Shown in pieces: positions 1-64,000 of a stretch of 64,000 bases of DNA (positions are counted from its first letter, which is position 1; each line of letters starts with the position of its first letter). The position numbers and the translations under genes are program-made. The stretch spans positions 1-64,000 of the forward strand of contig NZ_JAJOMB010000017.1 of assembly GCF_021129305.1 (NCBI RefSeq). Direction: 5' to 3'. Below the pieces are notes generated by a model. The model saw nothing but the letters and a program-made list of their open reading frames with translations. It searched no databases and was not told where the DNA came from. Source of the DNA: Kineosporia babensis (GTDB taxonomy: Bacteria > Actinomycetota > Actinomycetes > Actinomycetales > Kineosporiaceae).

Positions 1-979
1 TGCCGTGCTGCAGCAGGTCGTGCAGTCCGCTCTCGACCAGCGCCAGATCCCCGTGCCGGATCAGCGACTGGCGCACCTGGTCGACCAGCTGCTGCAATCG
101 GGCCTCCGCCGAGAATGCTTGTCCCGAGACCGGATCCAGCAGTTCGCCGCTGAGGCCGTACCTCGAGGCCAGCCAGGCCGCGCCGCGTAGCAGTTCGGGC
201 CGGGCCTCCACCGTCCACGATCCGCTGGCGGCCGCGGAGTCCACCAACGCCCGGCACAGGGCTGCGACCACGATCGCGCTGTCCGGTTCAGCGCCCACGT
301 CGGCCACCCGCAGCTCTACCGTGGGGTAGCGGGCCGAGAGCCGGGCGTCGTAGTAGACCATCCCGGCGTCGATGATGACGCCCGAGCCGATCAGGGTTTC
401 CACCATGGCGTGGTACTCGGCCGGGTTGCGGAACGGCGCGGTCGGGCCGGCGCTGGGCCAGCGGTCCTGGACCTGGCGGCGGTAGCTGGCGTACCCGGTG
501 TCGTTGCCCTGCCAGAACGGCGAGTTCGCGCTCAGCGCCAGGATCACCGACAGCCAGGGCTGCACGTTGTTGATCACCACGATGCCCTCGGCCTCCGAGG
601 CGATCCCGACGTGAACGTGCACGCCGCAGGTGAGCACCTCGGAGGCGGTCGGGCCGAAGCTGTCGACCATGCTGCGGTAGCGGTCCTCGGGGAACAGCGT
701 GGGCTGGTTCGGGACCGGGCTGGTGCCCAGGCCGGCCACCTGCACCCCGGAACCGGCCGCCTGGCGGGCCAGGTGCTGTCTGCGTTGTCGCAGGTCCAGG
801 GCCAGTTCGGCGAGCTCGGTGCGGGGCTGCGACCCGGTTTCGGCCTGCTCCTGCTGCAGTTCGTGCTCGATGCCCTGGTCCGGGCCGTCGGCCAGCTTCG
901 GCCCGGCCGGGCTCGGCACACCGTGCTTGTCGACCAGGAGGAATTCTTCCTCCACCCCCACTGTGCGCCTGCGGTTCAT
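1..979 (-). CDS. Carboxylate-amine ligase, YbdK-type glutamate-cysteine ligase family (3' end outside window)
   Basis: The reading frame begins at the ATG whose complement is at 977-979 and starts MNRRRTVGVEEEFLLVD. The GVEEEF motif is the ATP/metal-binding signature of the GCS2 (YbdK) family. Further in are family-like stretches such as LTCGVHVHVGI and YPTVELRVADVG. Members ligate glutamate and cysteine or related amino acids using ATP, and several actinobacterial members have uncertain substrates. About 326 codons are present and the gene leaves the window at base 1, so its C-terminus is unseen. The predicted start is followed upstream by only a short gap to the DUF2993 gene on the same strand. 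Family assignment is firm; the exact substrate is inference. Confidence 0.85.
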   Translation of the reverse strand, partial: MNRRRTVGVEEEFLLVDKHGVPSPAGPKLADGPDQGIEHELQQEQAETGSQPRTELAELALDLRQRRQHLARQAAGSGVQVAGLGTSPVPNQPTLFPEDRYRSMVDSFGPTASEVLTCGVHVHVGIASEAEGIVVINNVQPWLSVILALSANSPFWQGNDTGYASYRRQVQDRWPSAGPTAPFRNPAEYHAMVETLIGSGVIIDAGMVYYDARLSARYPTVELRVADVGAEPDSAIVVAALCRALVDSAAASGSWTVEARPELLRGAAWLASRYGLSGELLDPVSGQAFSAEARLQQLVDQVRQSLIRHGDLALVESGLHDLLQHG

Positions 980-1049
980 GGCGTCAGTGTGGCCATGATC
1001 AGCTCAGCTCGCGCCCGCAGACGTTCAGCCGTTCGGCCGAAGCCCGGTC

Positions 1050-1904
1050 TCAGGCCAGGCAGTCACGGCCGGCGGCACTGTGATCCGGCATCCGCTCGGG
1101 GTCGATCGCCAGCTTCAGGTTCAGGCCCTCGGACTGCACGCGAATCTCTTCCAGCGAGGTGCCTTCGGGCAGGTGCGGATCGATGGTGCGCGGCTGCAGC
1201 TGGCTCTGGCCGTTCTCGTCCCGCAGCAGACCGCCGCCCAGCAGGGAGATCAGGCCGACCCCGACCTTGCGGCCGCCGATCACGATCGACTCCGGAGTCG
1301 CGCTCAGCTGCGTGCCCTCGGGCTCCAGGCGGACCAGCACCTTGACCGACTGCCCGGCCACCCCGTCCGGCAGGGTCAGGGCCAGCAGCCCGTCCTCCTC
1401 ACTGAGGGTGGCGCCGACCAGGTCGTCCGAAGGTGCTTCCGCCGCCAGTGCACTGTCCAGGCTGTCCCAGGGCAGGCTGACCGAGGCCTCGGCCGACTTC
1501 ACCGTAGGCCGTTCCCCCAGGCCTACCCCCAGGCCGCGCAGGGTGATGCTCAAGGCGGCGCCGTTCAGCTCCGGGCCGTCGCTACCGGCGACGGTCTGCA
1601 TCGAACTGGCCGACAGATCGCTGATCCGGATCTGGGACACCTCTTGACCGGCGAGGTCGACCAGTAACGGCCGTTCGCCGAGAGTCACCGTGGGAGTGAT
1701 CGTGTCGTCCCCGCTGACGCACCTCAGCGCCTCGACCACGCTGTTCTTCACGTACCGGGTGAGCCCCACGTTCGCGGCCACGGTCAGCGCGACCAGCAGC
1801 ACCACGCCCAAGGCGGTACGAGTCAGCGTCTTGCGCCGACGACTACGCCGGGTTGCCTGCACGTTGCTCCGCTCCGTCCCGCGTCTGGACTGCATCCGCT
1901 CCAT
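1050..1904 (-). CDS. DUF2993 (LmeA-like) membrane-anchored lipid-binding protein
   Basis: 284 residues. A basic N-terminus (RRSRRRKTLTRTA) precedes one hydrophobic segment at roughly residues 29-48, and the remainder is predicted to lie outside the membrane. The body carries the DUF2993 pattern: a cysteine-containing segment, then a long beta-rich region with LSITLRGLG and a late GLISLLGGG. Characterised relatives such as mycobacterial LmeA bind phospholipid and act in lipomannan/LAM elongation, so an envelope lipid role is likely but not shown here. An alternative ATG three codons in (1895) is possible. It lies 70 bp upstream of the ligase gene on the same strand and divergent from the binding protein at 2045. 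Confidence 0.75.
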   Translation of the reverse strand: MERMQSRRGTERSNVQATRRSRRRKTLTRTALGVVLLVALTVAANVGLTRYVKNSVVEALRCVSGDDTITPTVTLGERPLLVDLAGQEVSQIRISDLSASSMQTVAGSDGPELNGAALSITLRGLGVGLGERPTVKSAEASVSLPWDSLDSALAAEAPSDDLVGATLSEEDGLLALTLPDGVAGQSVKVLVRLEPEGTQLSATPESIVIGGRKVGVGLISLLGGGLLRDENGQSQLQPRTIDPHLPEGTSLEEIRVQSEGLNLKLAIDPERMPDHSAAGRDCLA

Positions 1905-2031
1905 CGAACACCATCCAGCTGTCGGCCCATTGCCGGTTCACGTGAGCCGGAACGTCCGAGTGCACCTGCACGTCAGCAAGAGAGCCGGGCCCGGGAGGGC
2001 CGAAGTCCTTCACCTCGAAACCGGAGCAAAC

Positions 2032-2037
2032 TACTCT
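2032..2037 (+). promoter_or_regulatory. Predicted -10 box of a leaderless transcript
   Basis: TACTCT lies 7 nt before the GTG start at 2045, with a plausible -35 (TTCACC) 17 bp further upstream. No Shine-Dalgarno sequence precedes the GTG, so transcription probably starts at the start codon. I saw no IdeR-like palindrome here. Confidence 0.4.
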
Positions 2038-2044
2038 TTCGCGC

Positions 2045-3112
2045 GTGAATCGTCCTTTGCTGATCGTGCTCGTCGTCGCCGGCCTGCTGAGCGCCTGCGG
2101 ATCCGACGAGGTCTCACCGACCACCGCCATCTCCGGCTCGGCCGCCCCGGCCGGAGTCGAACCGGCCGCCGCGCCGAAGTTCCCGGTCACCATCAGCACC
2201 ACGCAGGGCCCGATCACGATCAAGGAGCAGCCCCGGCGGGTGGTGGCGCTCGGCTACGGCGACGCGGACACCGCGATCGCCCTCGGGACCGAGCCGGTGG
2301 GGGTGGGGGCCTGGAGCATGTTCGGCGACTCGGGTGTGGGGCCCTGGGCCGAGGACCGGCTGAAGAACCGGCCAGCGGTGATCCCCGAGCTCGAAAGTGC
2401 CGAAGTGTCGCAGGAGAACCAGCGGTTCGAGCAGATCGAGGCGCTCGAACCCGACCTCATCCTGCAGACCGATCTCACCGTGGAGCAGGACGTCTACGAC
2501 CGGCTCAGCCAGATCGCCCCGGTGGTCACCGGCCCGTTGATGGTCGGGGAGTTCGACGAGCTGAAGTTCGACCACCAGACCATGCACATCGCCGAGGCCC
2601 TGGGCATCCCCGGCGAGGGCCGCAAGCTGCTGGATCGGCTGCAGACCCGGACCGAGGGCGTGAGCCAGGCCAACCCGCAGTTCACCGGCAAGACGGTGGC
2701 CTCGCTGACCCTCCAGGACTCCGGCTGGTGGGCCGCGCTGGACAGCTCCAACCCGTTCCAGTTCTTCGAGAGCCTGGGCTTTGAGCAGAACCCGGAGATC
2801 GAGGACATGGCCTTCGACGCCGACCAGGCGGGCCTGACCGAGTTCGGTTCCGGGGCGGTGCCGGTACCGGAGGACGGTTTCTCCCGGGTCAACTCCGACC
2901 TGCTGGTGCTGGTCGCGGACGGGGAGTACGACGCGGACGACATCACCGCGGACCCGGAGTTCTCCGAGCTCCCGGCCACCCGCGCCGGGCACTCCCTGGT
3001 CCTGGACGGACAGCAGGGCACGTCGTTCGCCGTGGCGCTCGCCCGGCCCACGGTGCTGTCCTCGTTCTGGATGCTGGACAACTTCGTGCCGGAGCTGACC
3101 AAGCACGTCTGA
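2045..3112 (+). CDS. Iron-siderophore ABC transporter substrate-binding lipoprotein
   Basis: 355 residues with a lipoprotein signal peptide ending in LLSAC followed by GSDE. The mature part shows the class III periplasmic-binding fold typical of ferric-siderophore receptors: PRRVVALGYGDADTAIALG near the start, EALEPDLILQTDL in the middle, and the helical spine between two lobes. The likely ligand is a ferric siderophore, delivered to a FecCD-type permease. No permease or ATPase gene is adjacent, so it must work with a transporter encoded elsewhere or as an orphan scavenger. It is transcribed away from the DUF2993 gene. The GTG start is supported by the -10 box 7 nt upstream. Confidence 0.85.
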   Translation: MNRPLLIVLVVAGLLSACGSDEVSPTTAISGSAAPAGVEPAAAPKFPVTISTTQGPITIKEQPRRVVALGYGDADTAIALGTEPVGVGAWSMFGDSGVGPWAEDRLKNRPAVIPELESAEVSQENQRFEQIEALEPDLILQTDLTVEQDVYDRLSQIAPVVTGPLMVGEFDELKFDHQTMHIAEALGIPGEGRKLLDRLQTRTEGVSQANPQFTGKTVASLTLQDSGWWAALDSSNPFQFFESLGFEQNPEIEDMAFDADQAGLTEFGSGAVPVPEDGFSRVNSDLLVLVADGEYDADDITADPEFSELPATRAGHSLVLDGQQGTSFAVALARPTVLSSFWMLDNFVPELTKHV

Positions 3113-3115
3113 GGC

Positions 3116-4030
3116 TCAGCCCTTCACCGCGCCGCTCAGCCCGGCTCCCCGCAGGAAGAATCGCTGGAACACCAGGAACAGGACCACCGGGATCAGGGTG
3201 GAGATGAACAGGGCGGCCAGCAGGACGTCGAGCTGGATCACCTCGGCCAGGACCGGCAGCCGCACCGACAGCGGCTGTTTGTCCGGGTCGGGCAGCACCA
3301 GCAGCGGCCAGAGGAAGTCCTTCCAGGCCGCGACCACGGCGAACACCGAGACCACGCCCAGGATCGGCCGGGACATCGGCAGCACGATCGACCAGAACAG
3401 CCGGAACGGGCCCGCGCCGTCCACCATCGCGGCCTCGAACACCTCGCGCGGCAGGTTGTCGAAGAACCGCTTGACCAGAATGACGTTGAACGGGCTGGCG
3501 GCGGCCGGCAACCAGACCGCCCAGAACGAGTTGATCAGCGAGATCTGCAGGCCGGGCACGTCCAGCACGGTCAGGTAGAGCGGAACCAGAAGGACCACGG
3601 CCGGGACCAGCATGGTGCCGAGAACCATTGCGGTGAGGATTTTTCCGTAGCGCGGCCGGAGCACCGAAAGCGCGTAACCGGCGGTCGTGGCCACCAGCAG
3701 CTGGCCGGCCCACGACCCGCCGGCCACCGCCAGGGTGTTCAGGAAGTAGTGGTCCAGGTTCTCGTGGTTCCAGGCGGTGCCCAGATTGGCGAAGTCGAAG
3801 CCGTTGGGCCACAGCGCCATTGGCTCGCGTAACGTGTCGCGGGTAGGAGTGATCGCAGCCTTGCCGAGCCAGAGCAGCGGGCCGAGACCGATCACCACCA
3901 GAAAGCCGAGCAGACCCACTTCGGTGACCGTGATCGTCCGCTTGTAAACGGGTTTGCGGCGCTCGTACAGCGAGAGGATGCCGCGTTCGTCTTCAATTGT
4001 GGACGTCTCGGGCTGGGTTTCGGGCATCAT
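3116..4030 (-). CDS. Carbohydrate ABC transporter permease (MalG/LacG type)
   Basis: 304 residues with about six membrane segments; the first follows a charged N-terminus (residues about 33-55). The cytoplasmic EAA loop is present as FEAAMVDGAGPFRLFWSIVLP, the contact site for the ATPase. This is the second permease of a CUT1 sugar importer. Its ATG overlaps the stop of the MalF-type permease by 4 bp, indicating translational coupling. No ATPase gene lies in the operon; as in many actinobacterial sugar importers, a shared MsiK-type ATPase encoded elsewhere probably energises it (inference). The substrate is probably a glucoside, judged from the GH13 enzyme in the same operon. Confidence 0.9.
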   Translation of the reverse strand: MMPETQPETSTIEDERGILSLYERRKPVYKRTITVTEVGLLGFLVVIGLGPLLWLGKAAITPTRDTLREPMALWPNGFDFANLGTAWNHENLDHYFLNTLAVAGGSWAGQLLVATTAGYALSVLRPRYGKILTAMVLGTMLVPAVVLLVPLYLTVLDVPGLQISLINSFWAVWLPAAASPFNVILVKRFFDNLPREVFEAAMVDGAGPFRLFWSIVLPMSRPILGVVSVFAVVAAWKDFLWPLLVLPDPDKQPLSVRLPVLAEVIQLDVLLAALFISTLIPVVLFLVFQRFFLRGAGLSGAVKG

Positions 4031-4977
4031 TGGCTCCAGGCGCGGGTGAGCCGGAAGTACAGGGCGGACAGCAGGGCCAGCACCGTCGCGAGCATCACGC
4101 TGGCGGCCGTGGCGGCGCCGAAGTCACCGCTCAGACTGCTGCCGAAGGCGTAGTTGTAGATCAGCAACAGGACGGTCAGGGTGGCGTTCGAGGGGCCGCC
4201 GCCGGTGAAGAGGTAGGGCTCCAAGAACACCTGCGCAGTGCCGATGAGCTGCAGAATCAGCGTCACCAGGAGCACTCCGCGCAGTTGCGGCAGGGTCACG
4301 TGCCAGACCTTCTGCCAGATCGAGGCGCCGTCCACCTCGGCCGCGTCGTACAACTCCGGCGGCACCGCGGTCAGCGCAGCCAGATAGATGATCACCGTGC
4401 CTCCGGCCGCGGCCCAGGTGGCCTCCAGCACCAGGGACGGCATGGCCAGCGAGGAGGAGTTGAGCCAGGCGTAGGGGCCCAGGCCGATCCAGCCCAGCAG
4501 GGTGTTGAACACACCGTCCGGGCCGCCGTCGTAGAAGAACTTCCACAGCAGCACCGCGACCACGGGCGGTACGACCACCGGCAGATAGGCCAGCGCGGTG
4601 TAAATGCCCCGCCAGCGCCGTACCTCGCTCATCAGCACGGCCAGCAGCAGCGGGATCGGGTAGCCGAAGACCAGCGCCAGGGCGGCGAAGTAGCCGGTGT
4701 TGCGGACCGCGGTCCACAGGTCCGGGTCCTGCAGCACGTAGCGGTAGTTCTCCAGACCCACGAACTCGGCCGGGCTGATCAGGTTGGTCTGCTGCACGCT
4801 CATCAGCAGCGACCGGCCGATCGGGTACCAGGAGAACACGCCGAACGCGATCAGCATCGGCAGCAGGAAGATCACCGTGGCCAGGCCGTTGCCCCGCACA
4901 CCCTTGGTCTGCCGTCTGACCTCGGGTGGCTTTTGGACGTCGGCGGCACCGGGCGCGGCCCGATCGGTCACGCTCAT
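4027..4977 (-). CDS. Carbohydrate ABC transporter permease (MalF/LacF type)
   Basis: 316 residues. After a hydrophilic N-terminus of about 30 residues come six predicted membrane spans, beginning LATVIFLLPMLIAFGVFSWY, a typical MalF-type first span. The EAA-loop region reads YDAAEVDGASIWQKVWHVTLP, as expected for CUT1 permeases. It pairs with the MalG-type protein immediately downstream, with which it overlaps by 4 bp, and lies 2 bp downstream of the binding-protein gene. The tight spacing shows one polycistronic operon of glucosidase, binding protein and two permeases under LacI control. Confidence 0.9.
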   Translation of the reverse strand: MSVTDRAAPGAADVQKPPEVRRQTKGVRGNGLATVIFLLPMLIAFGVFSWYPIGRSLLMSVQQTNLISPAEFVGLENYRYVLQDPDLWTAVRNTGYFAALALVFGYPIPLLLAVLMSEVRRWRGIYTALAYLPVVVPPVVAVLLWKFFYDGGPDGVFNTLLGWIGLGPYAWLNSSSLAMPSLVLEATWAAAGGTVIIYLAALTAVPPELYDAAEVDGASIWQKVWHVTLPQLRGVLLVTLILQLIGTAQVFLEPYLFTGGGPSNATLTVLLLIYNYAFGSSLSGDFGAATAASVMLATVLALLSALYFRLTRAWSQ

Positions 4978-4979
4978 CC

Positions 4980-6350
4980 TCAGTTCCGGTCAAAGATGGT
5001 CTGGACCTCGGTGTTCGCCGCGGCCAGCAGCTCGTCCACATTCGCGTTCTGGTCGGTGAGCACCTTCTGCACCACCGGGTCGAGGGCGGCGTACAGGTCC
5101 TGGGTGGCCACCGGCGGCTCGGGCACCAGGGGCTGCGCCGCCGCGGCCTCGGTGTAGTGCGACATCTGCTCCAGCGGCACGTCCACGTAGTCGGCGATCC
5201 AGCCCTGCCGTTGCTGCTCGGTGGCCTGGTCGAACACCGGCAGCTGCGGGGTGCCGACCGGCTGCTTCTCGGCCTGCCGGTTCTCCGCGTCCCGCTTCGC
5301 GCCGTCCTCGGTGATCAGCTTCTGCATGTAGAAGAAGTCGATCCACTCCACCGCGGCCTTGCGCTCCGCCTCACTGGCCTTGACGCTGACCGCGGCCAGG
5401 GTGCCGCCGCCCAGCACTCCGGCATCGGTTCCCTCCAGCGGGAGCACGCTCAAACCGTATTCGCTGGGCTCGATCTCGTTCTGCGCCACCAGGTTCTCGT
5501 AGGTGGTGCCGCCGGTGACGTACATGCCGATCTTGCCCGCGGCGAACGCCTGGTTGATCGAGTTCCAGTCGTAGCCGAAGTTCGAGCCCATCGAGTTGTC
5601 TTCCCAGCGCATCGACCTGATCAGGTTCAGCGCCTGCTTCGCACCCGGGTTGTCGATCGTGGCCTTCTGCTTCTCGCCCTCGGCCTGGCTCATCCGGCCG
5701 CCCATCGCATACGCCTCGGTGGAAAGGATCCAGCCGCCGGTGTTGCCCTTGGTCATCACCGAGTAGCCGGCCTGGCCAGTCCGGTCGGCGATCTGCTTTG
5801 CCGCGGAACGGATCTCGCTCCAGGACGTGGGCGGCTGGTCGGGGTCGAGCCCGGCCTCCTCGAACAGCGCGCGGTTGTAGTGCAGGGCCTGGCCGTACGC
5901 GGCGGTCGGCAGCATCGAGATCTTGCCGTCCTCGCTCTGCCCGGCCGCGATCACCGTTTCGTTGAACTGGCCCGCGTAGGGCAGTTCGGCGACTTCTTCG
6001 CTGATGTCGGCCACCTGGCGGCGGGCGATCAGGGTGCGCCCGTCGGTGAACGGCACGGTGAACACGTCGGGCAGGGTGCCGCCGGCCAGCTTCGCGGCGA
6101 AGGTAGGCCCGGTCCAGGTGTATTCCTCGCGGACCACCTCGATGTTCGGATGGGTTTTCTTGAACGAGGCGATCTGCTGGTCGAAGGAGGCGATCGCCTC
6201 GGGGGTGAGGCCGGCGTCGCTGGCCACCGTGATCGAAACCTTGCCGCCGGCTGCCTCGTCACCTTCGGAGTCGCTGCCGCAGGCGGACAGCAGACCGATT
6301 CCGGCCAGCCCGGCGAAGGTCAGGGCTGCCGTTGCGCGGATGGACAACAT
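4980..6350 (-). CDS. Extracellular sugar-binding lipoprotein (CUT1 family)
   Basis: 456 residues. The chosen ATG at 6350 has AGGAGC just upstream and gives a clean lipoprotein signal (MLSIRATAALTFAGLAGIG then LLSACGS); a longer open frame upstream lacks both. The mature protein resembles family 1 solute-binding proteins: ITVASDAGLTPEAIASFDQ at the start, the GTLPDVFTVPF segment, and aromatic-rich sugar-contact stretches later (NFGYDWNSINQAFAAG). It captures the oligosaccharide for the two permeases encoded downstream. It starts 20 bp after the GH13 gene ends, so both are likely expressed together. Confidence 0.9.
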   Translation of the reverse strand: MLSIRATAALTFAGLAGIGLLSACGSDSEGDEAAGGKVSITVASDAGLTPEAIASFDQQIASFKKTHPNIEVVREEYTWTGPTFAAKLAGGTLPDVFTVPFTDGRTLIARRQVADISEEVAELPYAGQFNETVIAAGQSEDGKISMLPTAAYGQALHYNRALFEEAGLDPDQPPTSWSEIRSAAKQIADRTGQAGYSVMTKGNTGGWILSTEAYAMGGRMSQAEGEKQKATIDNPGAKQALNLIRSMRWEDNSMGSNFGYDWNSINQAFAAGKIGMYVTGGTTYENLVAQNEIEPSEYGLSVLPLEGTDAGVLGGGTLAAVSVKASEAERKAAVEWIDFFYMQKLITEDGAKRDAENRQAEKQPVGTPQLPVFDQATEQQRQGWIADYVDVPLEQMSHYTEAAAAQPLVPEPPVATQDLYAALDPVVQKVLTDQNANVDELLAAANTEVQTIFDRN

Positions 6351-6370
6351 TGTCGCTCCTCGGTTTTCGG

Positions 6371-8002
6371 TTACGATTGGCGTTCCGGTAGATGCAGCCA
6401 GGCTGCGGTGTCGGGGGGCAGGACCGGCTCGTGCTCGTTGAGGGTGTCGCTGGCCAGAAGCACCTGCGCGGTATCGGGCAGGGGTACCGGCTCGACGCCG
6501 AGATTCACCAGGCAGGCAAAGGTTTCCGAGCGGGTGAAGGCAATGACGTGCTCGGTCGAGGGAATCCAGTTGAAGACGTGGTGGCTCAGGAGGTTTCTGC
6601 GGATCCGCAGCGCGCTTCGGTACAGGTTCAGCATCGAACCTTGGTCTTGTTGCTGGGTCTGCACGCTGAGATCGGCCCAGCCGGCCGGCTGGGGCAGCCA
6701 TGGTTCTTGGTCGGCTTGATCAGGACTGAATCCGGCACTGGCGTTGGTTTTTGACCACGGCAGCGGTACCCGGCAACCGTCCCGGCCGGGATCCACGCCG
6801 TTGCTGCGGAAGTGCATCGGGTCCTGGAGCTTTTCCAGCGGGATGTCTTCGACCTCGGGCAGACCAAGTTCGTCGCCCTGGTAGATGTAGAGGCAGCCAG
6901 GCAGGGCGGCGACCAGCAGTGCCGCGGCGCGGGCCCGGCGGGTGCCGAGTTCCTGGTCCGACGGGGTGCCGAAGCGCTTGGCGGTGAAGGCGAACGACGA
7001 GTCGGCCCGGCCGTACCGGGTCACCGGGCGAGTCACGTCGTGGTTGGAAAGTACCCAGGTGGCAGGGGCGTTGACCGGCTCGTGAGCGGCGAGCGTGGCC
7101 TCGATCGAGGCCCGGAGCTCCTTGGCCTCCCAGGGCCGGGCCATGAAGTCGAAGTTGAAGGCGGTGTGCATCTCGTCGGGGCGCAGGTAGCGGGCGAACC
7201 GCTGGGCGTCCTCCAGCCACAGCTCGCCGACCAGGATGCGCTCGCCCGGGTAGGCGTCGGTCACCGCGCGCCATCCTCGGTAGATGTCGTGCAGTTCGTC
7301 CCGGTCGATGAACGGGTGCTCCCCCGGTTCCGGCCGGGCCGGCACCTCGGGCAGTGCCGGGTCCTTCACCGGCATCGCCGCCGAGTCGATCCGGACGCCG
7401 GCCACGCCACGGTCCAACCAGAACCGCAGGATCTCCTCGTGTTCGGCCCTGACCTGCAGGTTCGTCCAGTTCAGGTCGGGCTGCTGCGGGGTGAACAGGT
7501 GCAGGTACCACTCCCCCGGTGTGCCGTCCGGGTTGGTCGTACGGGTCCAGGTGTCGCCGGAGAAGCTGGACACCCAGCCGGTCGGCATCTCGTCGCCGTT
7601 CTCGCCCCGGCCGGGGTGGAACCAGAATCGCTCGCGGGCCGGGTCTCCGGGCGGTGCTGCCAAGGCCTCCCGAAACCAGGGGTGCGCCTCGGAGACATGG
7701 TTGGGCACCACGTCCACAATGGTTTTCAGGCCCAGTCGTCCCGCCTCGGCGATCAGCTGCTCGGCCTGCTCGATCGTTCCGAAAACCGGCTCGATCGAAC
7801 GGTAGTCGGCCACGTCGTACCCACCGTCGGCCATCGGCGTCGGGTACCAGGGAGTGAACCAGATCGCGTCCGCGCCCAGGTCGGCCAGGTAGCGCAGCCG
7901 GGCCCGCACACCCTCCAGATCGCCCACGCCGTCGCCGTTCGAGTCGGCGAAACTACGCACGTAGACCTGGTAGATGACGGCGTTGCGCCACCAGCTCGAC
8001 AT
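6371..8002 (-). CDS. GH13 family alpha-glucosidase
   Basis: 543 residues from the ATG at 8002 (MSSWWRNAVIYQVYVRSF, the usual start of this family); an in-frame extension to 8137 runs through the control region and is unlikely. The catalytic residues are visible: the nucleophile Asp in GVAGVRIDSA, the acid/base Glu in ILVGELWL, and the transition-state Asp in VLSNHD. VVPNHVSE is conserved region I. No signal peptide is seen, so it acts in the cytoplasm on imported alpha-glucosides. It resembles GH13 alpha-glucosidases more than secreted amylases. It is the first gene of the uptake operon, so imported sugar is hydrolysed by a co-transcribed enzyme. Confidence 0.9.
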   Translation of the reverse strand: MSSWWRNAVIYQVYVRSFADSNGDGVGDLEGVRARLRYLADLGADAIWFTPWYPTPMADGGYDVADYRSIEPVFGTIEQAEQLIAEAGRLGLKTIVDVVPNHVSEAHPWFREALAAPPGDPARERFWFHPGRGENGDEMPTGWVSSFSGDTWTRTTNPDGTPGEWYLHLFTPQQPDLNWTNLQVRAEHEEILRFWLDRGVAGVRIDSAAMPVKDPALPEVPARPEPGEHPFIDRDELHDIYRGWRAVTDAYPGERILVGELWLEDAQRFARYLRPDEMHTAFNFDFMARPWEAKELRASIEATLAAHEPVNAPATWVLSNHDVTRPVTRYGRADSSFAFTAKRFGTPSDQELGTRRARAAALLVAALPGCLYIYQGDELGLPEVEDIPLEKLQDPMHFRSNGVDPGRDGCRVPLPWSKTNASAGFSPDQADQEPWLPQPAGWADLSVQTQQQDQGSMLNLYRSALRIRRNLLSHHVFNWIPSTEHVIAFTRSETFACLVNLGVEPVPLPDTAQVLLASDTLNEHEPVLPPDTAAWLHLPERQS

Positions 8003-8066
8003 TATTTGTCCCACTTCCTGCGGATTGCGGCCCGAGGGTGCGATCACCGTAAGGTCGCCCACAGTC

Positions 8067-8140
8067 TTTTGCAATAGCCGAATCTTTTGACGCAAGAGTG
8101 CGACAAATTTGCGAAGAACGACGTTGTTTTGCGTCAACGT
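8067..8140 (-). promoter_or_regulatory. Control region of the glucoside operon with an inverted repeat
   Basis: An AT-rich island between the LacI gene and the glucosidase gene carries exact inverted arms TTGACGCAA (8087-8095) and TTGCGTCAA (8129-8137), with TTTGCGAA between them and TTTTGCAA at 8067-8074. These share the TTGCGNAA-like core with the operators in front of the lacI-type gene. It probably holds the operon promoter and binding sites for the adjacent LacI-family repressor. The start point is not identified. Confidence 0.6.
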
Positions 8141-8219
8141 TGTCCTGGTTGCCGAGCGTCAGCGCCCCGGGAGCAAGCCTGGAAGACCGGTGTGCCCGAG
8201 CCGGAAGTAGGGCTGAGGT

Positions 8220-9227
8220 TCAGCCGCGCGGGACGGCGCCGGTGGAGGAGCGCACCACCAGCTCGGGCTCGAAGAGCAGCTCCCGATCCATCGTCATCCC
8301 GCCGTCGATCTGGTTGAGCAGCAGGGTCAGGGCGGCCCGGCCCATCGACTCGATCGGCTGGCGCACCGTGCTCAGCGGCGGGTCGGTGCAGTTCATCAGG
8401 AACGAGTCGTCGAAGCCCACCACCGAGAAGTCCCGGGGCACGCTGAGGCCGGCCCGCCGCACCGCCTTGACCCCACCCAGTGCCAGGACATCGCTGGCGA
8501 AAATGGCTGCCGTGGCTTGACGTTCGATCAGCAGCGAGGTGGCCAGCTGACCGCCCTCGACGGTGAACATGGTGTGCTCGACCAGCTCGGGACCGGGTAG
8601 TCCGGCCCCGGCCGCCAGCTTGCCGAACGCCTCGTTCTTACGCCGTGAGGGCACGTGGTCGGGTGGGCCGAGCACCAGGCCGATGCGTTCGTGGCCCAGC
8701 GAGCGTAGGTGGGCGAAGGCCAGCTCGACGGCCGCGGCATCATCGGTTGAGACCGTGGCAAAGTCAAGGCCTTCCACCGCAGCGTTCATCAGAACCACCG
8801 GAATGCCGCGGTTCTCGAGCTGGGTGAAATGGTCGTGCGCCGCGTCGGCCTCACTGGAGGCGCCGCCGAAGAACACCACCCCGGAAACCTGCTTCTCCAG
8901 CAGCATCTCGACGTAGGCCGGCTCGCTCATGCCACCCGCCGAGCAGGTGCACAGCACCGGGGTGAGCCCGCGATGCACGATGCCGCCGGCCAGAACCTCG
9001 GCGAAGGCAGGGAAAATCGGGTTCTGCAGCTCGGGCAGGATCAGCCCGACCAGGCGGGCCCGGTCGCCCCGCAGCTGGGTCGGCCGCTCGTAACCCAGGA
9101 TGTCGAGTGCGGCCAGGACCGAGCGGCGGGTGGCCTCGCTGACGCCGGGGCGACCGTTCAGCACCCGGCTGACCGTGGCCTCGCTGACGCCGACCTTCTT
9201 GGCCACCTCAGCAAGTCTTCGGGTCAC
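8220..9227 (-). CDS. LacI-family transcriptional repressor of the glucoside operon
   Basis: 335 residues from GTG at 9227. The N-terminal helix-turn-helix is textbook LacI: LAEVAKKVGVSEATVSRVLNG, with the hinge near residues 45-55. The effector domain starts at LVGLILPELQNPIFPAFAEV and contains the FDDSF segment near residue 270. The start is supported by a TACTCT -10 box 6 nt upstream; a longer frame would begin within the operator. It sits directly upstream of, and in the same direction as, the glucosidase/ABC operon. It probably represses that operon and itself, with a sugar as inducer. Confidence 0.88.
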   Translation of the reverse strand: MTRRLAEVAKKVGVSEATVSRVLNGRPGVSEATRRSVLAALDILGYERPTQLRGDRARLVGLILPELQNPIFPAFAEVLAGGIVHRGLTPVLCTCSAGGMSEPAYVEMLLEKQVSGVVFFGGASSEADAAHDHFTQLENRGIPVVLMNAAVEGLDFATVSTDDAAAVELAFAHLRSLGHERIGLVLGPPDHVPSRRKNEAFGKLAAGAGLPGPELVEHTMFTVEGGQLATSLLIERQATAAIFASDVLALGGVKAVRRAGLSVPRDFSVVGFDDSFLMNCTDPPLSTVRQPIESMGRAALTLLLNQIDGGMTMDRELLFEPELVVRSSTGAVPRG

Positions 9228-9233
9228 GGAAGA

Positions 9234-9275
9234 AGAGTACGCCTTTGCGCAAGCTACTTGCATTGCTTGCGCAAG
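9234..9275 (-). promoter_or_regulatory. Autoregulatory LacI-type operators and leaderless promoter
   Basis: Read on the minus strand, two copies of the palindrome TTGCGCAA (9267-9274 and 9245-9252) lie 22 bp apart, both flanked by a CTTG/CAAG-like context. The downstream copy falls between the expected -35 position and the -10 box TACTCT (9234-9239), which is 6 nt from the GTG of the repressor gene. Binding here would block RNA polymerase, so autoregulation is expected. Confidence 0.65.
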
Positions 9276-9329
9276 ACGGTTGGCACGGCTCCCGCCGAAG
9301 GCCCGAAAAAGAGGCCCCCTCGGCAGCGC

Positions 9330-9869
9330 CTACTGGTTCTGCGCTGCGGGTTCTGGGGTCCGGCTGTTGGCCACGATGAGCACCACTACCCCGGCCACGA
9401 TCAGCACGTCGCCGATGCTGAAGACGTTCGCGAAGGGCAGGCCTTCCGGGATCGCGAAGACATCTCCCAGCCAGGGCAGACGGGGGTTCTCCAGCACGCC
9501 CGAGTTCACGAAGCCCTCGCGGTGGTCCAGGCCCGCCGTTTCCACCGCCCAGCGCGAAGCCGGCAGCGTGCCCCCATTTACCGCGATCGTCACACCGTTC
9601 GCCATCGCCCCCAGCGTCACCAGGAGTACGCCCTTCACCGCCCGGTTGAGCCACAGAAAGATGCCGGCCAAGGCATAGGTGGCAACGTGCACCGACGCGG
9701 CCAAGGCGGTGGGGAGGTCGGGCAGGACGCTGATCACCAGGATCTGGAGCACCAGGGCCAGGGGAAGCAGCCACCAGGCCCGGATCCGGATCTGCCCCAA
9801 CTGCTGAAAGCTGCCGCCGGTCAACGGAATGGCCAGGACCGCCAGCAGGGCGAGGACGCCCACGATCAT
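9330..9869 (-). CDS. DUF5317 family membrane protein
   Basis: 179 residues, ATG at 9869. Four or so hydrophobic spans are visible: residues 1-15, 30-50, 57-73 and 75-90, and a last one near 152-170 (IGDVLIVAGVVVLIVANS). The central loop contains VNGGTLPASRWAV and LPWLGDVFAIPEGLPFANVFSIGD split by a linker, features of the DUF5317 family, whose function is unknown. Its start codon overlaps the stop of the GGDEF-EAL gene (ATGA), so the two are translationally coupled. That suggests, without proving, a link to cyclic-di-GMP signalling. Confidence 0.75.
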   Translation of the reverse strand: MIVGVLALLAVLAIPLTGGSFQQLGQIRIRAWWLLPLALVLQILVISVLPDLPTALAASVHVATYALAGIFLWLNRAVKGVLLVTLGAMANGVTIAVNGGTLPASRWAVETAGLDHREGFVNSGVLENPRLPWLGDVFAIPEGLPFANVFSIGDVLIVAGVVVLIVANSRTPEPAAQNQ

Positions 9870-12118
9870 GCGGGCTTCCCGGTCTGACGAGCCGGACGGG
9901 CGTGCCGGGACGACGAACTCGGCCGGGTTTTCGCGGCCGTGGTGGCCGGGGTGACCTTGGGGGGTCGGGCGGCCGAGGGAGCTGAGGTTGCCGGTGCCGC
10001 AGCGACGAGCTCGGAGGTGGTGGCCGGGGGTCTCAGGCGCAGGTCGACGATGGCGGCTTCGCGTTGGTCGGCGTCCCACCGGCGCAGCCAGTCGTCGAAC
10101 TCGGGGGCGGGCAGCGGAGGCTGGGCGGTGAAGCCCTGGATCACGTCGCAGCCCAGGGTCTGCAGGTGGCGCCAGGTCTCGGCGTCCTCCACGCCTTCGG
10201 CCACCAGCCTCAGGCCCAGGTTGTGGCCCAGCTCGATGGTCGACTTCACGATGATCTGGTTGTTGTCGTCGCTGGTCATGCCGATGATGAAGCTCCGGTC
10301 GATCTTCAGCTCGTCCACCGACAGGCGCTTGAGGTAGGCCAGCGAGGAGTAGCCCGTGCCGTAGTCGTCTATCGCGATCTTCACCCCGCCGGCCCGGAGC
10401 ATGGCCAGCACTGCGACCGCCCGGTGCGGGTCGGTCATCACCGTGTTCTCGGTGACCTCGAGAGTGAGCAGTGCGGGCGGCACCCGGTGGCGGGTGAGCA
10501 TCTCGTTCACCTGCTCGGGCAGGCGCACGTCGGCCAGGTGGCGCACCGACAGGTTCACCGCCACGCCGAGCCAGCGCCCCTGGTCCAGCCAGACCCGGGC
10601 CTGCCGGATCGCCTGCTCCAGCACCACCAGGGTGAGCTGGGTGATCAGCTCGGCGGTCTCGGCGACCGGGATGAACTTCTCGGCGCCGAGCAGGCCGCGC
10701 TCGGGGTGACGCCAGCGCACCAGGGCCTCGGCGCCGACCACCTGCCCGGTGTGGGTGTCGCACTTGGGCTGGTAGTAGACGGTGAGCTGGTCGGAGTCCG
10801 GCCGGCCGAGCGCATCGTGCAGTTCGGTGAGCAGGACCAGGCGTTCGGTGGTGTTCTCGTCCTTGCTCGGGTCGTAGACCGCCACCCCGCCGCCGTTGCC
10901 CTTGGCCAGGTACATCGCGATGTCGGCCTTGGCCAGCAGGTCGGCACTGCCCTGGGCGTGCTGCGGGGCCAGGGCGATGCCGATGCTGGCCCGCACCTCC
11001 AGGCGGACCCCGGCCACGCTGACCGGCTCGTCCAGGGTGGAGCCGAGCCGCTCGGCCAGGGCGATGGCCTGGGCCAGCGGGGGCTGCTCGCCGGCCGGAA
11101 GCTCGGTGAGCACGGCGAACTCGTCACCACCGAGCCGGGCCACGGTGACCTCGGCGGTCGCGGCCGAGCGCAGCCGGTGGCCGATGTCGCGGATCAGCGA
11201 GTCGCCGGCCTCGTGGCCCAGGGTGTCGTTGATCTCCTTGAAGTGGTCGAGGTCGATGAACATCACCGCGACCGGGTTCGCACCGGACGGCCGGGCGGCC
11301 AGGGTCTGGTCGAGCTGGAGCAGGAAGTACGAGCGGTTGGGCAGCTTGGTCAGCGGGTCGTGCCGGGCGCTGTCGCGGTGCTCGAGGGCGAGCCGGGAGA
11401 TCGCCTGGACCGCGGCGATCGGGATCAGCAGCAACGGCAGCAGCCACAGGGAGAAGTCGGTGACCGCCAGGAAGACCGGGGCCATCGCCACCATCGGGCC
11501 GGCGGTGGTGAACTGCTGGCGCAGGTCGGCCCACAGCCGGGACAGCTGCAGCTGGCGGCCGGCCAGGGCGATGACGGTGACCACCAGGCCCATGTTCACC
11601 AGCAGGTAGACCAGTGAGGCGACCATCGCGGCGCCGACCTCGGAACTGGCGAAGTCTCGCGGGGTGAAGAACTCCTGGCCGGCGATCAGGCTGAAGGTCC
11701 CCCGCGCGGCGGCGGCCGAGATCACGTACTGGGCCAGGTTGAACACCGGCCGCGACCAGTGCTTGCCGCGTTTCACGTCGTCCACGACCAGGGGAATGGC
11801 CTGGGCCAGGACGACCAGGCCGAGCGGGGCGACGAAGATCAGGGCGAGGGTGAACGTGGTGGACAGCGTCAGGGCGGCCGCCCCGGCGTCGCGCAGGGCC
11901 ACCTCGACCTGGACCATCTCACCGAGGACGACGCCGAGCACGAGCAGCACGATGACGAGCCGGTTGACCCCGTACGCCGTCGGCTGGACGAACAGGGCAC
12001 CCAGCGACCAGGCCAGGAGAGGAAGGGCGACCAGGCAGACCGCCGTGACGAACAGGCCCAAGGGCGTGACCGGAGGGATCCGGGGCCGCAGCATCGCGGT
12101 GGATCCACTGACGGTCAT
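9866..12118 (-). CDS. Membrane GGDEF-EAL protein (cyclic-di-GMP synthesis/hydrolysis)
   Basis: 750 residues; GGAGGAAGGG precedes the ATG. Residues 1-245 form a membrane sensor with about seven or eight spans that I cannot assign to a named MASE class. The GGDEF domain follows (DPLTKLPNRSYF, then RLGGDEFAVL near 330), with an intact active-site motif and no RxxD inhibitory site at the usual place. The EAL domain starts near 455 (VVGAEALVRW) and keeps key motifs including TENTVM and IDDYGTGYSSLAYL. Both activities could be live. The C-terminal 60 residues are Ala/Thr/Pro-rich. It is encoded with a small membrane protein upstream and a DUF5317 protein downstream. Confidence 0.92.
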   Translation of the reverse strand: MTVSGSTAMLRPRIPPVTPLGLFVTAVCLVALPLLAWSLGALFVQPTAYGVNRLVIVLLVLGVVLGEMVQVEVALRDAGAAALTLSTTFTLALIFVAPLGLVVLAQAIPLVVDDVKRGKHWSRPVFNLAQYVISAAAARGTFSLIAGQEFFTPRDFASSEVGAAMVASLVYLLVNMGLVVTVIALAGRQLQLSRLWADLRQQFTTAGPMVAMAPVFLAVTDFSLWLLPLLLIPIAAVQAISRLALEHRDSARHDPLTKLPNRSYFLLQLDQTLAARPSGANPVAVMFIDLDHFKEINDTLGHEAGDSLIRDIGHRLRSAATAEVTVARLGGDEFAVLTELPAGEQPPLAQAIALAERLGSTLDEPVSVAGVRLEVRASIGIALAPQHAQGSADLLAKADIAMYLAKGNGGGVAVYDPSKDENTTERLVLLTELHDALGRPDSDQLTVYYQPKCDTHTGQVVGAEALVRWRHPERGLLGAEKFIPVAETAELITQLTLVVLEQAIRQARVWLDQGRWLGVAVNLSVRHLADVRLPEQVNEMLTRHRVPPALLTLEVTENTVMTDPHRAVAVLAMLRAGGVKIAIDDYGTGYSSLAYLKRLSVDELKIDRSFIIGMTSDDNNQIIVKSTIELGHNLGLRLVAEGVEDAETWRHLQTLGCDVIQGFTAQPPLPAPEFDDWLRRWDADQREAAIVDLRLRPPATTSELVAAAPATSAPSAARPPKVTPATTAAKTRPSSSSRHARPARQTGKPA

Positions 12119-12229
12119 GCCACCCTTCCTCCCCGGGCACCGCCCGGTTCCGGCTTACTCTCAGATCGACGGCACCGCGCCGATCGGACGGATGGACTGA
12201 GGACCGGCAGCCGCTGGTCTAGTGACCGA

Positions 12230-12331
12230 TCACGTCCACTTGTAGGACGCGCCCACCAGCGTGGCGAGAGTGACGACAGAAGCCACGACACCTGCGGCCT
12301 TCACGTACGCCGTTGCCTTGAACTCGTTCAT
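12230..12331 (-). CDS. Small single-span membrane protein, 33 aa
   Basis: A short frame, MNEFKATAYVKAAGVVASV followed by a second hydrophobic half ending GASYKWT, has a strong ribosome-binding site (GAGGAGGG) 4-5 nt before its ATG at 12331. One transmembrane helix spans about residues 8-28. A longer open frame extends upstream to 12469 but its extra residues are Pro/Arg-rich and uninformative. It lies 111 bp upstream of the GGDEF-EAL gene in the same direction. I do not recognise the family; the start signal and sensible hydrophobic pattern are the evidence for a real gene. Confidence 0.5.
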   Translation of the reverse strand: MNEFKATAYVKAAGVVASVVTLATLVGASYKWT

Positions 12332-12723
12332 CGGACCCTCCTCGAACCCGACCAGACATGCCTGTCCGCGCTGGCCCGCGGGTCGAGGGCGAGGGAGGTC
12401 AGCGATGAACGATCCCGGCGGCTGTTCCAGCAACCGCACCACCGGCGCGGTCCACCTCGACTCGTCCATTATCGCCGCATTCGTCCCGAATTAGTACCGA
12501 GCGCGCGAGATCTGCCCGCCGATCCGGTTCGGGACGAAAAATCCGTCACACCTTTCTTACCGGACATCACTGGGCGCACACATCGGCATCAAGATGCGAC
12601 CTGGATCACAAAAGAAACAGGGGATACGTACCTTTTGCACCCCGGAGAAGCCAAGTGCGCAGGCAGGCAGCCAAAGCGCAGCGGCGAGGCAGCTGAGAAA
12701 TCCCGCACCGGAAAAGATCCGCC
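12332..12723. other. Intergenic region without a recognised gene
   Basis: 392 bp between the small membrane gene's upstream side and the 3' end of the metal ABC permease. GC content falls from about 12480 to 12640. I see no convincing gene, terminator or named riboswitch. It must hold the promoter for the small membrane gene and probably the terminator of the metal-transport operon. Confidence 0.5.
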
Positions 12724-13566
12724 TCAGACTGCGCGGCTGCGGCCCTTGCCCATCGCGATCAGCCGGCACAGGAGGTAGATCGCAAACGAGATGGTGGTGA
12801 CGTAGGGGCTGATCGGGACGCTGCTGCCCAGCGCCAGCAGGATTCCACCGATCATCGAAACGGTGGCGAAGCAGATGCTCAGCACGGTGGCGCCGAGCGT
12901 GGTGGAGGCCAGCCGGACCGCCGCGGCGCCGGGGGTGACCACGATGCTCAGCACCAGCAGCGCCCCCACCACCTGGACCGCCATCGCCACGACCAGGCCC
13001 AGCAGCAGCATGAACAGCAGTGCCAGCGGGCCCATCGGGATGCCCCGGGCCTGCGCCACCTCCGGGTCGGTGCTGGCGAACGAGAGCGGGCGCCAGATCA
13101 GCAGCATGACCACCGCGACGACCGCCGAGATCACCGCCAGCCAGGACAGGGCCGGCGTGTCGATCGCCACGATCTGCCCGGTGAGCAGGCCGAACTTGTT
13201 CGCCGCGCGGCCCTCGTACAGGGCCAGGAAGAGCACCCCGAGGCCCAGGCCGAACGGCATCAGCACGCCGATCCAGGAGTTGCGGTCGCGGGCCCGCACG
13301 CCGAGCAGGCCGATCAGCAGGGCCGCCAGTACCGAGCCGAGCAGCGAGCCGGCCACCACGTTCAGGCCGAGCAGCAGGAAGCCGGAGGCCCCGGCGAAGG
13401 AGAGCTCGCTGATCCCGTGCACCGCGAACGGCAGGTCCCGCATCACCACGAAGGTGCTGATCAGACCGCCGACGAGGCCCAGGATCAGACCGGCCAGCAG
13501 CGAGTTGTGCACCAGGGGCAGCAGCTCGCTGTAGTCGGTGAAGTTGAAGATCTTGTCCCAGCTCAC
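12724..13566 (-). CDS. znuB: Metal ABC transporter permease (ZnuB/MntB type)
   Basis: 280 residues with about eight hydrophobic spans. Features of the ABC-3 permease family are visible: MRDLPFAVHGISELSFAGAS near residue 45, and ALLVLSIVVTPGAAAVRL with TVLSICFATVSMIGGILLAL towards the C-terminus. It forms the channel of a zinc- or manganese-type importer with the ATPase and binding protein upstream. Its ATG overlaps the ATPase stop codon by 4 bp. Zinc is favoured over manganese by the His-rich loop in the partner binding protein and by the Zur-like site upstream of the operon. Confidence 0.88.
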   Translation of the reverse strand: MSWDKIFNFTDYSELLPLVHNSLLAGLILGLVGGLISTFVVMRDLPFAVHGISELSFAGASGFLLLGLNVVAGSLLGSVLAALLIGLLGVRARDRNSWIGVLMPFGLGLGVLFLALYEGRAANKFGLLTGQIVAIDTPALSWLAVISAVVAVVMLLIWRPLSFASTDPEVAQARGIPMGPLALLFMLLLGLVVAMAVQVVGALLVLSIVVTPGAAAVRLASTTLGATVLSICFATVSMIGGILLALGSSVPISPYVTTISFAIYLLCRLIAMGKGRSRAV

Positions 13567-14390
13567 GGTTCTTCCACCGGTTCCGACTGATGGGCCGGGT
13601 GGTCGGGGACACCGACGACGACCAGCTGGTCGCGCACCCGCAGCACGTCCACCGGGGACGAGTACAGCCGGGTGAGGGTCTCGGACGTCATCACCTCGTC
13701 CACCGGGCCGATGGTGAAGCGCTGCCCGGCCAGGTAGAGCACCCGGTCGACGTAGGGCAGCACCGGGTTGATCTCGTGGGTGACGAAGACGATGCCGGTC
13801 TCGTGCTCGCGCCGGCGCCGGTCGACCACGGCCGAGACCTCGCGCTGATGGTTCAGGTCGAGCGAGAGCAGCGGCTCGTCACACAGCAGCAGCCGCGGGT
13901 CGCAGACCAGGGCCTGGGCGATCCGCAGCAGCTGCTGCTGGCCGCCGGACAGGCGCGAGGCCGGGGCGTCAGCGAACCGGGTGGCTCCGACCTCGGCGAG
14001 CGCGGCGTCGATCCGCTCGCGGCGCTGGCGCCGGTTGAGCACCGGCAGGCCCCACTCGTGACCGTCGTAGCCGTAGCCGACCAGGTCGCGGGCCCGCACC
14101 GGGGTGAGTGGGTCGAAGCGCCGCTGCTGCGGCACGTAGCCCACTTCCCGCCGGGCGGCCTTCGGCGACTTGCCCAGCACCTCGATCGTGCCGGCCGACA
14201 GCGGCTGCAGGCCGAGCAGGGCGCGCAGCAGCGTGGTCTTGCCCGAGCCGTTGGCGCCCAGCACCGCGACGAACTCGCCCGGGTGCACGCTCAGGTCCAG
14301 GTCCTGCCAGAGCGGCCGGCCGGTCTCGAAGCCCAGCGCGGCGCCCTGGAGGCGGACCAGTTCGGTGCCGTGGTCTTTTTCGCTCATCAT
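13563..14390 (-). CDS. znuC: Metal ABC transporter ATP-binding protein (ZnuC type)
   Basis: 275 residues. Walker A is GANGSGKTTLL (near residue 45), the signature motif is RLSGGQQQLLRIAQAL, and Walker B is LLLCDEPLLSLD, followed by the switch His in VFVTHEINP. Helical-domain details (VPQQRRFDPLTPV at the Q-loop) match zinc/manganese importer ATPases. It overlaps both neighbours by 4 bp in the order binding protein, ATPase, permease, a compact co-translated operon. The C-terminal 25 residues (VRDQLVVVGVPDHPAHQSEP) form the usual short tail of this family. Confidence 0.92.
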   Translation of the reverse strand: MMSEKDHGTELVRLQGAALGFETGRPLWQDLDLSVHPGEFVAVLGANGSGKTTLLRALLGLQPLSAGTIEVLGKSPKAARREVGYVPQQRRFDPLTPVRARDLVGYGYDGHEWGLPVLNRRQRRERIDAALAEVGATRFADAPASRLSGGQQQLLRIAQALVCDPRLLLCDEPLLSLDLNHQREVSAVVDRRRREHETGIVFVTHEINPVLPYVDRVLYLAGQRFTIGPVDEVMTSETLTRLYSSPVDVLRVRDQLVVVGVPDHPAHQSEPVEEP

Positions 14391-15397
14391 CCGAGCGCTG
14401 AGGTTACCGCCTCGACGTTGGCCTTCATCCAGGCCACGTAGGTCTGGCCCTCGGGCAGCGTCTCGGTGACCGCGACCGTGGGGACCTGGTCGGCCTTGGC
14501 CTGGGCCAGCACCTTCTCGGTCTCCGGGCTGGTGGTCTGGGCGTTGTAGACCAGAGCCTTGACGTCGCCGCTGGAGAAGATCTTCAGGGTGTCGTTGAGC
14601 ACCGCGATGGGCAGGTCGTTGCCCTCTTCGATGGCCTCGCTGAAGCCCTCGGGGGTCTTGTTCTCCAGGCCCATGTGCTCGAGCAGGTACAGCGGCACCG
14701 GCTCGGTGATCGCCACGCCCTCACCCTTGTGCTCGGTGGCCACCGCGTCCTGCAGCTCGATCACGCCGTCCAGCTCGGTGTTGAAGGCCTTGGCGTTGGC
14801 GGTGAACTCGGCGGCCCGCTCCGGCAGCGCCTTGCCCAGGTCGGCCGCGATCTGGTCGGCGACCTTCTGCATGCTCTCCAGGTCGTACCAGACGTGCTCG
14901 TTGAACTCGCCGTGCTCGTGCTCGTGGGCGTGCTCTTCCTCCTCCGAGTGGGCCGCCTCGTCCTCGGCGTGCTCCTCCTCCTCGGCGTGCGACTCCTCCT
15001 CGGCGGACTCCAGCCCGGAGACCTCGACCGCGTTGATCACCGTGGGCGTGCCGCCGGCCGCCTCGATCAGCTTGTCCATGAACTCGTCGTAGTGACCGCC
15101 GTTCTCGATCACCAGGTCGGCCTTGGTGACCGCGAGCTGGGTGCGGGTGTCGGCCTCGTAGGAGTGCGGGTCCTGGGTGGCGCTGCTGATGATCGAGGTG
15201 ACCTCTACCGCGTCGCCGCCGACCTGGGCCGCGATGTCGCCGTACACGTTGGTCACGGCCACCACGTTGAGCGCGTCCGCCGCCGAGGCGCCGGCGTCGC
15301 CGGAACCCTCCGAGCCGCTCCCGCAGGCCGCCAGCCCGAGCACCGCCACCGAGGCCGTGCCGAGCACCAGAGTCCGCCGCTTACCGTTCCACGCCAT
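14387..15397 (-). CDS. znuA: Zinc/metal ABC transporter substrate-binding lipoprotein (ZnuA type)
   Basis: 336 residues from the ATG at 15397, which has GGAAGGA upstream; a TTG start at 15436 is less likely. The lipoprotein signal ends VLGLAACGSG. The mature protein has NVVAVTNVYGDIAAQVGGDAV-type family features (cluster A-1/C9), metal-ligand histidines in ATQDPHSYE, NGGHYDEFMD and NEHVWYDLESM, and an acidic His-rich loop near residues 135-175 containing repeated EEEHAEDE-like and HAHEHEHGE stretches. Such loops are typical of zinc receptors and may collect or sense zinc. It is the first gene of the importer operon. Confidence 0.92.
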   Translation of the reverse strand: MAWNGKRRTLVLGTASVAVLGLAACGSGSEGSGDAGASAADALNVVAVTNVYGDIAAQVGGDAVEVTSIISSATQDPHSYEADTRTQLAVTKADLVIENGGHYDEFMDKLIEAAGGTPTVINAVEVSGLESAEEESHAEEEEHAEDEAAHSEEEEHAHEHEHGEFNEHVWYDLESMQKVADQIAADLGKALPERAAEFTANAKAFNTELDGVIELQDAVATEHKGEGVAITEPVPLYLLEHMGLENKTPEGFSEAIEEGNDLPIAVLNDTLKIFSSGDVKALVYNAQTTSPETEKVLAQAKADQVPTVAVTETLPEGQTYVAWMKANVEAVTSALG

Positions 15398-15441
15398 CGC
15401 CGACGCCGTCCTTCCAAGCCTGTTCACCTGGGACAAGGTTA

Positions 15442-15472
15442 CTTGAGAATGATGCTCATAAGCGTTTTCAAG
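15442..15472. promoter_or_regulatory. Zur-like dyad upstream of the zinc importer
   Basis: A 31-bp imperfect dyad starts CTTGAGAATG and ends GTTTTCAAG. Nested inside is TGAGAATGATGCTCA, a 15-bp partial palindrome resembling the actinobacterial Zur consensus TGAAAATCATTTTCA. It lies 45 bp upstream of the znuA start, the right place for zinc-dependent repression. The same intergenic space also serves the divergent DUF4230 gene. Identification is by resemblance only. Confidence 0.55.
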
Positions 15473-15598
15473 CTACCACGGAACCGAATGCAACTCGAAC
15501 AGGCGAACGAGCGTCCTAGGTGAGACGATCTTCGAGGCTCGAGAACGCGAGCAATACCGACCAATCGGACCAGCAGACAGGTGAGGGTGGAGGGCGTC

Positions 15599-16477
15599 AT
15601 GGCCAAGACCGGAACAACGTCCCAGGAGTCCAAGACCGATTCCGCCTCCTCCGGCACGCAGGAGCTACCGGCAGGTTCCACCACCACGGCCAGCCGGGCC
15701 GGTGCCCTGGAGCGCGCCAAGAACGCGGTCCGGCGCCCGGTGCGCGGCAAGGACGCGCCCGAGCCCCCCAGCAAGGGCGACAAGGGCGGCGACACGATCG
15801 TCTACCGCACCGCTCCCGAGCGCCGTCCGCGTTCCCGCGCGCTCACCTTCGCCCTGGTCATCGCGGTACTTATCGTCTCCGGGGCGCTGGCCCTGAACCT
15901 CACCACCGGGGCGCTGGACCGGCTGAACCCGTTCAAGGGGATGTTCGGCAGCACCGAGATCGACCGCTCCGGGCCCGCCGTGCTGCAGTCCATCCAGGAC
16001 CTGGGCCAGTTCGAGGCGGCCAGCGGCTACTACGAGCTGGTGGTCGACGTGGAGAAGGACGTCAAGCCGGTGCCCTCGTTCCTGGCCGGGGAGCGCACGC
16101 TGTTCATCGCCGCCGGTTCGGTGGACAGCGGGGTCAACCTGAGCAACCTGGGTGATGGGGCCGTCGAGGTGAACGCGGACCGGACCCACGCCACGATCAA
16201 TCTGCCGGCGCCCACGCTGAGCGCGCCCACGCTGGACTACGACCGCAGCTACGTCTACAGCCAGGACCGTGGCCTGTTCGACCGCGCGAAGGATGCCTTC
16301 AGCGACAACTCGGCCGAGACCCAGCAGCTGTACTCGCTGGCCTCGCAGCGGCTGGCCGAGGCCGCCGCGGAGACCGACGAACTGCGGGACCGGGCCGAGA
16401 AGAACACCCGGGCCATTCTCGAGGGCCTGCTCGAGCCGCTCGGATTCACCCAGGTCACGGTGAACTTCGCGGGGTAG
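15599..16477 (+). CDS. DUF4230 domain-containing membrane-anchored protein
   Basis: 292 residues from the ATG at 15599, preceded by GGTGGAGGG. The N-terminal ~80 residues are polar and Pro/Lys-rich, followed by one membrane span (ALTFALVIAVLIVSGALAL, about residues 83-102). The exported part matches the DUF4230 layout: a strand-rich region (SGYYELVVDVEKDVKPVPSF, LFIAAGSVDSGVNL), INLPAPTLSAPTLDYDRS, and a C-terminal amphipathic helix (residues 235-285) ending in GFTQVTVNF. No function is established for the family. It is divergent from the zinc operon and closed by a strong palindrome at 16494. Confidence 0.78.
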   Translation: MAKTGTTSQESKTDSASSGTQELPAGSTTTASRAGALERAKNAVRRPVRGKDAPEPPSKGDKGGDTIVYRTAPERRPRSRALTFALVIAVLIVSGALALNLTTGALDRLNPFKGMFGSTEIDRSGPAVLQSIQDLGQFEAASGYYELVVDVEKDVKPVPSFLAGERTLFIAAGSVDSGVNLSNLGDGAVEVNADRTHATINLPAPTLSAPTLDYDRSYVYSQDRGLFDRAKDAFSDNSAETQQLYSLASQRLAEAAAETDELRDRAEKNTRAILEGLLEPLGFTQVTVNFAG

Positions 16478-16493
16478 TCCCAACCCCCGACCG

Positions 16494-16536
16494 ATGGGGG
16501 ACGTAGCTGCGCAACTTGCGCAGCTACGTCCCCCAT
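16494..16536 (+). terminator. 43-bp near-perfect palindrome (terminator/repeat copy 1)
   Basis: Arms of 21 bp starting ATGGGGGACGT and ending ACGTCCCCCAT are separated by a single base. There is no long T-run after it, so it is an I-shaped terminator of the kind common in actinomycetes. Its outer arms reappear at 17365-17407 with a different inner stem, so it belongs to a small repeat family bracketing the gene between. Confidence 0.7.
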
Positions 16537-16649
16537 TTGGTTTTGGTTGCTTGATCGTTCCGAACTTTCTCCCCCGGGGCGCGCATCTCACTTCCTGTAC
16601 GGCCGGTTGCCACAAGCGATCGGCAACGTCTCACGGAGGGATCAATTCC

Positions 16650-17360
16650 GTGCGTAAGACTCTCGGAACGATGACAGCGGCGACTCTGCTGGGGGCGAGC
16701 GCGCTCACCCTGGGCAGCGCTTCGGTCGCCTCCGCCGCAGTGGCCGGCGACCCCACTGGTTCTACCGGTACCGAGGTGTGCGCCCCTAACGGCAACGAAG
16801 TGCCTCAGGGAGCCGCCTTCGCCGGCGCCGGGGATGTTGATGGCGACGGCGCGAACGACGAGGTCTGGGTGAGCGACAGCCTGAAGGGGATCCGTACCGC
16901 CAGCGGCGCCGTCTACTCCCAGCCCATCGCCAACGCCGGCGGCCCGGAGGTCGGGGTGCGGGTGCTGCACCTGAACCACGACGTGGTGGCGCTGATCGAG
17001 CAGGGGCGCAGCACCTACGTGACTGCCTTCGCCGACTGCGGCCTGGTGGACACCTACGACAAGGACGGCCAGCCGCTGCGGTACGACCGTGGGCTCTCCG
17101 ACCCGTACCGGGATCTGGGATGCATCGGCGATGACGACTACAGCGAGCTGAACGAGCTGACCCTCGGCTACGACCTGAGCTTCAAGGACCAGCCGTGGTC
17201 GGTGGAGCAGACCGTCCTGGAGGTCACCGAGGACGGCACCGGGGCCACCGGCATCGACGGCTCGGTAAACCGCTACCCGACCGAGGAGCAGGCGCGGGCC
17301 GCCCTGGACGAACTGGCGGCGGGCAACACCTGCAGCACCGAGGTAGCCACCCTCGCCTAA
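16650..17360 (+). CDS. Secreted protein with a calcium-loop/FG-GAP-like motif
   Basis: 236 residues from GTG at 16650, with CGGAGGG 9 nt upstream. A Sec signal peptide (VRKTLGTMTAATLLGASA, cleavage near ASVASAAVA) precedes a mature protein with DVDGDGANDEVWVSD, a DxDxDG calcium-binding loop as in FG-GAP and dockerin-like repeats, but only one copy. Four cysteines could form disulphides. It is a clear paralog of the lipoprotein at 39682: both have GD(V/L)DGDGA.DE(V/L)W followed by GIRTASG or GVRTASG, then a beta-rich region and a late cysteine pair. Family unknown to me. It sits between two related palindromic terminators. Confidence 0.7.
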   Translation: MRKTLGTMTAATLLGASALTLGSASVASAAVAGDPTGSTGTEVCAPNGNEVPQGAAFAGAGDVDGDGANDEVWVSDSLKGIRTASGAVYSQPIANAGGPEVGVRVLHLNHDVVALIEQGRSTYVTAFADCGLVDTYDKDGQPLRYDRGLSDPYRDLGCIGDDDYSELNELTLGYDLSFKDQPWSVEQTVLEVTEDGTGATGIDGSVNRYPTEEQARAALDELAAGNTCSTEVATLA

Positions 17361-17364
17361 AACA

Positions 17365-17407
17365 AATGGGGGACGTTGTGCGCAAGGCGCGCACAACGTC
17401 CCCCATT
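17365..17407. terminator. Palindromic terminator/repeat copy 2
   Basis: Perfect 19-bp arms (AATGGGGGACGTTGTGCGC and its complement) flank a 5-base loop. It lies between the convergent secreted-protein gene and the aspartate aminotransferase gene, so it can stop transcription from both sides. The outer 11 bp match the palindrome at 16494. Confidence 0.75.
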
Positions 17408-17423
17408 GGTGGTTTGCGGGGTC

Positions 17424-18695
17424 TTACTTCTGCCGCTGCTCGTACCCGACCAGCTTCACGCAGGTGGTCAGCGCGTAGACGGCCGCCTCGAGATCGCTCT
17501 GGCTCGGGAAGGTCGGGGCGATCCGGATGATCGAGTCGTCCGGGTCCTGGCCCAGCGGGTGGGTGGCACCGGCCGGAGTCAGCACCACGCCGATCTCCGC
17601 GGCCCGGGCGACGATCGCCGAGGCGGTGCCGGCCGGCACCTCCAGGGTGATGAAGTAGCCGCCCTTGGGCTCGGTCCAGGTGCCCAGGCCGGTGCCGCCG
17701 AGCTGCTCGGCCAGGATCCGCAGGGTGGCCTCGAACTTCGGCGCGATCACCGCCCGGTGCTTGTCCATGTGCGCCAGCACGCCCTCGGCGCTGCCCAGGA
17801 AGGTGGCGTGGCGCAGCTGGTTGATCTTGTCCGGGCCGATCGAGCGCTTGCCCAGGTTGCCCAGCCACCACTTGATGTTGGCCTCGGACGCCCCGAAGAA
17901 GCCGACGCCGGCCCCGGCCAGGGTGATCTTCGAGGTGGAACCGAAGACGAACACCCGGTCGGCGTTACCCGCGGCGGTGGCCAGCCCGAGCACGTCGGCG
18001 ACCTCGACCCGCTCCTCGGTGAGGTGGTGCACCGCGTAGGCGTTGTCCCAGAAGATCCGGAAGTCCGGTGCGGCGGTGGGCATCTCGGCCAGCTGCCGGA
18101 CGGTCTCGTCGGAGTAGGTGACCCCGGTGGGGTTGCTGTACTTCGGGATGCACCAGATGCCCTTGATCGAGGCGTCCTCGGCGACCAGTCGGCTGACCAC
18201 GGCCATGTCCGGGCCGGTCTCGGTCATCGGCACCGGGATCATCTCGATGCCGAAGCGCTCGCAGATCGAGAAGTGCCGGTCGTAGCCGGGCACCGGGGCG
18301 AGGAACTTGATCGGGCCCTGGTCGACCCAGCGGGACTCGGCGCCGGGCAGCTTGCTGAGCAGGGCCTGGACGAACGCGTCGTGCATCAGCTCGAGGCTGG
18401 AGTTGCCGGCCGCGAGGAGCTGACCCACCGGGACGTTCAGCAGGTCGGCGAAGATCTGGCGCAGTTCGAGCAGACCGTTCAGGCCGCCGTAGTTGCGGGT
18501 GTCGGTGCCGTCGGCCGCCTTGAAGATCTGGGCGCCGGGCAGCGTGAGCAGGTCGTCGGCCAGGTCGAGCTGATCGGGCGACGGCTTACCCCGGGTGAGG
18601 TCGAGCTTCAGGCCGCGGCCGGCCAGTTCCGAATAGTCCTGGCGAGCGCTGTCGAGGAGCGCGGTGAGGTCCTGCGCGCCCAAGTCGGTGGTCAT
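17424..18695 (-). CDS. aspT: Aspartate aminotransferase, subgroup Ic (class I/II PLP enzyme)
   Basis: 423 residues. The sequence closely follows the Corynebacterium glutamicum type Ic aspartate aminotransferase as I recall it: LKLDLTRGKPSPDQLDLADD, ADGTDTRNYGGLNG, PVPGYDRHFSICERFG, FRIFWDNAYAVHHLT and FGSTSKITLAGAG. In the last, the Lys of STSK is the PLP Schiff-base residue; the Asp and Tyr of DNAYAVH are PLP-binding. The enzyme interconverts aspartate plus 2-oxoglutarate with oxaloacetate plus glutamate in the cytoplasm. It is monocistronic, bounded by a terminator downstream and another gene's terminator upstream. Confidence 0.9.
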   Translation of the reverse strand: MTTDLGAQDLTALLDSARQDYSELAGRGLKLDLTRGKPSPDQLDLADDLLTLPGAQIFKAADGTDTRNYGGLNGLLELRQIFADLLNVPVGQLLAAGNSSLELMHDAFVQALLSKLPGAESRWVDQGPIKFLAPVPGYDRHFSICERFGIEMIPVPMTETGPDMAVVSRLVAEDASIKGIWCIPKYSNPTGVTYSDETVRQLAEMPTAAPDFRIFWDNAYAVHHLTEERVEVADVLGLATAAGNADRVFVFGSTSKITLAGAGVGFFGASEANIKWWLGNLGKRSIGPDKINQLRHATFLGSAEGVLAHMDKHRAVIAPKFEATLRILAEQLGGTGLGTWTEPKGGYFITLEVPAGTASAIVARAAEIGVVLTPAGATHPLGQDPDDSIIRIAPTFPSQSDLEAAVYALTTCVKLVGYEQRQK

Positions 18696-18793
18696 CGTCT
18701 CTCTCCCGGGGAGCTGCTGTGTGGCGTCTGCCGGTCACGACCCTACCGGCGCCCGGCGTTCTCCCCTCACGGATATCGCGCGCAGGACCATTT

Positions 18794-18826
18794 CGCCGGT
18801 CAGCGATTTGCTGTTACTGACCGGCG
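18794..18826 (-). terminator. Hairpin terminator after the CYTH-CHAD gene
   Basis: Exact 10-bp arms CGCCGGTCAG and CTGACCGGCG flank a 13-base loop, 18 bp beyond the stop of the CYTH-CHAD gene on the minus strand. A short T-rich stretch lies next to it. It separates this gene from the aminotransferase downstream. Confidence 0.65.
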
Positions 18827-18843
18827 GTTTCGCAAGATTTACA

Positions 18844-20475
18844 TCAGGCGGGCCAGGCCGCGAGAGCAGCCCGGGCCTCTTCCCACGCTCCGGCGAACAA
18901 CTTTTCGTCGTGCTCGGCCTCGCCGGCGATCCGGCCGTGCAGCAGACCGAACGTAAATCCGTTCTCACCCGCCCCAAAGGCCCGCACCGCCAGATCGCGC
19001 AGCCATTCCCGCTGGACCACCCCGTCCTGGTGGTTGCCCAGAGTCTCGGTGATCGCCTCCATCGCCTTGGCGGCGTTCTTGGCGGGCTTGCCGATGGTCG
19101 GCTTGGCCGCCTCGGCGGCGTACCGGGCGCGCTTGGCCTTGATCCGGATCTCGTGCAGGTGGAAGTCGTGCTCCGGGCTGCCGACCGGCTCCGTGCCCAG
19201 GCCCTCGGCGTGCTCGCGAACCCGGCGGGCGGCCTTGCGGACCATCTTGCGCAGCTCGTCCTCGGCCGGGTTGCTGGCCCGCTCGCTGTACGGCGGGTCG
19301 GTGACGAAGGCTTCCAGGGCGTTGATCAGGGCCAGGTACCGGTCGCCGTCGAGTTCGGTGACGGCGCTCTTGTGGGCGGCCTTGTACTCGGCGTTCATCT
19401 CCAGCCGGATCCGCCGGGCGACCGGGCCGAGCACGAGCTCGGTGGGTAGTTCGGCGATGTCGGCCAGCAGCGCCTCGCGGATCACCTCGGCGTCGCGGAC
19501 CGGGCCGAGCACGTCCGAGCCGAGCCACTTCAGCTCGTTGCGCAGCTCGGTGAGCGAATCCTCGGCGAACAGCGGCTTGAAGCTGGCCAGGGCGGTGCGC
19601 AGGCGGCGGGTGGCCACCCGCATCTGGTGCACCGCGTCCTCCTGGTTCAGGCGCACCCGCGGGTCCATGGCGGTGAGCTGGGCGAACTGCGCGCTCAGGT
19701 ACTCGTGGGCGACGTCTCCGGCGGCGACCGGGGCGATCACCACGGTCTCCTGCGGCTGACGAACCCTGACCGCTTTCTTGCCCTTCTTCTTTTTGGGGGG
19801 CGTGGTCAGGAGCCCCTCCCCGGTCTCGACGACCGGGGCGGGCTCGGGGGTGCCCAGCCGTTCGCCCAGGGCGCGGCTGATCTTGGAGTGCACGTCAGAG
19901 GGGCGGGCACCGTGCTCGAGCAGCAGCTCGCGGGCCGCCTTGAGCAGGTCCAGGTCGCCCTCGACCAGCTCGACCTCGATCTCCCGCCAGGCCGTGGCCT
20001 CGGTCTCCTCGCCCAGGGCATGCGCGGTGACCAGGTCGTCGGCCACCTCGCCGAGCACGGTTCCGTCCTCGGCCCGCAGCTCGCGCACGGTGCGGGTGGT
20101 GGAGATCAGCGCCACCGGGGCCACCTCGGCCCCGCGCAGCTGCACCCGGACCAGGCCGAGCAGGGCGGCCGGGACGGTGCGGACGCTGCGGCCCAGCGGC
20201 TTGTGGATCTCCAGCCGGCTGTCCGCCTCGTCGCCCTTGATCGGCTGCTTCAGCTTCAGGTGCCAGCCCGCGTCCGTGCCGCCGGTACGCCGGCGCAACG
20301 TGGTGCCGGTGCGGATCAGCCGGAAGTCGGCGCTGTCCAGATAGGTGGCCTCGAGCTGTTGTTCCTCGCCCGCGCCGACGGTGGCCACGCCCGGCAGGAC
20401 ACTCAGGTCCGGGAGCGCGAAGTCAGGATCGGCGTCCAGTTTGATCTCGATCTCGTGATGCGTTCCGGCCGCCAC
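18844..20475 (-). CDS. CYTH-CHAD domain protein (polyphosphate-related)
   Basis: 543 residues from GTG with GGGAAGGGAAG upstream. The CYTH domain (about 5-205) opens with HHEIEIKLDAD, the ExExK signature of triphosphate tunnel metalloenzymes, and continues with EATYLDSADFRLIRTG and LKLKQP. A Lys/Pro-rich linker (KKKKGKKAVRV) leads to the CHAD domain (about 255-535), a four-helix repeat protein with conserved basic residues (VHQMRVATRRLRTAL, HEIRIKAKRARYAAE) that bind polyphosphate. The likely substrate is an inorganic or organic triphosphate; the CHAD part targets polyphosphate granules in characterised cases. Confidence 0.92.
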   Translation of the reverse strand: MAAGTHHEIEIKLDADPDFALPDLSVLPGVATVGAGEEQQLEATYLDSADFRLIRTGTTLRRRTGGTDAGWHLKLKQPIKGDEADSRLEIHKPLGRSVRTVPAALLGLVRVQLRGAEVAPVALISTTRTVRELRAEDGTVLGEVADDLVTAHALGEETEATAWREIEVELVEGDLDLLKAARELLLEHGARPSDVHSKISRALGERLGTPEPAPVVETGEGLLTTPPKKKKGKKAVRVRQPQETVVIAPVAAGDVAHEYLSAQFAQLTAMDPRVRLNQEDAVHQMRVATRRLRTALASFKPLFAEDSLTELRNELKWLGSDVLGPVRDAEVIREALLADIAELPTELVLGPVARRIRLEMNAEYKAAHKSAVTELDGDRYLALINALEAFVTDPPYSERASNPAEDELRKMVRKAARRVREHAEGLGTEPVGSPEHDFHLHEIRIKAKRARYAAEAAKPTIGKPAKNAAKAMEAITETLGNHQDGVVQREWLRDLAVRAFGAGENGFTFGLLHGRIAGEAEHDEKLFAGAWEEARAALAAWPA

Positions 20476-20767
20476 TGATCTTCCCTTCCCATGTCTGCGT
20501 CTGCCCTGGTCCTCGCCCGATCGGCGAGATGGCAGGTACTGAATCGACCCCCCGGGCCGCCACCATAAACAACCAAGGTGAACAACTCTGCGTCATCTGT
20601 CAGACCTTGCCTGTTCAGATGGTGTTCACCAACGACAACGTGCGCCCAGCGGCCCCTGGTTCCGGATGGGACCACCGGTACGGACGGGGACGAACCCGCA
20701 CATGCGGACCTTTCGGTTTCGTAGCAAGGTGTTGGACGTGGAGAACAAGGGGTGATCGCTGACTGCC
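20476..20767. other. Divergent intergenic region
   Basis: About 290 bp between the CYTH-CHAD and RNase HI genes. It must carry two divergent promoters. A stretch near 20660-20740 superficially recalls a degenerate tRNA T-arm but does not fold as a tRNA. No gene is supported here. Confidence 0.5.
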
Positions 20768-20773
20768 TAGACT
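20768..20773 (+). promoter_or_regulatory. Predicted -10 box of leaderless RNase HI mRNA
   Basis: TAGACT lies exactly 6 nt before the ATG at 20780, and there is no Shine-Dalgarno sequence. I found no good -35 match. Confidence 0.45.
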
Positions 20774-20779
20774 GGCGCG

Positions 20780-21424
20780 ATGCCGATGACCGCCCGCTTT
20801 CCCACCACCTGCGCCCAGTGCTCGGGCCGGATCATGCCTGGCGAGGAGATCTCCAAAGCCGCTCAGCGCTGGGTGCACTCCACCTGTGCCACCGCGGCCA
20901 GCGAGAACGAGGCGTTGCTGCCCGGTCTGGACACGCCTTCGGCACCGGCCCGGACGGTGAAGAGCGGCAAGGCCCGCCGGCCCGACATGGCCGAGCCCGA
21001 CGGTGCGCTGGAGGTCTGGACCGACGGTGCCTGCTCGGGCAACCCCGGTCCGGGGGGCTGGGCCTGGGCCACCAAGGACGGGCGCCAGGGCAGCGGGGGC
21101 GAGGCCAAGACCACCAACCAGCGCATGGAGGTCAGCGCCGCGCTGAAGGCGATCGAGGCCCTCGATGGCCCGCTGGTCGTGGTCAGCGACTCCACCTACG
21201 TCGTGAACTGTTTCCGCGACGAGTGGTGGAAGGGCTGGCTGGCCCGGGGCTGGGTGAACAGCCAGAAGAAGCCGGTGGCCAACCGGGACCTGTGGGAGCC
21301 GCTGATCGAGGCGTTCCGCGAGCGCGGCGACATCTCCTTCCGCTGGGTCAAGGGGCACTCCGGCGACGCCATGAACGACCTGGTCGATCAGCTCGCCGTG
21401 GAGGCCGGCAAAGCCCAGGTCTGA
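20780..21424 (+). CDS. rnhA: Ribonuclease HI with an N-terminal zinc-finger-like extension
   Basis: 214 residues. Residues about 75-210 are RNase HI with the DEDD residues visible: Asp in VWTDGACSGNPGPGGW, Glu in QRMEVSAAL, Asp in VVSDSTYV, and Asp in MNDLVDQLA, plus the WVKGHSGDAMND flexible-loop His. It removes RNA from RNA:DNA hybrids. The first 45 residues form a separate module, CAQCSGRIMPGEEI then WVHSTC, with a CxxC...HxxC arrangement suited to bind zinc; a ~25-residue Pro/Lys linker joins them. A second ATG two codons in is also possible. It lies 24 bp upstream of the large membrane protein, likely co-transcribed. Confidence 0.9.
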   Translation: MPMTARFPTTCAQCSGRIMPGEEISKAAQRWVHSTCATAASENEALLPGLDTPSAPARTVKSGKARRPDMAEPDGALEVWTDGACSGNPGPGGWAWATKDGRQGSGGEAKTTNQRMEVSAALKAIEALDGPLVVVSDSTYVVNCFRDEWWKGWLARGWVNSQKKPVANRDLWEPLIEAFRERGDISFRWVKGHSGDAMNDLVDQLAVEAGKAQV

Positions 21425-21448
21425 CCGACCAGAGGGAGGCGCCAGAGC

Positions 21449-24064
21449 GTGTCGGGGATCTCGCTCGGACTTCAGAGCCCTTACGGGTACGACGGCGACG
21501 ACCTGACCAGCCCGGCGCAGGCCGCGCGGGCCGGCGCCCTGGTGGACCAGCAGTGGGAGGACGAGCCGGACCTGCCGCTGGAGCTACGGGTGCACGGGGT
21601 GGCCGGCAGCACCGGCTCGGTGATGCTGGAGCATCCCAACGTGGTCAAGGTGGCCGGTAGCGACCCGACCGCGTTCTACCGGCGCTGGAGTCCGGACGGG
21701 GTGGCCCGGGCCTCGGTGCCCTGGCCGCTGGAGGCCTACGTCTGGGGCGGGCTGACCCGGCGGGCGCTGGCCTCGGCGTCCTGGCTGCTGCTCCTGCCGT
21801 TCATGCTCTACAACATCTCGTACTACATGCTTCCGGCCGGCCCGGCCAAGGGCCGGGCCCGGCGGCTGCGCAGCGTCCACGCACTGGCCCGGGTGGTGAT
21901 CCGGCTGCTCGCCCTGGCCGCCACCGCCCAGTTCGTCGGCAGTCTGGTCACGCTCTTCCTGTCCACCGTCGCGTGGCAGAACGGGATCGCCCGGCTCGGC
22001 GTCTCCTGGTGGTGGCTGAGCTGGTACACCGAGGCCTCCACCGCCACCCGGATGTCTGTGGCCACGGTGGCGGTGGCCGTGATCATCGGGGGCCTCTGGT
22101 ACGCGGGTGCCGCCACCGCCGGCCACTACGAAGCGTTCTGCTCCGGCCGCGGCAGCTACGCCCCGGGCGTGCAGGTGGACGGCGAGAACCGGCGCGACCG
22201 GCTGCCTTCCGGCCGGCTCACGCTGCGCGACCGCGGATTCTGGCGGGGTGCGGCCGCGGCCGCCCGACTACGCAACACCCACATCGCCGTCGCCTTCGCC
22301 ACCATCTCGCTGGCCCTGGCCGGCTGCACCGAGAACTTCGGCCTCTGGCAGCAGATCCAGATCGCGGTTTCCGCAGTGATCCTGGCCGGGGCGGTGCTGC
22401 TGGCGGGCTTCGTCGCCGACCGGGACACCGTCGGCGGCAACGACGACACCGCCCGCTTCGCCACCGCGTTCAAGGCCCTGGCCTGGACTTCCGCGCTGGT
22501 GCTGGCGGCCTGGGTGGTGGCCTCGCCGTGGGTGATCGAGCAGGCCCCGATGAATCCGCTGCAGGCCCAGGACCCGCTGCGGCACGCCCCGCACGGCCTG
22601 CTCGGCGCCGTCACCATTCTCACCGTGGCCCAGTTCGGTCTTGCCGCAGTGCTTCTCGTGCTGGTGGCGGTGCTCTTGCGGCAATCGCGCGAGCCCAGCC
22701 AGCCCGGTTGGCAGCCGTTCCTGCGGGGGTACGCCTCGCCGGTGATCGCCCTGCTCGGGATCCTGCTGGGCGGGGTGCTGACCTCGGCGCTGAACCTTTC
22801 GGTGGCGCGGATTTTCGGCGAGCCCACCGGCCTGGCCCTGCACAAGGAGGACGTGGACTGGGACGGCACGATCCTGCTGCCGGACTCGATGTTCGCCTAC
22901 TCGGCCGCCGCAGTGTTCAACCTGGTCCCGATGCTGATCATCGGCGGGCTGCTCTACCTGCGCTATCGCCAGCTGACCAAGCGGTTCCTGGGCGAGGCCG
23001 GGCCCGGACCGGGCCTGGACGGCGGACCGGACCCGGTGATCGAGTGGTACCCGCCGTCGGAGCAGGACGCCCCGCGCGAGGCGGTTCGCAAGGTGGCCAA
23101 GAACTGGGCGCTGGCCTCGCTGACCGACCACGTGGCCGGGGTGATCGCCGGGGTGACGGTGTGCTGGGCGCTCTTCTTCTGGGCCTTCGAGGCGTTCGCC
23201 ATCACCCACACCACCCAGGCCTTCCCCGGTATCGCCGGAGTCGTTCCCACGCTCGGGGTTTTCATCGGCGGGCTGCTGGCAGCGTCGGGCGTGTGGTTGC
23301 TGCGGGCGCAGATCCGCTCGCCCAATGCCCGGAAGACCATCGGGATCATCTGGGACGTGGGCACTTTCTGGCCTCGGGCGGTGCATCCGCTGGCCCCGCC
23401 TTGTTACGCCGAGCAGGCGGTGCCCGAGCTGGTCGACCGGATCTGGGTGCTGACCGGAGCCCGCAAGGCCGAACGCCACACCACTCCGGTACCGGGCGAG
23501 GTGCCCGGCGCGATCCAGGTGATGCCCCGCCATGTGCTGCTGACCGGTTACAGCCAGGGCACCGTGATCAGTGTGGCGGTGGTGGCCCAGCTACCAGAGG
23601 ACGTCCTTGGCCGGGTTTCGTTGCTGACTCTCGCCGCTCCTTTGCGGCGGCTTTACGGGCGGGCCTTTCCGGCCTACTTCGGCTACCAGGCAGCGCTGGC
23701 CCTGCGCGATCTGCTGAGCGACTCCGAACCGGGCCGGACGCCGACCACTGGGCAGGGGCTCCCGTCAGCCGAGCGCGAGCCGTCGGAGATCGAACCGGCG
23801 CCGGAGAATGTGAAGGCCCCGGAGCCACCCCGGCCTCGCTGGCGGAATGTGGTGCGGCGCAGCGACTACATCGGCGGCTGGGTGTTCGGCCTGCCCAAAC
23901 CGTTGCAACGGCCTTCCGCCTGTGGAGAGGTCGACGTGATCAGTCTGGACCCACCGTCACTGGAGCCGGAGCACGGCGCGGTCTTGGCCCCGACGCATTT
24001 CCACTCCTCGTTCTGGCAGGACCCGGTAGTGATCATGCATGCCCGGGAACTGGCCGGGCGCTGA
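21449..24064 (+). CDS. Large polytopic membrane protein with split alpha/beta-hydrolase signature
   Basis: 871 residues; GAGGGAGGC precedes the GTG. An N-terminal segment (LPLELRVHGVAGSTGS, residues 46-61) resembles the oxyanion-hole HG strand of lipase-like hydrolases. About ten membrane spans follow (residues ~110-620), then a soluble part with LLTGYSQGTVISVAVVAQL near residue 695, a GxSxG nucleophile elbow. The end has SFWQDPVV and several histidines (THFHSS), possible acid and base residues. I read this as a hydrolase fold interrupted by a membrane domain, but no named family is recognised. It follows RNase HI by 24 bp and ends at a strong hairpin. Confidence 0.7.
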   Translation: MSGISLGLQSPYGYDGDDLTSPAQAARAGALVDQQWEDEPDLPLELRVHGVAGSTGSVMLEHPNVVKVAGSDPTAFYRRWSPDGVARASVPWPLEAYVWGGLTRRALASASWLLLLPFMLYNISYYMLPAGPAKGRARRLRSVHALARVVIRLLALAATAQFVGSLVTLFLSTVAWQNGIARLGVSWWWLSWYTEASTATRMSVATVAVAVIIGGLWYAGAATAGHYEAFCSGRGSYAPGVQVDGENRRDRLPSGRLTLRDRGFWRGAAAAARLRNTHIAVAFATISLALAGCTENFGLWQQIQIAVSAVILAGAVLLAGFVADRDTVGGNDDTARFATAFKALAWTSALVLAAWVVASPWVIEQAPMNPLQAQDPLRHAPHGLLGAVTILTVAQFGLAAVLLVLVAVLLRQSREPSQPGWQPFLRGYASPVIALLGILLGGVLTSALNLSVARIFGEPTGLALHKEDVDWDGTILLPDSMFAYSAAAVFNLVPMLIIGGLLYLRYRQLTKRFLGEAGPGPGLDGGPDPVIEWYPPSEQDAPREAVRKVAKNWALASLTDHVAGVIAGVTVCWALFFWAFEAFAITHTTQAFPGIAGVVPTLGVFIGGLLAASGVWLLRAQIRSPNARKTIGIIWDVGTFWPRAVHPLAPPCYAEQAVPELVDRIWVLTGARKAERHTTPVPGEVPGAIQVMPRHVLLTGYSQGTVISVAVVAQLPEDVLGRVSLLTLAAPLRRLYGRAFPAYFGYQAALALRDLLSDSEPGRTPTTGQGLPSAEREPSEIEPAPENVKAPEPPRPRWRNVVRRSDYIGGWVFGLPKPLQRPSACGEVDVISLDPPSLEPEHGAVLAPTHFHSSFWQDPVVIMHARELAGR

Positions 24065-24078
24065 ACTGAGCCGGGGCA

Positions 24079-24151
24079 GACCTGACCGCGAGAGTGCAGC
24101 GCCGGTACGGGCGGACCGGCGTCCCTCCTGTCACGCTCTCGCGGTCAGGTC
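24079..24151. terminator. Long nested hairpin terminator
   Basis: Exact 16-bp arms GACCTGACCGCGAGAG and its complement enclose a 41-base loop that itself contains GCCGGT and ACCGGC arms. It lies 14 bp after the large membrane-protein gene. The rest of the gap to 24332 is AT-richer and holds a small TAGGtaattgCCTA hairpin but no gene. Confidence 0.7.
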
Positions 24152-24332
24152 CATGCCCTAAGCCTCGTCGCCTAAAGAGGCCCCTGAGCAGCAAAGATGC
24201 TCCAATCAGGCGTTTGCCTGAGGGCTCGGCATCCCCCGCGCGTCAAAAAGCGGAATGCGATTTCCGACAGCCGGTCAAATAATCGCCGCTAGGTAATTGC
24301 CTAACTACTTAGGGCGATAACTTTGGATGGAT

Positions 24333-26189
24333 TCAGAGCGGCAGGCGATTGATCGGATGGTCACTCGTCCCCCACAGGTACTGCACCGCGTACGCCCGCC
24401 AAGGCTGCCAGGCCTCGGACCGCGCGGTCAGTGGACCAACCTTGTCCGGCAGCCCGAGCCGCCGCGTCGCCTGCCGAATCCCGAGATCGCCCGGAATGAA
24501 CGCGTCCGGATCTCCCAGGGCCCGCATGGCGATCGACTCCACCGTCCACGGCCCGAACCCGGGCAGGGCGTAGAGCTGCTCCCGCGTGGCGTTCCAGTCG
24601 CCCCCGATGCTCAAATCCAAGTCGCCCGCGTTGAGCGCATCGATCAACCCGAGCAGCGTCTGCCTGCGGGTATGCGGCATCGCCAGGGTTTCCGGATCCA
24701 GCCCGGCCAGATCCTGGCTGGTCGGGAACAGGTGAGTGAGGCCCCCGCCCGGATCCTCGATCGGCCGGCCGTGCGCCTGAACCAGCCGGGCCGCATGCGT
24801 GCGCGCCGCCGCCGTGGAGACCTGCTGCCCCAGCACCGCCCGAATGGCGAACTGCTCCGGCTCGGCAATCCGCGGCACCCGACGCCCGGGATTCTTGGCC
24901 ACCAGCGGCGCCAGCACCTCATCCCGCGAGAGCTGCTCGTCCACGGCGACCGGGTCGGCATCCAGGTCGAGCAGCCAGCGGCAGCGACTGATCGCCGCGG
25001 TCAGGTCACGCAGGTCGGTCAGCCAGAGCTGGCAGGCGATGTGGTCGGGCCTCGGACTGAGCGCAGCAACGGCATGGCCACCAGGAAGATGAAAGGCGCA
25101 GCGATAAGCCCCATCACGCCATTCCTCGACTCCGGGAACGGCGGTGGCGGCCAGGTGCCCGAACAAGTTGTCGGGGCAGAGGGGCTGCCGGAAAGGAAGT
25201 TTCAGAGAGATGGAACCAGGGACGCTCGGCGCACCGAAGGCGCCAACGGAACCAAAGTGCTTCTCCAACCCTGCACCCGGCCCACGCTCTGCCACGCTGG
25301 ACGACACCGCAGCAGCCGACCCCGCACCCCGGCGCGCCCTGCTGTCACCCGAGCCACTCTTCCCCGCGGCGGTCTTCCCCGCGACTGTCTCCCCCACAGC
25401 TGTCTTTCCCGCAGCTGTCTTTTCCGCAGCTGTCTTTTCCGCAGCTGTCTCCCCTGCAGCCGTCCTTTCCACAGCCGCCCTTCCCACAGCCCTCCTTCCC
25501 ACAGCCGGCCTTCCCACAGCCGCCTGACCCGAGCCAGCGTCTGGCCCGACCGCCCTTCCCACGCCCCTTCTTCCGGCGGGGGCCACGGGCTGGGCGGCGC
25601 CGCGGATGCCGGCCTTGGGCCTGGGAGCCGAGCGGAGTTCTCCCGGAGTCAGGGCGTAGACCTCGCGCACGGTCTCGTTGAACGAGCGCACGCTACTGAA
25701 TCCGGCAGCCAGGGCGATCTCGGTGAAGGGCAGGTCTGTGCCCTCGATCAGGAGCCGGGCCGACTGAGCCCGCTGCATCCGGGCCAGGGCGAGCGGACCG
25801 GCGCCCACCTCGGCCATCAGATGCCGCTCGATCTGGCGCACGCTGTAGCCCAGCCGGGCGGCCAGGCCGGGCACTCCGCCGCGATCGACCACGCCGTCGG
25901 CGATCAGGCGCATCGCCCGGGACACCAAGTCGGCGCGGATGTTCCATTCCGGCGATCCGGGGGCGGCATTGGGGCGGCAGCGCTTGCAGGCCCGGAACCC
26001 GGCTCCGGCGGCGGCCGCGGCACTGGGGTAGAAGCGCATGTTCTTGGGCTTGGGCGGCACCACGGGACAGCTGGGGCGGCAGTAGATCCGGGTGGTCACT
26101 ACGGCGGTCCAGAAGAAGCCGTCAAAACGCTCGTCTTTCGCCTGGACGATGCGTACGCAGCGCTCGGCGTCCTGGTACAGCGACGTCAT
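24333..26189 (-). CDS. alkA: Ada-like/AlkA fusion: DNA-3-methyladenine glycosylase with metal-binding and AraC domains
   Basis: 618 residues from the ATG at 26189, preceded by AGGAGGGG. Residues 1-80 form the Ada metal-binding domain with four cysteines (RC in DAERCVRIVQ precedes; YCRPSCP and CKRC are the ligands); the cysteine equivalent to Ada Cys38 lies in IYCRPSC. An AraC helix-turn-helix spans ~85-180 (EIALAAGFSSVRSFNETVREVY). A low-complexity linker of eleven AAGKT-like pentapeptides follows. From ~325 is an AlkA-type glycosylase with the helix-hairpin-helix ending GFGPWTVESIAMRALGDPDAF, whose Asp is catalytic. It should sense and excise alkylated bases. Confidence 0.9.
   Translation of the reverse strand: MTSLYQDAERCVRIVQAKDERFDGFFWTAVVTTRIYCRPSCPVVPPKPKNMRFYPSAAAAAGAGFRACKRCRPNAAPGSPEWNIRADLVSRAMRLIADGVVDRGGVPGLAARLGYSVRQIERHLMAEVGAGPLALARMQRAQSARLLIEGTDLPFTEIALAAGFSSVRSFNETVREVYALTPGELRSAPRPKAGIRGAAQPVAPAGRRGVGRAVGPDAGSGQAAVGRPAVGRRAVGRAAVERTAAGETAAEKTAAEKTAAGKTAVGETVAGKTAAGKSGSGDSRARRGAGSAAAVSSSVAERGPGAGLEKHFGSVGAFGAPSVPGSISLKLPFRQPLCPDNLFGHLAATAVPGVEEWRDGAYRCAFHLPGGHAVAALSPRPDHIACQLWLTDLRDLTAAISRCRWLLDLDADPVAVDEQLSRDEVLAPLVAKNPGRRVPRIAEPEQFAIRAVLGQQVSTAAARTHAARLVQAHGRPIEDPGGGLTHLFPTSQDLAGLDPETLAMPHTRRQTLLGLIDALNAGDLDLSIGGDWNATREQLYALPGFGPWTVESIAMRALGDPDAFIPGDLGIRQATRRLGLPDKVGPLTARSEAWQPWRAYAVQYLWGTSDHPINRLPL
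25356..25520. repeat. 15-bp tandem repeat inside alkA (11 units)
   Basis: Eleven consecutive 15-bp units with plus-strand consensus TGTCTTTCCCGCAGC run from 25356 to 25520; the middle four are nearly identical and the ends diverged. On the coding strand each unit encodes a pentapeptide such as AAGKT, AAEKT or AVGRR. The length is a multiple of 15, so copy-number change would not shift the frame. Confidence 0.85.
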
Positions 26190-26230
26190 GGCCCCTCCTG
26201 ACTCCCGATGATGCTCCTCCCGTTCGCCGT

Positions 26231-27055
26231 TCACCCCTGGAATCGGCCGTTGACCTCGCCGAAACCGGGGTAGCCCTGCAACGCCTTCATCGTGCCGGTG
26301 GCCAGCAGCTCGCGGGTGGCCGCAACCGCCTGCCCGTACGCGGCCTCGGCCAGGGCGGTGCCGAGGCTGATCCGCACCACCCCGGTGGCGGCGAGCTCGG
26401 CGATGCTCGGCCCGGCCGGATCGGCGAGCACGCTGATCGGTAGGGCGGCCCGCGACACCAGCTCGGTCAGGGTGGGCACATCGACCAGGCCGGGCACGAA
26501 CAGACAGGTGGCCCCGGCCCGCGCATAGGCCTCGGCGCGGCGCAACACCTCGTCGGCCCGGCCGGTGGGAGCACCGATGCCCAGCAGGTACCCGTCGGTG
26601 CGAGCGTTGATGACGAAGCTCTCGACCCCGGCCTGATCTGCCGCAGCCCGGGCCGCGGCCACTCGATCGGCTTGCTGCTCGACGGGGTAGAGGGTGCCGT
26701 CGGGCCGGGAATCCTCGAGGTTGACGCCGACCGCCCCGGCCTCGATCACGGCCCGAACCGTGCCCGCGACCTCTTCGGGCGCGGCCCCGTAACCGGCCTC
26801 GATGTCGGCCGTGACCGGCACCTCGACCACGGCGGCGATGCGAGCCACCACTGCGGCCACCTCGTCGCGGTTGAGGTGCTCACCGTCGGGCCGGCCCAGC
26901 GACCAGGCCACTGCGGCGCTGGATGTGGCAATCGCCGGGGCGCCGGCGGCGGCGATCAGCACCGCACTCGCCGCATCCCACGCGTTGGGCAACAGCACGG
27001 GGGTGCCGGCGCGGTGCAGTTCGGCGAACTCGCGGGCAATGCTCTGCGACGTCAT
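26231..27055 (-). CDS. Isocitrate lyase/PEP mutase family protein
   Basis: 274 residues forming a beta/alpha barrel. Family marks are LLPNAWDAASAVLIAAAG at the start, VTADIEAGYG (metal-binding acidic residues), VGVNLEDS and INARTD. The characteristic KKCGH catalytic loop of true isocitrate lyase is absent, so it is closer to the short oxaloacetate-decarboxylase/PEP-mutase-like or carboxyvinyl-phosphonate mutase group. It probably cleaves or rearranges a C-C or C-P bond of a small 2-oxo or 2-hydroxy acid; the substrate is unknown. It lies 41 bp upstream of alkA on the same strand and may be co-transcribed, which says little about its job. Confidence 0.85.
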   Translation of the reverse strand: MTSQSIAREFAELHRAGTPVLLPNAWDAASAVLIAAAGAPAIATSSAAVAWSLGRPDGEHLNRDEVAAVVARIAAVVEVPVTADIEAGYGAAPEEVAGTVRAVIEAGAVGVNLEDSRPDGTLYPVEQQADRVAAARAAADQAGVESFVINARTDGYLLGIGAPTGRADEVLRRAEAYARAGATCLFVPGLVDVPTLTELVSRAALPISVLADPAGPSIAELAATGVVRISLGTALAEAAYGQAVAATRELLATGTMKALQGYPGFGEVNGRFQG

Positions 27056-27192
27056 GTTTCGAGGATCGCACCCACCTACGACAGTTTGGCGCGCCGCGAA
27101 GGGTCAGGTCGTTTTCCTGCGAAGCCGGATGGATGGCGCGGCCCTGGGGCACGGGTGGAGGGTCAGGGGCGCCCGCTGGAGGAGACCTGATT

Positions 27193-27238
27193 TGTGTACA
27201 CCGAGTACACCCGGCACCAGAAGTACTCGATGTACACA
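27193..27238. repeat. 46-bp dyad with 16-bp arms
   Basis: Left arm TGTGTACACCGAGTAC and right arm GTACTCGATGTACACA are complementary except at one position (a G-T type pair), with a 14-bp spacer ACCCGGCACCAGAA. It lies ~135 bp upstream of the PEP-mutase-family gene and ~500 bp upstream of the GntR gene. It may be an operator, an extruded hairpin or one end of the adjacent repeat. A weaker GTGTACAC...TTACACA dyad accompanies the repeat copies at 59.5 kb. Confidence 0.75.
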
Positions 27239-27271
27239 TTTGAGGCATGGCCGGGCTGGCCAGAGCAGAAT

Positions 27272-27359
27272 GTAGTGCGGTGGCCACCAAGGTTCGCCGG
27301 GTTCCGACGTGGTGGCAACGAACGGGCGGAGCCCACCTGGTCAAGGTTCGTGGCCGCGG
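27272..27359. repeat. Dispersed intergenic repeat, copy A
   Basis: About 88 bp beginning GTAGTGCGGTGGCCACCAAG and containing GGGTTCCGA, GGTGGCAACGAAC and TCAAGGTTCGTGGCC in order. The same ordered blocks occur at 59384-59468 and 59679-59764. Internal direct repeats of AAGGTTCG lie near each end. Confidence 0.75.
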
Positions 27360-27516
27360 CACGAGATCGAGGGGCGATCAGGGGCCTCGTCCCTCGGGCG
27401 GGTCAAGCGGCGTGGTTCAAGAGTTGGTGGGGAGAGGCGCAGGAACTCAGACTTGGAAACGGATGAGAGGGCACAGTTCGGTGGGCGCAGTTCGGGTGAG
27501 CGCCAGCCATTGCCCG

Positions 27517-27551
27517 GTAGTGCGATGGCCACGAACGTTCACCGGGTGACC
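27517..27551. repeat. Dispersed intergenic repeat, partial copy
   Basis: GTAGTGCGATGGCCACGAAC followed by GTTCACCGGGTGACC matches the first 35 bp of the copy at 27272 with few changes. The rest of the element is not recognisable here. Confidence 0.6.
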
Positions 27552-27722
27552 GGTTGCACGGGCCGGATCCGGTACCGGGTGAACTTGCGAGGGTGTGGTC
27601 CTTCGTCCTCTGCTGACCGCTCTGGTGCGGGGCCCTCTGCCTTGGCCACGGACGTCCCCCATTGGTTCTCGCCGGTGAGCGACGGGATGTGGACGGCTGA
27701 CGGCCCCTGGCCGCGCAGGGCC

Positions 27723-27728
27723 TAATCT
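27723..27728 (+). promoter_or_regulatory. Predicted -10 box of leaderless GntR mRNA
   Basis: TAATCT lies exactly 6 nt before the GTG at 27735, with only Gs and a C between. A TGACGG sequence about 19 bp upstream is a possible -35. Confidence 0.45.
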
Positions 27729-27734
27729 GGGGGC

Positions 27735-28478
27735 GTGGCCGCCGAACCGAAGTACCGCCGGATCGCAGCGGACCTGGCCGAACGGGTTCGCTCCGGGGAC
27801 TTCGGCGCTGACGGTGCGCTACCTCCGCAGCGCACGCTGAGCGAGCAGTACGGCGTCACCCTGATGACGTTGCGCCAGGCCCTGCAGGTACTCCAGGACG
27901 AGGGGCTGATCGAGCAGCGGCCGGGGCGGGGCACCTTCGTGGTTCCGCCCGAGGTGGCCCACGACCAGGCGAATCTGCGCAGCCTGGCCGACGAGTTGCA
28001 TGCTCAGGGGGTGCCGTTGCGCACCGAGGTGCTGGGCCGGCAGGTGCGCAAGCTGCCCAGGCCGGTGGCGGCCGAGCTCGGGCTGGAGGTGGACGAGCCC
28101 GCCCTGCGGCTGGAGCGGCTGCGCTCGGTGCGCGGAATTGCCTTGCTGCATCAGGTTTCCTGGGTGCCGCAGCCCTGGGCCGAGGCGGTCAAGGATGTCG
28201 ACTTCGAGCTCACCCCGCTGTACGCGGCGATCGCCGAGGCCGGCGGCACCACTCCCGAACGGGCCGAAGAGGCGCTCACCGCCGAGGCGCTCAGTGCGCG
28301 GCTGGCCGGGCTGAACGCCACCGTCGAAGGCCGCCCGGCGCTGGTGATGCGCCGGACGACCTTCGACGGAACGGGCCGGGCCTACGTGGTGGACACCGCC
28401 ACGATCCTCGACGAGCGGTTGCGGATCGTCACCGACCGCCGCACCTCAGAGGTCACGCACACCTGGCGTTTCGGTTAG
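27735..28478 (+). CDS. GntR-family regulator, HutC/UTRA subfamily
   Basis: 247 residues. A winged helix-turn-helix occupies residues 1-75 (YRRIAADLAERVRSGDFG, LPPQRTLSEQYGVTLMTLRQ, GLIEQRPGRGTFVVPP), followed by a UTRA ligand-binding domain (ADELHAQGVPLRTEVLGRQV, LGLEVDEPALRLERLR, and the late GRPALVMRRTTFDGTGRAYV). UTRA domains sense small molecules such as sugars or amino-acid derivatives; the ligand is not evident. The gene converges with the acetate-type symporter (3' ends overlap by 4 bp), so the symporter is not an obvious direct target. The GTG start is supported by a -10 box 6 nt upstream. Confidence 0.88.
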   Translation: MAAEPKYRRIAADLAERVRSGDFGADGALPPQRTLSEQYGVTLMTLRQALQVLQDEGLIEQRPGRGTFVVPPEVAHDQANLRSLADELHAQGVPLRTEVLGRQVRKLPRPVAAELGLEVDEPALRLERLRSVRGIALLHQVSWVPQPWAEAVKDVDFELTPLYAAIAEAGGTTPERAEEALTAEALSARLAGLNATVEGRPALVMRRTTFDGTGRAYVVDTATILDERLRIVTDRRTSEVTHTWRFG

Positions 28479-30112
28479 TGCTCGATCGCCTTCTCGGCTC
28501 CCGCACCGGTCAGTGAGCGCACCTCCATCTCGGCGTACTTCTCCGCCGAGCCGACCTCCTTGCTGGTGATCGTGCCGAGCCAGCCCAGCAGGAAGCCGAC
28601 CGGGATCGAGACGATGCCGGGGTTGTCAAGCGGGAACCAGTGGAAGTCGATGCCGGTGTCGGTGATCATCGACAGCGACGCGCCGTCCGGGCCGACCTTC
28701 CCGGAGACCACCGGGGAGAAGATGATCAGCACGATCGCCGTGGTCAGGCCGCCGTACATGCTCCACAGCGCGCCGCGGGTGTTGAACCGCTTCCAGAACA
28801 GCGAGTACAGGATGGTCGGCAGGTTGGCCGAGGCGGCCACCGCGAAGGCCAGGGCGACCAGGAAGGCCACGTTCTGGTCCTTGGCGAAGATCCCGCCGAC
28901 GATCGCGACCAGGCCGATCACCACGGCGGTGATCCGGGCGACCCGGACCTCGTCGTCGGCCCGGACCTGGCCCTTCTTCAGCACGTTGGCGTAGATGTCG
29001 TGGGCGAAGGAGGCACTGGCGGTGATCGTCAGGCCGGCCACCACCGCCAGGATGGTGGCGAAGGCGACTGCGGCGATCACCCCGAGCAGGAGTTCCCCGC
29101 CGAGCTCGAAGGCCAGCAGCGGAGCCGCCGAGTTCGCCTTGCCCGGGGCCGCCATGATCTTGTCCGCCCCGACCAGCCAGGCCGCGCCGAAGCCGAGCAC
29201 CAGGGTGAACAGGTAGAAGACGCCGATCAGCCAGATCGCCCAGACCACGCTGCGCCGGGCCTCTTTCGCGCTCGGCACGGTGTAGAAGCGCATCAGCACG
29301 TGCGGCAGGCCGGCGGTACCGAGCACCAGGGCCAGGCCGAGCGAGATGAAGTCCAGCTTGGTGGTGTCGGTCAGGCCGTAGCGCAGACCGGGCTCCAGCA
29401 GGGTCTGCCCGGCCGGCGAGACCGCGGCCGCGTCGCCCAGCAGCTCGGAGAAGTTCAGCCCGGCCCGGCTGAGCACCCAGATCGTCATCAGGCCGGCGCC
29501 CAGGATCAGCAGCACCGCCTTGATGATCTGCACCCAGGTGGTGCCCTTCATGCCGCCGATCAGCACGTAGACGATCATCAGCACGCCGACCACGGCGATC
29601 ACCAGGTTCTGGACCCCCGAACCCTGCACGCCCAGAAGCAGATTCACCAGGCCACCGGCCCCGGCCATCTGGGCGAGCAGGTAGAAGAACGAGACGACCA
29701 GGGTGGAGATCGCGGCGGCGGTGCGCACCGGGCCCTGCTGCAGCCGGAAGCTGAGCACGTCGGCCATGGTGAAACGTCCGGTGTTGCGCAGCAGTTCGGC
29801 GACCAGCAGCAGGGCGACCAGCCAGGCCACCAGGAAGCCGATGGAGTACATGAAGCCGTCGTAGCCGACCGTGGCGATCGCCCCGGCGATGCCCAGGAAG
29901 CTGGCCGCGGAAAGGTAGTCACCGGCGATCGCGATGCCGTTCTGCCGCCCGGTGAAAGCACGTCCCCCGGCGTAGTAGTCGGCGGCGGTGCGGTTGTTGC
30001 GGGAGGCCCGCAGCACCACCGCGAGGGTGACCGCGACGAAGATCAGGAAGATGGTGATGTTGACGGCCGGGCTGCCGACATCGGTGCCGGTGGTGGCGGT
30101 TCGCAGGATCAC
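28475..30112 (-). CDS. actP: Cation/acetate symporter (ActP-type, SSS family)
   Basis: 545 residues with 13 or so membrane helices. Sodium-solute-symporter features are visible: TAADYYAGGRAFTG near the N-terminus, GIAIAGDYLSAASFLGIAG (first broken helix, cation site), and AGLTITASASFAHDIYANVLKKG late in the protein. Relatives import acetate, propionate and similar monocarboxylates with a cation. Its ATG overlaps the stop of the DUF485 gene by 4 bp, the conserved YjcH-ActP arrangement. A second homolog lies upstream at 30626. Expression is probably under the LytTR pair encoded at 32.5-34.4 kb, but that is inference. Confidence 0.9.
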   Translation of the reverse strand: MILRTATTGTDVGSPAVNITIFLIFVAVTLAVVLRASRNNRTAADYYAGGRAFTGRQNGIAIAGDYLSAASFLGIAGAIATVGYDGFMYSIGFLVAWLVALLLVAELLRNTGRFTMADVLSFRLQQGPVRTAAAISTLVVSFFYLLAQMAGAGGLVNLLLGVQGSGVQNLVIAVVGVLMIVYVLIGGMKGTTWVQIIKAVLLILGAGLMTIWVLSRAGLNFSELLGDAAAVSPAGQTLLEPGLRYGLTDTTKLDFISLGLALVLGTAGLPHVLMRFYTVPSAKEARRSVVWAIWLIGVFYLFTLVLGFGAAWLVGADKIMAAPGKANSAAPLLAFELGGELLLGVIAAVAFATILAVVAGLTITASASFAHDIYANVLKKGQVRADDEVRVARITAVVIGLVAIVGGIFAKDQNVAFLVALAFAVAASANLPTILYSLFWKRFNTRGALWSMYGGLTTAIVLIIFSPVVSGKVGPDGASLSMITDTGIDFHWFPLDNPGIVSIPVGFLLGWLGTITSKEVGSAEKYAEMEVRSLTGAGAEKAIEH

Positions 30113-30441
30113 TTCACCTCACCCCGTTCGATGTGCTCGCGCAGCTTGTCGGCGGTGGGGTCGAAGTTCTTGTCGGCCCACCGGGCGTAGGCCATGGTGA
30201 TCGCGAAGGTCGAGACGAACTGCAGCAGACCGATGATCAGGCCGATGTTGACCTTGCCGATCACCTCGGTGCTCATGAAGTCGGGGGCGTAGGCGCTGAG
30301 CGCCACGTAGAGGAAGTACCAGACGAGGAACAGGCCGGTGAGCGGGAAGACGAACCGGCGGAACCGGGCGCGCAGGGCCTGGAACTCCTCGCTGTCCTGC
30401 ACCTCCTGGTATCCGGTGCGCTGGGGTGGGACGTCGGACAT
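30109..30441 (-). CDS. DUF485 family membrane protein (YjcH-like)
   Basis: 110 residues from the ATG at 30441, preceded by AAGGAG. Two membrane helices are present: RRFVFPLTGLFLVWYFLYVA (a DUF485 hallmark) and GLIIGLLQFVSTFAITMAYA, with a charged tail (FDPTADKLREHIERGE). DUF485 proteins are almost always encoded just before ActP-type symporters, and may act as a small subunit. The 4-bp overlap with the symporter gene supports that pairing. A longer open frame upstream lacks a start signal and family resemblance. Confidence 0.88.
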   Translation of the reverse strand: MSDVPPQRTGYQEVQDSEEFQALRARFRRFVFPLTGLFLVWYFLYVALSAYAPDFMSTEVIGKVNIGLIIGLLQFVSTFAITMAYARWADKNFDPTADKLREHIERGEVK

Positions 30442-30625
30442 CACAGCTCCTTCACTGGCCAGGGCCTGCGCCGTCGCAGGCCCGCAGGACGGACGGGCCC
30501 TACTGTGAGCCGGGTCACCCGCCGAGGAGTAGAGGTGAGCGCCGTCACTTCGATGGATGGCCGACGCCGGGCGACGTGCGGCGCCCGGGCGCACGGCGAG
30601 CGGCGGCAAACGCGGGACGAGCGGT

Positions 30626-32128
30626 TCAGCTGTCGCCGCGATTGAGGTCCAGCGACTCTGGCGCGTGCAGCCGCACCATGATCGTGCCCACCCCGGGCGT
30701 GCGGAACCGAGGTGTAGCCAGCGAGACCCCGACCATCACCGCGAAGGCCACCGGCATCGTCCAGGCGGCGGGCTGGCCGAGCAGAGCCGCCGGCCAGCCA
30801 CCCTCCACCGCGCCGGAGACAGTCAGCGCAACCGCGACGCTGGCCAGCAGCCCGCCGGTGATCAGCCCGGCCAGTGCCCCGGTCCGGGTAAGCCCCCGCC
30901 ACCAGATCCCCAGCACCAGTAGCGGGCAGAACGTGGACGCGGCCAGGGCGAAAGCGAGCGTGACGGTGTCGGCGAGGCCAGTACGCACGCCGAGCAGCGA
31001 GAGCGTGGCCGGGACCAGTACGGCCAGGCCGGCGCCCACCCGGAATCCGCTGACGCTGGCTCGCCATCGGCCGCGCAACAGGTCCTGGCTCAGTACCCCG
31101 GCCACGGACACGGTCAGGCCGCTGGACGTGGACAGGAACGCGGCGAACGCCCCGGCGGTGAGCAGGGCCGCGGCCAGATCGCCCCAGGGTTCGCCGAGCA
31201 TCCGACCGGGCAGCAGGAGCATCATCGCGTCGTTGGAGTCCGCGGAGTTGAGCAGGTCGCCCGCATAGACCCGGCCCAGCGCGGCGTACAGCGGCGGGAA
31301 CAGGTAGAAGGTACCGAGCAGGGCGATCACGGTGAGCACGGTGCGGCGGGCCGCCTGGCCGTCGGGGTTGGTGTAGAGCCGGACCAGCACGTGCGGCAGG
31401 CCCATGGTGCCGAAGAGCAGGGCCAGGAGCAGCGAATAGGTGCGGTAGAGCGGGTGGTCGTCGCCGTCGCCGCTGAGCGGGGAGACCCAGGCCTCACCGG
31501 CCACCGCGGCCGGACTGGGGGCGCCGTCGTGGTGCCAGACGATGAGCAGAAGGACGATCGGCAGGGCGATCGCGGTGAGTTTCAGCCAGTACTGGAAGGC
31601 TTGCACGAAGGTCACCGAGCGCATCCCGCCGGCGGTCACGTTGGCCACCACCACGAGCACCGCGATCGCCGTGCCGACCCAGCCCGGGGCACCGGTGGCG
31701 GTGCGCAGGGCCAGTCCGGCGCCGACGAACTGGGGCAGCAGGTAGAGCCAGCCGATGCCGACCACCAGCACGGCTGTGGTGCGGCGGACGGCGGCCGAAC
31801 GCAGCCGGATCTCGGCGAAGTCCGGCAGGGTGTAGGCCCCGCTACGGCGCAGGGGTGCCGCCACCAGGGCCAGGAGCACCACGTAGCCGGCGGTGTAGCC
31901 GATCGAGTACCAGAGCATGTCGCTGCCGGTCGCGAAGATCAGCCCGGCGACCCCGAGAAAGCTTGCCCCGGAGATGTACTCGCCGCCGATCGCCGAGGCG
32001 TTCCAGCGCGGGCTGACCATCCGCGAGGCCACGTAGAAGTCGCTGGTGGTGCGGGACAGGCGAAGGCCGAGCGCGCCGACCCCGAGGGTTGCGGCACACA
32101 CCACCAGCACTGCGATCCAGGCGCTCAC
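30626..32128 (-). CDS. Second SSS-family solute symporter (acetate-type)
   Basis: 500 residues with about 13 membrane helices. It is homologous to the symporter at 28475: TTSDFYVASRMVSPRWNASA then GGEYISGASFLGVAGLIF aligns with its paralog's first broken helix, and SGLTVSVAGVLSQDLLRG matches the later conserved helix. Uptake of a monocarboxylate with a cation is likely; the duplicate probably has a different substrate or affinity. Its start overlaps the preceding small membrane gene by 4 bp. A 184-bp gap, with room for a promoter, separates it from the DUF485-ActP pair downstream. Confidence 0.88.
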   Translation of the reverse strand: MSAWIAVLVVCAATLGVGALGLRLSRTTSDFYVASRMVSPRWNASAIGGEYISGASFLGVAGLIFATGSDMLWYSIGYTAGYVVLLALVAAPLRRSGAYTLPDFAEIRLRSAAVRRTTAVLVVGIGWLYLLPQFVGAGLALRTATGAPGWVGTAIAVLVVVANVTAGGMRSVTFVQAFQYWLKLTAIALPIVLLLIVWHHDGAPSPAAVAGEAWVSPLSGDGDDHPLYRTYSLLLALLFGTMGLPHVLVRLYTNPDGQAARRTVLTVIALLGTFYLFPPLYAALGRVYAGDLLNSADSNDAMMLLLPGRMLGEPWGDLAAALLTAGAFAAFLSTSSGLTVSVAGVLSQDLLRGRWRASVSGFRVGAGLAVLVPATLSLLGVRTGLADTVTLAFALAASTFCPLLVLGIWWRGLTRTGALAGLITGGLLASVAVALTVSGAVEGGWPAALLGQPAAWTMPVAFAVMVGVSLATPRFRTPGVGTIMVRLHAPESLDLNRGDS

Positions 32129-32496
32129 CTACGGTGCAGGATCTCGGTGAAGTCCCGTTCGGCCCGCTCCACCGCGCGCACGTGCCACCAGGCCGCCGCC
32201 CACAGCAGCGGGAACACCGCCACGCCGAGGACCAGCCAGGCCACCGTCACCGGCCCCACCTGGTAGCCGGCCACCCCGGGCAGCAGCAGGAACAGCAACG
32301 GCAGGCTGCCCAGCCCGAGCAGCACCGCGGCCAGAACCGCCAGGGCCGGGCGCAACTGGGAGCGCAGCAGGGCGTTCAGGTAGACCTCGCCGACCTCGGT
32401 CTGCTCGTCGATCTCGCGGGTGGCCGGGCGCACCTCGGGGCGGGGGCTGGCCGACATCCGCGGGCTGGTCACCCGCACCCGCGGCGGGGTGCTCAT
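32125..32496 (-). CDS. Small two-span membrane protein partnered with a symporter
   Basis: 123 residues from the ATG at 32496. The first ~45 residues are polar (TREIDEQTEVGEVYLNALL), then come two helices (PALAVLAAVLLGLGSLPLLF and TVAWLVLGVAVFPLLWAAAW) and a charged tail RAVERAERDFTEILHRR. The layout mimics DUF485: two spans and an acidic/basic cytoplasmic tail, encoded directly before an SSS symporter with a 4-bp overlap. Sequence similarity to DUF485 is not obvious to me. It likely serves the second symporter as a small subunit. Its start overlaps the response-regulator stop, so it belongs to the regulator operon. Confidence 0.75.
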   Translation of the reverse strand: MSTPPRVRVTSPRMSASPRPEVRPATREIDEQTEVGEVYLNALLRSQLRPALAVLAAVLLGLGSLPLLFLLLPGVAGYQVGPVTVAWLVLGVAVFPLLWAAAWWHVRAVERAERDFTEILHRR

Positions 32497-33227
32497 CGCC
32501 GGTCCCGGTGGATCAGCAGGTCTTTCACCTGCCGGGTGTGCCGCCGGCTGACGGTCAGGGTGTGGCTGCCGAGCCGGACGTGGAACCGCCCGCCGTCCAT
32601 CAGCAGCTCGCTCACGTGCCGCACGCTGATCAGGGTGCTGCGGTGGATCCGGACGAAACCGGCGGCCGCCCAGCGCTCCTCGAGCGTGCTCAGCGGTACC
32701 CGGATGAGGTGGCTGCCGGAGGCGGTGTGCAGCCGGGCGTAGTCTCCCGCGGCCTCGACGAACAGCACGCTCGAACGCCGCACGAACCGGGTCACCCCGC
32801 CGAGCTCGACCGCGATGTCCTCGTCGGACTCGAGGGCGGGCCGGGACGGCTCGGCCTGGGCCTGGACCGCCCGGCGCACGGCCTCGGCCAGGCGCTGGGC
32901 CCGCACCGGCTTGAGCACGTAGTCGACCGCCTGGACGTCGAACGCCTGCACCGCGTGCTGCTCGTAGGCGGTGACGAAGACCAGCTGCGGCCGGGAGGCG
33001 AACCGGGCCAGCACCCGGGCCAGGTCCAGGCCGTCCAGGCCGGGCATCGAGATGTCGCAGAACAGCACGTCCACCTGCTCGCTCTCGAGCACGCGCAGGG
33101 CCTGGGCGCCGCTGTCGGCGGTGAGCACCCGGCCGATCCGCTCGTCCGAGCCGAGGAGCCAGGCCAGCTCGGAGCGGGCCGGGGACTCGTCGTCCACGAC
33201 CAGGGCCCGCAGGGGCGTCATCGCCAT
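32493..33227 (-). CDS. LytTR-family response regulator
   Basis: 244 residues. The receiver domain (about 5-125) has the acidic pair in VVDDESPAR, the phospho-acceptor Asp in VDVLFCDISMPGLDG, Thr in VFVTAY and Lys in VDYVLKPV. The C-terminal LytTR DNA-binding domain (~140-240) shows FVEAAGDYARLHTASGSHLI, RIHRSTLISVRHV and the basic end VSRRHTRQVKDLL. A start two codons later (33221) is also possible. It lies 9 bp after the histidine kinase and overlaps the small membrane gene by 4 bp, so the two-component system and transporter genes form one operon. Likely targets are the symporter promoters. Confidence 0.9.
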   Translation of the reverse strand: MAMTPLRALVVDDESPARSELAWLLGSDERIGRVLTADSGAQALRVLESEQVDVLFCDISMPGLDGLDLARVLARFASRPQLVFVTAYEQHAVQAFDVQAVDYVLKPVRAQRLAEAVRRAVQAQAEPSRPALESDEDIAVELGGVTRFVRRSSVLFVEAAGDYARLHTASGSHLIRVPLSTLEERWAAAGFVRIHRSTLISVRHVSELLMDGGRFHVRLGSHTLTVSRRHTRQVKDLLIHRDRR

Positions 33228-33236
33228 GCCGGAAGC

Positions 33237-34445
33237 CTAGGGCGCGGGCGGCCCCGCGTGAACTCCCGGAGCATACTTGGGCACCCGAAAGCTCACCTTT
33301 GTCCCGGCCCCCTCGGCCGTTTCCACCACCAGGCCGAAGCGGTCGCCGAAGACCTGCCGCAGCCGGGCGTCCACGTTGCCCAGGCCGACCGACTCGGACT
33401 CGGTGCCCCGGGCCTGACCGGCCAGGATCTTCTCGATCAGGGCGGGGTCGGCGCCCACCCCGTCGTCCTCCACCCAGATCAGCGCCTCGGCCCCGGAGTC
33501 GGCCGCGCCCAGCGTGATCAGCCCGCCGCCCTCCTTGGCCTGCAGGCCGTGCCGGACCGCGTTCTCGACCAGCGGCTGCACCGAGAGGTAGGGCACGGCC
33601 ACCGGCAGCACCTCGGGCGCCACCCGCAGCCGGACCCGCAGCCGGTCGCCGAACCGGGCCTGCTCCAGCACCAGGTAGCGCTCGATGTTGCGCAGCTCGT
33701 CGGCCAGCGTGGTGAACTCCCCGCCGCGGCGGAAGGCGTAGCGGGTGAAGTCGGCGAACTCCAGCAGCAGCTCGCGGGCCCGTTCCGGGTCGGTGCGCAC
33801 GAACGAGGCGATGGCGGCCAGCGAGTTGTAGACGAAGTGCGGGCTGATCTGGGCCCGCAGCGCGCGCACCTCGGCCTCGATCGCCCGGGTGCGGGAGCGG
33901 TCCAGCTCGGCCAGCTCGATCTGGGTGGAGACCCACATGGCCACCTCACCGGTGGCCCGGACCAGCGCCGCGCTGGCCTGCCCGCCGTACGCGATGAGCG
34001 CCCCCACAACGGTGTCGCCGCTGGTCAGCGGGGCGACCACGGCGCTGCGGAGCGGACAGTCGAGCACCCCGCAGGCCTCGTCACCGTCGATCTGGGCCGC
34101 GTCCAGCACGCTGGTGCGACCACTGGCGATCGCTCCGGCGGCGTGCCGCAGCGCCTGATGCTGGTGGTGCCCGCCCTCGCCGTCCCAGGCCAGCAATCGC
34201 GAGCCATCGGCGAGCGCCACCGCCGGCGTGCCCAGAAGTGTCCTCAAATGCCGGATCGCCCGCTGCGCACCCTCGGGAGTGAGCCCGTCCCGCAGCGGCG
34301 GCGCGGCCAGCGAGGCGGTATGCAACGTGTCGAAGGTTGCCCGTTCGGCCTCGGTGCCCAGGTCAGGGCTGCGCCGGAAGCGCCGGATCGCGACCGCGCA
34401 AAGCACCAGCACCACCAGCACGGCCAGGATCTCGACCGCGCGCAT
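33237..34445 (-). CDS. LytS-like sensor histidine kinase
   Basis: 402 residues from ATG at 34445 (AGGACGGG upstream; a GTG at 34463 is an alternative). One N-terminal membrane span (AVEILAVLVVLVLCAVAIRR) is followed by a GAF-like segment (~60-180) and the His_kinase region, with the phospho-acceptor His in RAQISPHFVYNSLAAIASFV. The HATPase motifs are N in VENAVRHGLQ and the G boxes VEDDGVG and GLGNVDARL. LytS/LytTR pairs beside transporters often sense the transported carboxylate (as pyruvate-sensing BtsSR does). It is encoded 9 bp upstream of its cognate regulator. Confidence 0.88.
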   Translation of the reverse strand: MRAVEILAVLVVLVLCAVAIRRFRRSPDLGTEAERATFDTLHTASLAAPPLRDGLTPEGAQRAIRHLRTLLGTPAVALADGSRLLAWDGEGGHHQHQALRHAAGAIASGRTSVLDAAQIDGDEACGVLDCPLRSAVVAPLTSGDTVVGALIAYGGQASAALVRATGEVAMWVSTQIELAELDRSRTRAIEAEVRALRAQISPHFVYNSLAAIASFVRTDPERARELLLEFADFTRYAFRRGGEFTTLADELRNIERYLVLEQARFGDRLRVRLRVAPEVLPVAVPYLSVQPLVENAVRHGLQAKEGGGLITLGAADSGAEALIWVEDDGVGADPALIEKILAGQARGTESESVGLGNVDARLRQVFGDRFGLVVETAEGAGTKVSFRVPKYAPGVHAGPPAP

Positions 34446-34484
34446 CCACCCGTCCTGTGCCACGGGGATGACGGTAATACCTGA

Positions 34485-35285
34485 TCAAACCGCCTCGAGT
34501 GCTTCCCTGACCTGCCGGGCCAACCCAGTCACCTCGTCCACTGTTTGCCCTTCGAGCACGCGCCGCATCAGCGCGGCACCCATGACGACCCCGTCGGCGT
34601 GCCGCGCCGCCTCCACCGCGGTTTCCGGGCCGGAGATGCCGAACCCGAGCAGCACCGGACGGTCGGTGCAAGCCCGAACCCGGCCCGCCAGGTCGGCCGC
34701 CTGCTGTCCGAGCGACGTCCGCTCGCCGGTGGTTCCCATCACCGTGGATGCGTAGACGAAACCGCTGCCCACCTCGGCGATCTGCTTCAGTCGATCGTCG
34801 GGCGTGGAAGGCGCTGCCACCAAGACTGTTTCAATGTGATTGGTGCGGGCCGCCTTGATCAGAGGACCGGCTTCGTCGAGCGGCGTGTCGACGGGAATCA
34901 GACCAGAGACTCCTGATTCGGACAGGCGTCGGCAGAAGTCCTCATATCCATGGCGTTTGATCAGATTGCTGTAGGTCATGGCGATCAAGGGGACGTCCAG
35001 CTCGAGTTCCGCGATCGCGTGCAGGGCACGGGTGGTGGTCATCCCTCGCTCCAGCGCCCGCTGCGAGGCCTGCTGAATGGTCACGCCCTCGAGCATCGGA
35101 TCGGAGAACGGCAGCCCGATCTCGATGGCATCGGCGCCGGCCTCGACCAGCGCGACGACCAGGTCGAGCCAGTCCGCCGAGACCCCGGCCGTGACGAACG
35201 GAACCAGCAGTTTGCGCTTCTGGGATCGCCTTTCGCGCAGATGGGCTTCCAATTGAGGACGATCGCCCGTGGCCGTTCGGGTCAT
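34485..35285 (-). CDS. trpA: Tryptophan synthase alpha subunit
   Basis: 266 residues. The alpha-subunit active-site Glu lies in IEIGLPFSDPMLEGVTIQ, and the catalytic Asp region is VPLIAMTYSNLIKRHGYEDF. GLIPVDTPLDEA and LLGFGISGPE are further family signatures. It cleaves indole-3-glycerol phosphate and passes indole to the beta subunit. The ATG overlaps the trpB stop codon by 4 bp. Only trpB and trpA are present; trpC, trpD and trpE are not nearby, so this may be a second or specialised copy. Its 3' end is 40 bp from the end of the LytS-like gene, on the same strand. Confidence 0.92.
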   Translation of the reverse strand: MTRTATGDRPQLEAHLRERRSQKRKLLVPFVTAGVSADWLDLVVALVEAGADAIEIGLPFSDPMLEGVTIQQASQRALERGMTTTRALHAIAELELDVPLIAMTYSNLIKRHGYEDFCRRLSESGVSGLIPVDTPLDEAGPLIKAARTNHIETVLVAAPSTPDDRLKQIAEVGSGFVYASTVMGTTGERTSLGQQAADLAGRVRACTDRPVLLGFGISGPETAVEAARHADGVVMGAALMRRVLEGQTVDEVTGLARQVREALEAV

Positions 35286-36463
35286 TTGAGCAGCTCCCTC
35301 ACCTGTGCAGCATCCTTGTCGCCGCGACCGGACAAGGTCAGAAGAACCGTTGAACCGCTGGGCAGTTCGCTGGTTCCGGCGGCCCGCAGCACCCAGGCCA
35401 GGGCGTGGCAGCTTTCCAGCGCAGCCAGAATTCCTTCGGTCTGCGCCAGTTTTCGCAGGGCGTGCAGCACCTCGTCATCGGTGGCCGATACGTAACGAGC
35501 ACGGCCGGAATCAGCCAGGTGGGAATGCTCCGGACCGACGCCGGGATAGTCCAGACCCGCCGAGACCGAGTGCGCCTCGAGCACCTGGCCGTCGTCGTCC
35601 TGCAGCAGGTAGGAATCGAAACCGTGCAGGATGCCGGGAGAGCCGCTGCCGATCGCCGCACCGCCCGCCGCCTCTACCCCGACCAACTGGGCCGAGGTGT
35701 CGACGAACCCGGCGAAGGTACCGGCCGCGTTCGAGCCACCGCCCACGCAGGCCACCACCACGTCAGGCACTCCGGCCGGGAGCAACTCGGCGCACTGGCC
35801 GCGAGCCTCTTCCCCGATCACCCGCTGGAACTCGCGCACCATCCACGGGTACGGGTGCGGCCCCATCGTGGAACCGATGCAGTAGTGCGCAGTCTCGGAC
35901 TGGCCGACCCAGTGCCGGAAGGCCTCGCTGGTGGCGTCGGCCAGGGTCTGCCCGCCGGTGGTGACCGGGACGACGGTGGCGCCGAGCAGTTCCATCCGGA
36001 ACACGTTCAGCTCTTGACGCTCGACGTCCTTCGCCCCCATGAACACGGTGACGTCCAGACCGAGCAACGCCCCTACCGTTGCAGTGGCCACGCCGTGCTG
36101 CCCGGCGCCCGTCTCGGCCAGCAGCCGGGTGCGGCCCATCCGCCGGGCCAGCAGCCCTTGCCCCAGAACATTATTGATCTTGTGCGATCCGGTGTGGGCC
36201 AGATCCTCGCGCTTGAGCAGCAGGTTCACCCCGAGCTCGGCGGACAGGCGGGTAGCCGGCGTGACCGGGGTGGGGCGCCCGGCGTAGAGCTTGAGCGTGC
36301 GGGCGAGTTCACCGCGGAACGCCGGATCCGCCCAGGCGGTGCGGAATTCCTGCTCGAGCGTGCGGCAGGCCGGGATCAGCGCCTCGGGCACGTAGCAGCC
36401 GCCGAAGGCGCCGAACCGTCCGTCGGCGGTGGGTTCGGCCATGGCAGATCGGGACGGGGACAT
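35282..36463 (-). CDS. trpB: Tryptophan synthase beta subunit
   Basis: 393 residues. FGAFGGCYVPEALIPA is the N-terminal signature. The PLP lysine is in KREDLAHTGSHKINNVLGQG, the catalytic Glu in AETGAGQHGVATAT, and the phosphate-binding Gly-rich loop is VACVGGGSNAAGTFAGF. It is the TrpB1 type. The cytoplasmic enzyme condenses indole with serine. The ATG at 36463 fits a leaderless transcript because the -10 box TACGGT ends 6 nt before it; ATG at 36442 is an alternative with no ribosome-binding site. It is translationally coupled to trpA. Confidence 0.93.
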   Translation of the reverse strand: MSPSRSAMAEPTADGRFGAFGGCYVPEALIPACRTLEQEFRTAWADPAFRGELARTLKLYAGRPTPVTPATRLSAELGVNLLLKREDLAHTGSHKINNVLGQGLLARRMGRTRLLAETGAGQHGVATATVGALLGLDVTVFMGAKDVERQELNVFRMELLGATVVPVTTGGQTLADATSEAFRHWVGQSETAHYCIGSTMGPHPYPWMVREFQRVIGEEARGQCAELLPAGVPDVVVACVGGGSNAAGTFAGFVDTSAQLVGVEAAGGAAIGSGSPGILHGFDSYLLQDDDGQVLEAHSVSAGLDYPGVGPEHSHLADSGRARYVSATDDEVLHALRKLAQTEGILAALESCHALAWVLRAAGTSELPSGSTVLLTLSGRGDKDAAQVRELLK

Positions 36464-36469
36464 GCCTCG

Positions 36470-36511
36470 ACCGTATGAGTTCTAGAACTTTCCGTCAAGA
36501 GTTATAGAACT
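36470..36511 (-). promoter_or_regulatory. trpBA promoter with two phased palindromic operators
   Basis: On the minus strand, -35 TTGACG (36498-36493) and -10 TACGGT (36475-36470) are 17 bp apart. AGTTCTAGAACT (36478-36489), a perfect 12-bp palindrome, fills the spacer. A near copy, AGTTCTATAACT on the minus strand, lies at 36500-36511, exactly 22 bp away, two helical turns. A dimeric repressor could bind both. No regulator gene is next to it. Confidence 0.65.
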
Positions 36512-36693
36512 TAAGAACGGGCCCCAGATGGTGGCTAGGCAGGACGGGCGAGGCCGGGGCAGGCTTGGGTCACCGGAAACCAGAGCTTGACTGGGCCGTT
36601 CGGGGTCATCCCCGAGGCCGGGCTCAAGGTCAGTCCCGGGAAAACCGAAAGGTACGACGAAGAGCTACATCCCTTCGAGCGGCGGTGATCATC

Positions 36694-37056
36694 ATGAGCG
36701 TCGTGCCCATTGCCAACCAGCACAGCGTGTTCAGCAGCTACGGTGCCGTACACATGCAACGCCAGCTGATCCCGTCCGCTGCGCTGCACTCCTCCGAACT
36801 CGGCATGGCCGCTCAGCAGGCGGCCGCCGCGATGGCGAACAAGGACTCGGTGCACCAGCAGCATTCGGTCGCGGCCACCAACACCGAGAACCGCTCGCAC
36901 AAGTTCGACAAGCATGCTCCGCACAGCGGCTCGACGGCCGCGGGAGCGGGTGGGGCCGGCGGCTCCGGTACCCGCGATGCGGACGCTCCGGACACCGCCC
37001 GCAACCAGGCCCGGGCCGACCTGCCCTTGGGGGCCGAGGTCGACGTCTACCTCTAG
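36694..37056 (+). CDS. Small hydrophilic protein of unknown function
   Basis: 120 residues from ATG at 36694; a GTG three codons upstream is also possible, and the ribosome-binding site is weak. The sequence (MSVVPIANQHSVFSSYGAV at the start) is rich in Ala, His, Ser and Gln, has no membrane span or signal peptide, and ends with a Gly-rich stretch (STAAGAGGAGGSGTRDADAP) and LPLGAEVDVYL. I do not recognise a family. Third-position GC is high, the frame closes immediately before a strong terminator, and the opposite frame is less convincing. It faces the sigma-factor gene tail to tail. Confidence 0.5.
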   Translation: MSVVPIANQHSVFSSYGAVHMQRQLIPSAALHSSELGMAAQQAAAAMANKDSVHQQHSVAATNTENRSHKFDKHAPHSGSTAAGAGGAGGSGTRDADAPDTARNQARADLPLGAEVDVYL

Positions 37057-37062
37057 AAGGCG

Positions 37063-37107
37063 ATCGGGCAGACAAAGGTGCGTTCAGGTGTCCTTTGTCT
37101 GCCCGAT
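37063..37107. terminator. Intrinsic terminator with T-run, bidirectional
   Basis: Exact 16-bp arms ATCGGGCAGACAAAGG and its complement enclose a 13-base loop, followed on the plus strand by TTTTCTCTT. It lies between the convergent small gene and the sigma-factor gene. It is one of the few canonical U-tract terminators in the window. Confidence 0.85.
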
Positions 37108-37119
37108 TTTCTCTTGCCC

Positions 37120-37710
37120 TCAGCGGGTCAGTCGTTTGCGCACCTCTTGGCGGGCCTGGTTGAGCCGCGACTTGACCGTGCCCAGCGGCAGGTCCAGGCG
37201 GTTGGCGATCTCCTCGTACTCCAGATCGGCCAGATCCCGGTAGACGAAGGGCAGGATCAGCTGGGGGTGCGAGCTCTCCAGGGACTCCAGCGCCTCCAGC
37301 AGATCGATGCGTGACCCTGCGATCACGCTCGTGCGCCGAGGGTCAGGGCGGATCTGTTCCTCCACGGTGAGTGGCTGCTCGCCTGCTCTGCGTTTCAGGT
37401 CTCGGTAGGTCTGACGTGCGGCGTTCGTCACCACCACGTAGAGCCAGGTACGGAACGAACTGCGGCCCTCGAAGCTGCCGATCCGGCGGGCGACCTGAAG
37501 CAGGGCGTCCTGCGCGGCCTCTTCGGCGTCTTCCCGATGGGGCAGCATTTTTCCGGTCCGGCGCAGCACTTCCGGCTGGATCAGGGCGAGCAGATCGTTG
37601 AGAGCTGCATCGTCTCCGGCCGCGGCCGCCCTCGCCAAGGTATCGATCCGGTCACTACCGGGCGAAGCAGCGCCCTGAGGGGCGGCGGGCTCTTCGGGTA
37701 CGTCGGTCAT
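37120..37710 (-). CDS. ECF-type RNA polymerase sigma factor
   Basis: 196 residues. Region 2 spans ~30-100 (EDAEEAAQDALLQVARRIGSF, then SFRTWLYVVVTNAARQTYRDL) and region 4 spans ~135-195 (LPFVYRDLADLEYEEIANRL, then PLGTVKSRLNQARQEVRKRL). No extra C-terminal domain is seen. No zinc-binding anti-sigma gene adjoins it; instead a receptor Ser/Thr kinase starts only 17 bp away on the other strand. Some ECF groups linked to Ser/Thr kinases are thought to be activated by phosphorylation, which is a reasonable hypothesis here. The ATG is immediately preceded by a possible -10 box, so the mRNA is probably leaderless. Confidence 0.88.
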   Translation of the reverse strand: MTDVPEEPAAPQGAASPGSDRIDTLARAAAAGDDAALNDLLALIQPEVLRRTGKMLPHREDAEEAAQDALLQVARRIGSFEGRSSFRTWLYVVVTNAARQTYRDLKRRAGEQPLTVEEQIRPDPRRTSVIAGSRIDLLEALESLESSHPQLILPFVYRDLADLEYEEIANRLDLPLGTVKSRLNQARQEVRKRLTR

Positions 37711-37715
37711 AGCGG

Positions 37716-37722
37716 CATGATG
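37716..37722. promoter_or_regulatory. Overlapping divergent -10 elements between sigma factor and kinase
   Basis: On the plus strand CATGAT (37716-37721) ends 6 nt before the kinase ATG. On the minus strand CATCAT (37722-37717) ends 6 nt before the sigma-factor ATG. Both match TANNNT only at positions 2 and 6. If real, one symmetric core serves two leaderless transcripts. Confidence 0.35.
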
Positions 37723-37727
37723 CTGCC

Positions 37728-39611
37728 ATGCCTCTGCCCGAGCTGATCGGTCGATACCGGCCTGTCCGACGTCTGGGCTCCGGTGGTTTTGCCGTCGTGT
37801 GGCTGGCCCACGACGAATCCCTGGATGCCGAAGTCGCCGTCAAGGTCATGGCCGACAACTGGGCCGACCGCATGGACCTGCGGGAACGCTTCCTGGGCGA
37901 GGCCCGGATGCTGCGCCAGGCGGCCTCCCAGCGGATCGTCCAGGTGTTCGACATCGGGGAGCTGGAGGACGGCCGGCCCTACCTGGTGATGGAGTACGCG
38001 GACGCCGGAACTCTCGCCGATCGGGTCAAGGCCAACGGCGCGTACCCGCTGGCCGAGGCGCTGCGGGTGACCGCCGAGGTGGCCCGCGGGGTGGCCGAGC
38101 TGCACGACGCCGGAGTGGTGCACCGCGACCTCAAGCCCTCGAACGTGCTGGTCAAGTCCACCCGCGGTGGGGGTGAGCGGCTGCTCGTGGCCGACCTGGG
38201 GGTGGCCAAGAGCCTGGCCCAGGGCTCGGGCGTGACGATGTCGGTGGGCTCGGCCGGGTACATGGCGCCGGAGCAGATGGAGCCGCAGATCGGCGTGGAC
38301 GTGCGGGCCGACGTGTACAGCCTCGGTGCGTTCGCGTTCTACCTGATGACCGCGCAGAAGCCGTACCTGCCGCTGGTGATGGCCGAGAAGATGCCGGCCG
38401 CGCTGCCCGACCCGGTGCTGGAGACCATGCTCTCGGCCCTCGAACGGGATCGGGAGATGCGCTGGCCGGACGCCGCCAGCCTGGCCGAGCGGTTCGATGA
38501 GCTGGCCGATCAGCTTCCGGACGACTTCTCGGTGTCCGCCGCCAGCTCGCCCACCGATGTCCAGACGCCGTACCCGAGTGCTCCGGTCGCGGCGGCGCCG
38601 GATCACAGCCCCACCCCGGACAGCCCGACGCCGGGCTGGACGTACGAGGGTGGCCAGAAGAAGCAGCCCGCTCTGCAGAACCAGGCGTTCGAGGCGACAC
38701 GGGCTGCGCCCAGCCGCCCGACACCGATGCCTCAGCGCGCTGCCAGCCCTCAGTCGGCTCCACCCCAGCCTCAGTACTTCCAGGAGCCTCAGCCGGGCGC
38801 ACAGGGCTTCCAGCAGGGTCCGGGCGATTACGGCCGCTCCGACTATCCGCAGCAGGGGCCCGGGCAGTACCAGGGCTACTCCCACGGCTACTCGCCGTCG
38901 GGGCAACAGCAGGGCTACTCGCCGAACCAGCCCAGTTATCCGCAGGGCCAGCCGGGCTATCCGCAGGGCGCCCAGCAGCCGCCCCGGCCTCCGGCCGAGT
39001 CGCTGTCCTCGCGGGGTGGCGCCCCACGAGGTGGTGTCTCACGGGGCGAGGGCCGCGGCCGCTGGATCGCGACGATGGTGGTCGTGGTGGCGCTGGCCGC
39101 CGCCACCGGCGTCGGCTCGGTGATGTTCTGGCAGAAGAACCGGAACCAGGACATCTCGGTCAGCACCGCCGACCAGTCCCTCAGGCTCACCGTGCCCAAG
39201 CAGTTCGGCCGGGAAGTGGTGGACAACGGCTGGAAGCCCACCTCGATCGGGCTGAAGGACGCCGAGGGTTCGGGGCTGCTCCTGGCCAACGATGTCGACG
39301 GCTGGTCCAAGCTGCAGCAGGACGTGGACGGCGTGTTCGTCGGCCTGAGCCCGCGGGAGAACCTGCCCAAGCGGGTCGCCGAGATCGAGCACGAGGACTG
39401 CACCAAGGCCTCGGCCGAGCAGTACACCGGGCCCGACTGGGAAGGTCAGCTGCAGACCTGGACGTCCTGCTCGGGCGGGCAGCGGGTGCTGTGGGAGATC
39501 AGCCTGAAGGCGGTCGACTCCGACCAGTGGGTCTACATGCAGGTGCGGCAGTCCGAGTACACCGTGGAACCGGCCGTGCTGATCGAGGGCCTGGAGCTGA
39601 CCGGCAGCTGA
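37728..39611 (+). CDS. Receptor-type Ser/Thr protein kinase
   Basis: 627 residues. The kinase domain (~8-265) shows the glycine loop RLGSGGFAVVWLA, Lys in VAVKVMAD, the catalytic loop VVHRDLKPSNVLV, DLG in place of DFG (VADLGVAKS), and SAGYMAPEQM. A Pro/Gln/Tyr-rich linker (~270-440, with repeats such as GYPQG and GYSP) leads to one membrane span (RWIATMVVVVALAAATGV, ~447-466). The extracellular domain (~470-627) has two cysteine-bearing stretches (EHEDCTKAS, WTSCSGGQ) and resembles no named sensor. It is divergent by 17 bp from the ECF sigma factor, a plausible phosphorylation substrate. Confidence 0.92.
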   Translation: MPLPELIGRYRPVRRLGSGGFAVVWLAHDESLDAEVAVKVMADNWADRMDLRERFLGEARMLRQAASQRIVQVFDIGELEDGRPYLVMEYADAGTLADRVKANGAYPLAEALRVTAEVARGVAELHDAGVVHRDLKPSNVLVKSTRGGGERLLVADLGVAKSLAQGSGVTMSVGSAGYMAPEQMEPQIGVDVRADVYSLGAFAFYLMTAQKPYLPLVMAEKMPAALPDPVLETMLSALERDREMRWPDAASLAERFDELADQLPDDFSVSAASSPTDVQTPYPSAPVAAAPDHSPTPDSPTPGWTYEGGQKKQPALQNQAFEATRAAPSRPTPMPQRAASPQSAPPQPQYFQEPQPGAQGFQQGPGDYGRSDYPQQGPGQYQGYSHGYSPSGQQQGYSPNQPSYPQGQPGYPQGAQQPPRPPAESLSSRGGAPRGGVSRGEGRGRWIATMVVVVALAAATGVGSVMFWQKNRNQDISVSTADQSLRLTVPKQFGREVVDNGWKPTSIGLKDAEGSGLLLANDVDGWSKLQQDVDGVFVGLSPRENLPKRVAEIEHEDCTKASAEQYTGPDWEGQLQTWTSCSGGQRVLWEISLKAVDSDQWVYMQVRQSEYTVEPAVLIEGLELTGS

Positions 39612-39681
39612 TCGGCGAACTTTTCGCCGGGCCCGGGCATCCAAGGATCGACACCGCCTCATTCCGGAAGAAGGACGCACC

Positions 39682-40455
39682 ATGCACAGCTCGGGACGCC
39701 GCCGGCTGGCCGCCCTGACTCTGGCGCCGGCCCTGCTCGGCCTGGCCGCCTGCGGCAACGAAAGTGCGCTCGAGCCTGTGAGAAACGTCACGGCCGGACC
39801 GGCCGGGCTCAACCCGTCCGCCGGGCCCAGCGCCACGACGGAGCCGGCCTCGGGCGGCGAGGACGGGTGCGCCGACGACGGCGGCCAGGTTCCGTCCGGA
39901 GCCGGCGCGGCCGAGGTCGGCGATCTGGACGGTGACGGCGCCCCGGACGAGCTCTGGATGGTCCAGGACGGCGGGCAGAAACGGCTCGGCGTCCGCACCG
40001 CCTCCGGCAAGGTGATGTCGACCGCGTACGAGAGCACGGAACCGGCCAGCGCGGTGGCGAACCGGCTGGGCGACGGCACCGCGATCATCCTGCTGAACAC
40101 CGGCCGCAGCGCAGCGCTGTACTCGGTGCTGGACTGCCAGATCGTGGCCACCGAGAACCAGACCGGCGAGCAGTACTCGTTCGACCTGGGCTTCGGCCAG
40201 TTCGGCACCGGGGTGGCCTGCCCCCTCTCCCCGGCCGACGACACGCTGTACCTGGCCGGGTACAAAGCCACGGACTCCGGCCGGGACGGCTACGAGAACA
40301 TCGTCCGCACCCGGATCGACCTGAGCGAGGGCGGCAGCCGGGCCGACAACGGCACGGTGGCCGAGCTCGGCGAGTACTCCAGTTCCTCGGCCAGCGCCAA
40401 GATCGCGCACGCAGTCAGCTGCGGCGACTCCGGAACCGTGGAAGAGCCCGCCTAG
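39682..40455 (+). CDS. Lipoprotein with calcium-loop/FG-GAP-like motif
   Basis: 257 residues. A lipoprotein signal ends LLGLAACGNE, followed by a flexible Pro/Ser/Ala stretch. The mature domain has EVGDLDGDGAPDELWMVQD, a DxDxDG loop as in FG-GAP/calcium-binding repeats, then GVRTASGKV and later cysteines (VLDCQI, GVACPLS, HAVSCGD). It is a paralog of the secreted protein at 16650. It lies 70 bp downstream of the receptor kinase in the same direction; the mature protein may be seen by the kinase's extracellular domain, which is inference from position only. The family is unknown to me. Confidence 0.68.
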   Translation: MHSSGRRRLAALTLAPALLGLAACGNESALEPVRNVTAGPAGLNPSAGPSATTEPASGGEDGCADDGGQVPSGAGAAEVGDLDGDGAPDELWMVQDGGQKRLGVRTASGKVMSTAYESTEPASAVANRLGDGTAIILLNTGRSAALYSVLDCQIVATENQTGEQYSFDLGFGQFGTGVACPLSPADDTLYLAGYKATDSGRDGYENIVRTRIDLSEGGSRADNGTVAELGEYSSSSASAKIAHAVSCGDSGTVEEPA

Positions 40456-40463
40456 GACAGGCC

Positions 40464-42665
40464 CTAATCCACCCGCTGCAGGTCGGCGAACCCGACGTTG
40501 CCCGCGTTCGCCGCGTCCTTCCAGGTGAAGGTCAGCTTGTCCGGGTCGCTGAGGTCCTGCAGCAGGGTGACCTCGCCCAGGGGCGCGCAGGTGCCGCTCT
40601 CATTGTCCGAATCCTTCACCGGGGCACTCAGATTGGCGGTATAGAGGCTGGCGCTGGTGATCGTGAGCTTGGACCGGCAGCCGAGCCCGGGCGCCTCCAT
40701 GGTGCCCGGCTTCTTCTTGGCGCCCTTCAGGTCGAGCTGGACCGTCCAGGTGCTCACCGTGCCGGTGACCTGTGAAACCTCGCCCTCCCACTCGCCTTCC
40801 ATGCCGTAGGGCAGAGTGTTGAGCGGCGCTACCTTCTGCGCGTCCTTGCTGTCTTCTTCCTTCTTTTCCTTCTTGTCGGAAGAACTGTCGGCGCAGTCGG
40901 AACCGTCGGCCCCGACATTGATCCGGCCGCCGCAGGACTCCGGATCGGCTGCCTTCCCGGAGCCGCTGTCGTCGTCGATCAGCGACGTGCTGTCGTTGTC
41001 CGGGTTGCTGACGCTGTCGCTGTTGGCCACGTTGTAGACGCCCGCACCCACGACCAGCGCGAACACGGCGACCGCGGTGAGCACTACGGCCCGGCCCCGG
41101 TTCGGCGGCGGCGTGGGCCGGTTCGGGCCCTGCCCCGGAATCCGGTTCGGGCCGCCACCGTTGCCTCCGCCCCACTGCTGCTGGTTCCAGCCGGTCGGGC
41201 GCGCGGGAGCACCGCTACCTACCCGCTGGGCCGGGCCGGGCATCGGCGGAGGGGGAGCGTTCCGAGGGCCGCCCTGGTTCGGCCGGTTCGCCGGCTGGCC
41301 CCAACCCTGCGGCTGATTCGGCGGCTGGTTCGGTGGGCCCCACTGCGGGCTCTGCGGCGGTTGGTAGGCAGCCGGCTGAGCGTTCTGGTTCCACCCCTGC
41401 GGCGCCGGGCGTGAAGGAGCCGGGTGTGAAGGAGCCGGGCGCGAACCCTGCTGCCCACCGAAACCGTGCGGGCCCGAACCGTGCTGCCCCGAGCCGTGTT
41501 GCGGGCCCCAGTGCGGCTGGGCCGGAGCCGGCGGCGGGTACTTCTGCGGCTGCGAGTACTGCCCGTTCTGCTGGACACCCTGCTCGCGACCGCCGTGCGT
41601 TCCCCAAGGCGGGACGTCTCCAGATGGAACGCTGGGGCTCACCGGCCCCGAGGTCCCGGTCGGCCGCCGGTCCTGCACCTGCGGCCGCTCGAGGCGGGTC
41701 TCGTCCAACGCCGGCGCCTGCTGCACCTGGGTGTAGCGGGCGTCCGGCCCCGCCGCGACCGTGCGCCCCTGCGGCTCGTAGCCCGAGGTCGGGCCGGTCG
41801 GCGATGCCTCCACCAACTGCGTGGCCTGGGCCAGCACCACCGTCGCGTCGGGCACGTCCGGCTGGTTCGGGCGGCCCAGCAGCATCGACAGCGCGTGCTG
41901 GGCGGTGGGCCTGCGCGACGCGTCCTTGTCCAGGCACTGCAGCAGCACGTTGCGCAGTTCGCCCGGCACGTCGCTGAGATCGGGGTGCTCGTTGGCGATC
42001 TTGGCGATCGCCGCCATCATGTGCTCGGCCTCGAACGGCGCCCGGCCGGTGGCCGCGAAGGCCATCACCGAACCCCAGGCGAACAGGTCGGTGGCCGGGC
42101 CCACCCGCTCGCCGCGCAACTGCTCCGGCGACATGTAGGCGGGCGTGCCGAACAGCTTGCTGACCTTGGTGGTGTCCTGCGAGAGGTCGCGCGCGATGCC
42201 GAAGTCGATGACCCGGGGGCCCTCCGGCGACATCATCACGTTGGCCGGCTTGAGGTCGCGGTGCACCACGCCGGCCTGGTGGATGGCGGCCAGGGCGGTG
42301 GCGGTGCCGATCGCCAGGCGCTGCAGCCGGGTGCCGGACATCGGGCCGCGCTCGCTGATGTACTGCTGCAGCGAGGGGCCTTCGATGAACTCGCTGATCA
42401 CGTAGGGCGGCTGCGACTCCAGGTCGAAGTCGAGGATCTGCGCGGTGCAGAACGGGGCCACCCGCCGGGCGGCGGCCACCTCCTTGGCGAACTGCTCGCG
42501 CGAGCGTTCGTCCTCCACCCGCAGCATCTTGACCGCGACCAGTTCGTTGTCGGGAGAAAGGCCCAGGTAGACCACTCCCTGGCCACCGGCCCCGATGCGG
42601 CCGGTCAGGCGGTAGCCCGCCACCTGCGCAGGGTCGGCGGACAGCAGCGGGGCGACGTCAGGCAC
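40464..42665 (-). CDS. Receptor-type Ser/Thr protein kinase with Pro/Gln-rich linker
   Basis: 733 residues from GTG at 42665, chosen because VPDVAPLLSADPAQVAGYR aligns with the start of the paralog upstream and a CAGACT box ends 6 nt before it. Kinase motifs: RIGAGGQGVVYLG, VAVKMLRVED, VVHRDLKPANVM, VIDFGIARD, GTPAYMSPEQL. The linker (~300-520) is extremely rich in Pro, Gln, Gly and Asn. A membrane span (~525-545) precedes an acidic, Lys-rich stretch and an extracellular domain (~620-733) with WTVQLDLKGA, GCRSKLTITSA and FTWKDAANAGNVG. The domain is shared with the kinase at 42771. Its 3' end nearly abuts the lipoprotein gene. Confidence 0.9.
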   Translation of the reverse strand: MPDVAPLLSADPAQVAGYRLTGRIGAGGQGVVYLGLSPDNELVAVKMLRVEDERSREQFAKEVAAARRVAPFCTAQILDFDLESQPPYVISEFIEGPSLQQYISERGPMSGTRLQRLAIGTATALAAIHQAGVVHRDLKPANVMMSPEGPRVIDFGIARDLSQDTTKVSKLFGTPAYMSPEQLRGERVGPATDLFAWGSVMAFAATGRAPFEAEHMMAAIAKIANEHPDLSDVPGELRNVLLQCLDKDASRRPTAQHALSMLLGRPNQPDVPDATVVLAQATQLVEASPTGPTSGYEPQGRTVAAGPDARYTQVQQAPALDETRLERPQVQDRRPTGTSGPVSPSVPSGDVPPWGTHGGREQGVQQNGQYSQPQKYPPPAPAQPHWGPQHGSGQHGSGPHGFGGQQGSRPAPSHPAPSRPAPQGWNQNAQPAAYQPPQSPQWGPPNQPPNQPQGWGQPANRPNQGGPRNAPPPPMPGPAQRVGSGAPARPTGWNQQQWGGGNGGGPNRIPGQGPNRPTPPPNRGRAVVLTAVAVFALVVGAGVYNVANSDSVSNPDNDSTSLIDDDSGSGKAADPESCGGRINVGADGSDCADSSSDKKEKKEEDSKDAQKVAPLNTLPYGMEGEWEGEVSQVTGTVSTWTVQLDLKGAKKKPGTMEAPGLGCRSKLTITSASLYTANLSAPVKDSDNESGTCAPLGEVTLLQDLSDPDKLTFTWKDAANAGNVGFADLQRVD

Positions 42666-42770
42666 TGATTCAGTCTGCCACCCGGAGCGCACCGATCTGT
42701 AGCGATCGGGGGCAACCGTCCCTCTTGGACCGTCCAATCCGACTCTGGGTAGGCATTAGCGCACGGAAGG

Positions 42771-44453
42771 TCACTGGATCCGGAAGGTTCCGCCGCCGAC
42801 GTTGCTCGCGTTGGAGTCGTCCTGCCAGGACAGCACCAGTTCACCGTCGCCGCTGCGGGTGAGCCGGACCGTGCTGCTGTCGGCGCAGCGGTCCCACAGA
42901 TCGTCTTCCAGCTGGGTGGTCAGCACCACCGAATCCGCGCTGGACTCGTCGGGCCGGTAGTTCAGGGCGCCGCTGCAGCCCAGCTCCCGGATCTCGATCC
43001 GGCTTTCGCCGGCCCCCTCGGCCAGCGTGAGCTCGGCCTGCCACTCGCTCACCTGGCCGACCGGCTGAAACACGTCGCCGACCCAGGTGCCGGAGGTCCA
43101 TTCGGGCAGACCAGCAACGGACGCGGTGGGCGCGGCCGTCTCGCCGGTGCCGGGGTATTCGGTGGTCGGCTCCGAACTAGGGACGCTCGACTCGCCGGGG
43201 GTGCCTTCGGTCCCGTCCCCGGGGTTCTCGCCGGGGCTTCCTTGATCGGCGCCGGTTTCGGTGGTGCGGGATCCGCCCTGGTCCAGGAAGGTGCGCAGGG
43301 CATAGGCGCCGCCACCCACGATGCCGCCGCCGATCAGCAGCACGGCCAGGATCGCTCCGGCCGAAGAACCCAGCCCCACGCCCCGGCGGCGGGGTTTGGG
43401 CACCGGCAGGCCGTTGGGCGGGGTTTCCGGCGTGCCGTACTCAGGCGAGTGCTCGGGCGAGGTCCAGGCCGGAACGACGCGTCTGGTGGTCGGGGTGTTC
43501 TGGCCTTCGTCCCCGCCAGTTCCAGCTTCCTGGTCAGGGCCGGCGTCGGGGTCGCGGCCAACTGGGGCATCAGGTCCGGTGGCAATGGCGGTGGCGGCCA
43601 CCCGGCTGCCTTCGGCGAGCACCAGCGTCGGATCGGCCTGGTCGTGGGCGGGCTGAGGCCGGCCCAGGAGCATCGCCAGGGCCTGCTGGGCGCTCGGGCG
43701 CTGGGCAGCGTCCTTGTTCAGGCACAGTTTCAGCACTTCGGCCAGGGCGTCGGGCACCCCGTCGAGCGAAGGCTCCATCGTGGTGATCCGGTGCACCACG
43801 GCCATCATGTGCCCGGCCTCGAACGGTGCCCGGCCGGTGGCAGCGAACGCGATCACCGAGGCCCAGGCGAACATGTCGGTCTGCGGGCTGACCCGTTCGG
43901 AGCGGATCTGCTCCGGCGCCATGTAGGCCGGGGTGCCGAAAATCCGGCTGGTGACGGTGGTGTCGTGGGAAAGGTCGCGGGCGATGCCGAAGTCGATCAC
44001 CCGCGGGCCCTCGGGCGAGATCATCACGTTGGCCGGCTTGAGGTCGCGGTGCACCACGCCTGCCTGGTGGATGGCGGCGAGTGCAGTGGCGGTGCCGATC
44101 GCCAGCCGCTGCAGCCGGGTGCCGGTGATCGGGCCGGTGTCGCGGACCAGTCGTTGCAGCGACGGCCCCTCGATGAACTCGCTCACCACATAAGGTGATT
44201 CGCCTTCGAGGTCGAAGGCGATGATCCGGGCCGTGCAGAACGGCGCAACCCGCCGGGCCGCCGAGACCTCCTTGGCGAACTGGAGCCGGGAACGCTCGTC
44301 CTCCAGTTTGAGCTGTTTCACCGCCACCCGGGCGCCGTCCGGGCCGACGCCGAGGAAGACCACGCCCTGTCCGCCCTGGCCGAGCCGTCGCAGGATGCGG
44401 TACCCGGAGACCTCGGCAGGGTCGCCGGTGCGCAACTTGCTTGCGTCAGGCAT
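42771..44453 (-). CDS. Receptor-type Ser/Thr protein kinase
   Basis: 560 residues from ATG at 44453; a CAGTAT box ends 6 nt upstream. Kinase domain (~15-275): RLGQGGQGVVFLG, VAVKQLKLED, VVHRDLKPANVM, VIDFGIARD, GTPAYMAPEQI. The linker is shorter than in the paralog downstream. One membrane span (~363-382) follows a PRRR stop-transfer stretch. The extracellular part ends with the same domain as its neighbour: W.G.V.Q..GQVSEWQAEL, ELGCSGAL and LSWQDDSNASNVG. This and the kinase at 40464 are a tandem duplication, 105 bp apart, with different linkers, and probably respond to related signals. Confidence 0.9.
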   Translation of the reverse strand: MPDASKLRTGDPAEVSGYRILRRLGQGGQGVVFLGVGPDGARVAVKQLKLEDERSRLQFAKEVSAARRVAPFCTARIIAFDLEGESPYVVSEFIEGPSLQRLVRDTGPITGTRLQRLAIGTATALAAIHQAGVVHRDLKPANVMISPEGPRVIDFGIARDLSHDTTVTSRIFGTPAYMAPEQIRSERVSPQTDMFAWASVIAFAATGRAPFEAGHMMAVVHRITTMEPSLDGVPDALAEVLKLCLNKDAAQRPSAQQALAMLLGRPQPAHDQADPTLVLAEGSRVAATAIATGPDAPVGRDPDAGPDQEAGTGGDEGQNTPTTRRVVPAWTSPEHSPEYGTPETPPNGLPVPKPRRRGVGLGSSAGAILAVLLIGGGIVGGGAYALRTFLDQGGSRTTETGADQGSPGENPGDGTEGTPGESSVPSSEPTTEYPGTGETAAPTASVAGLPEWTSGTWVGDVFQPVGQVSEWQAELTLAEGAGESRIEIRELGCSGALNYRPDESSADSVVLTTQLEDDLWDRCADSSTVRLTRSGDGELVLSWQDDSNASNVGGGTFRIQ

Positions 44454-44669
44454 CCGGCCATACTGCCAGGCGGTCCTGATCACCAGGGAAAATCCTCCGA
44501 CAGTGACATTTTCATCACCCTGAGTCAGTCAGGGTCACAGCGGGTGGAACTCAGGGACAGCCCTGATGCCGGTCCGCAATGCTCGGCTTACGCTGGCTGA
44601 GGGTCGATCGGCAGGGGGATTGCCGGGCCCGACGTGTGCAAAACCTGCGGAGGGGGCGGTGAGTGGTCA

Positions 44670-45431
44670 ATGTTCCACGCCTGGCGCGGTATCCGGGAAC
44701 TTGTTCTGCTGGGCGCCCTCTGGGGTGTGTACTCGCTCTCGCGGCTGCTGGCCTCGGCCGAACTGGAACCGGCTCTGGCCCGCGCACAGTCGGTCCTGGA
44801 GACCGAGCAGTTTCTCGGCCTGCACCACGAGCTGAGCTTCAACCATTTCGTCGCGGGCCACGAAGTGCTGGCCGTGGCCTCGAGCTATTACTACGCCGCG
44901 GCGCACTACCTGGTCACCGCGGCCGTGCTGGGGTTGCTCTGGTACCGCGGCCCGCAGATCTACCAGCAGGCCCGTAACGGCCTGGTCCTGGCCACCGTGA
45001 TGGCCCTGGCCGCGTACATCACCATGCCCACCGCCCCGCCACGGTTCGTGCCCGGCTACCTCGACGTGCTCGCCGAGAACGCCGATCTGGGCTGGTGGGG
45101 CGCCGGGCACTCGCTGCCGGGCGAGATGGGGCAGCTCACCAACGAACTGGCGGCGATGCCCTCGATGCACGCCGGCTGGGCGCTCTGGGTGGCCCTGGCC
45201 GTCGCCCTGGTCACCCGGAATCCGTGGCTGCGCAGCCTGGGCTGGGCGCACGCGCTGCTGACCGGGCTGGTGGTGATCGGCACCGGCAACCACTGGACCC
45301 TGGACGTTCTCATCGGCTGGGCCGTGGTGAGCATCGCCTGGGCCCTGGCCAGCCGGCTGAGCGCACCCGCCGAGGCCGCCGTCGCGGCCCGACGATCGGC
45401 CGACGTGGCCGCCAAGAGCGTTGCCCGCTGA
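44670..45431 (+). CDS. PAP2-superfamily phosphatase (membrane)
   Basis: 253 residues from ATG at 44670, with GGAGGGGG about 13 nt upstream; a GTG at 44634 is an alternative. About six membrane helices. The three PAP2-like motifs in actinobacterial form are MPTAPPRFVPGYLD, AAMPSMHAGWALWVAL and GTGNHWTLDVLIGWAV, in which the second His and the Asp are catalytic. Relatives act as lipid phosphatases or inositol-phosphoceramide/phosphoinositol-type transferases on the outer membrane face. The substrate is unknown. It is divergent from the kinase gene at 44453. Confidence 0.85.
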   Translation: MFHAWRGIRELVLLGALWGVYSLSRLLASAELEPALARAQSVLETEQFLGLHHELSFNHFVAGHEVLAVASSYYYAAAHYLVTAAVLGLLWYRGPQIYQQARNGLVLATVMALAAYITMPTAPPRFVPGYLDVLAENADLGWWGAGHSLPGEMGQLTNELAAMPSMHAGWALWVALAVALVTRNPWLRSLGWAHALLTGLVVIGTGNHWTLDVLIGWAVVSIAWALASRLSAPAEAAVAARRSADVAAKSVAR

Positions 45432-45536
45432 GCCTTCTCACCGCACCGGCCGACACCGTCGACCATTCGCGCCCCCGGCCGGCTGCGCCGCCGGCTGGCC
45501 ACGCCACCAGCCGTTCTCGCGGTCAGTCGTTCTCGG

Positions 45537-46769
45537 TCAGTCGTTCTCGGACCGGGGCTGGTAACCGGCGGCGGTGAGGTCGGCCACCACCCGTTCGCAG
45601 TGGTCCGGGCCGCGGGTCTCCACCCACAGCGCCACCTCGACCTCGTTCACCGCGGTCCGGGTGCCGGTACGCACGTGCTCCACCTCCATCACGTTCGCGT
45701 CGGTGGTGGCCAGGCGCATCAGCAGCTGGGCCAGCGAGCCCGGGGTGTCCGGCACCCGGACCCGCAGCCGCAGGTAACGCCCGGCCGAGGCCAGGCCGTG
45801 CCGGATCAGGCGCATCAGCAGCAGCGGGTCCACGTTGCCGCCGGAAAGCACGGCCAGCGCGGGCGTCTCGATCTGCAGGTCGTCCTTCAGCAGGGCCGCC
45901 ACGGCCACCGCCCCGGCCGGCTCGATCAGCAGCTTCTGCCGTTCCAGCATCAGCAGCAGGGCCCGCGAGATGGTCTCCTCGTCGACCGTGACCACCTCGT
46001 CGACCAGGCTCTCGACGATCGCGAAGGGCACGTCACCGGGCCGGCCCACGGCGATACCGTCGGCCATCGTGCTCATCGAGGGCAGCGACTCGGGCTTACC
46101 GGCGGCCAGCGAGGGAGGGTAGGCGGCAGCGGTCCTGGCCTGCACCCCGATCACCCGGATGTCCGGGCGGCGGGCCTTCAGCACGGTGGCCACGCCGGCC
46201 AGCAGCCCGCCACCCCCGGTGCTGATCAGCACTGTCTTCACGTCGGGCTGCTGCTCCAGCAGTTCCAGCGCGATCGTGCCCTGGCCGGCCACCACGTCGG
46301 GGTGGTCGAACGGATGGATCATCACTGCGCCGCTGGTGTCGGCGTGCTCCAGCGCGCTGGCCAGGCACTCGTCCACGGTGTTGCCGGCCAGCACCACCTC
46401 GGCGCCGTAGCCGCGGGTGGCGTCCAGCTTCGGCAACGGCGCCCCCACCGGCATGTACACCCGGGCGGGCACGCCGAGCAGCCGGGCGGCCAGAGCCACC
46501 CCCTGAGCGTGATTGCCGGCGCTGGCCGCGACCACGCCCCGCGCCTTCTCCGCCTCGGACAGCCGGGCCATCCGGGTGTAGGCGCCGCGGATCTTGAACG
46601 AGCCGGCCCGCTGCTGGTTCTCGCACTTCAGGTAGACCGGCCCGCCGCGGAGGTCGGAAAGCGCCCGGCTGCGCACCACGGGCGTGCGCCGGATCACCGG
46701 TTCCAGAAGCTCGGCGGCGGCCTGGACATCGGCGTCGGACACGGGCAGAACGCGGGCGGGAACGGACAT
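45537..46769 (-). CDS. ilvA: Threonine ammonia-lyase (threonine dehydratase)
   Basis: 410 residues. PLP lysine in QQRAGSFKIRGAYTRM; Gly-rich phosphate loop ISTGGGGLLAGVATV; ASAGNHAQGVALAA. The C-terminus (~330-405) is a single ACT domain (RVRVPDTPGSLAQLLMRLAT, HVRTGTRTAVNEVEVALWV). The short form with one ACT domain is typical of the actinobacterial/degradative type rather than the long E. coli biosynthetic enzyme. It converts threonine to 2-oxobutanoate and ammonia, feeding isoleucine synthesis or catabolism. No other branched-chain genes are adjacent. The 105-bp gap to the convergent PAP2 gene contains short direct repeats (CGGTCAGTCGTTCT). Confidence 0.92.
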   Translation of the reverse strand: MSVPARVLPVSDADVQAAAELLEPVIRRTPVVRSRALSDLRGGPVYLKCENQQRAGSFKIRGAYTRMARLSEAEKARGVVAASAGNHAQGVALAARLLGVPARVYMPVGAPLPKLDATRGYGAEVVLAGNTVDECLASALEHADTSGAVMIHPFDHPDVVAGQGTIALELLEQQPDVKTVLISTGGGGLLAGVATVLKARRPDIRVIGVQARTAAAYPPSLAAGKPESLPSMSTMADGIAVGRPGDVPFAIVESLVDEVVTVDEETISRALLLMLERQKLLIEPAGAVAVAALLKDDLQIETPALAVLSGGNVDPLLLMRLIRHGLASAGRYLRLRVRVPDTPGSLAQLLMRLATTDANVMEVEHVRTGTRTAVNEVEVALWVETRGPDHCERVVADLTAAGYQPRSEND

Positions 46770-46927
46770 GACCGAATCCTTGCACGCCCCGCCCGAGGTG
46801 GGGTTTTGCCCACCCCTGCCAGCCCGGTTTTCCCTACCCCCGCCGACGGCTCAGACCCCTCGAAGGGGCGCAAGGACGTCCGTAATTTCTTAGGTACCAG
46901 CAAGACCAAGTCGAGGGGGAACCACCA

Positions 46928-47683
46928 ATGGACGCACCAGCTTTGGACGTTGCCGGGCTGAGCATGACCTACGGCAGCGGGCCGGGGGCAGTACGGGCAC
47001 TGCGGGAGGTGGGCCTGCGGTTGCAGCGGGGAACGTTCACCGCGCTGATGGGCCCGTCCGGCTCCGGCAAGAGCACCTTCCTGAACTGCGCGGCGGGCCT
47101 GGAGCGGCCGGTCGCGGGCTCGATCACGATCGGCGGCCGTACCCTGCCCACCGACGAGGCGGAGGCCACGCTGTTCCGGCGCGAGCGGATCGGCATCGTG
47201 TTCCAGAACCTGAACCTGCTGCCTTACCTCAGCGCCCGGCAGAACGTGGAGCTGCCGCTGCGCCTGGCCGGGCACCAGGTTCCCCGCGACCTGGCTCGTG
47301 ACCTGCTGGATCAGGTTGGACTGGTCGACCGCGTGAGCTCCCTGCCAGCCGAGATGTCCGGCGGTCAGCAGCAACGGGTGGCGATCGCCCGGGCTCTGGT
47401 CACCCGCCCGGACGTCCTGTTCGCCGACGAGCCGACGGGGGCGCTGGACAGCCGGACCGCCCGCAATGTGCTCGGTATCCTGCGCGGAGCGGCCGACCGG
47501 ATGGGCCAGACCGTGGTGATGGTTACGCACGACCCCGTGGCCGCGGCCTACGCCGACCAAGTGGTGTTCCTGGCCGACGGCCGGATCGCCGGTCAGATGG
47601 TGAACCCGACCCCCGAGGCAGTGGCCTCCCAGATGACGCATCTGGACCAGCTCATTCCGGCGCTGTCCGGGGCAGGTGCGTGA
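46928..47683 (+). CDS. ABC transporter ATP-binding protein (MacB/LolD type)
   Basis: 251 residues; GAGGGGG lies 8 nt before the ATG. Walker A GPSGSGKSTFLNCAAGL, Q-loop VFQNLNLLPYLSARQNV, signature EMSGGQQQRVAIARAL, Walker B VLFADEPTGALDSRT, His in VMVTHDP. The sequence is typical of ATPases that drive FtsX-type permeases, including lipoprotein-release and antimicrobial-peptide export systems. Its stop overlaps the permease start (TGATG). A two-component system follows in the same operon, so a regulated envelope-stress or peptide-export role is plausible. The 158-bp region upstream has a GGTGGG/CCCACC hairpin that could be an operator. Confidence 0.92.
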   Translation: MDAPALDVAGLSMTYGSGPGAVRALREVGLRLQRGTFTALMGPSGSGKSTFLNCAAGLERPVAGSITIGGRTLPTDEAEATLFRRERIGIVFQNLNLLPYLSARQNVELPLRLAGHQVPRDLARDLLDQVGLVDRVSSLPAEMSGGQQQRVAIARALVTRPDVLFADEPTGALDSRTARNVLGILRGAADRMGQTVVMVTHDPVAAAYADQVVFLADGRIAGQMVNPTPEAVASQMTHLDQLIPALSGAGA

Positions 47684-49044
47684 TGGGACGGGTTGCCCTG
47701 AGCTCGCTGCGCGCGCGGGCCACCACGTTCGGCGCGTACTTCCTGTCGGTGTTCTGCGGGGCCGTGCTGATCGGTGCCTTCGCCACCCTGAACAGCGCCG
47801 GGGCGGGGGACGTCTCCGACGCCGACGCCGAGCGGCTGCTCACCATGGGCTCGATCGTGGGCGGCTGGGGATCGGCGATCGTGCTGTTCTCGCTGGCCTC
47901 CACGCTCACCCTGATCGTCGCTCAGCGCACGGCCGAGACCTCGCTGCTGCGTTCGGTGGGGGCTACCCCCAAGCAGGTGCGGCGGCTCGTGCTCACTGAG
48001 TCGACCCTGGTCACCCTGCTGGCCGTGGTGCTGGCGGCCGGGCCCGCCTGGCTGATCGGCGAGGCGATCCTGGCCCTGCTGCGCAACGCCGAAATGCTTG
48101 CGGACGATGTGCGCGGGTACGGCCAGCCGGTCGCCTTGGCGATCACGGGGGTGGTGATCACCGTGGTCGCCTACCTGGCCGGGCGGATCGCCACCCGGCG
48201 GGTGACCCGGGCATCGGTGCGAGCCACTCAGCGCTCAGCCGCGATCGAGCCGCAGCGGATGAACCGCTGGCGACTGGCCGCGGGGCTGCTGCTGATCGTC
48301 GGCGGAGTGCACCTGGCGGTGATCACCATGACGGTGATGGCCGACGAGCCGGACCCGATCGCCCCGATGAGCACGGCCGGCCCGGCCGGGGTGCTGACCA
48401 CGATCGGGATCGCCACGCTGTCGCCGTTGCTGCTGCGCTGGGCCGCGGCCGGATTCGGCTGGGTGCTGGCCCCGTTCGGGGTGAGCGGGCACCTGGCGCT
48501 GCACGACCTGCGGGCCCGGGCCCAGGTGCTGGGCACCGCCCTGGCCCCGATCACCATCTTCACCGGGATCAGCGCAGGCACCGCCTACCTGATCGCGATC
48601 GACAACCAGGCGAGCCTGGGCCAGGTGCGCACCCCGGAGGCCGAGGACGTACAGCTGCTCAACTTCGTGGTGGTCGGGATGATCGCCCTGTTCGCGGCCA
48701 TCATGGTGGTGAACACCCTGGCGGCGGCCGTTTCCGCGCGGCGTCAGGAGTTCGGCCGGCAGCAGTTGGCCGGGGCCACTCGCCGTCAGGTCCAGCAGAT
48801 GATGCTCCTGGAGGCGGGATTCCTGTCCGGCGCCGGGATCGTGCTTGGGGGGATCGGAGCGCTGCCCATGGCCTGCTCGTACAGCTGGGTCAGGCAGGAC
48901 AGCCTGGTTCCCGACATGGGGCCCTGGTACTTCCTGGCGGTGGCGGTGATCGCGGCGGCGGTGACAATCGGGGCGAGCGTTTCGCTCACCCGTAAGGCGC
49001 TGGCGCCTCCGGCCCTGACCTTGGCTGCGGTCCAGGCCGTCTAG
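47683..49044 (+). CDS. FtsX-like ABC transporter permease
   Basis: 453 residues from ATG at 47683 (a GTG one codon earlier is possible). The FtsX layout is visible: one N-terminal membrane helix (ATTFGAYFLSVFCGAVLIGAF), a short loop, then two sets of helices (AVLAGPAWLIGEAILALL region; FVVVGMIALFAAIMVVNTLAAAV and a last span FLAVAVIAAAVTIGA). ERSLLRSVGATPKQV-like coupling helix is present as TSLLRSVGATPKQVRRLVL, and a second as QLAGATRRQVQQMML. It partners the ATPase encoded just upstream. The export substrate is unknown. Confidence 0.9.
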   Translation: MGRVALSSLRARATTFGAYFLSVFCGAVLIGAFATLNSAGAGDVSDADAERLLTMGSIVGGWGSAIVLFSLASTLTLIVAQRTAETSLLRSVGATPKQVRRLVLTESTLVTLLAVVLAAGPAWLIGEAILALLRNAEMLADDVRGYGQPVALAITGVVITVVAYLAGRIATRRVTRASVRATQRSAAIEPQRMNRWRLAAGLLLIVGGVHLAVITMTVMADEPDPIAPMSTAGPAGVLTTIGIATLSPLLLRWAAAGFGWVLAPFGVSGHLALHDLRARAQVLGTALAPITIFTGISAGTAYLIAIDNQASLGQVRTPEAEDVQLLNFVVVGMIALFAAIMVVNTLAAAVSARRQEFGRQQLAGATRRQVQQMMLLEAGFLSGAGIVLGGIGALPMACSYSWVRQDSLVPDMGPWYFLAVAVIAAAVTIGASVSLTRKALAPPALTLAAVQAV

Positions 49045-49046
49045 AG

Positions 49047-50297
49047 GTGTCAGACTTGGCCACCATGTGGGGCAAGCGCGGGTTGCGGAGGATTCCGCTG
49101 CTGCGCTTCGACGAGGCCGGTCTTCGGGACCGGGGGCGAATCTGGCTCCTGGAACTCGCCCACGTGTTCCTCGCGATTGCCTGTCTCCTGCTGTTCATCC
49201 TGATCGTGGTGGGCTGGCCGACCTCCACCGTCCTGGTCGGGTTGCTGCTGCTGCACCTCACGGTCCCCGCGGCAGCCGCACTCGGCCGGGCCCACCGTTC
49301 TCTGGCCGGTATGGCCCTCCAGCAGCCCGTGGAGGTGCCGGAGTACAAGCGCACCCGCACCACCGGCCTGGCCGCGGTGTGGGGCCGGCCGTGGACCTGG
49401 CTGCAGGATCCGCGGCGCTGGCTGGATCTGGCCTTCACCGCCTTCGCCTGCACCGGCGGCCTCGTCATCTCGGTGGCCGTGGTGGCGCTGCCCGGCCTGG
49501 CCATCACTCACATCGTCCTGGCGGCGGTGTTCCAGAGCTTCTGGTGGCTCCTGCCGCTCACGCTCGACCTGGCGCTTTGGTGGATCCTGACTCCCCTGCT
49601 GTCGATGGTCCGGGCGATCACCACCCTTGCCATGTACGGCAATTCGCTGGCGGCCCAGCTGGAACGCCGGGTGGCCGCGGTTTCCGAGTCCCGGGCCGAG
49701 TCGATCGACCACTCCGCCGCGGAGATCCGCCGGATCGAGCGGGATCTGCACGACGGCGCCCAGGCCCGGATCGTCTCCCTGGGGATGAACATCGGTCTGG
49801 CCGAAGAACTTCTGCACCGCGATCCGGAGGCCGCCGCGGCGCTGCTGGCCGAGGCCCGGAAGGCGACCACCGAGGCCCTGGAGGATCTGCGCGGCGTGGT
49901 CCGCAGCATTCATCCCCCGGTGCTGGCCGATCGTGGGCTGGGCGGTGCGGTCGAGGCCCTGGCGGTCCAGCTCTCCCTGCCGGTGAGCACGTCGATCACG
50001 CTGGAGCGGGCACTACCGGCGCCGGTCGAGACGGCGGTGTACTTCGCGGTGGCCGAGGCGCTGGCGAATGTGGTGAAACACGCGCAGGCGCAGCGGGCCT
50101 GGGTACGGCTGGGTTTCCAGGGGGGCTGGCTACGGGCCGAAATTGGGGACGATGGTGTGGGCGGAGCGGTGATCGGTGGGGGTAGCGGCCTGGCTGGGGT
50201 GGCGCGCCGGCTGCGAGCGTTCGACGGCACACTAGAGATCAGCAGCCCCGCCGGGGGGCCGACCCTGGTCGTCGTGGAGGTGCCGTGCGCGTCGTGA
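49047..50297 (+). CDS. NarL-type sensor histidine kinase
   Basis: 416 residues, GTG start. Four membrane helices in the N-terminal half (LAHVFLAIACLLLFILIVV, a middle pair near 120-170) with little extracellular sequence, then a HisKA_3 dimerisation helix with the phospho-acceptor His in IERDLHDGAQARIVSLGMN, and a HATPase region (NVVKHAQAQRA, IGDDGVGG, GLAGVARRLRAFDG). Intramembrane-sensing kinases next to ABC exporters often respond to cell-envelope antibiotics or transporter flux. ATG at 49065 is an alternative start. The 3' end overlaps the response regulator by 13 bp. Confidence 0.9.
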   Translation: MSDLATMWGKRGLRRIPLLRFDEAGLRDRGRIWLLELAHVFLAIACLLLFILIVVGWPTSTVLVGLLLLHLTVPAAAALGRAHRSLAGMALQQPVEVPEYKRTRTTGLAAVWGRPWTWLQDPRRWLDLAFTAFACTGGLVISVAVVALPGLAITHIVLAAVFQSFWWLLPLTLDLALWWILTPLLSMVRAITTLAMYGNSLAAQLERRVAAVSESRAESIDHSAAEIRRIERDLHDGAQARIVSLGMNIGLAEELLHRDPEAAAALLAEARKATTEALEDLRGVVRSIHPPVLADRGLGGAVEALAVQLSLPVSTSITLERALPAPVETAVYFAVAEALANVVKHAQAQRAWVRLGFQGGWLRAEIGDDGVGGAVIGGGSGLAGVARRLRAFDGTLEISSPAGGPTLVVVEVPCAS

Positions 50298-50932
50298 TCG
50301 CCGAAGATCTGGCCTTGCTGAGGGACGGGCTGATCCGGCTCTTCGAGGCGCACGACTTCGAGGTGGTGGCGGCGGTGGACAACGCGCAGTCGCTGCTGCA
50401 GGCGCTGGACGCCAAGGAGGCCGACATCGCGGTGCTGGACGTGCGGCTGCCGCCGAGCTTCTCCAACGAGGGCCTGATGGCGGCGATCGAGATCCGGCGC
50501 CGTCGGCCGTCCTTCCCGGTGCTGGTGCTCAGCCAGTACGTCGAGCAGCTGTACGCCAAGGAACTGCTGGCCTCAGGCCAGGGTTCGATCGGTTACCTGC
50601 TGAAAGACCGGATCACCGACGTGCGTTCGTTCGTCGAGGCAGTGCAGCAGGTGGCCGCCGGGGGTACGGTGCTCGACCCGCAGGTGGTCTCCAGTCTCCT
50701 CACCCGGGTGCAGCGTGAGGCCCCGATGGAACGGCTGACCGAGCGCGAGCGCGAAGTGCTGGCGCTGATGGCTCAGGGCAGGTCCAACGCCGCGATCGCG
50801 GCCCGGCTGTTCGTGTCGGAGAAGGCCGTGGGCAAGCACACCAACAGCATCTTCACCAAGCTGGACCTGCCCCAGGCGACCGACGACAACCGCCGGGTAC
50901 TGGCAGTTCTGGCTTACCTGCACCAGGACTGA
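50285..50932 (+). CDS. NarL/LuxR-family response regulator
   Basis: 215 residues, GTG start. Receiver domain: acidic residues in RVVIAEDLALLRDG, phospho-acceptor Asp in IAVLDVRLPP, Lys in GYLLKDR. The LuxR helix-turn-helix is at ~150-210 (LTEREREVLALMAQGRSNAA, then LFVSEKAVGKHTNSIFTKL). It overlaps the kinase gene by 13 bp, so the pair is co-translated. Likely target is the promoter of its own ABC transporter operon at 46.8-46.9 kb. Confidence 0.92.
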   Translation: MRVVIAEDLALLRDGLIRLFEAHDFEVVAAVDNAQSLLQALDAKEADIAVLDVRLPPSFSNEGLMAAIEIRRRRPSFPVLVLSQYVEQLYAKELLASGQGSIGYLLKDRITDVRSFVEAVQQVAAGGTVLDPQVVSSLLTRVQREAPMERLTEREREVLALMAQGRSNAAIAARLFVSEKAVGKHTNSIFTKLDLPQATDDNRRVLAVLAYLHQD

Positions 50933-50935
50933 GGT

Positions 50936-51508
50936 CTACTGGCTGCGCAGCGGCTTGAGGGTGTGGGAGAGCACCTCGAGCTCGACCAGCATCGCCTCGG
51001 CGCCGGCGCTCATCATCTCGTTGGGCTTGATCGTGCGCTCCTCGGTGAGGAACTGGGTGACGAACGGGATGTGCACGTTCGCTCCGGTCGGGAACAGCTT
51101 GAGCAGGGCCAGCACCGGCCGCAGGGTGGTCACCGCGCGCACCCCGGCCGACACGCCGCCGTAGCTGACCACGCCCACCGGCTTGTGCGCCCACTCGTGC
51201 ACCAGGTAGTCGATGGCGTTCTTCAGCGGGGCGGTGTAGCCGGCGTTGTACTCCGGCATCACGAAGACGAACGCATCGGCCCGCTCCACCGTGGCGCTCC
51301 AGCGCTTGGTGTGCTCGTGCGTGTACTGCCGCAGCCGCGGGTGGTTGGGCTCGTCCATCATCGGCAGGTTCAGCTCGGCCAGGTCCACCAGCTCGACCGA
51401 GAATCCGGCGTGCTTGTCGGCCACCTGCTGGATCCACTGGGCGACCGGAAGACCGACCCGGCCGGGCCGGGTGCTGGCGACGACGATCTGCAGAACGGGC
51501 TTGGACAT
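50936..51508 (-). CDS. NADPH-dependent FMN reductase family protein
   Basis: 190 residues from the ATG at 51508, with GAGGAA upstream; the frame can be extended four codons. The flavodoxin-like fold is visible: LQIVVASTRPGRVGLPVA (FMN phosphate loop), FVFVMPEYNAGYTAPLKNAIDYL (flavin-binding loop) and VVSYGGVSAGVRAVTTL. Such enzymes reduce FMN or quinones and azo compounds with NAD(P)H. It is convergent with the response regulator (3-bp gap). Confidence 0.9.
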   Translation of the reverse strand: MSKPVLQIVVASTRPGRVGLPVAQWIQQVADKHAGFSVELVDLAELNLPMMDEPNHPRLRQYTHEHTKRWSATVERADAFVFVMPEYNAGYTAPLKNAIDYLVHEWAHKPVGVVSYGGVSAGVRAVTTLRPVLALLKLFPTGANVHIPFVTQFLTEERTIKPNEMMSAGAEAMLVELEVLSHTLKPLRSQ

Positions 51509-51558
51509 CGGGTTCCTCACGTGCGAAGCAGTTGCTTACGCGAAACACCGTATGCCTG

Positions 51559-52617
51559 TCACTGCCCGCCAGCGTGCGCAGGTAGCGGTTTGACCTGGGG
51601 AAGACGCTCTTTCAGCCGCAGCGCGGGCTTTTCCACCAGATACCAGGAGAAACCGGTCAGGCCGATCGTGAGACTCACCTCCAGCAGGTGCTGCACCGGG
51701 TGCGAGAAGCCGCGGCTCTGCACGGTCATGAAGACCGGGTAGTGGTACAGGTACAGCCCGTAGGACACCGCCCCGATCCCGACCAGGGGCTTCAGCGACA
51801 GCAGACGCACCATCGGCCCGTCGGTGCAGGTGGCCAGGTGGTGCACGACCATGGCGCTGAGCAGGGCCACCAACGGCAGGCGCCACTGGAAGGTGGAGGC
51901 CGCTTCGATGTACGAGGTGGCGAACAGTGCGGCCAGCCCGGCCACCCCGAGCCAGGCCACCGCCTCGGAGCGGCCCTTGCTGGAGAACAGCGTCTCCCGC
52001 CGGTCCAGCAGCGCCGCCAGCAGGCTGCCCAGCAGCAGGCCGTCGCAGTGCGAGGTGGTGGCGTAGTACATCCAGCTGCCGCCGTCGAAGTGCCAGGTGA
52101 TCACCCGGGCCGCCACGATCACGGTGACCACCGCGGCCAGGGCCCGGGCCGGGGGCTGCCTCCGGCGGGCCAGCACCACGATCAGCACCGCCGGCCAGAT
52201 CAGGTAGAACTGCTCCTCGATCGACAGCGACCAGGTGTGCGTCCAGATCCCGATGCTGCCGTCGACCCCCACGCTGGCCCAGTTGGCCACGTAGAACAGC
52301 ACACTGGCCACGGCCGCGACCGGATTGACCGTGAGCTCGGCCTGCTCCCAGGTCAGGGCGAACGGCAGCGTCACGGCCAGCATGAACAGCAGGGCCGGCA
52401 GCAGCCGCAGCCCGCGGCGCAGGTAGAACGCCTTCAGGTCGATCCGCTCGGTCCGGGCCCACTCCCGCAGCAGCAGCGCGGTGATCAGGTAGCCGCTGAT
52501 CACGAAGAAGACGTCCACCCCGAGGAAGCCACCGTGCGCGGCCGGCGAGGTGTGAAAAGCCATGACAGCCAGCACGGCGAAGGCGCGCAGACCGTCCAGC
52601 GCGGGGCGACGGGACAT
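51559..52617 (-). CDS. Acyltransferase family 3 (OafA/YrhL-like) membrane protein
   Basis: 352 residues with about ten membrane helices. RRPALDGLRAFAVLAVMAFH is the AT3 opening, with the catalytic His in AFHTSPAAHGGFLGVDVFFV. FYLRRGLRLLPALLFML carries the RxxR motif and FWLIWP-like sequence appears as EEQFYLIWPAVL. No SGNH domain is attached. Family members transfer acyl groups to extracytoplasmic sugars of wall polymers, antibiotics or peptidoglycan. The start codon sits at the 3' edge of a 17-bp stem that includes its ribosome-binding site. Confidence 0.88.
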   Translation of the reverse strand: MSRRPALDGLRAFAVLAVMAFHTSPAAHGGFLGVDVFFVISGYLITALLLREWARTERIDLKAFYLRRGLRLLPALLFMLAVTLPFALTWEQAELTVNPVAAVASVLFYVANWASVGVDGSIGIWTHTWSLSIEEQFYLIWPAVLIVVLARRRQPPARALAAVVTVIVAARVITWHFDGGSWMYYATTSHCDGLLLGSLLAALLDRRETLFSSKGRSEAVAWLGVAGLAALFATSYIEAASTFQWRLPLVALLSAMVVHHLATCTDGPMVRLLSLKPLVGIGAVSYGLYLYHYPVFMTVQSRGFSHPVQHLLEVSLTIGLTGFSWYLVEKPALRLKERLPQVKPLPAHAGGQ

Positions 52618-52677
52618 CTGATCCTCGGGGAGTAGACCAAGCGATCTTGGAGATTCTGTGTACTCCCCGAGGATCAG
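52618..52677 (-). promoter_or_regulatory. Hairpin covering the ribosome-binding site of the acyltransferase
   Basis: Perfect 17-bp arms CTGATCCTCGGGGAGTA and TACTCCCCGAGGATCAG enclose a 26-base loop. In the minus-strand mRNA the 3' arm contains GAGGATCAG followed directly by ATG, so the Shine-Dalgarno sequence is paired when the stem forms. It may be a translational switch or, as DNA, a repressor operator. Confidence 0.7.
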
Positions 52678-52747
52678 CCGCGGAACCCGTGACGACGACG
52701 TTTTCGCCGAGCGTCACGGATTCGGCCCAGTCACTGGTGCCGGCGGG

Positions 52748-55126
52748 TTACAGCCCCTTCGGCAGCTTGCCGTGGTGGATCACGGTCAGCCGCTGGGTAG
52801 GACGGGTCAGCGCCACGTACAGGTCGCTGGCCCCGCGGCGGGAGGCGGCGATGATCCCGACCGGGTCGACCACGGTGACCGCGTCGTACTCCAGGCCCTT
52901 CACGTCGTCCACGCTGAGCACCGAGACCCGGTCGGCCAGGGTGGCGTACTCCGGGGCGAGCAGCGACTTGCGCACCCGCTCGGAGACCTCGCCCAGGACC
53001 TCCTCCCGGGCCAGGATCACCGCGAACTGCCCACCGCCGAGCGCCGCTTCGTCGGCCGTGACCGCCTTGAGCACGGCCTCGGCCATCGCCCCGGGCTCCG
53101 CCGGGGTCTGCAGCACCGACGGCTCCCAGTCCCCCTCGCGGGCCGATTCGGGCAGCCGGACGCTGATGCCGGTGGCCGTGAGCATGGCGGCGGCCGGGCG
53201 CATGATCTTGGCCGGGGTGCGGTAGTTGACGGTCAACTCGGACACCCGCCAGCGGTCCTTGGCGATCGTGTCCAGGGCGCCGGCCCAGGTGCTGGCCCCG
53301 GCCGCGGAGCTGGTCTGGGCCAGGTCGCCGACCACCGTCATCGACCGGGAGGGCACCCGCCGGGCCAGCGTGCGCCACATCATCGGCGAGACCTCCTGGG
53401 CCTCGTCGACCACCACATGCCCGTACGTCCAGGTGCGGTCGTCGCGGGCCCGTTCGGACACGGTCAGGCTGCCGCCCGGGCCCTCGAACCGGTCGGCCAG
53501 CATGTCGGCGGTCATCATCGCCGAGGCCTCACCGGACATCTGCAGCACGCCCTGGGCGTAGCGCACCGCCTCGGCCCGCTCGGCCGCCGCCCGGGCGCGT
53601 TCCCGGGCCGCCTCGGCCGTGGCGGTGACGTCGGGACCGATCAGCTCGGCCACCTCGTCCAGCAGCGGCACGTCGGACTGGGTCCACGGGCTTCCGGCCG
53701 GCCGCTGCAACAGCCGGGCCTCGGCTTTGGCCAGCTTGCCCTCGGTGGCCGCGCGCAGCCGGGCCGGGGTGGAGAACAGCTTGTCCAGGAACGCCTCGGC
53801 CGACAGCGGCATCCAGCGCAGGTTGATCTCGCGCCGCACGTCGATGCTGTCGCGCAGCTCGGCGGCCAGCTCCAGCCGGGTCTCGGCGTCGTTCTCCAGA
53901 CGGCGGCTGCGGGCCAGCTGGCCGGCCAGGTCGTCGAGCAGGTGCTTGACGAAGGTGGACCGAGCCTCGTTGTGCGGCCGGCCGGTCTGCCGGGCCCGCG
54001 AGCGCGCCTCGGCCACCGCGGCCGGGCGCAGCGTGATCTGGTCGCCGTCGAGGCTGATCGGCACCGGCTTGGGCAGCAGCAGCTGGCGCTGCCGGACCGC
54101 CTCGCGGATCACCCGGGCCATCCGCAGATCACCCTTGAGCATCGCCACGTTGGGCACGTCGGTGGCGTTGGCCTCCACCCCGGGGAAGATCTGGCTCGGG
54201 GTGGACAGCACGACGCCGGTCTCGCCCAGCGAGGGCAGCACCCGCTCGATGTAGCGCAGGAACACCGGGGACGGGCCGACCACCAGCACACCACTCTTGG
54301 CGATCCGCTCGCGGTGGGTGTAGAGCAGGTAGGCGGCCCGGTGCAGGGCCACCGCGGTCTTGCCGGTACCCGGGCCGCCCTGGACCACCAGCACGCCGGT
54401 CAGCGGGGCGCGGACGATCTGGTCCTGCTCGGACTGCAAGGTGGCCACGATGTCGCGCATCTTGCCGGTGCGGTGCTCGGTGAGAGCCGTCATCAGCGCG
54501 CCGTCACCGGTGACGGTGGTGAGGTCGGCCGCGTCCAGACCGGCGGCGTCGAGCAGCTCGTCGTCGATACCGGTGACCGTGCGGCCCCGGGTGGCCAGGT
54601 GCCGCCGGCGGGCCACGCCGCCCGGGGAGGCAGCGGTGGCCTGGTAGAAGGCGGCCGCGGCGGGGGCCCGCCAGTCGACCAGGAGCTGGTGCTGCCCCTC
54701 GTCCGAGAGCCCGATCCGGCCGACGTAGCGGCGCTCGCCGCCGCTCATGTCCAGTCGGCCGAAGGCCAGCCGGTCCTCGACCGCGTCGAGCTGGGCCAGC
54801 CGCTCGGTGTGCAGGGCGTCGAAGGCGTCCTTCTCGGCCCGGCCCGCCGGAGTGTTGGACGAGGACGCCCGGCGCACCTCGTCCAGAGTTTTCTGGGCCC
54901 GCGAACGGATGTCGTCGAGCCGGCTGTAGAGCTGGTCGAGATAGTCCTGCTCGTGCGCCACCTCGCGCTCGGTGGCTCCCTGCGGGCTGTCCGGGGCCGC
55001 GCCGGCCGCTTCGCTACTACTTGCCGCGTCGCTGCCGACGTGCCGGCCCACCGGCGTGCCGGAGTTGCCGGCGCCGTCGGTGCTGCCAGTGCTGTCGGCC
55101 AGACCGTCGACCGTGCCATCGCTCAC
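52748..55126 (-). CDS. helR: HelD/HelR-type RNA-polymerase-associated UvrD-like helicase
   Basis: 792 residues from GTG at 55126, which has GGGAGG 7 nt upstream; ATG at 55141 and GTG at 55150 are alternatives. The N-terminal ~60 residues are low-complexity. Helicase motifs: VQGGPGTGKTAVALHRAAYL (Walker A), HVVVDEAQEVSPMMWRTL (motif II), VVGDLAQTSS (motif III), VNYRTPAKIM and YVALTRPTQRL. The N-terminal coiled region (HEQDYLDQLYSRLDDIR) and large insertion fit HelD-class proteins, which dismantle stalled RNA polymerase and, in HelR, displace rifamycin. No rifamycin-associated promoter element was seen upstream. It lies upstream of the acyltransferase gene by ~70 bp. Confidence 0.85.
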   Translation of the reverse strand: MSDGTVDGLADSTGSTDGAGNSGTPVGRHVGSDAASSSEAAGAAPDSPQGATEREVAHEQDYLDQLYSRLDDIRSRAQKTLDEVRRASSSNTPAGRAEKDAFDALHTERLAQLDAVEDRLAFGRLDMSGGERRYVGRIGLSDEGQHQLLVDWRAPAAAAFYQATAASPGGVARRRHLATRGRTVTGIDDELLDAAGLDAADLTTVTGDGALMTALTEHRTGKMRDIVATLQSEQDQIVRAPLTGVLVVQGGPGTGKTAVALHRAAYLLYTHRERIAKSGVLVVGPSPVFLRYIERVLPSLGETGVVLSTPSQIFPGVEANATDVPNVAMLKGDLRMARVIREAVRQRQLLLPKPVPISLDGDQITLRPAAVAEARSRARQTGRPHNEARSTFVKHLLDDLAGQLARSRRLENDAETRLELAAELRDSIDVRREINLRWMPLSAEAFLDKLFSTPARLRAATEGKLAKAEARLLQRPAGSPWTQSDVPLLDEVAELIGPDVTATAEAARERARAAAERAEAVRYAQGVLQMSGEASAMMTADMLADRFEGPGGSLTVSERARDDRTWTYGHVVVDEAQEVSPMMWRTLARRVPSRSMTVVGDLAQTSSAAGASTWAGALDTIAKDRWRVSELTVNYRTPAKIMRPAAAMLTATGISVRLPESAREGDWEPSVLQTPAEPGAMAEAVLKAVTADEAALGGGQFAVILAREEVLGEVSERVRKSLLAPEYATLADRVSVLSVDDVKGLEYDAVTVVDPVGIIAASRRGASDLYVALTRPTQRLTVIHHGKLPKGL

Positions 55127-55769
55127 GCCATGGCCTCCCATGCTCGTCACCCACCTGCTCCGCCGCGCATCAGCTCACGCGGCACCGCTGCGATCTACCT
55201 ACTTGTTGCCCGAACCACGTACCCGTTTCCGGCGAGCACCCCAAAGCCTTGCGAGAGTTGTGCTCACGCACAAACCACACACGCGCTCTGCCCGGCCGGC
55301 CTGGGCGTCCGCGTCCTGTCCACGCCGTGTTCACGTCGCGCACCCATACGCAGGCCCCACGTGACCACCCGCATCCGGCGGGCCGCTCCCCCTGAACCTG
55401 CTGCCTCTCCCTGGTGAGCCACCGAGCTCGCTCGCACCGCTCATACCGCTGCACGTACCGTCGCCCGCCCGGCACCGCCGCCCGTACCGGTGCCCAACTG
55501 GTCCCCGCACGTAAGTCGGCGGACCCGCGTTCGGTGCCCACCTCGTCCTCAAGCAACGCCCGTGAACCAGCCCGGAACGCTCGGCGACCGTAACCAGCCA
55601 CGCCTGCCGAACCGGTCAACCCAACCCGCCTGGCGCAACCGCCTCGGCGACCGGGACGGTTCTCTCCGACCACACGCCCGGCCCGGACGATCAGCCAGCT
55701 TGGCGGCGGCCCGACGCAACCACCCGGCCGCGTTCCACCGGACCGGCTGATCCTGCTGGCCAGCCACCT

Positions 55770-55880
55770 CCACCGACCCGGCCGAAACAACTGACCCAGC
55801 CGAAACCACCGACCCAGCCACCTCCACCGGTCCGACCGAAACCACCGGTCCGACCGAAACCGCAGCGCCGTCCGAAACCG
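55770..55880. repeat. Short imperfect direct repeats
   Basis: Units such as CCGAAACCACCGACCCAGCC and GGTCCGACCGAAACCACC recur several times with a period of about 15-18 bp. Copies are imperfect and change gradually along the run. Confidence 0.6.
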
Positions 55881-55917
55881 CAGGGCCGCCCGAACCGACC
55901 AGACCAGCCAACCCGGC

Positions 55918-56016
55918 CAACTCGACCGAGCCCATCAGCCCGGTTCTGCGCGCCGACCAGACCGGCCAACTCTGCCAACTCGACCACGCCCATCAGCCCG
56001 GTTCTGCGGGCCGACC
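55918..56016. repeat. 58-bp tandem duplication
   Basis: A 40-bp block beginning CAACTCGACCGAGCCCATCA and ending GCGCGCCGACC appears at 55918 and again at 55976 (offset 58 bp) with two changes. A third partial copy starts near 56031 (GACTCGACCGCGCCCACCGA). Confidence 0.75.
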
Positions 56017-56211
56017 TGATCAGGCCGGCCGACTCGACCGCGCCCACCGACCCGGCCGAACCGCCGCATCGCTACCGGACCACCACGTCCTCAAGTTCTG
56101 GACGCCGACCACCGCACAACGCCTTGTTGCCCGCCGAACACCGCCCTCGCCACCGGCCAGCCACGGGCCGAACGACCCGACCCGGCGCAAAGGACTTACC
56201 AGTATGTCTCT

Positions 56212-57264
56212 TCAGGCGGCCTCGCGCTGATCCTCCTCGACCCGGTTGTGCGTGATCCACTCGTCGATCTGCTGCCACCACTCGTACAACCAGGCGATCC
56301 GCGGCTCCCGGCCCTCCGGCACGCTGCCCGCAGGCACCTGCCACCACCGCATCTTCACGTCCACCTCGGTGGGCAGCGCATCCCAGACGTCGGCGACCGT
56401 GAGCAGGTGGTCCGTTCCGGTGTGGGCCACCCAGACCACGTCGGCCTCCGGGGCGTTGTCCAGCACCGCCAGCACTCCCCCCGGACGCGGCGGAAGCACG
56501 TGTCGCATGGCTTCGGCCTTGGCCGCCTCCGCGGTCAGCCCCCTACGGCGCAACTTGGCGATGGCCCGCGCGCGGCGTCGGGCGGTGAAGTTGCCGCCTT
56601 CGGGGAAGAGCACCAGGGCATCGTTGCCGTCCAGCCGGCGGGCCAGTTCACCGATCTGCTGCTCGGCGTCGGGCCCCTTCTCCGGATCGACGGTGGCCTT
56701 GCCCGGCGCCCCGGAGCGGATGAACCGGGTGGGCAGGCGGTTGAGCACGATGTCGATGGCCGGATCCCACTGCATGGTGTCTTTCAGGACGATCCGTGGT
56801 TCCCGGTCGTACCAGTCCATCAGGGCGTGCACGAGGAGGAAGGAGTCGCCCGGGCCGGCATGCCGGCAGAACACGATCAGCGGCTTGTCGCGGTAGGCCT
56901 CCAACTCCGGGCCCTCCAGCCGGACCTGCACGTGCAGCACGTGATTGACCAGCCAGAAGATCCAGCGCAGGAACGCCCGGACGCAGACGTAGTGCTGCCG
57001 CTCGTGCTTGGGCTCGCGCACCCGGCGGCCGAAACCGCAGGCCAGCCACAGGTACCCGAGCACCACCAGGGCCACGCCCTCGGCGGCGAGGTAGCCGATC
57101 ACCAGGACGGTGATCCGCAGTACGCGCCCGTGCTGGCGGGGGACGAGAAGACTGACCAGCGCCGCCAGCAGCAGCGTGGCCGGGGCGGTGAGCACGGCGG
57201 CCACGCTGATCAGCAGCATGAGCGGCAGTAGCACGAGGCGCCGTACCCAGTACGGGGGAAGCAT
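56212..57264 (-). CDS. Lysophospholipid acyltransferase (PlsC-like)
   Basis: 350 residues. Two or three N-terminal membrane spans (RRLVLLPLMLLISVAAVL, ITVLVIGYLAAEGVALVVL) precede the acyltransferase domain. The HX4D motif is present as CRHAGPGDSF, and the acyl-acceptor motif as LFPEGGNFT. It probably acylates a lysophospholipid or similar polar lipid at the inner membrane. It ends 3 bp before the start context of the neighbouring patatin gene's stop, so the two form a short operon: a phospholipase that releases fatty acid and an acyltransferase that could re-acylate. Confidence 0.85.
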   Translation of the reverse strand: MLPPYWVRRLVLLPLMLLISVAAVLTAPATLLLAALVSLLVPRQHGRVLRITVLVIGYLAAEGVALVVLGYLWLACGFGRRVREPKHERQHYVCVRAFLRWIFWLVNHVLHVQVRLEGPELEAYRDKPLIVFCRHAGPGDSFLLVHALMDWYDREPRIVLKDTMQWDPAIDIVLNRLPTRFIRSGAPGKATVDPEKGPDAEQQIGELARRLDGNDALVLFPEGGNFTARRRARAIAKLRRRGLTAEAAKAEAMRHVLPPRPGGVLAVLDNAPEADVVWVAHTGTDHLLTVADVWDALPTEVDVKMRWWQVPAGSVPEGREPRIAWLYEWWQQIDEWITHNRVEEDQREAA

Positions 57265-57267
57265 GGG

Positions 57268-58098
57268 TCAGGCCTGCTCTCCGGCGGGAAGCGATTCCAG
57301 GTAGGCCCGCGAGGCCTGGTACGCCTCGTCGATCCGGGCCCGGACCTTCTGGGTGTTGCGGTAGCGCAGGTTGGCGCTGGGCGCCTGGACCGAACCGGCC
57401 GGCAGGACGCGCACCGTTACCCCCTCGGGCACGGCGGCCATGTCGGCGGCGAAGCGGTGCCGCCGGGCGATCTCGAAGGCCACCGTGGCAACCTCCCAGG
57501 GCCGGGAGGGCACCCGCAACGGCTGCTCGATGCGCCCGACGTGCAGCACGAAGATCTCGGTGGCGCCGAGCGCGACGGCCCGGCCCACCGGCAGGCTGTT
57601 GACCAGGCCGCCGTCCAGGTAGTGCTCACCGTTGATCTGGACCGGGCCGAACATGCCGGGGACGGCGCAGGACGCCGACACTGCGGTGGCCAGCGGCCCC
57701 TGGGTGAACCAGGTCTCCGCGGCGCGCTCGATGCTGGCCGCGCAGCACTGGAACGGGACGGCCAGGTCTTCGATGTCGACCGGGCCGAGGCGGCGCTCGA
57801 TCAGCGCCCGTAACGGCTCGATCGAGTGCAGGTGGGTACCGGTGCTGGCGGCCACCCGCAGGCGCTGGAGCGGGCCGGAGAAAAGCTCCCGCCCGCCCAG
57901 CGACTCCCAGGTGGCCGTCAGTTCGCCCACGCAGTCGAGGGTCGGATCGGCCGCCAGCACGGCGCCGTTGATCGCGCCGACGCTGGTACCGAGGACGAGA
58001 TCGGGGCGGTGCCCGGCCTCCATCACGGCGCGGAGCATGCCTACCTCGCTGGCTCCCAGCATGCCCCCGCCGCCGAACACGAATGCGGTCTTGCCCAT
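57268..58098 (-). CDS. Patatin-like phospholipase family protein
   Basis: 276 residues. The oxyanion loop GGGGMLGASEVG, the nucleophile Ser in VLGTSVGAINGAV, and the Asp of the dyad in YLDGGLVNSLPVG are all present. No signal peptide or membrane span is seen, so it probably acts on the inner membrane from the cytoplasm, or on neutral lipids. The GVAALGATEIFVLHVGR-like region appears as VALGATEIFVLHV. It is transcribed directly ahead of the PlsC-like gene (3-bp gap), consistent with phospholipid or triacylglycerol remodelling. Confidence 0.9.
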   Translation of the reverse strand: MGKTAFVFGGGGMLGASEVGMLRAVMEAGHRPDLVLGTSVGAINGAVLAADPTLDCVGELTATWESLGGRELFSGPLQRLRVAASTGTHLHSIEPLRALIERRLGPVDIEDLAVPFQCCAASIERAAETWFTQGPLATAVSASCAVPGMFGPVQINGEHYLDGGLVNSLPVGRAVALGATEIFVLHVGRIEQPLRVPSRPWEVATVAFEIARRHRFAADMAAVPEGVTVRVLPAGSVQAPSANLRYRNTQKVRARIDEAYQASRAYLESLPAGEQA

Positions 58099-58156
58099 CG
58101 CCGCCCGTTACTCCCCTCACCGACCACCGGAACGCGGCGACCGTACGCCATCCGGG

Positions 58157-58573
58157 CTACTCCAGCGCCTCCAGGTCGGCCACCGGGCTCTGCTGGAGTT
58201 CGCAGACCTCGGCGATCACGGCGAACGCCGGATGGTGGTGCAGCACCGCGAGATGGTGCTCCAGCGCGGTGGCGGCCACCAGCAGATCGCGCGGGCGGAC
58301 CGGTGGCCCGGCCAGACGGCCGAGCTTGGACTGCAGCTTCACCGCCCGTTCGCCCACCTCCGCCGCGAACGGCACGGACCGGTAGGCCTGCCGCCGGTCG
58401 GCCCGCATCTTGCGGTAGGCCGCCGCGGTGGCGGCCATCTCCAGCGCCTCCAGGTCGAGCACCGGGCAGGTGTACAGCACCCCGGCCCGGAGCATCGGCC
58501 GCAGCCGGGCCGTGACCTCCGGGTGGTGCGCCACCCCGAGCGCGCTGCTGTCGAGCAGCCAGCCGACGTTCAT
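58157..58573 (-). CDS. vapC: PIN-domain ribonuclease toxin (VapC family)
   Basis: 138 residues. PIN acidic residues are visible: Asp in WLLDSSALGVAHHP, Glu in LDLEALEMAA and Asp in RPRDLLVAATALEHH. The usual fourth acidic position, normally a D.DF..I segment, reads HHHPAFAVIAEV, so one ligand seems lost or shifted, as happens in many VapC proteins. It should cleave tRNA or other RNA when freed. It overlaps the antitoxin gene by 4 bp. Its tail QQSPVADLEALE is a short acidic extension. Confidence 0.85.
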   Translation of the reverse strand: MNVGWLLDSSALGVAHHPEVTARLRPMLRAGVLYTCPVLDLEALEMAATAAAYRKMRADRRQAYRSVPFAAEVGERAVKLQSKLGRLAGPPVRPRDLLVAATALEHHLAVLHHHPAFAVIAEVCELQQSPVADLEALE

Positions 58574-58821
58574 CGTTCCCCCCTGTCCCGCCCGGGCTGG
58601 ACGGTCCGGCCGGGCAGCCCCGCGAACTGCCCGCTCTCGTAGCGATACACCTCCGCCGCCACGGCGCGGCTGCGATTACGCTCCCTGATCAGCTCGGCGA
58701 GCGCCTGATCCACCGCCGCCGCTTCCGGCACGCCCAGGAGCAGCGCTGCTCGACGCAGCAGCGCCCCATCGACCCCCTCCACCGTGCTTCTCGTCACCAG
58801 CCGGACATCCTCAGCAAACAC
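58570..58821 (-). CDS. vapB: VapB-family antitoxin
   Basis: 83 residues, GTG start with GGGAGGGGG upstream. The N-terminal part (RLVTRSTVEGVDGALLRRAA then LLGVPEAAAVDQALAELI) is the ribbon-helix-helix pattern typical of VapB, with a short predicted beta strand followed by two helices. The C-terminal half (YESGQFAGLPGRTVQPGRD) is flexible and would wrap the toxin. Its stop overlaps the toxin start by 4 bp, and it comes first, as usual for these operons. Confidence 0.82.
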   Translation of the reverse strand: MFAEDVRLVTRSTVEGVDGALLRRAALLLGVPEAAAVDQALAELIRERNRSRAVAAEVYRYESGQFAGLPGRTVQPGRDRGER

Positions 58822-58848
58822 GCCCGTCCCCCTCCCTCTTTCGGTTTA

Positions 58849-58871
58849 TACCCCCATCCTGCATTGGGGTA
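58849..58871. promoter_or_regulatory. Candidate VapB operator upstream of vapBC
   Basis: Inverted arms TACCCC (58849-58854) and GGGGTA (58866-58871) are separated by 11 bp, 28 bp upstream of the antitoxin start. A purine-rich TATAAA-like stretch lies next to it on the minus strand. VapBC pairs usually repress their own promoter through such sites. Confidence 0.5.
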
Positions 58872-59383
58872 CCGACAGTTTTCTTTCTTGTCCCTCCCCT
58901 CCCCACGTCCCCCCTGCTCAGGCCCAAACACCCTCCCCCTCCTAGCCATTCAGCCACCCTCCGGTGCCACCGAGCCATACCCCCGCCGCGCCTTCTACGG
59001 CCGCCGAAGCGCCTACCCGGAGCGAGACGGCTCCACGACTCTGGGGAGTGGCAGCTTGCTTACCGGCGAGCAGACTGCGGCAGGTAGCGTCGTCGGCCCG
59101 GGTGAGACCACCGCCATCGAGGCGCGCTCCGAGCTCGACCCATTACTGTCGGACACTGCCGCAACGCTGAAAGCGGATACCTAAGCAATATTTTGGAAGT
59201 CACTGTCGTAGCGAGGAGGCGCCCGGTGGCCGTCTGGCAGCCGTTGGGACGAGGGTGGCCGCGGCGGCCTGGGCAACGCCTCGCTGGCCTCGGCCCGGCG
59301 CAAGGCGCCCGGCTTCGCGCTGCTCGGTGAGCCCGGCCACCGGGCGCCCCGCAGTAGGCATGGACTTCCAAAAACACGACCCA

Positions 59384-59468
59384 GGTGGCCACCAGGGTTG
59401 GCCGGGTTCCGAGACATGGCGGCGAACGAATGGGGCGCAGTCGACCCGGCCAAGGTTCGTGGCCAACA
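59384..59468. repeat. Dispersed intergenic repeat, copy B
   Basis: About 85 bp beginning GGTGGCCACCAGGGTTGGCC, then GGGTTCCGAGACATGGCGGC and CCAAGGTTCGTGGCCAACA. The order and spacing match the copy at 27272-27359, with roughly a quarter of positions changed by eye. Confidence 0.75.
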
Positions 59469-59678
59469 ACGCTGGGCAAGGAGAAGCAGTCTCGGACCGC
59501 GCGCTGTCAGGCGGCGAATGTGGAACAGTTCGACGACGTGTACACCTGGTGCCAGATGGACCACCTTTACACATTGCGAGCAGCCGTTTACCGGACCCTG
59601 TGCAATGGCACTGGGGCAGTGGCCGCGCGCGTGCATCGGAGCGAGGGCGGATTTGCTCACTGACCTACATATCAGTGC

Positions 59679-59764
59679 GGCAGCCCCCAAGGTTCGACGG
59701 ATTCCGAGACGTGGTGGCAACGAACAGTGGCAGAGCGAGCCGGCCAAGGCCCTTGGCCACCACC
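59679..59764. repeat. Dispersed intergenic repeat, copy C
   Basis: Begins GGCAGCCCCCAAGGTTCGAC, then ATTCCGAGACGTGGTGGCAA and CCGGCCAAGGCCCTTGGCCA. As at 27272, it is preceded by AGTGC. It lies 211 bp after copy B and ends ~75 bp before the PD-(D/E)XK-like gene. Confidence 0.75.
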
Positions 59765-59827
59765 GCCAGGGATTCAGCGGCCGGCGGGCAGACTGCCGAA
59801 GATCGCAACCGAATGACCACGGAGAGC

Positions 59828-59833
59828 TACTAT
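59828..59833 (+). promoter_or_regulatory. Predicted -10 box of leaderless mRNA
   Basis: TACTAT lies 7 nt before the GTG at 59841 in an AT-rich pocket; no Shine-Dalgarno sequence is present. Confidence 0.45.
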
Positions 59834-59840
59834 TTATCCC

Positions 59841-61661
59841 GTGAAGGCCCCAGAGAGCGACACGAAGGCGTGGCAGGAAGCCCGGCTGATCCCCACCTCC
59901 GGCATCAACGGCGGCGAGGAGCAGGAACGGCGGGCCACCTCGGCCCTGCTCGCCGTGATGAGCTCGGTGCGGGAGTTCGGCCGGGCCCTGACCCAGCCGC
60001 TGGGCGCTCCGGCCGGGGCCGTGCAGACCTTCATCGAGGTGCCGTTCCGAATCGCCGACCGGAAGGTGTTCCCCGACGGCCTGATCCGGGTCCAGCGCGG
60101 GCAGAAGACCTGGACGGCGCTGGTCGAGGTGAAGACCGGCACCACCGTCCTGGACCCGGCCCAGCTGGAGACCTACCTGGACGTGGCCCGGGCCCAGGAG
60201 TTCGACGTGGTGCTGACGATCAGCAACCAGATCCCCTCGCACCCGGGCGAGCACCCGGCCACCGTGGACCCGCGCCTGACCAAGCTCGTTGCCCTGCATC
60301 ACTACTCCTGGAGCCAGGTCCTCACCGAGGCGGTGGTGCAGCGCGAGCACCGCGGGGTGGCCGACCCCGACCAGGCCTGGATCCTCGGGGAACTGATCCG
60401 CTATCTGGAGCACGACCGTTCCGGCGCCCTCGAGTTCGACGACATGGGCCGGCACTGGGTCTCGGTACGGGACGCGGTGATCGACGGCACCCTGCGCCCC
60501 GCCGATCGCGGAACCGAAGAAGTGGCGAGCCGTTTCGATGCCCTGCTGCGGTTCTCCGGCCTGAAGCTGGGACGTCGGCTGGGGACCAATGTGGTGCCGC
60601 TGCGCACCCGCAAGGAACAGGCCGACCCGGCTGTGCGGGTACGATCCCTGATCGAGTCGCTCTGCTCGCAAGGCACTCTCAGCGGCGTCCTGCGAATTCC
60701 GGACGCGGTGGGCTCGGTGACCGTCATCGCGGACATCCGGACCGGACGGGTGATCTGCCAGGTGGACATCGACGCACCGCGGGTGGGCCGGCCCGCCACC
60801 CGGATCAACTGGCTGCTGAAACAGCTTTCTCAGGCGCCAGATTCACTGCGGGTCGAGGTCTTCGCCATGTACAGCAGGGCGTCGGTGGCCGCGGATCTGC
60901 TGGGCCGGCTGCGGGCCGAACCTGGCCGGCTGGCTCTGGAGGAGTCGCGCGAGATCAAGAGCTTCCGGCTGGCCCTGGAGCTGCCGCTCGGCTCCAAGCG
61001 CAGCCGCGGGAAGGGCAGTTTCGCCGACAGCGTGGTGTACGGCGTCGAGACGTTCTATGCGGACGTGCTGCAGTCGTTGCGTTCGTGGGTGGCCAAAACG
61101 CCTCAGTTGCGGGACGAATCACAGGACGAGCCGGTCGCCGAGCAACTCATCTCGTCTTCGCTGTCGAGTCAGGACGGACCGCAGACGGCTGCCCCGCCGC
61201 GATCAGGACCCGGGACCGAACCAGAACCGAAGCCAGCATCCGGACCCGAATCGGACTCGAGATCGGTGGAAGAAGGTCTGGTGCTGGGGGAAGGGCCCGC
61301 GGTTGGGGAAAGGCCCACGGTTGGGGAAAGGCCCACGGTTGGGGAAAGGCCCATAGCCGAGGAAAAGTCCACGGTTGGGGAAGAGCAACTGGCGCAGGAT
61401 CAGCCGGCGCCCGCTACGCAGCCCCGGATCCCGTTGCAGAAGAGCCCAGAACAGGAACCAGAGGACGCGGTGGGCGTCATCCGCTGGACGATGGCGATTC
61501 CGGGGCCTCGGGGACCGTCTCGGCGGGAGATCCGGCGTCGGGCGAGCGAGACGCAGGACGAAGAGGGCTGGTACGGCGATCCGGACCGGGCCGGTCACCT
61601 ACGGTGGTGGAACGGCGTGGCCTGGAGCGAGTACATCTACGAGGTGCAGTCCACCGACTGA
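59841..61661 (+). CDS. PD-(D/E)XK nuclease-like protein with DUF2510 tail
   Basis: 606 residues, GTG start. The N-terminal domain (~1-160) has a PD-(D/E)XK-like core: FPDGLIRV (Asp), then [11 protein letters not shown] (ExK) and [16 protein letters not shown] (downstream Gln/helix). A middle region (~180-400) matches a family I recall only as an unnamed actinobacterial or 'stress response' protein ([44 protein letters not shown]). A disordered linker with repeats of GERPTV follows, then a DUF2510 motif at the end ([20 protein letters not shown]). No function is established; nuclease activity is inference. Its 3' end overlaps the convergent EamA gene by 25 bp. Confidence 0.7.
61302..61355. repeat. 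18-bp tandem repeat (3 units) in linker
   Basis: Three head-to-tail copies of GTTGGGGAAAGGCCCACG encode the hexapeptide VGERPT in the linker of the PD-(D/E)XK-like protein; degenerate copies continue on both sides to about 61283 and 61385. The unit is in frame. Confidence 0.85.
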
Positions 61662-62602
61662 ACAGACGAAACCGACTGGGCAGACGCAACCGGGTGGACC
61701 GCCGGAACCGGCTGGGCTGTGAGGTCAGCCGATTCGGGAGCGGAATCCCGGGCCCCGGTGCGCTCGGCCCCGATCCCGGCCAGCACGACCAGTCCCACCC
61801 CGAGCACCGCCGCCGCCCCCGGCACCTGGTCCAGCAACAGGAACCCGATCAACGTGGCCACCGCGGGCTCCAGGCTCATCAGGGTGCCGAACGCAGCAGT
61901 GGTCAGCCGCCGCAGGGCCAGCAGCTCCAGCGAGAACGGCACCACCGGCACCAGCACCGCCAGCAGCAGGCCGAAGAGCACCACGTCCGGGCCCAGGTCG
62001 ATCCGCCCGGAAACCAGCTGCGGCGAAGCCACCGCGGTACCGATCAACCCAGCCACCGGCATCGAGACACCGAGCCCCCGCAGCCCCGAGACCTCGTCCG
62101 CCATCCGCTGGGTGAGCAGGATGTAGGCCGCCCAGCAACACGCCGCCCCCAGCGCCAGGGCGATCCCGGCGGGGTGCACATCACCGCTCCAGGGCTCGGT
62201 CAGCAGCAGCACCCCACCGAGCGCAGGCAGGGCCAGCAGCCGGGCCCGCCCCTGCCCCCGGAACATCGCCACGCCGAGTGGGCCGAGGAACTCCAGCGCA
62301 CTGGCCGTACCCAGCGGCAGATACACCAGCGAGGCCATGAACAGCATCGTCACCCCGGCCATCACCACCCCGAGCAGCACCCCGCTGACCAGGCCGGCCC
62401 GGCTGAGCTGCCCCGGCCGAGGCCGCAGCACCAGCGCGAAGAACAGCCCGGCCCAGCCCAGCCGCAGCCAGGCGGTACCCACCGGGCCGATCTGATCCAC
62501 CAGCGGAACGGCCACGGCCAGGCCGAGCTGCACGCTCAGGATGGCGCCGACCGCCAGCGAGGTTCCGGTCCGGGCGGTGTTCGGAAGAGCAATTGCTGTC
62601 AC
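61637..62602 (-). CDS. EamA-family transporter (RhtA-like exporter)
   Basis: 321 residues, GTG start, ten membrane helices in two EamA repeats: first ~15-145, second ~155-285 (IALALGAACCWAAYILLTQR opens the second half; TTAAFGTLMSLEPAVATLIG is the conserved second-repeat helix). This arrangement matches RhtA, a threonine/homoserine exporter; the real substrate is unknown. The polar C-terminal ~35 residues overlap the neighbouring gene and look less conserved. It is divergent from a LysR regulator 83 bp away, the usual pairing for such exporters. Confidence 0.88.
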   Translation of the reverse strand: MTAIALPNTARTGTSLAVGAILSVQLGLAVAVPLVDQIGPVGTAWLRLGWAGLFFALVLRPRPGQLSRAGLVSGVLLGVVMAGVTMLFMASLVYLPLGTASALEFLGPLGVAMFRGQGRARLLALPALGGVLLLTEPWSGDVHPAGIALALGAACCWAAYILLTQRMADEVSGLRGLGVSMPVAGLIGTAVASPQLVSGRIDLGPDVVLFGLLLAVLVPVVPFSLELLALRRLTTAAFGTLMSLEPAVATLIGFLLLDQVPGAAAVLGVGLVVLAGIGAERTGARDSAPESADLTAQPVPAVHPVASAQSVSSVQSVDCTS

Positions 62603-62685
62603 GTCCCCATGTCACCCTGCGAGCATCGTCCGCGTCCACGTGCCGATCGTGGACATACCGTTCAGCATTCATTGACAATCAAGAG

Positions 62686-63582
62686 GTGGAGACCAGGCGC
62701 CTGCAATTCCTGCTCGAGCTGTCCCGGCTGAGCTCGATGCGCGAGGTGGCCGACGAGCTGGACACCACCACGTCCACGGTCTCGCAGCAGATCGCCGCCC
62801 TGGCCAGAGAGGTCGGCATCGCGCTGATCGAACCGGACGGCCGCCGGGTGCGCCTGACTCCGGCGGGCCGCCGGCTGGCCGAGCACGCCGTCACCATCCT
62901 GGCCGCGGTAGAAGCGGCCCACGCCGATCTCGACCCTTCGGCCGAGCCGGCCGGCACCGTTCGGGTGGGCGGCTTCGCCTCGGCGATCCGCCGGGTGCTG
63001 CTGCCGATCGTCACCCAACTGGCCGAAACCCGTCCCAAAGTCCGGATTCTGATCCACGAGTTCGAGCCGATCGAGGCGCTGGCGATGGTCGGCGCCGACG
63101 AGATCGACCTCGCCCTGGTCTACGACTACAACCTGGCCCCCCGCCCCAAAGACAGCGCCCTGCATTCGCTCTCGCTATGGCAGACACCCTGGTCGATCGC
63201 CGTCCCGAGCGCACTGACGCAGGCCGCCGGACCCACCTCGCTGGCGACCGTGCGAGCGCTGGCCGAGCAGCCCTGGATCGTCAACTCGCGCAACACCGCC
63301 GACGAGGACGCGGTGCGAACTCTGGCCTCGATGGCCGGTTTCGAGCCCCGGATCGCGCACCAGGCCGACAGTCTGGGCCTGGTGCAGGAACTGGTCCTGG
63401 CCGGGCAGGGCATCGGCCTGCTGCCGGCCGACCACCCGCTGCGGCCCGGGGTGAGCCTGATCCCGCTGAGCGAACCCGGGGTGGTCCTGCAGGCCTATGC
63501 GGTCACCCGGGCGGGCCGAGCCGAATGGCCGCCGCTGGCACTGATTCTCGACCTGCTCGTTTCCGGCCAAAACCCGCATTGA
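62686..63582 (+). CDS. LysR-family transcriptional regulator
   Basis: 298 residues from GTG at 62686. The helix-turn-helix is RLSSMREVADELDTTTSTVS followed by QQIAALAREVGIALIEPDGR; the substrate-binding domain (~90-295) follows (TVRVGGFASAIRRVLLPIVT, LVLAGQGIGLLPADHPL). The start is chosen because the domain begins ETRRLQFLLELS and no ribosome-binding site exists further upstream; GACAAT 6 nt upstream could be a -10 box. It is divergent from the EamA exporter, which it probably regulates, possibly with an amino acid as inducer. Confidence 0.88.
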   Translation: METRRLQFLLELSRLSSMREVADELDTTTSTVSQQIAALAREVGIALIEPDGRRVRLTPAGRRLAEHAVTILAAVEAAHADLDPSAEPAGTVRVGGFASAIRRVLLPIVTQLAETRPKVRILIHEFEPIEALAMVGADEIDLALVYDYNLAPRPKDSALHSLSLWQTPWSIAVPSALTQAAGPTSLATVRALAEQPWIVNSRNTADEDAVRTLASMAGFEPRIAHQADSLGLVQELVLAGQGIGLLPADHPLRPGVSLIPLSEPGVVLQAYAVTRAGRAEWPPLALILDLLVSGQNPH

Positions 63583-63717
63583 GGACGCCGGGCTGGGCGA
63601 ATCTGTGGCCAAAGTGACCGAAGTGGTCGGCTCTCGCCAGTAATCGACGGATGAGGCAGACTGCCGGTACTGACCGGTTGACGCCGGGTAGCCTGATCTG
63701 TCAGGGAGGGGGCGGGG

Positions 63718-64000
63718 ATGAAGAACACTGGTTGGCACGAGGCGAGGCTGATCCCGACCACGGGCATCACCTCACAGGTGGAGCAGGAGCGCCGGGCGAG
63801 CGCGGTGCTGCTGGCCACCATGACCGCGGTGGAGCGGTTCGGGCGGGCTCTGACCGAGCCGCTCGGGGCGCCGGAGGGGCGGATCACGACGTTCGTCGAA
63901 GTGCCCTTCTCCACGGGCGATTCCGAGCACCTGCCGCACGGGGTGATCGAGGTGACGGCGGACGAGACGAGCTGGCGGGCCCTGGTCGAGGTGAGCACCG
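63718..64000 (+). CDS. Paralog of the PD-(D/E)XK-like protein, active-site residues altered (3' end outside window)
   Basis: 94 codons are visible from the ATG at 63718, preceded by GGGAGGGGGCGGGG. The start MKNTGWHEARLIPTTGI and RASAVLLATMTAVERFGRAL align without gaps to the protein at 59841, as does FVEVPF. But where that protein has FPDGLIRV and EVKTG, this one has LPHGVIEV and EVST, so both the presumed catalytic Asp and the Lys of ExK are replaced. It may be a regulatory or partner subunit. The C-terminus lies outside the window. Confidence 0.75.
   Translation, partial: MKNTGWHEARLIPTTGITSQVEQERRASAVLLATMTAVERFGRALTEPLGAPEGRITTFVEVPFSTGDSEHLPHGVIEVTADETSWRALVEVST

Follow-up and report, generated by a model that had tools for sequence, protein, structure and literature searches.

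A conserved pair of an ECF sigma factor and a divergent receptor Ser/Thr kinase in Kineosporia babensis and other actinobacteria, with a candidate control threonine in the sigma linker

What controls an ECF sigma factor that adjoins a membrane Ser/Thr kinase gene, keeps an intact acidic region 2.2 and has no anti-sigma gene beside it? The question is raised by a five-gene locus of Kineosporia babensis (genome size 9.4 Mb), which was analyzed within a window of 64,000 nucleotides (contig NZ_JAJOMB010000017.1, positions 1 to 64,000). From the tryptophan synthase side to the PAP2 gene, the locus encodes an ECF sigma factor (−), the receptor kinase STK1 (+), a lipoprotein (+) and the receptor kinases STK2 (−) and STK3 (−). 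A Trp_syntA gene at 34485 and a gene for a PALP enzyme at 35282, presumably trpB (a label given from its position), flank the locus on one side, and a PAP2 gene at 44634 lies on the other. The features are as follows.

37120..37710, − strand: ECF sigma factor, 196 aa, with Sigma70_r2 and r4_2 domains; region 2.2 DAEEAAQD at residues 61–68; linker Thr127-Ser128 (DPRRTSVIAG)
37711..37727, between the two genes: divergent start region, 17 bp; CATGAT-N6-ATG facing STK1 and CATCAT-N6-ATG facing the sigma gene
37728..39611, + strand: STK1, Hanks-type receptor Ser/Thr kinase, 627 aa (Pfam and fold prediction); kinase domain about 10–261, membrane segment about 447–467, extracytoplasmic domain (predicted PsbP-like) about 471–627
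39682..40455, + strand: lipoprotein with a lipobox and one DxDxDG loop
40464..42737, − strand: STK2, receptor Ser/Thr kinase; C-terminal extracytoplasmic domain at 40467–40823, predicted with low confidence to be lipocalin-like
42771..44483, − strand: STK3, tandem paralog of STK2, with an extracytoplasmic domain of the same type at 42774–43112

All genes described in a first-pass annotation of this DNA were present as open reading frames and in Pfam searches. The annotation had placed the sigma factor 17 bp from a receptor kinase; this distance is exact and separates the start codons of two divergent genes, an orientation that it had not mentioned. The sigma factor matched Sigma70_r2 (3.6e-13) and r4_2 (1.8e-8) in Pfam, while the Pkinase model matched STK1, STK2 and STK3 with E-values of 3.9e-41, 1.6e-45 and 2.4e-44, respectively. 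The catalytic Lys, the HRD and the D[LF]G are retained in each kinase, and a membrane-like hydrophobic segment separates the kinase part from the C-terminal domain. The sigma factor is unlike anti-sigma-controlled ECFs, as a Pfam scan of its neighbors in the window revealed no anti-sigma family. Elsewhere the search was partial: no anti-sigma gene was seen when translations from 32 loci were inspected by eye, and a scan for a zinc-finger anti-sigma motif matched 2 of 80 loci (the best 80 of 425 relatives), both in doubtful frames. Within this scope, the earlier statement that the sigma factor has no anti-sigma neighbor stands.

Several further elements border the locus. A small ORF (36694–37056, +), convergent with the sigma gene and with no assigned function, gave no Pfam family above cut-off and is matched in 5/5 other genomes of the genus with 35–69% identity. 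Between this ORF and the sigma gene (about 37056–37120), an inverted repeat at 37060–37116 can be seen in the sequence and is likely a bidirectional terminator; the terminator scan did not list it because its loop is longer than the limit of the scan. An Rfam scan of the whole window was empty. On the other side, the PAP2-family gene (44634–45431, +) follows STK3 in 6/6 genomes of the genus, window included.

The conservation of the sigma–STK1 pair was assessed at three depths. In the family, the sigma factor was found at E ≤ 1e-25 in 10 of 13 genomes, its own included, and STK1 was divergently adjacent in all nine sigma-bearing genomes besides the window (5/5 in the genus and 4/4 in sister genera). 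In a contig scan, from which the best 80 of 425 confirmed relatives were taken (the named loci being actinobacterial), an STK1-type kinase was divergently adjacent in 57 of the 80 loci, within about 2 kb downstream in six (L105, L107 and L115–L118) and about 1.9 kb off in the same orientation in two (L113 and L114), with none within 5 kb in the remaining 15. As this sample is biased to best matches, an even draw of the class was also taken. The sigma factor was found at E ≤ 1e-30 in 72 of 394 genomes, own included, and the 75 matches outside its own genome comprised 51 with a divergently adjacent kinase, 8 with a kinase elsewhere in the stretch and 16 without. The best 29 matches, all divergently adjacent, were retrieved with flanks of ~1.5 kb and the other 46 with ~2.5 kb, so that a more distant kinase would be missed in this draw.

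Proximity alone is weak evidence, because a kinase match was also present in 3/20 of the best non-orthologous ECF loci in a rough control. The 17-bp spacer is identical in 6/6 genomes of the genus and the pair recurs across actinobacterial genera, so the pairing exceeds chance. The first-pass annotation had made its functional link depend on where orthologs of the sigma factor lie; they mostly lie beside a kinase (57 plus 8 of 80, and 51 plus 8 of 75), and the link survives. The sigma–STK1 pair is the ancient core of the cluster, deeply conserved across actinobacterial genera. Two other ECF sigmas (L012 and L015), with 31–35% identity to the window sigma, also adjoin an STK1-like kinase match, and kinase-linked ECFs thus reach beyond this group. 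Sigma frames with one internal TGA were seen in three genomes (L244, L288 and L289) and are either decayed genes or matches running past a stop.

The sigma gene also occurs in a shared neighborhood with and without the kinase. A glycosyltransferase-20 gene and a PALP gene are found near the pair in Actinomadura, Thermomonospora and Actinoallomurus, while in Microbispora, Streptosporangium and their kin the sigma gene stands alone beside the same two genes, which we take to be trehalose-phosphate-synthase-like and threonine-synthase-like, respectively. The two gene clusters, identified by Pfam on one representative each, are each found in 13 linked and 13 unlinked loci. In a quick IQ-TREE phylogeny with a midpoint root, built from 91 sigmas without L056 and without column 127, three changes are needed to account for the kinase-less sigmas, namely a clade of 14 (SH-aLRT 100) and the singletons L095 and L106. 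Because the clade is nested among linked lineages, we read it as having lost the kinase; this direction, as opposed to a gain elsewhere, depends on the midpoint-rooted quick tree, which joins some long branches and has several poorly supported deep forks. Two Planotetraspora genomes (L121/L127 and L122/L128) have one kinase-linked sigma and a second without a kinase match in a short locus, and the sigma of a Streptosporangiaceae metagenome-assembled genome (L086) is kinase-linked.

Comparison of linked and unlinked sigmas points to Thr127, in the linker motif DPRxTSVIAG, as a candidate control site. Among the best 80 of 425 relatives, this position is Thr in 64/64 readable linked loci and in 2/15 unlinked loci, while the neighboring Ser128 is present in all readable rows, linked and unlinked. 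In the even class sample, it is Thr in 59/59 kinase-linked and 1/16 kinase-less sigmas, the other 15 having Val; in the tree set, linked rows have Thr (71), Val (4) or a gap (1) and unlinked rows Val (14) or Thr (2). These sets overlap in kind and are therefore not independent tests. Exceptions occur in both directions: Val127 is found in 4/4 sister-genus sigmas of the tree set, all kinase-linked, and Thr127 is kept at three kinase-less loci (L095 and L106 in the tree set and L276 in the even sample). The 75 linked rows share 57 columns with a conservation of 90% or higher; Thr127 and Arg191 are the only two of these that no more than 20% of the kinase-less clade retains (14 rows, with L095, L106 and L056 set aside). 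The kinase-less sigmas are essentially one clade, which leaves about one independent kinase loss behind the pattern, so an independent-pairs test cannot reach significance and Thr127 is a lead rather than proof.

In ECF holoenzymes, the linker between sigma2 and sigma4 passes through the RNA polymerase core. The reading that we favor, with slightly better than even confidence, is a two-gene module in which STK1 would control the back-to-back ECF sigma by phosphorylation, likeliest at linker Thr127. A membrane Ser/Thr kinase with a predicted PsbP-like outer domain would thereby control a soluble sigma factor that has no anti-sigma gene nearby. Tuning or inhibition would be a more likely effect than obligatory activation as in EcfP, since the charge in region 2.2 is already present and kinase-less orthologs with a non-phosphorylatable Val are kept. 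Val does not mimic phosphate, and the Val127 form is retained in nine named genera; should Thr127 be the site, the sigma factor is probably active when unphosphorylated, and we infer the sign of the effect from this, with the kinase probably tuning or restraining the sigma factor. A bolder version, which we regard as doubtful, is that the pair may represent a second mode of phospho-control, opposite in sign to EcfP, in which an RNA polymerase-competent sigma would be tuned or silenced via Thr127 and the Val127 clade of Microbispora, Streptosporangium and Planotetraspora would be a natural unphosphorylatable form.

Conserved adjacency would also result if the sigma factor merely transcribed the kinase gene. 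Regulation would then run in reverse, with the sigma factor transcribing STK1 and itself, STK1 acting on other proteins and the pair being a transcription unit only. The back-to-back starts are consistent with this, and autoregulated neighbors are common among ECF systems. Furthermore, 36/57 divergently adjacent loci have an AT[GC]AT box, mostly CATGAT, whose end lies 6–7 nt ahead of the STK1 start, compared to 301/125003 (0.24%) at random positions; the 21 box-less adjacent loci are mainly Nocardiopsis-like, Nocardioides and Kribbella. The value of 36/57 is the position-specific count. A looser scan, for which three loci were cut too short, gave 41/57, including eight Nocardiopsis matches elsewhere in the intergenic region and, in addition, one chance-like match (L109).

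The distribution of the box argues against reverse regulation. In the looser scan, no match to the pattern was found upstream of the sigma gene in 23/23 loci without divergent adjacency, and the L113 and L114 kinases, which lie away from the sigma gene, have the box as judged by eye; the box therefore belongs to STK1. Each genome of the genus holds 9–16 matches to GGCATGAT-N6-RTG, compared to 1–5 for the reversed control, so the box appears to be an ordinary leaderless promoter serving STK1. As a regulon marker, the GGCATGAT box was rejected, being common throughout the six genomes of the genus. In the window, a hexamer stands 6 nt before both ATG codons, which suggests two leaderless promoters with putative −10 elements that would overlap, judging from the spacing alone. 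Identity at fourfold sites in codons 1–15 of the sigma gene is 0.87 (8 sites), compared to 0.64–0.72 further on, and for STK1 it is 0.73, compared to 0.61–0.78. Reverse regulation also gives no reason for the change at Thr127 with kinase absence, and we consider it a serious but minority possibility.

The first-pass annotation had read the whole island as one system, in which STK2, STK3 and the lipoprotein would feed the sigma factor together with STK1 and exported proteins would be the input that is sensed. The six genomes of the genus do share one gene order (sigma, STK1, lipoprotein, two STK2/3-type kinases and the PAP2 gene), and the lipoprotein adjoins STK1 in all of them. A lipobox protein is the next listed gene in 28/80 STK1-cluster rows, compared to 41/1126 other genes, and in 23/70 rows when ten STK2/STK3 rows are left out, although these counts come from a simple pattern on rough gene calls and are inflated by related species. 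Two such lipoproteins, one from Streptomyces and one from Planotetraspora, carry DUF4232 and thus belong to a different family from that of the window.

Among the loci compared, however, the lipoprotein and STK2/STK3 accompany the pair only in the genus of the window, whereas no more than sigma and STK1 is seen in sister genera and in other families. The lipoprotein itself is as first described, a calcium-loop protein after STK1 with a lipobox and a single DxDxDG loop (DLDGDGAPDE); its match to FG-GAP_3 in Pfam (E 0.71) is under the cut-off. Of its 12 paralogs found, 10 loci were examined and all lie away from kinases. A distant paralog (31% identity) is located ~22 kb off in the same window at 16713–17279 (+). 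With the outer domain shared by STK2 and STK3 also occurring in other settings, the claim of a single five-gene system does not hold up well and we think it unlikely; the lipoprotein, STK2 and STK3 were added at the level of the genus and may serve as extra inputs or substrates. In related loci, one further gene cluster is found at 14 linked loci and adjoins the sigma gene in the three inspected (L042, L045 and L050). Its representative (L042:8602–11028) is a PAS-GAF-SpoIIE-type phosphatase with a HATPase domain by Pfam, and a phosphatase of this type beside the sigma gene would suit reversible phosphorylation.

The outer domains of the kinases were compared with known folds and families. That of STK1, aligned as 41 sequences (the window and 40 of 41 homologs, the short L056 being dropped), gave a predicted fold with a mean pLDDT of 90.8. 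Its best PDB fold matches were a subunit of the plant NDH-PSI supercomplex (6.8e-4), PsbP (8.0e-4) and DcrB (1.0e-3), with a weaker match to Mog1 (5.9e-2) and TM-scores of about 0.4–0.5, and the domain is thus predicted to be PsbP-like. STK2 and STK3 are 66% identical over 320 columns holding the kinase part. An unrecognized domain common to both had been proposed, and its motif (W.G.V.Q..G.VS.W, LGC and W.D..NA.NVG) is real: the two outer domains are 29% identical, with 11 invariant columns over 12 copies from the genus. Pfam gave no family above cut-off for either copy (for STK2, SusE with 18.3 bits compared to the required 25.2), and a profile search against PDB sequences returned one match with an E-value of 1.1. 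A fold predicted from two sequences for the STK2 domain (mean pLDDT 69.8) matched Cap15 (8.0e-4), a lipocalin-like milk protein, nitrobindin and designed barrels, a low-confidence hint of a lipocalin-like barrel.

The shared outer domain occurs in four copies in the K. babensis genome, each on a kinase. When up to 15 candidates were scored per genome, 26 of 296 class genomes, own included, had it at E ≤ 1e-5. At the loci examined, some of its carriers are kinases and others have no kinase match, and most of the proteins examined have a hydrophobic stretch before it by a crude pattern. The domain is therefore an unnamed, widespread module and no hallmark of this island. For the kinase domains, the best models were PknB_PASTA_kin for STK1 (192.7 bits, far under the cut-off of 450) and AfsK for STK2 and STK3 (NF053615; 204.7 and 201.8 bits, far under the cut-off of 1300). 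Unlike PknB/PASTA kinases, STK1–STK3 showed no PASTA domains in Pfam, and the predicted PsbP-like (STK1) and lipocalin-like (STK2) outer domains differ from those of both PknB/PASTA and AfsK-like kinases.

Two further alternatives fare worse. STK1 might hold the sigma factor at the membrane in the manner of an anti-sigma factor, by binding and without phosphorylating it, as no other anti-sigma gene was found nearby and STK1 has a membrane segment; such a tether, which we find improbable, is at odds with the catalytic residues, which are conserved wherever the 84 kinase rows can be read (Lys and HRD Asp in 84/84, DFG Asp in 83/84 with one unaligned). An EcfP/ECF43-type switch, in which the sigma factor would be inactive until STK1 adds a missing negative charge in region 2.2, draws on the kinase neighbor and absent anti-sigma gene seen in ECF43 and on the available text of PMC8103513, where replacement of the DAED motif is described as general for kinase-regulated ECFs, but it was rejected at the sequence level and is very hard to credit, since region 2.2 reads DAE[DE]A[AC]Q[DE], with its acids intact and with neither Thr nor Ser, in 79/79 readable sequences from the best 80 of 425 relatives.

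The module that we favor, in which STK1 would phosphorylate the sigma factor, was compared with known systems. It resembles ECF43, represented by EcfP-PknT of Vibrio parahaemolyticus and EcfK-PknS of Xanthomonas citri, in setting an ECF sigma beside a membrane Hanks kinase. ECF43 sigmas typically have Thr in region 2.2 instead of the acidic DxxD, whereas the window sigma keeps its acids, and the ECF43 mechanism, in which phospho-Thr supplies the missing charge, is therefore not applicable; nor do sigmas of the window type fit the DAED-loss rule as worded in the portion of PMC8103513 at hand. According to the accessible part of PMC13147305, X. citri EcfK is phosphorylated by PknS both in region 2.2 and in the sigma2–sigma4 linker, where the phosphosites matter; the latter region holds the candidate Thr127 of the window sigma.

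A closer relative may be ECF283. As far as the available text of PMC8999054 goes, the kinase-linked ECF groups without the usual anti-sigma partner include ECF283, whose model is WP_056749340.1 from Nocardioides sp. Root190, and outside ECF43 these groups retain a DAED-like motif and may follow another mechanism, a question named there as open. ECF283 and the window pair are alike in being actinobacterial, with a Ser/Thr kinase neighbor, no usual anti-sigma and a DAED-like motif. The window sigma is an actinobacterial ECF with a kinase neighbor and without an anti-sigma neighbor (by Pfam at the window, by eye and motif elsewhere), and seven Nocardioides sigmas in the tree have an STK1-type kinase beside them or 1.9 kb off, which makes identity with ECF283 likely, although the two were compared by description only and the assignment is unproven. 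The combination that the first-pass annotation did not recognize is thus less novel than it appeared, ECF283 having already been cataloged as kinase-linked in that source. The literature searched, mostly at abstract level and with few subscription papers, contained no experimental description of the sigma–STK1 pair.

Kinase-linked actinobacterial ECF sigmas are thus already known as a class in ECF283, to go by the available text of PMC8999054, and since the acidic core-binding motif is preserved in the kinase-linked groups outside ECF43, the EcfP switch may not explain them. With a widespread pair, one candidate residue and a kinase-less lineage in the same neighborhood, the question becomes directly testable in standard laboratory strains of Streptomyces or Actinomadura. 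The value of this locus is that it allows a clean test of what controls kinase-linked ECF sigmas whose core-binding motif is intact.
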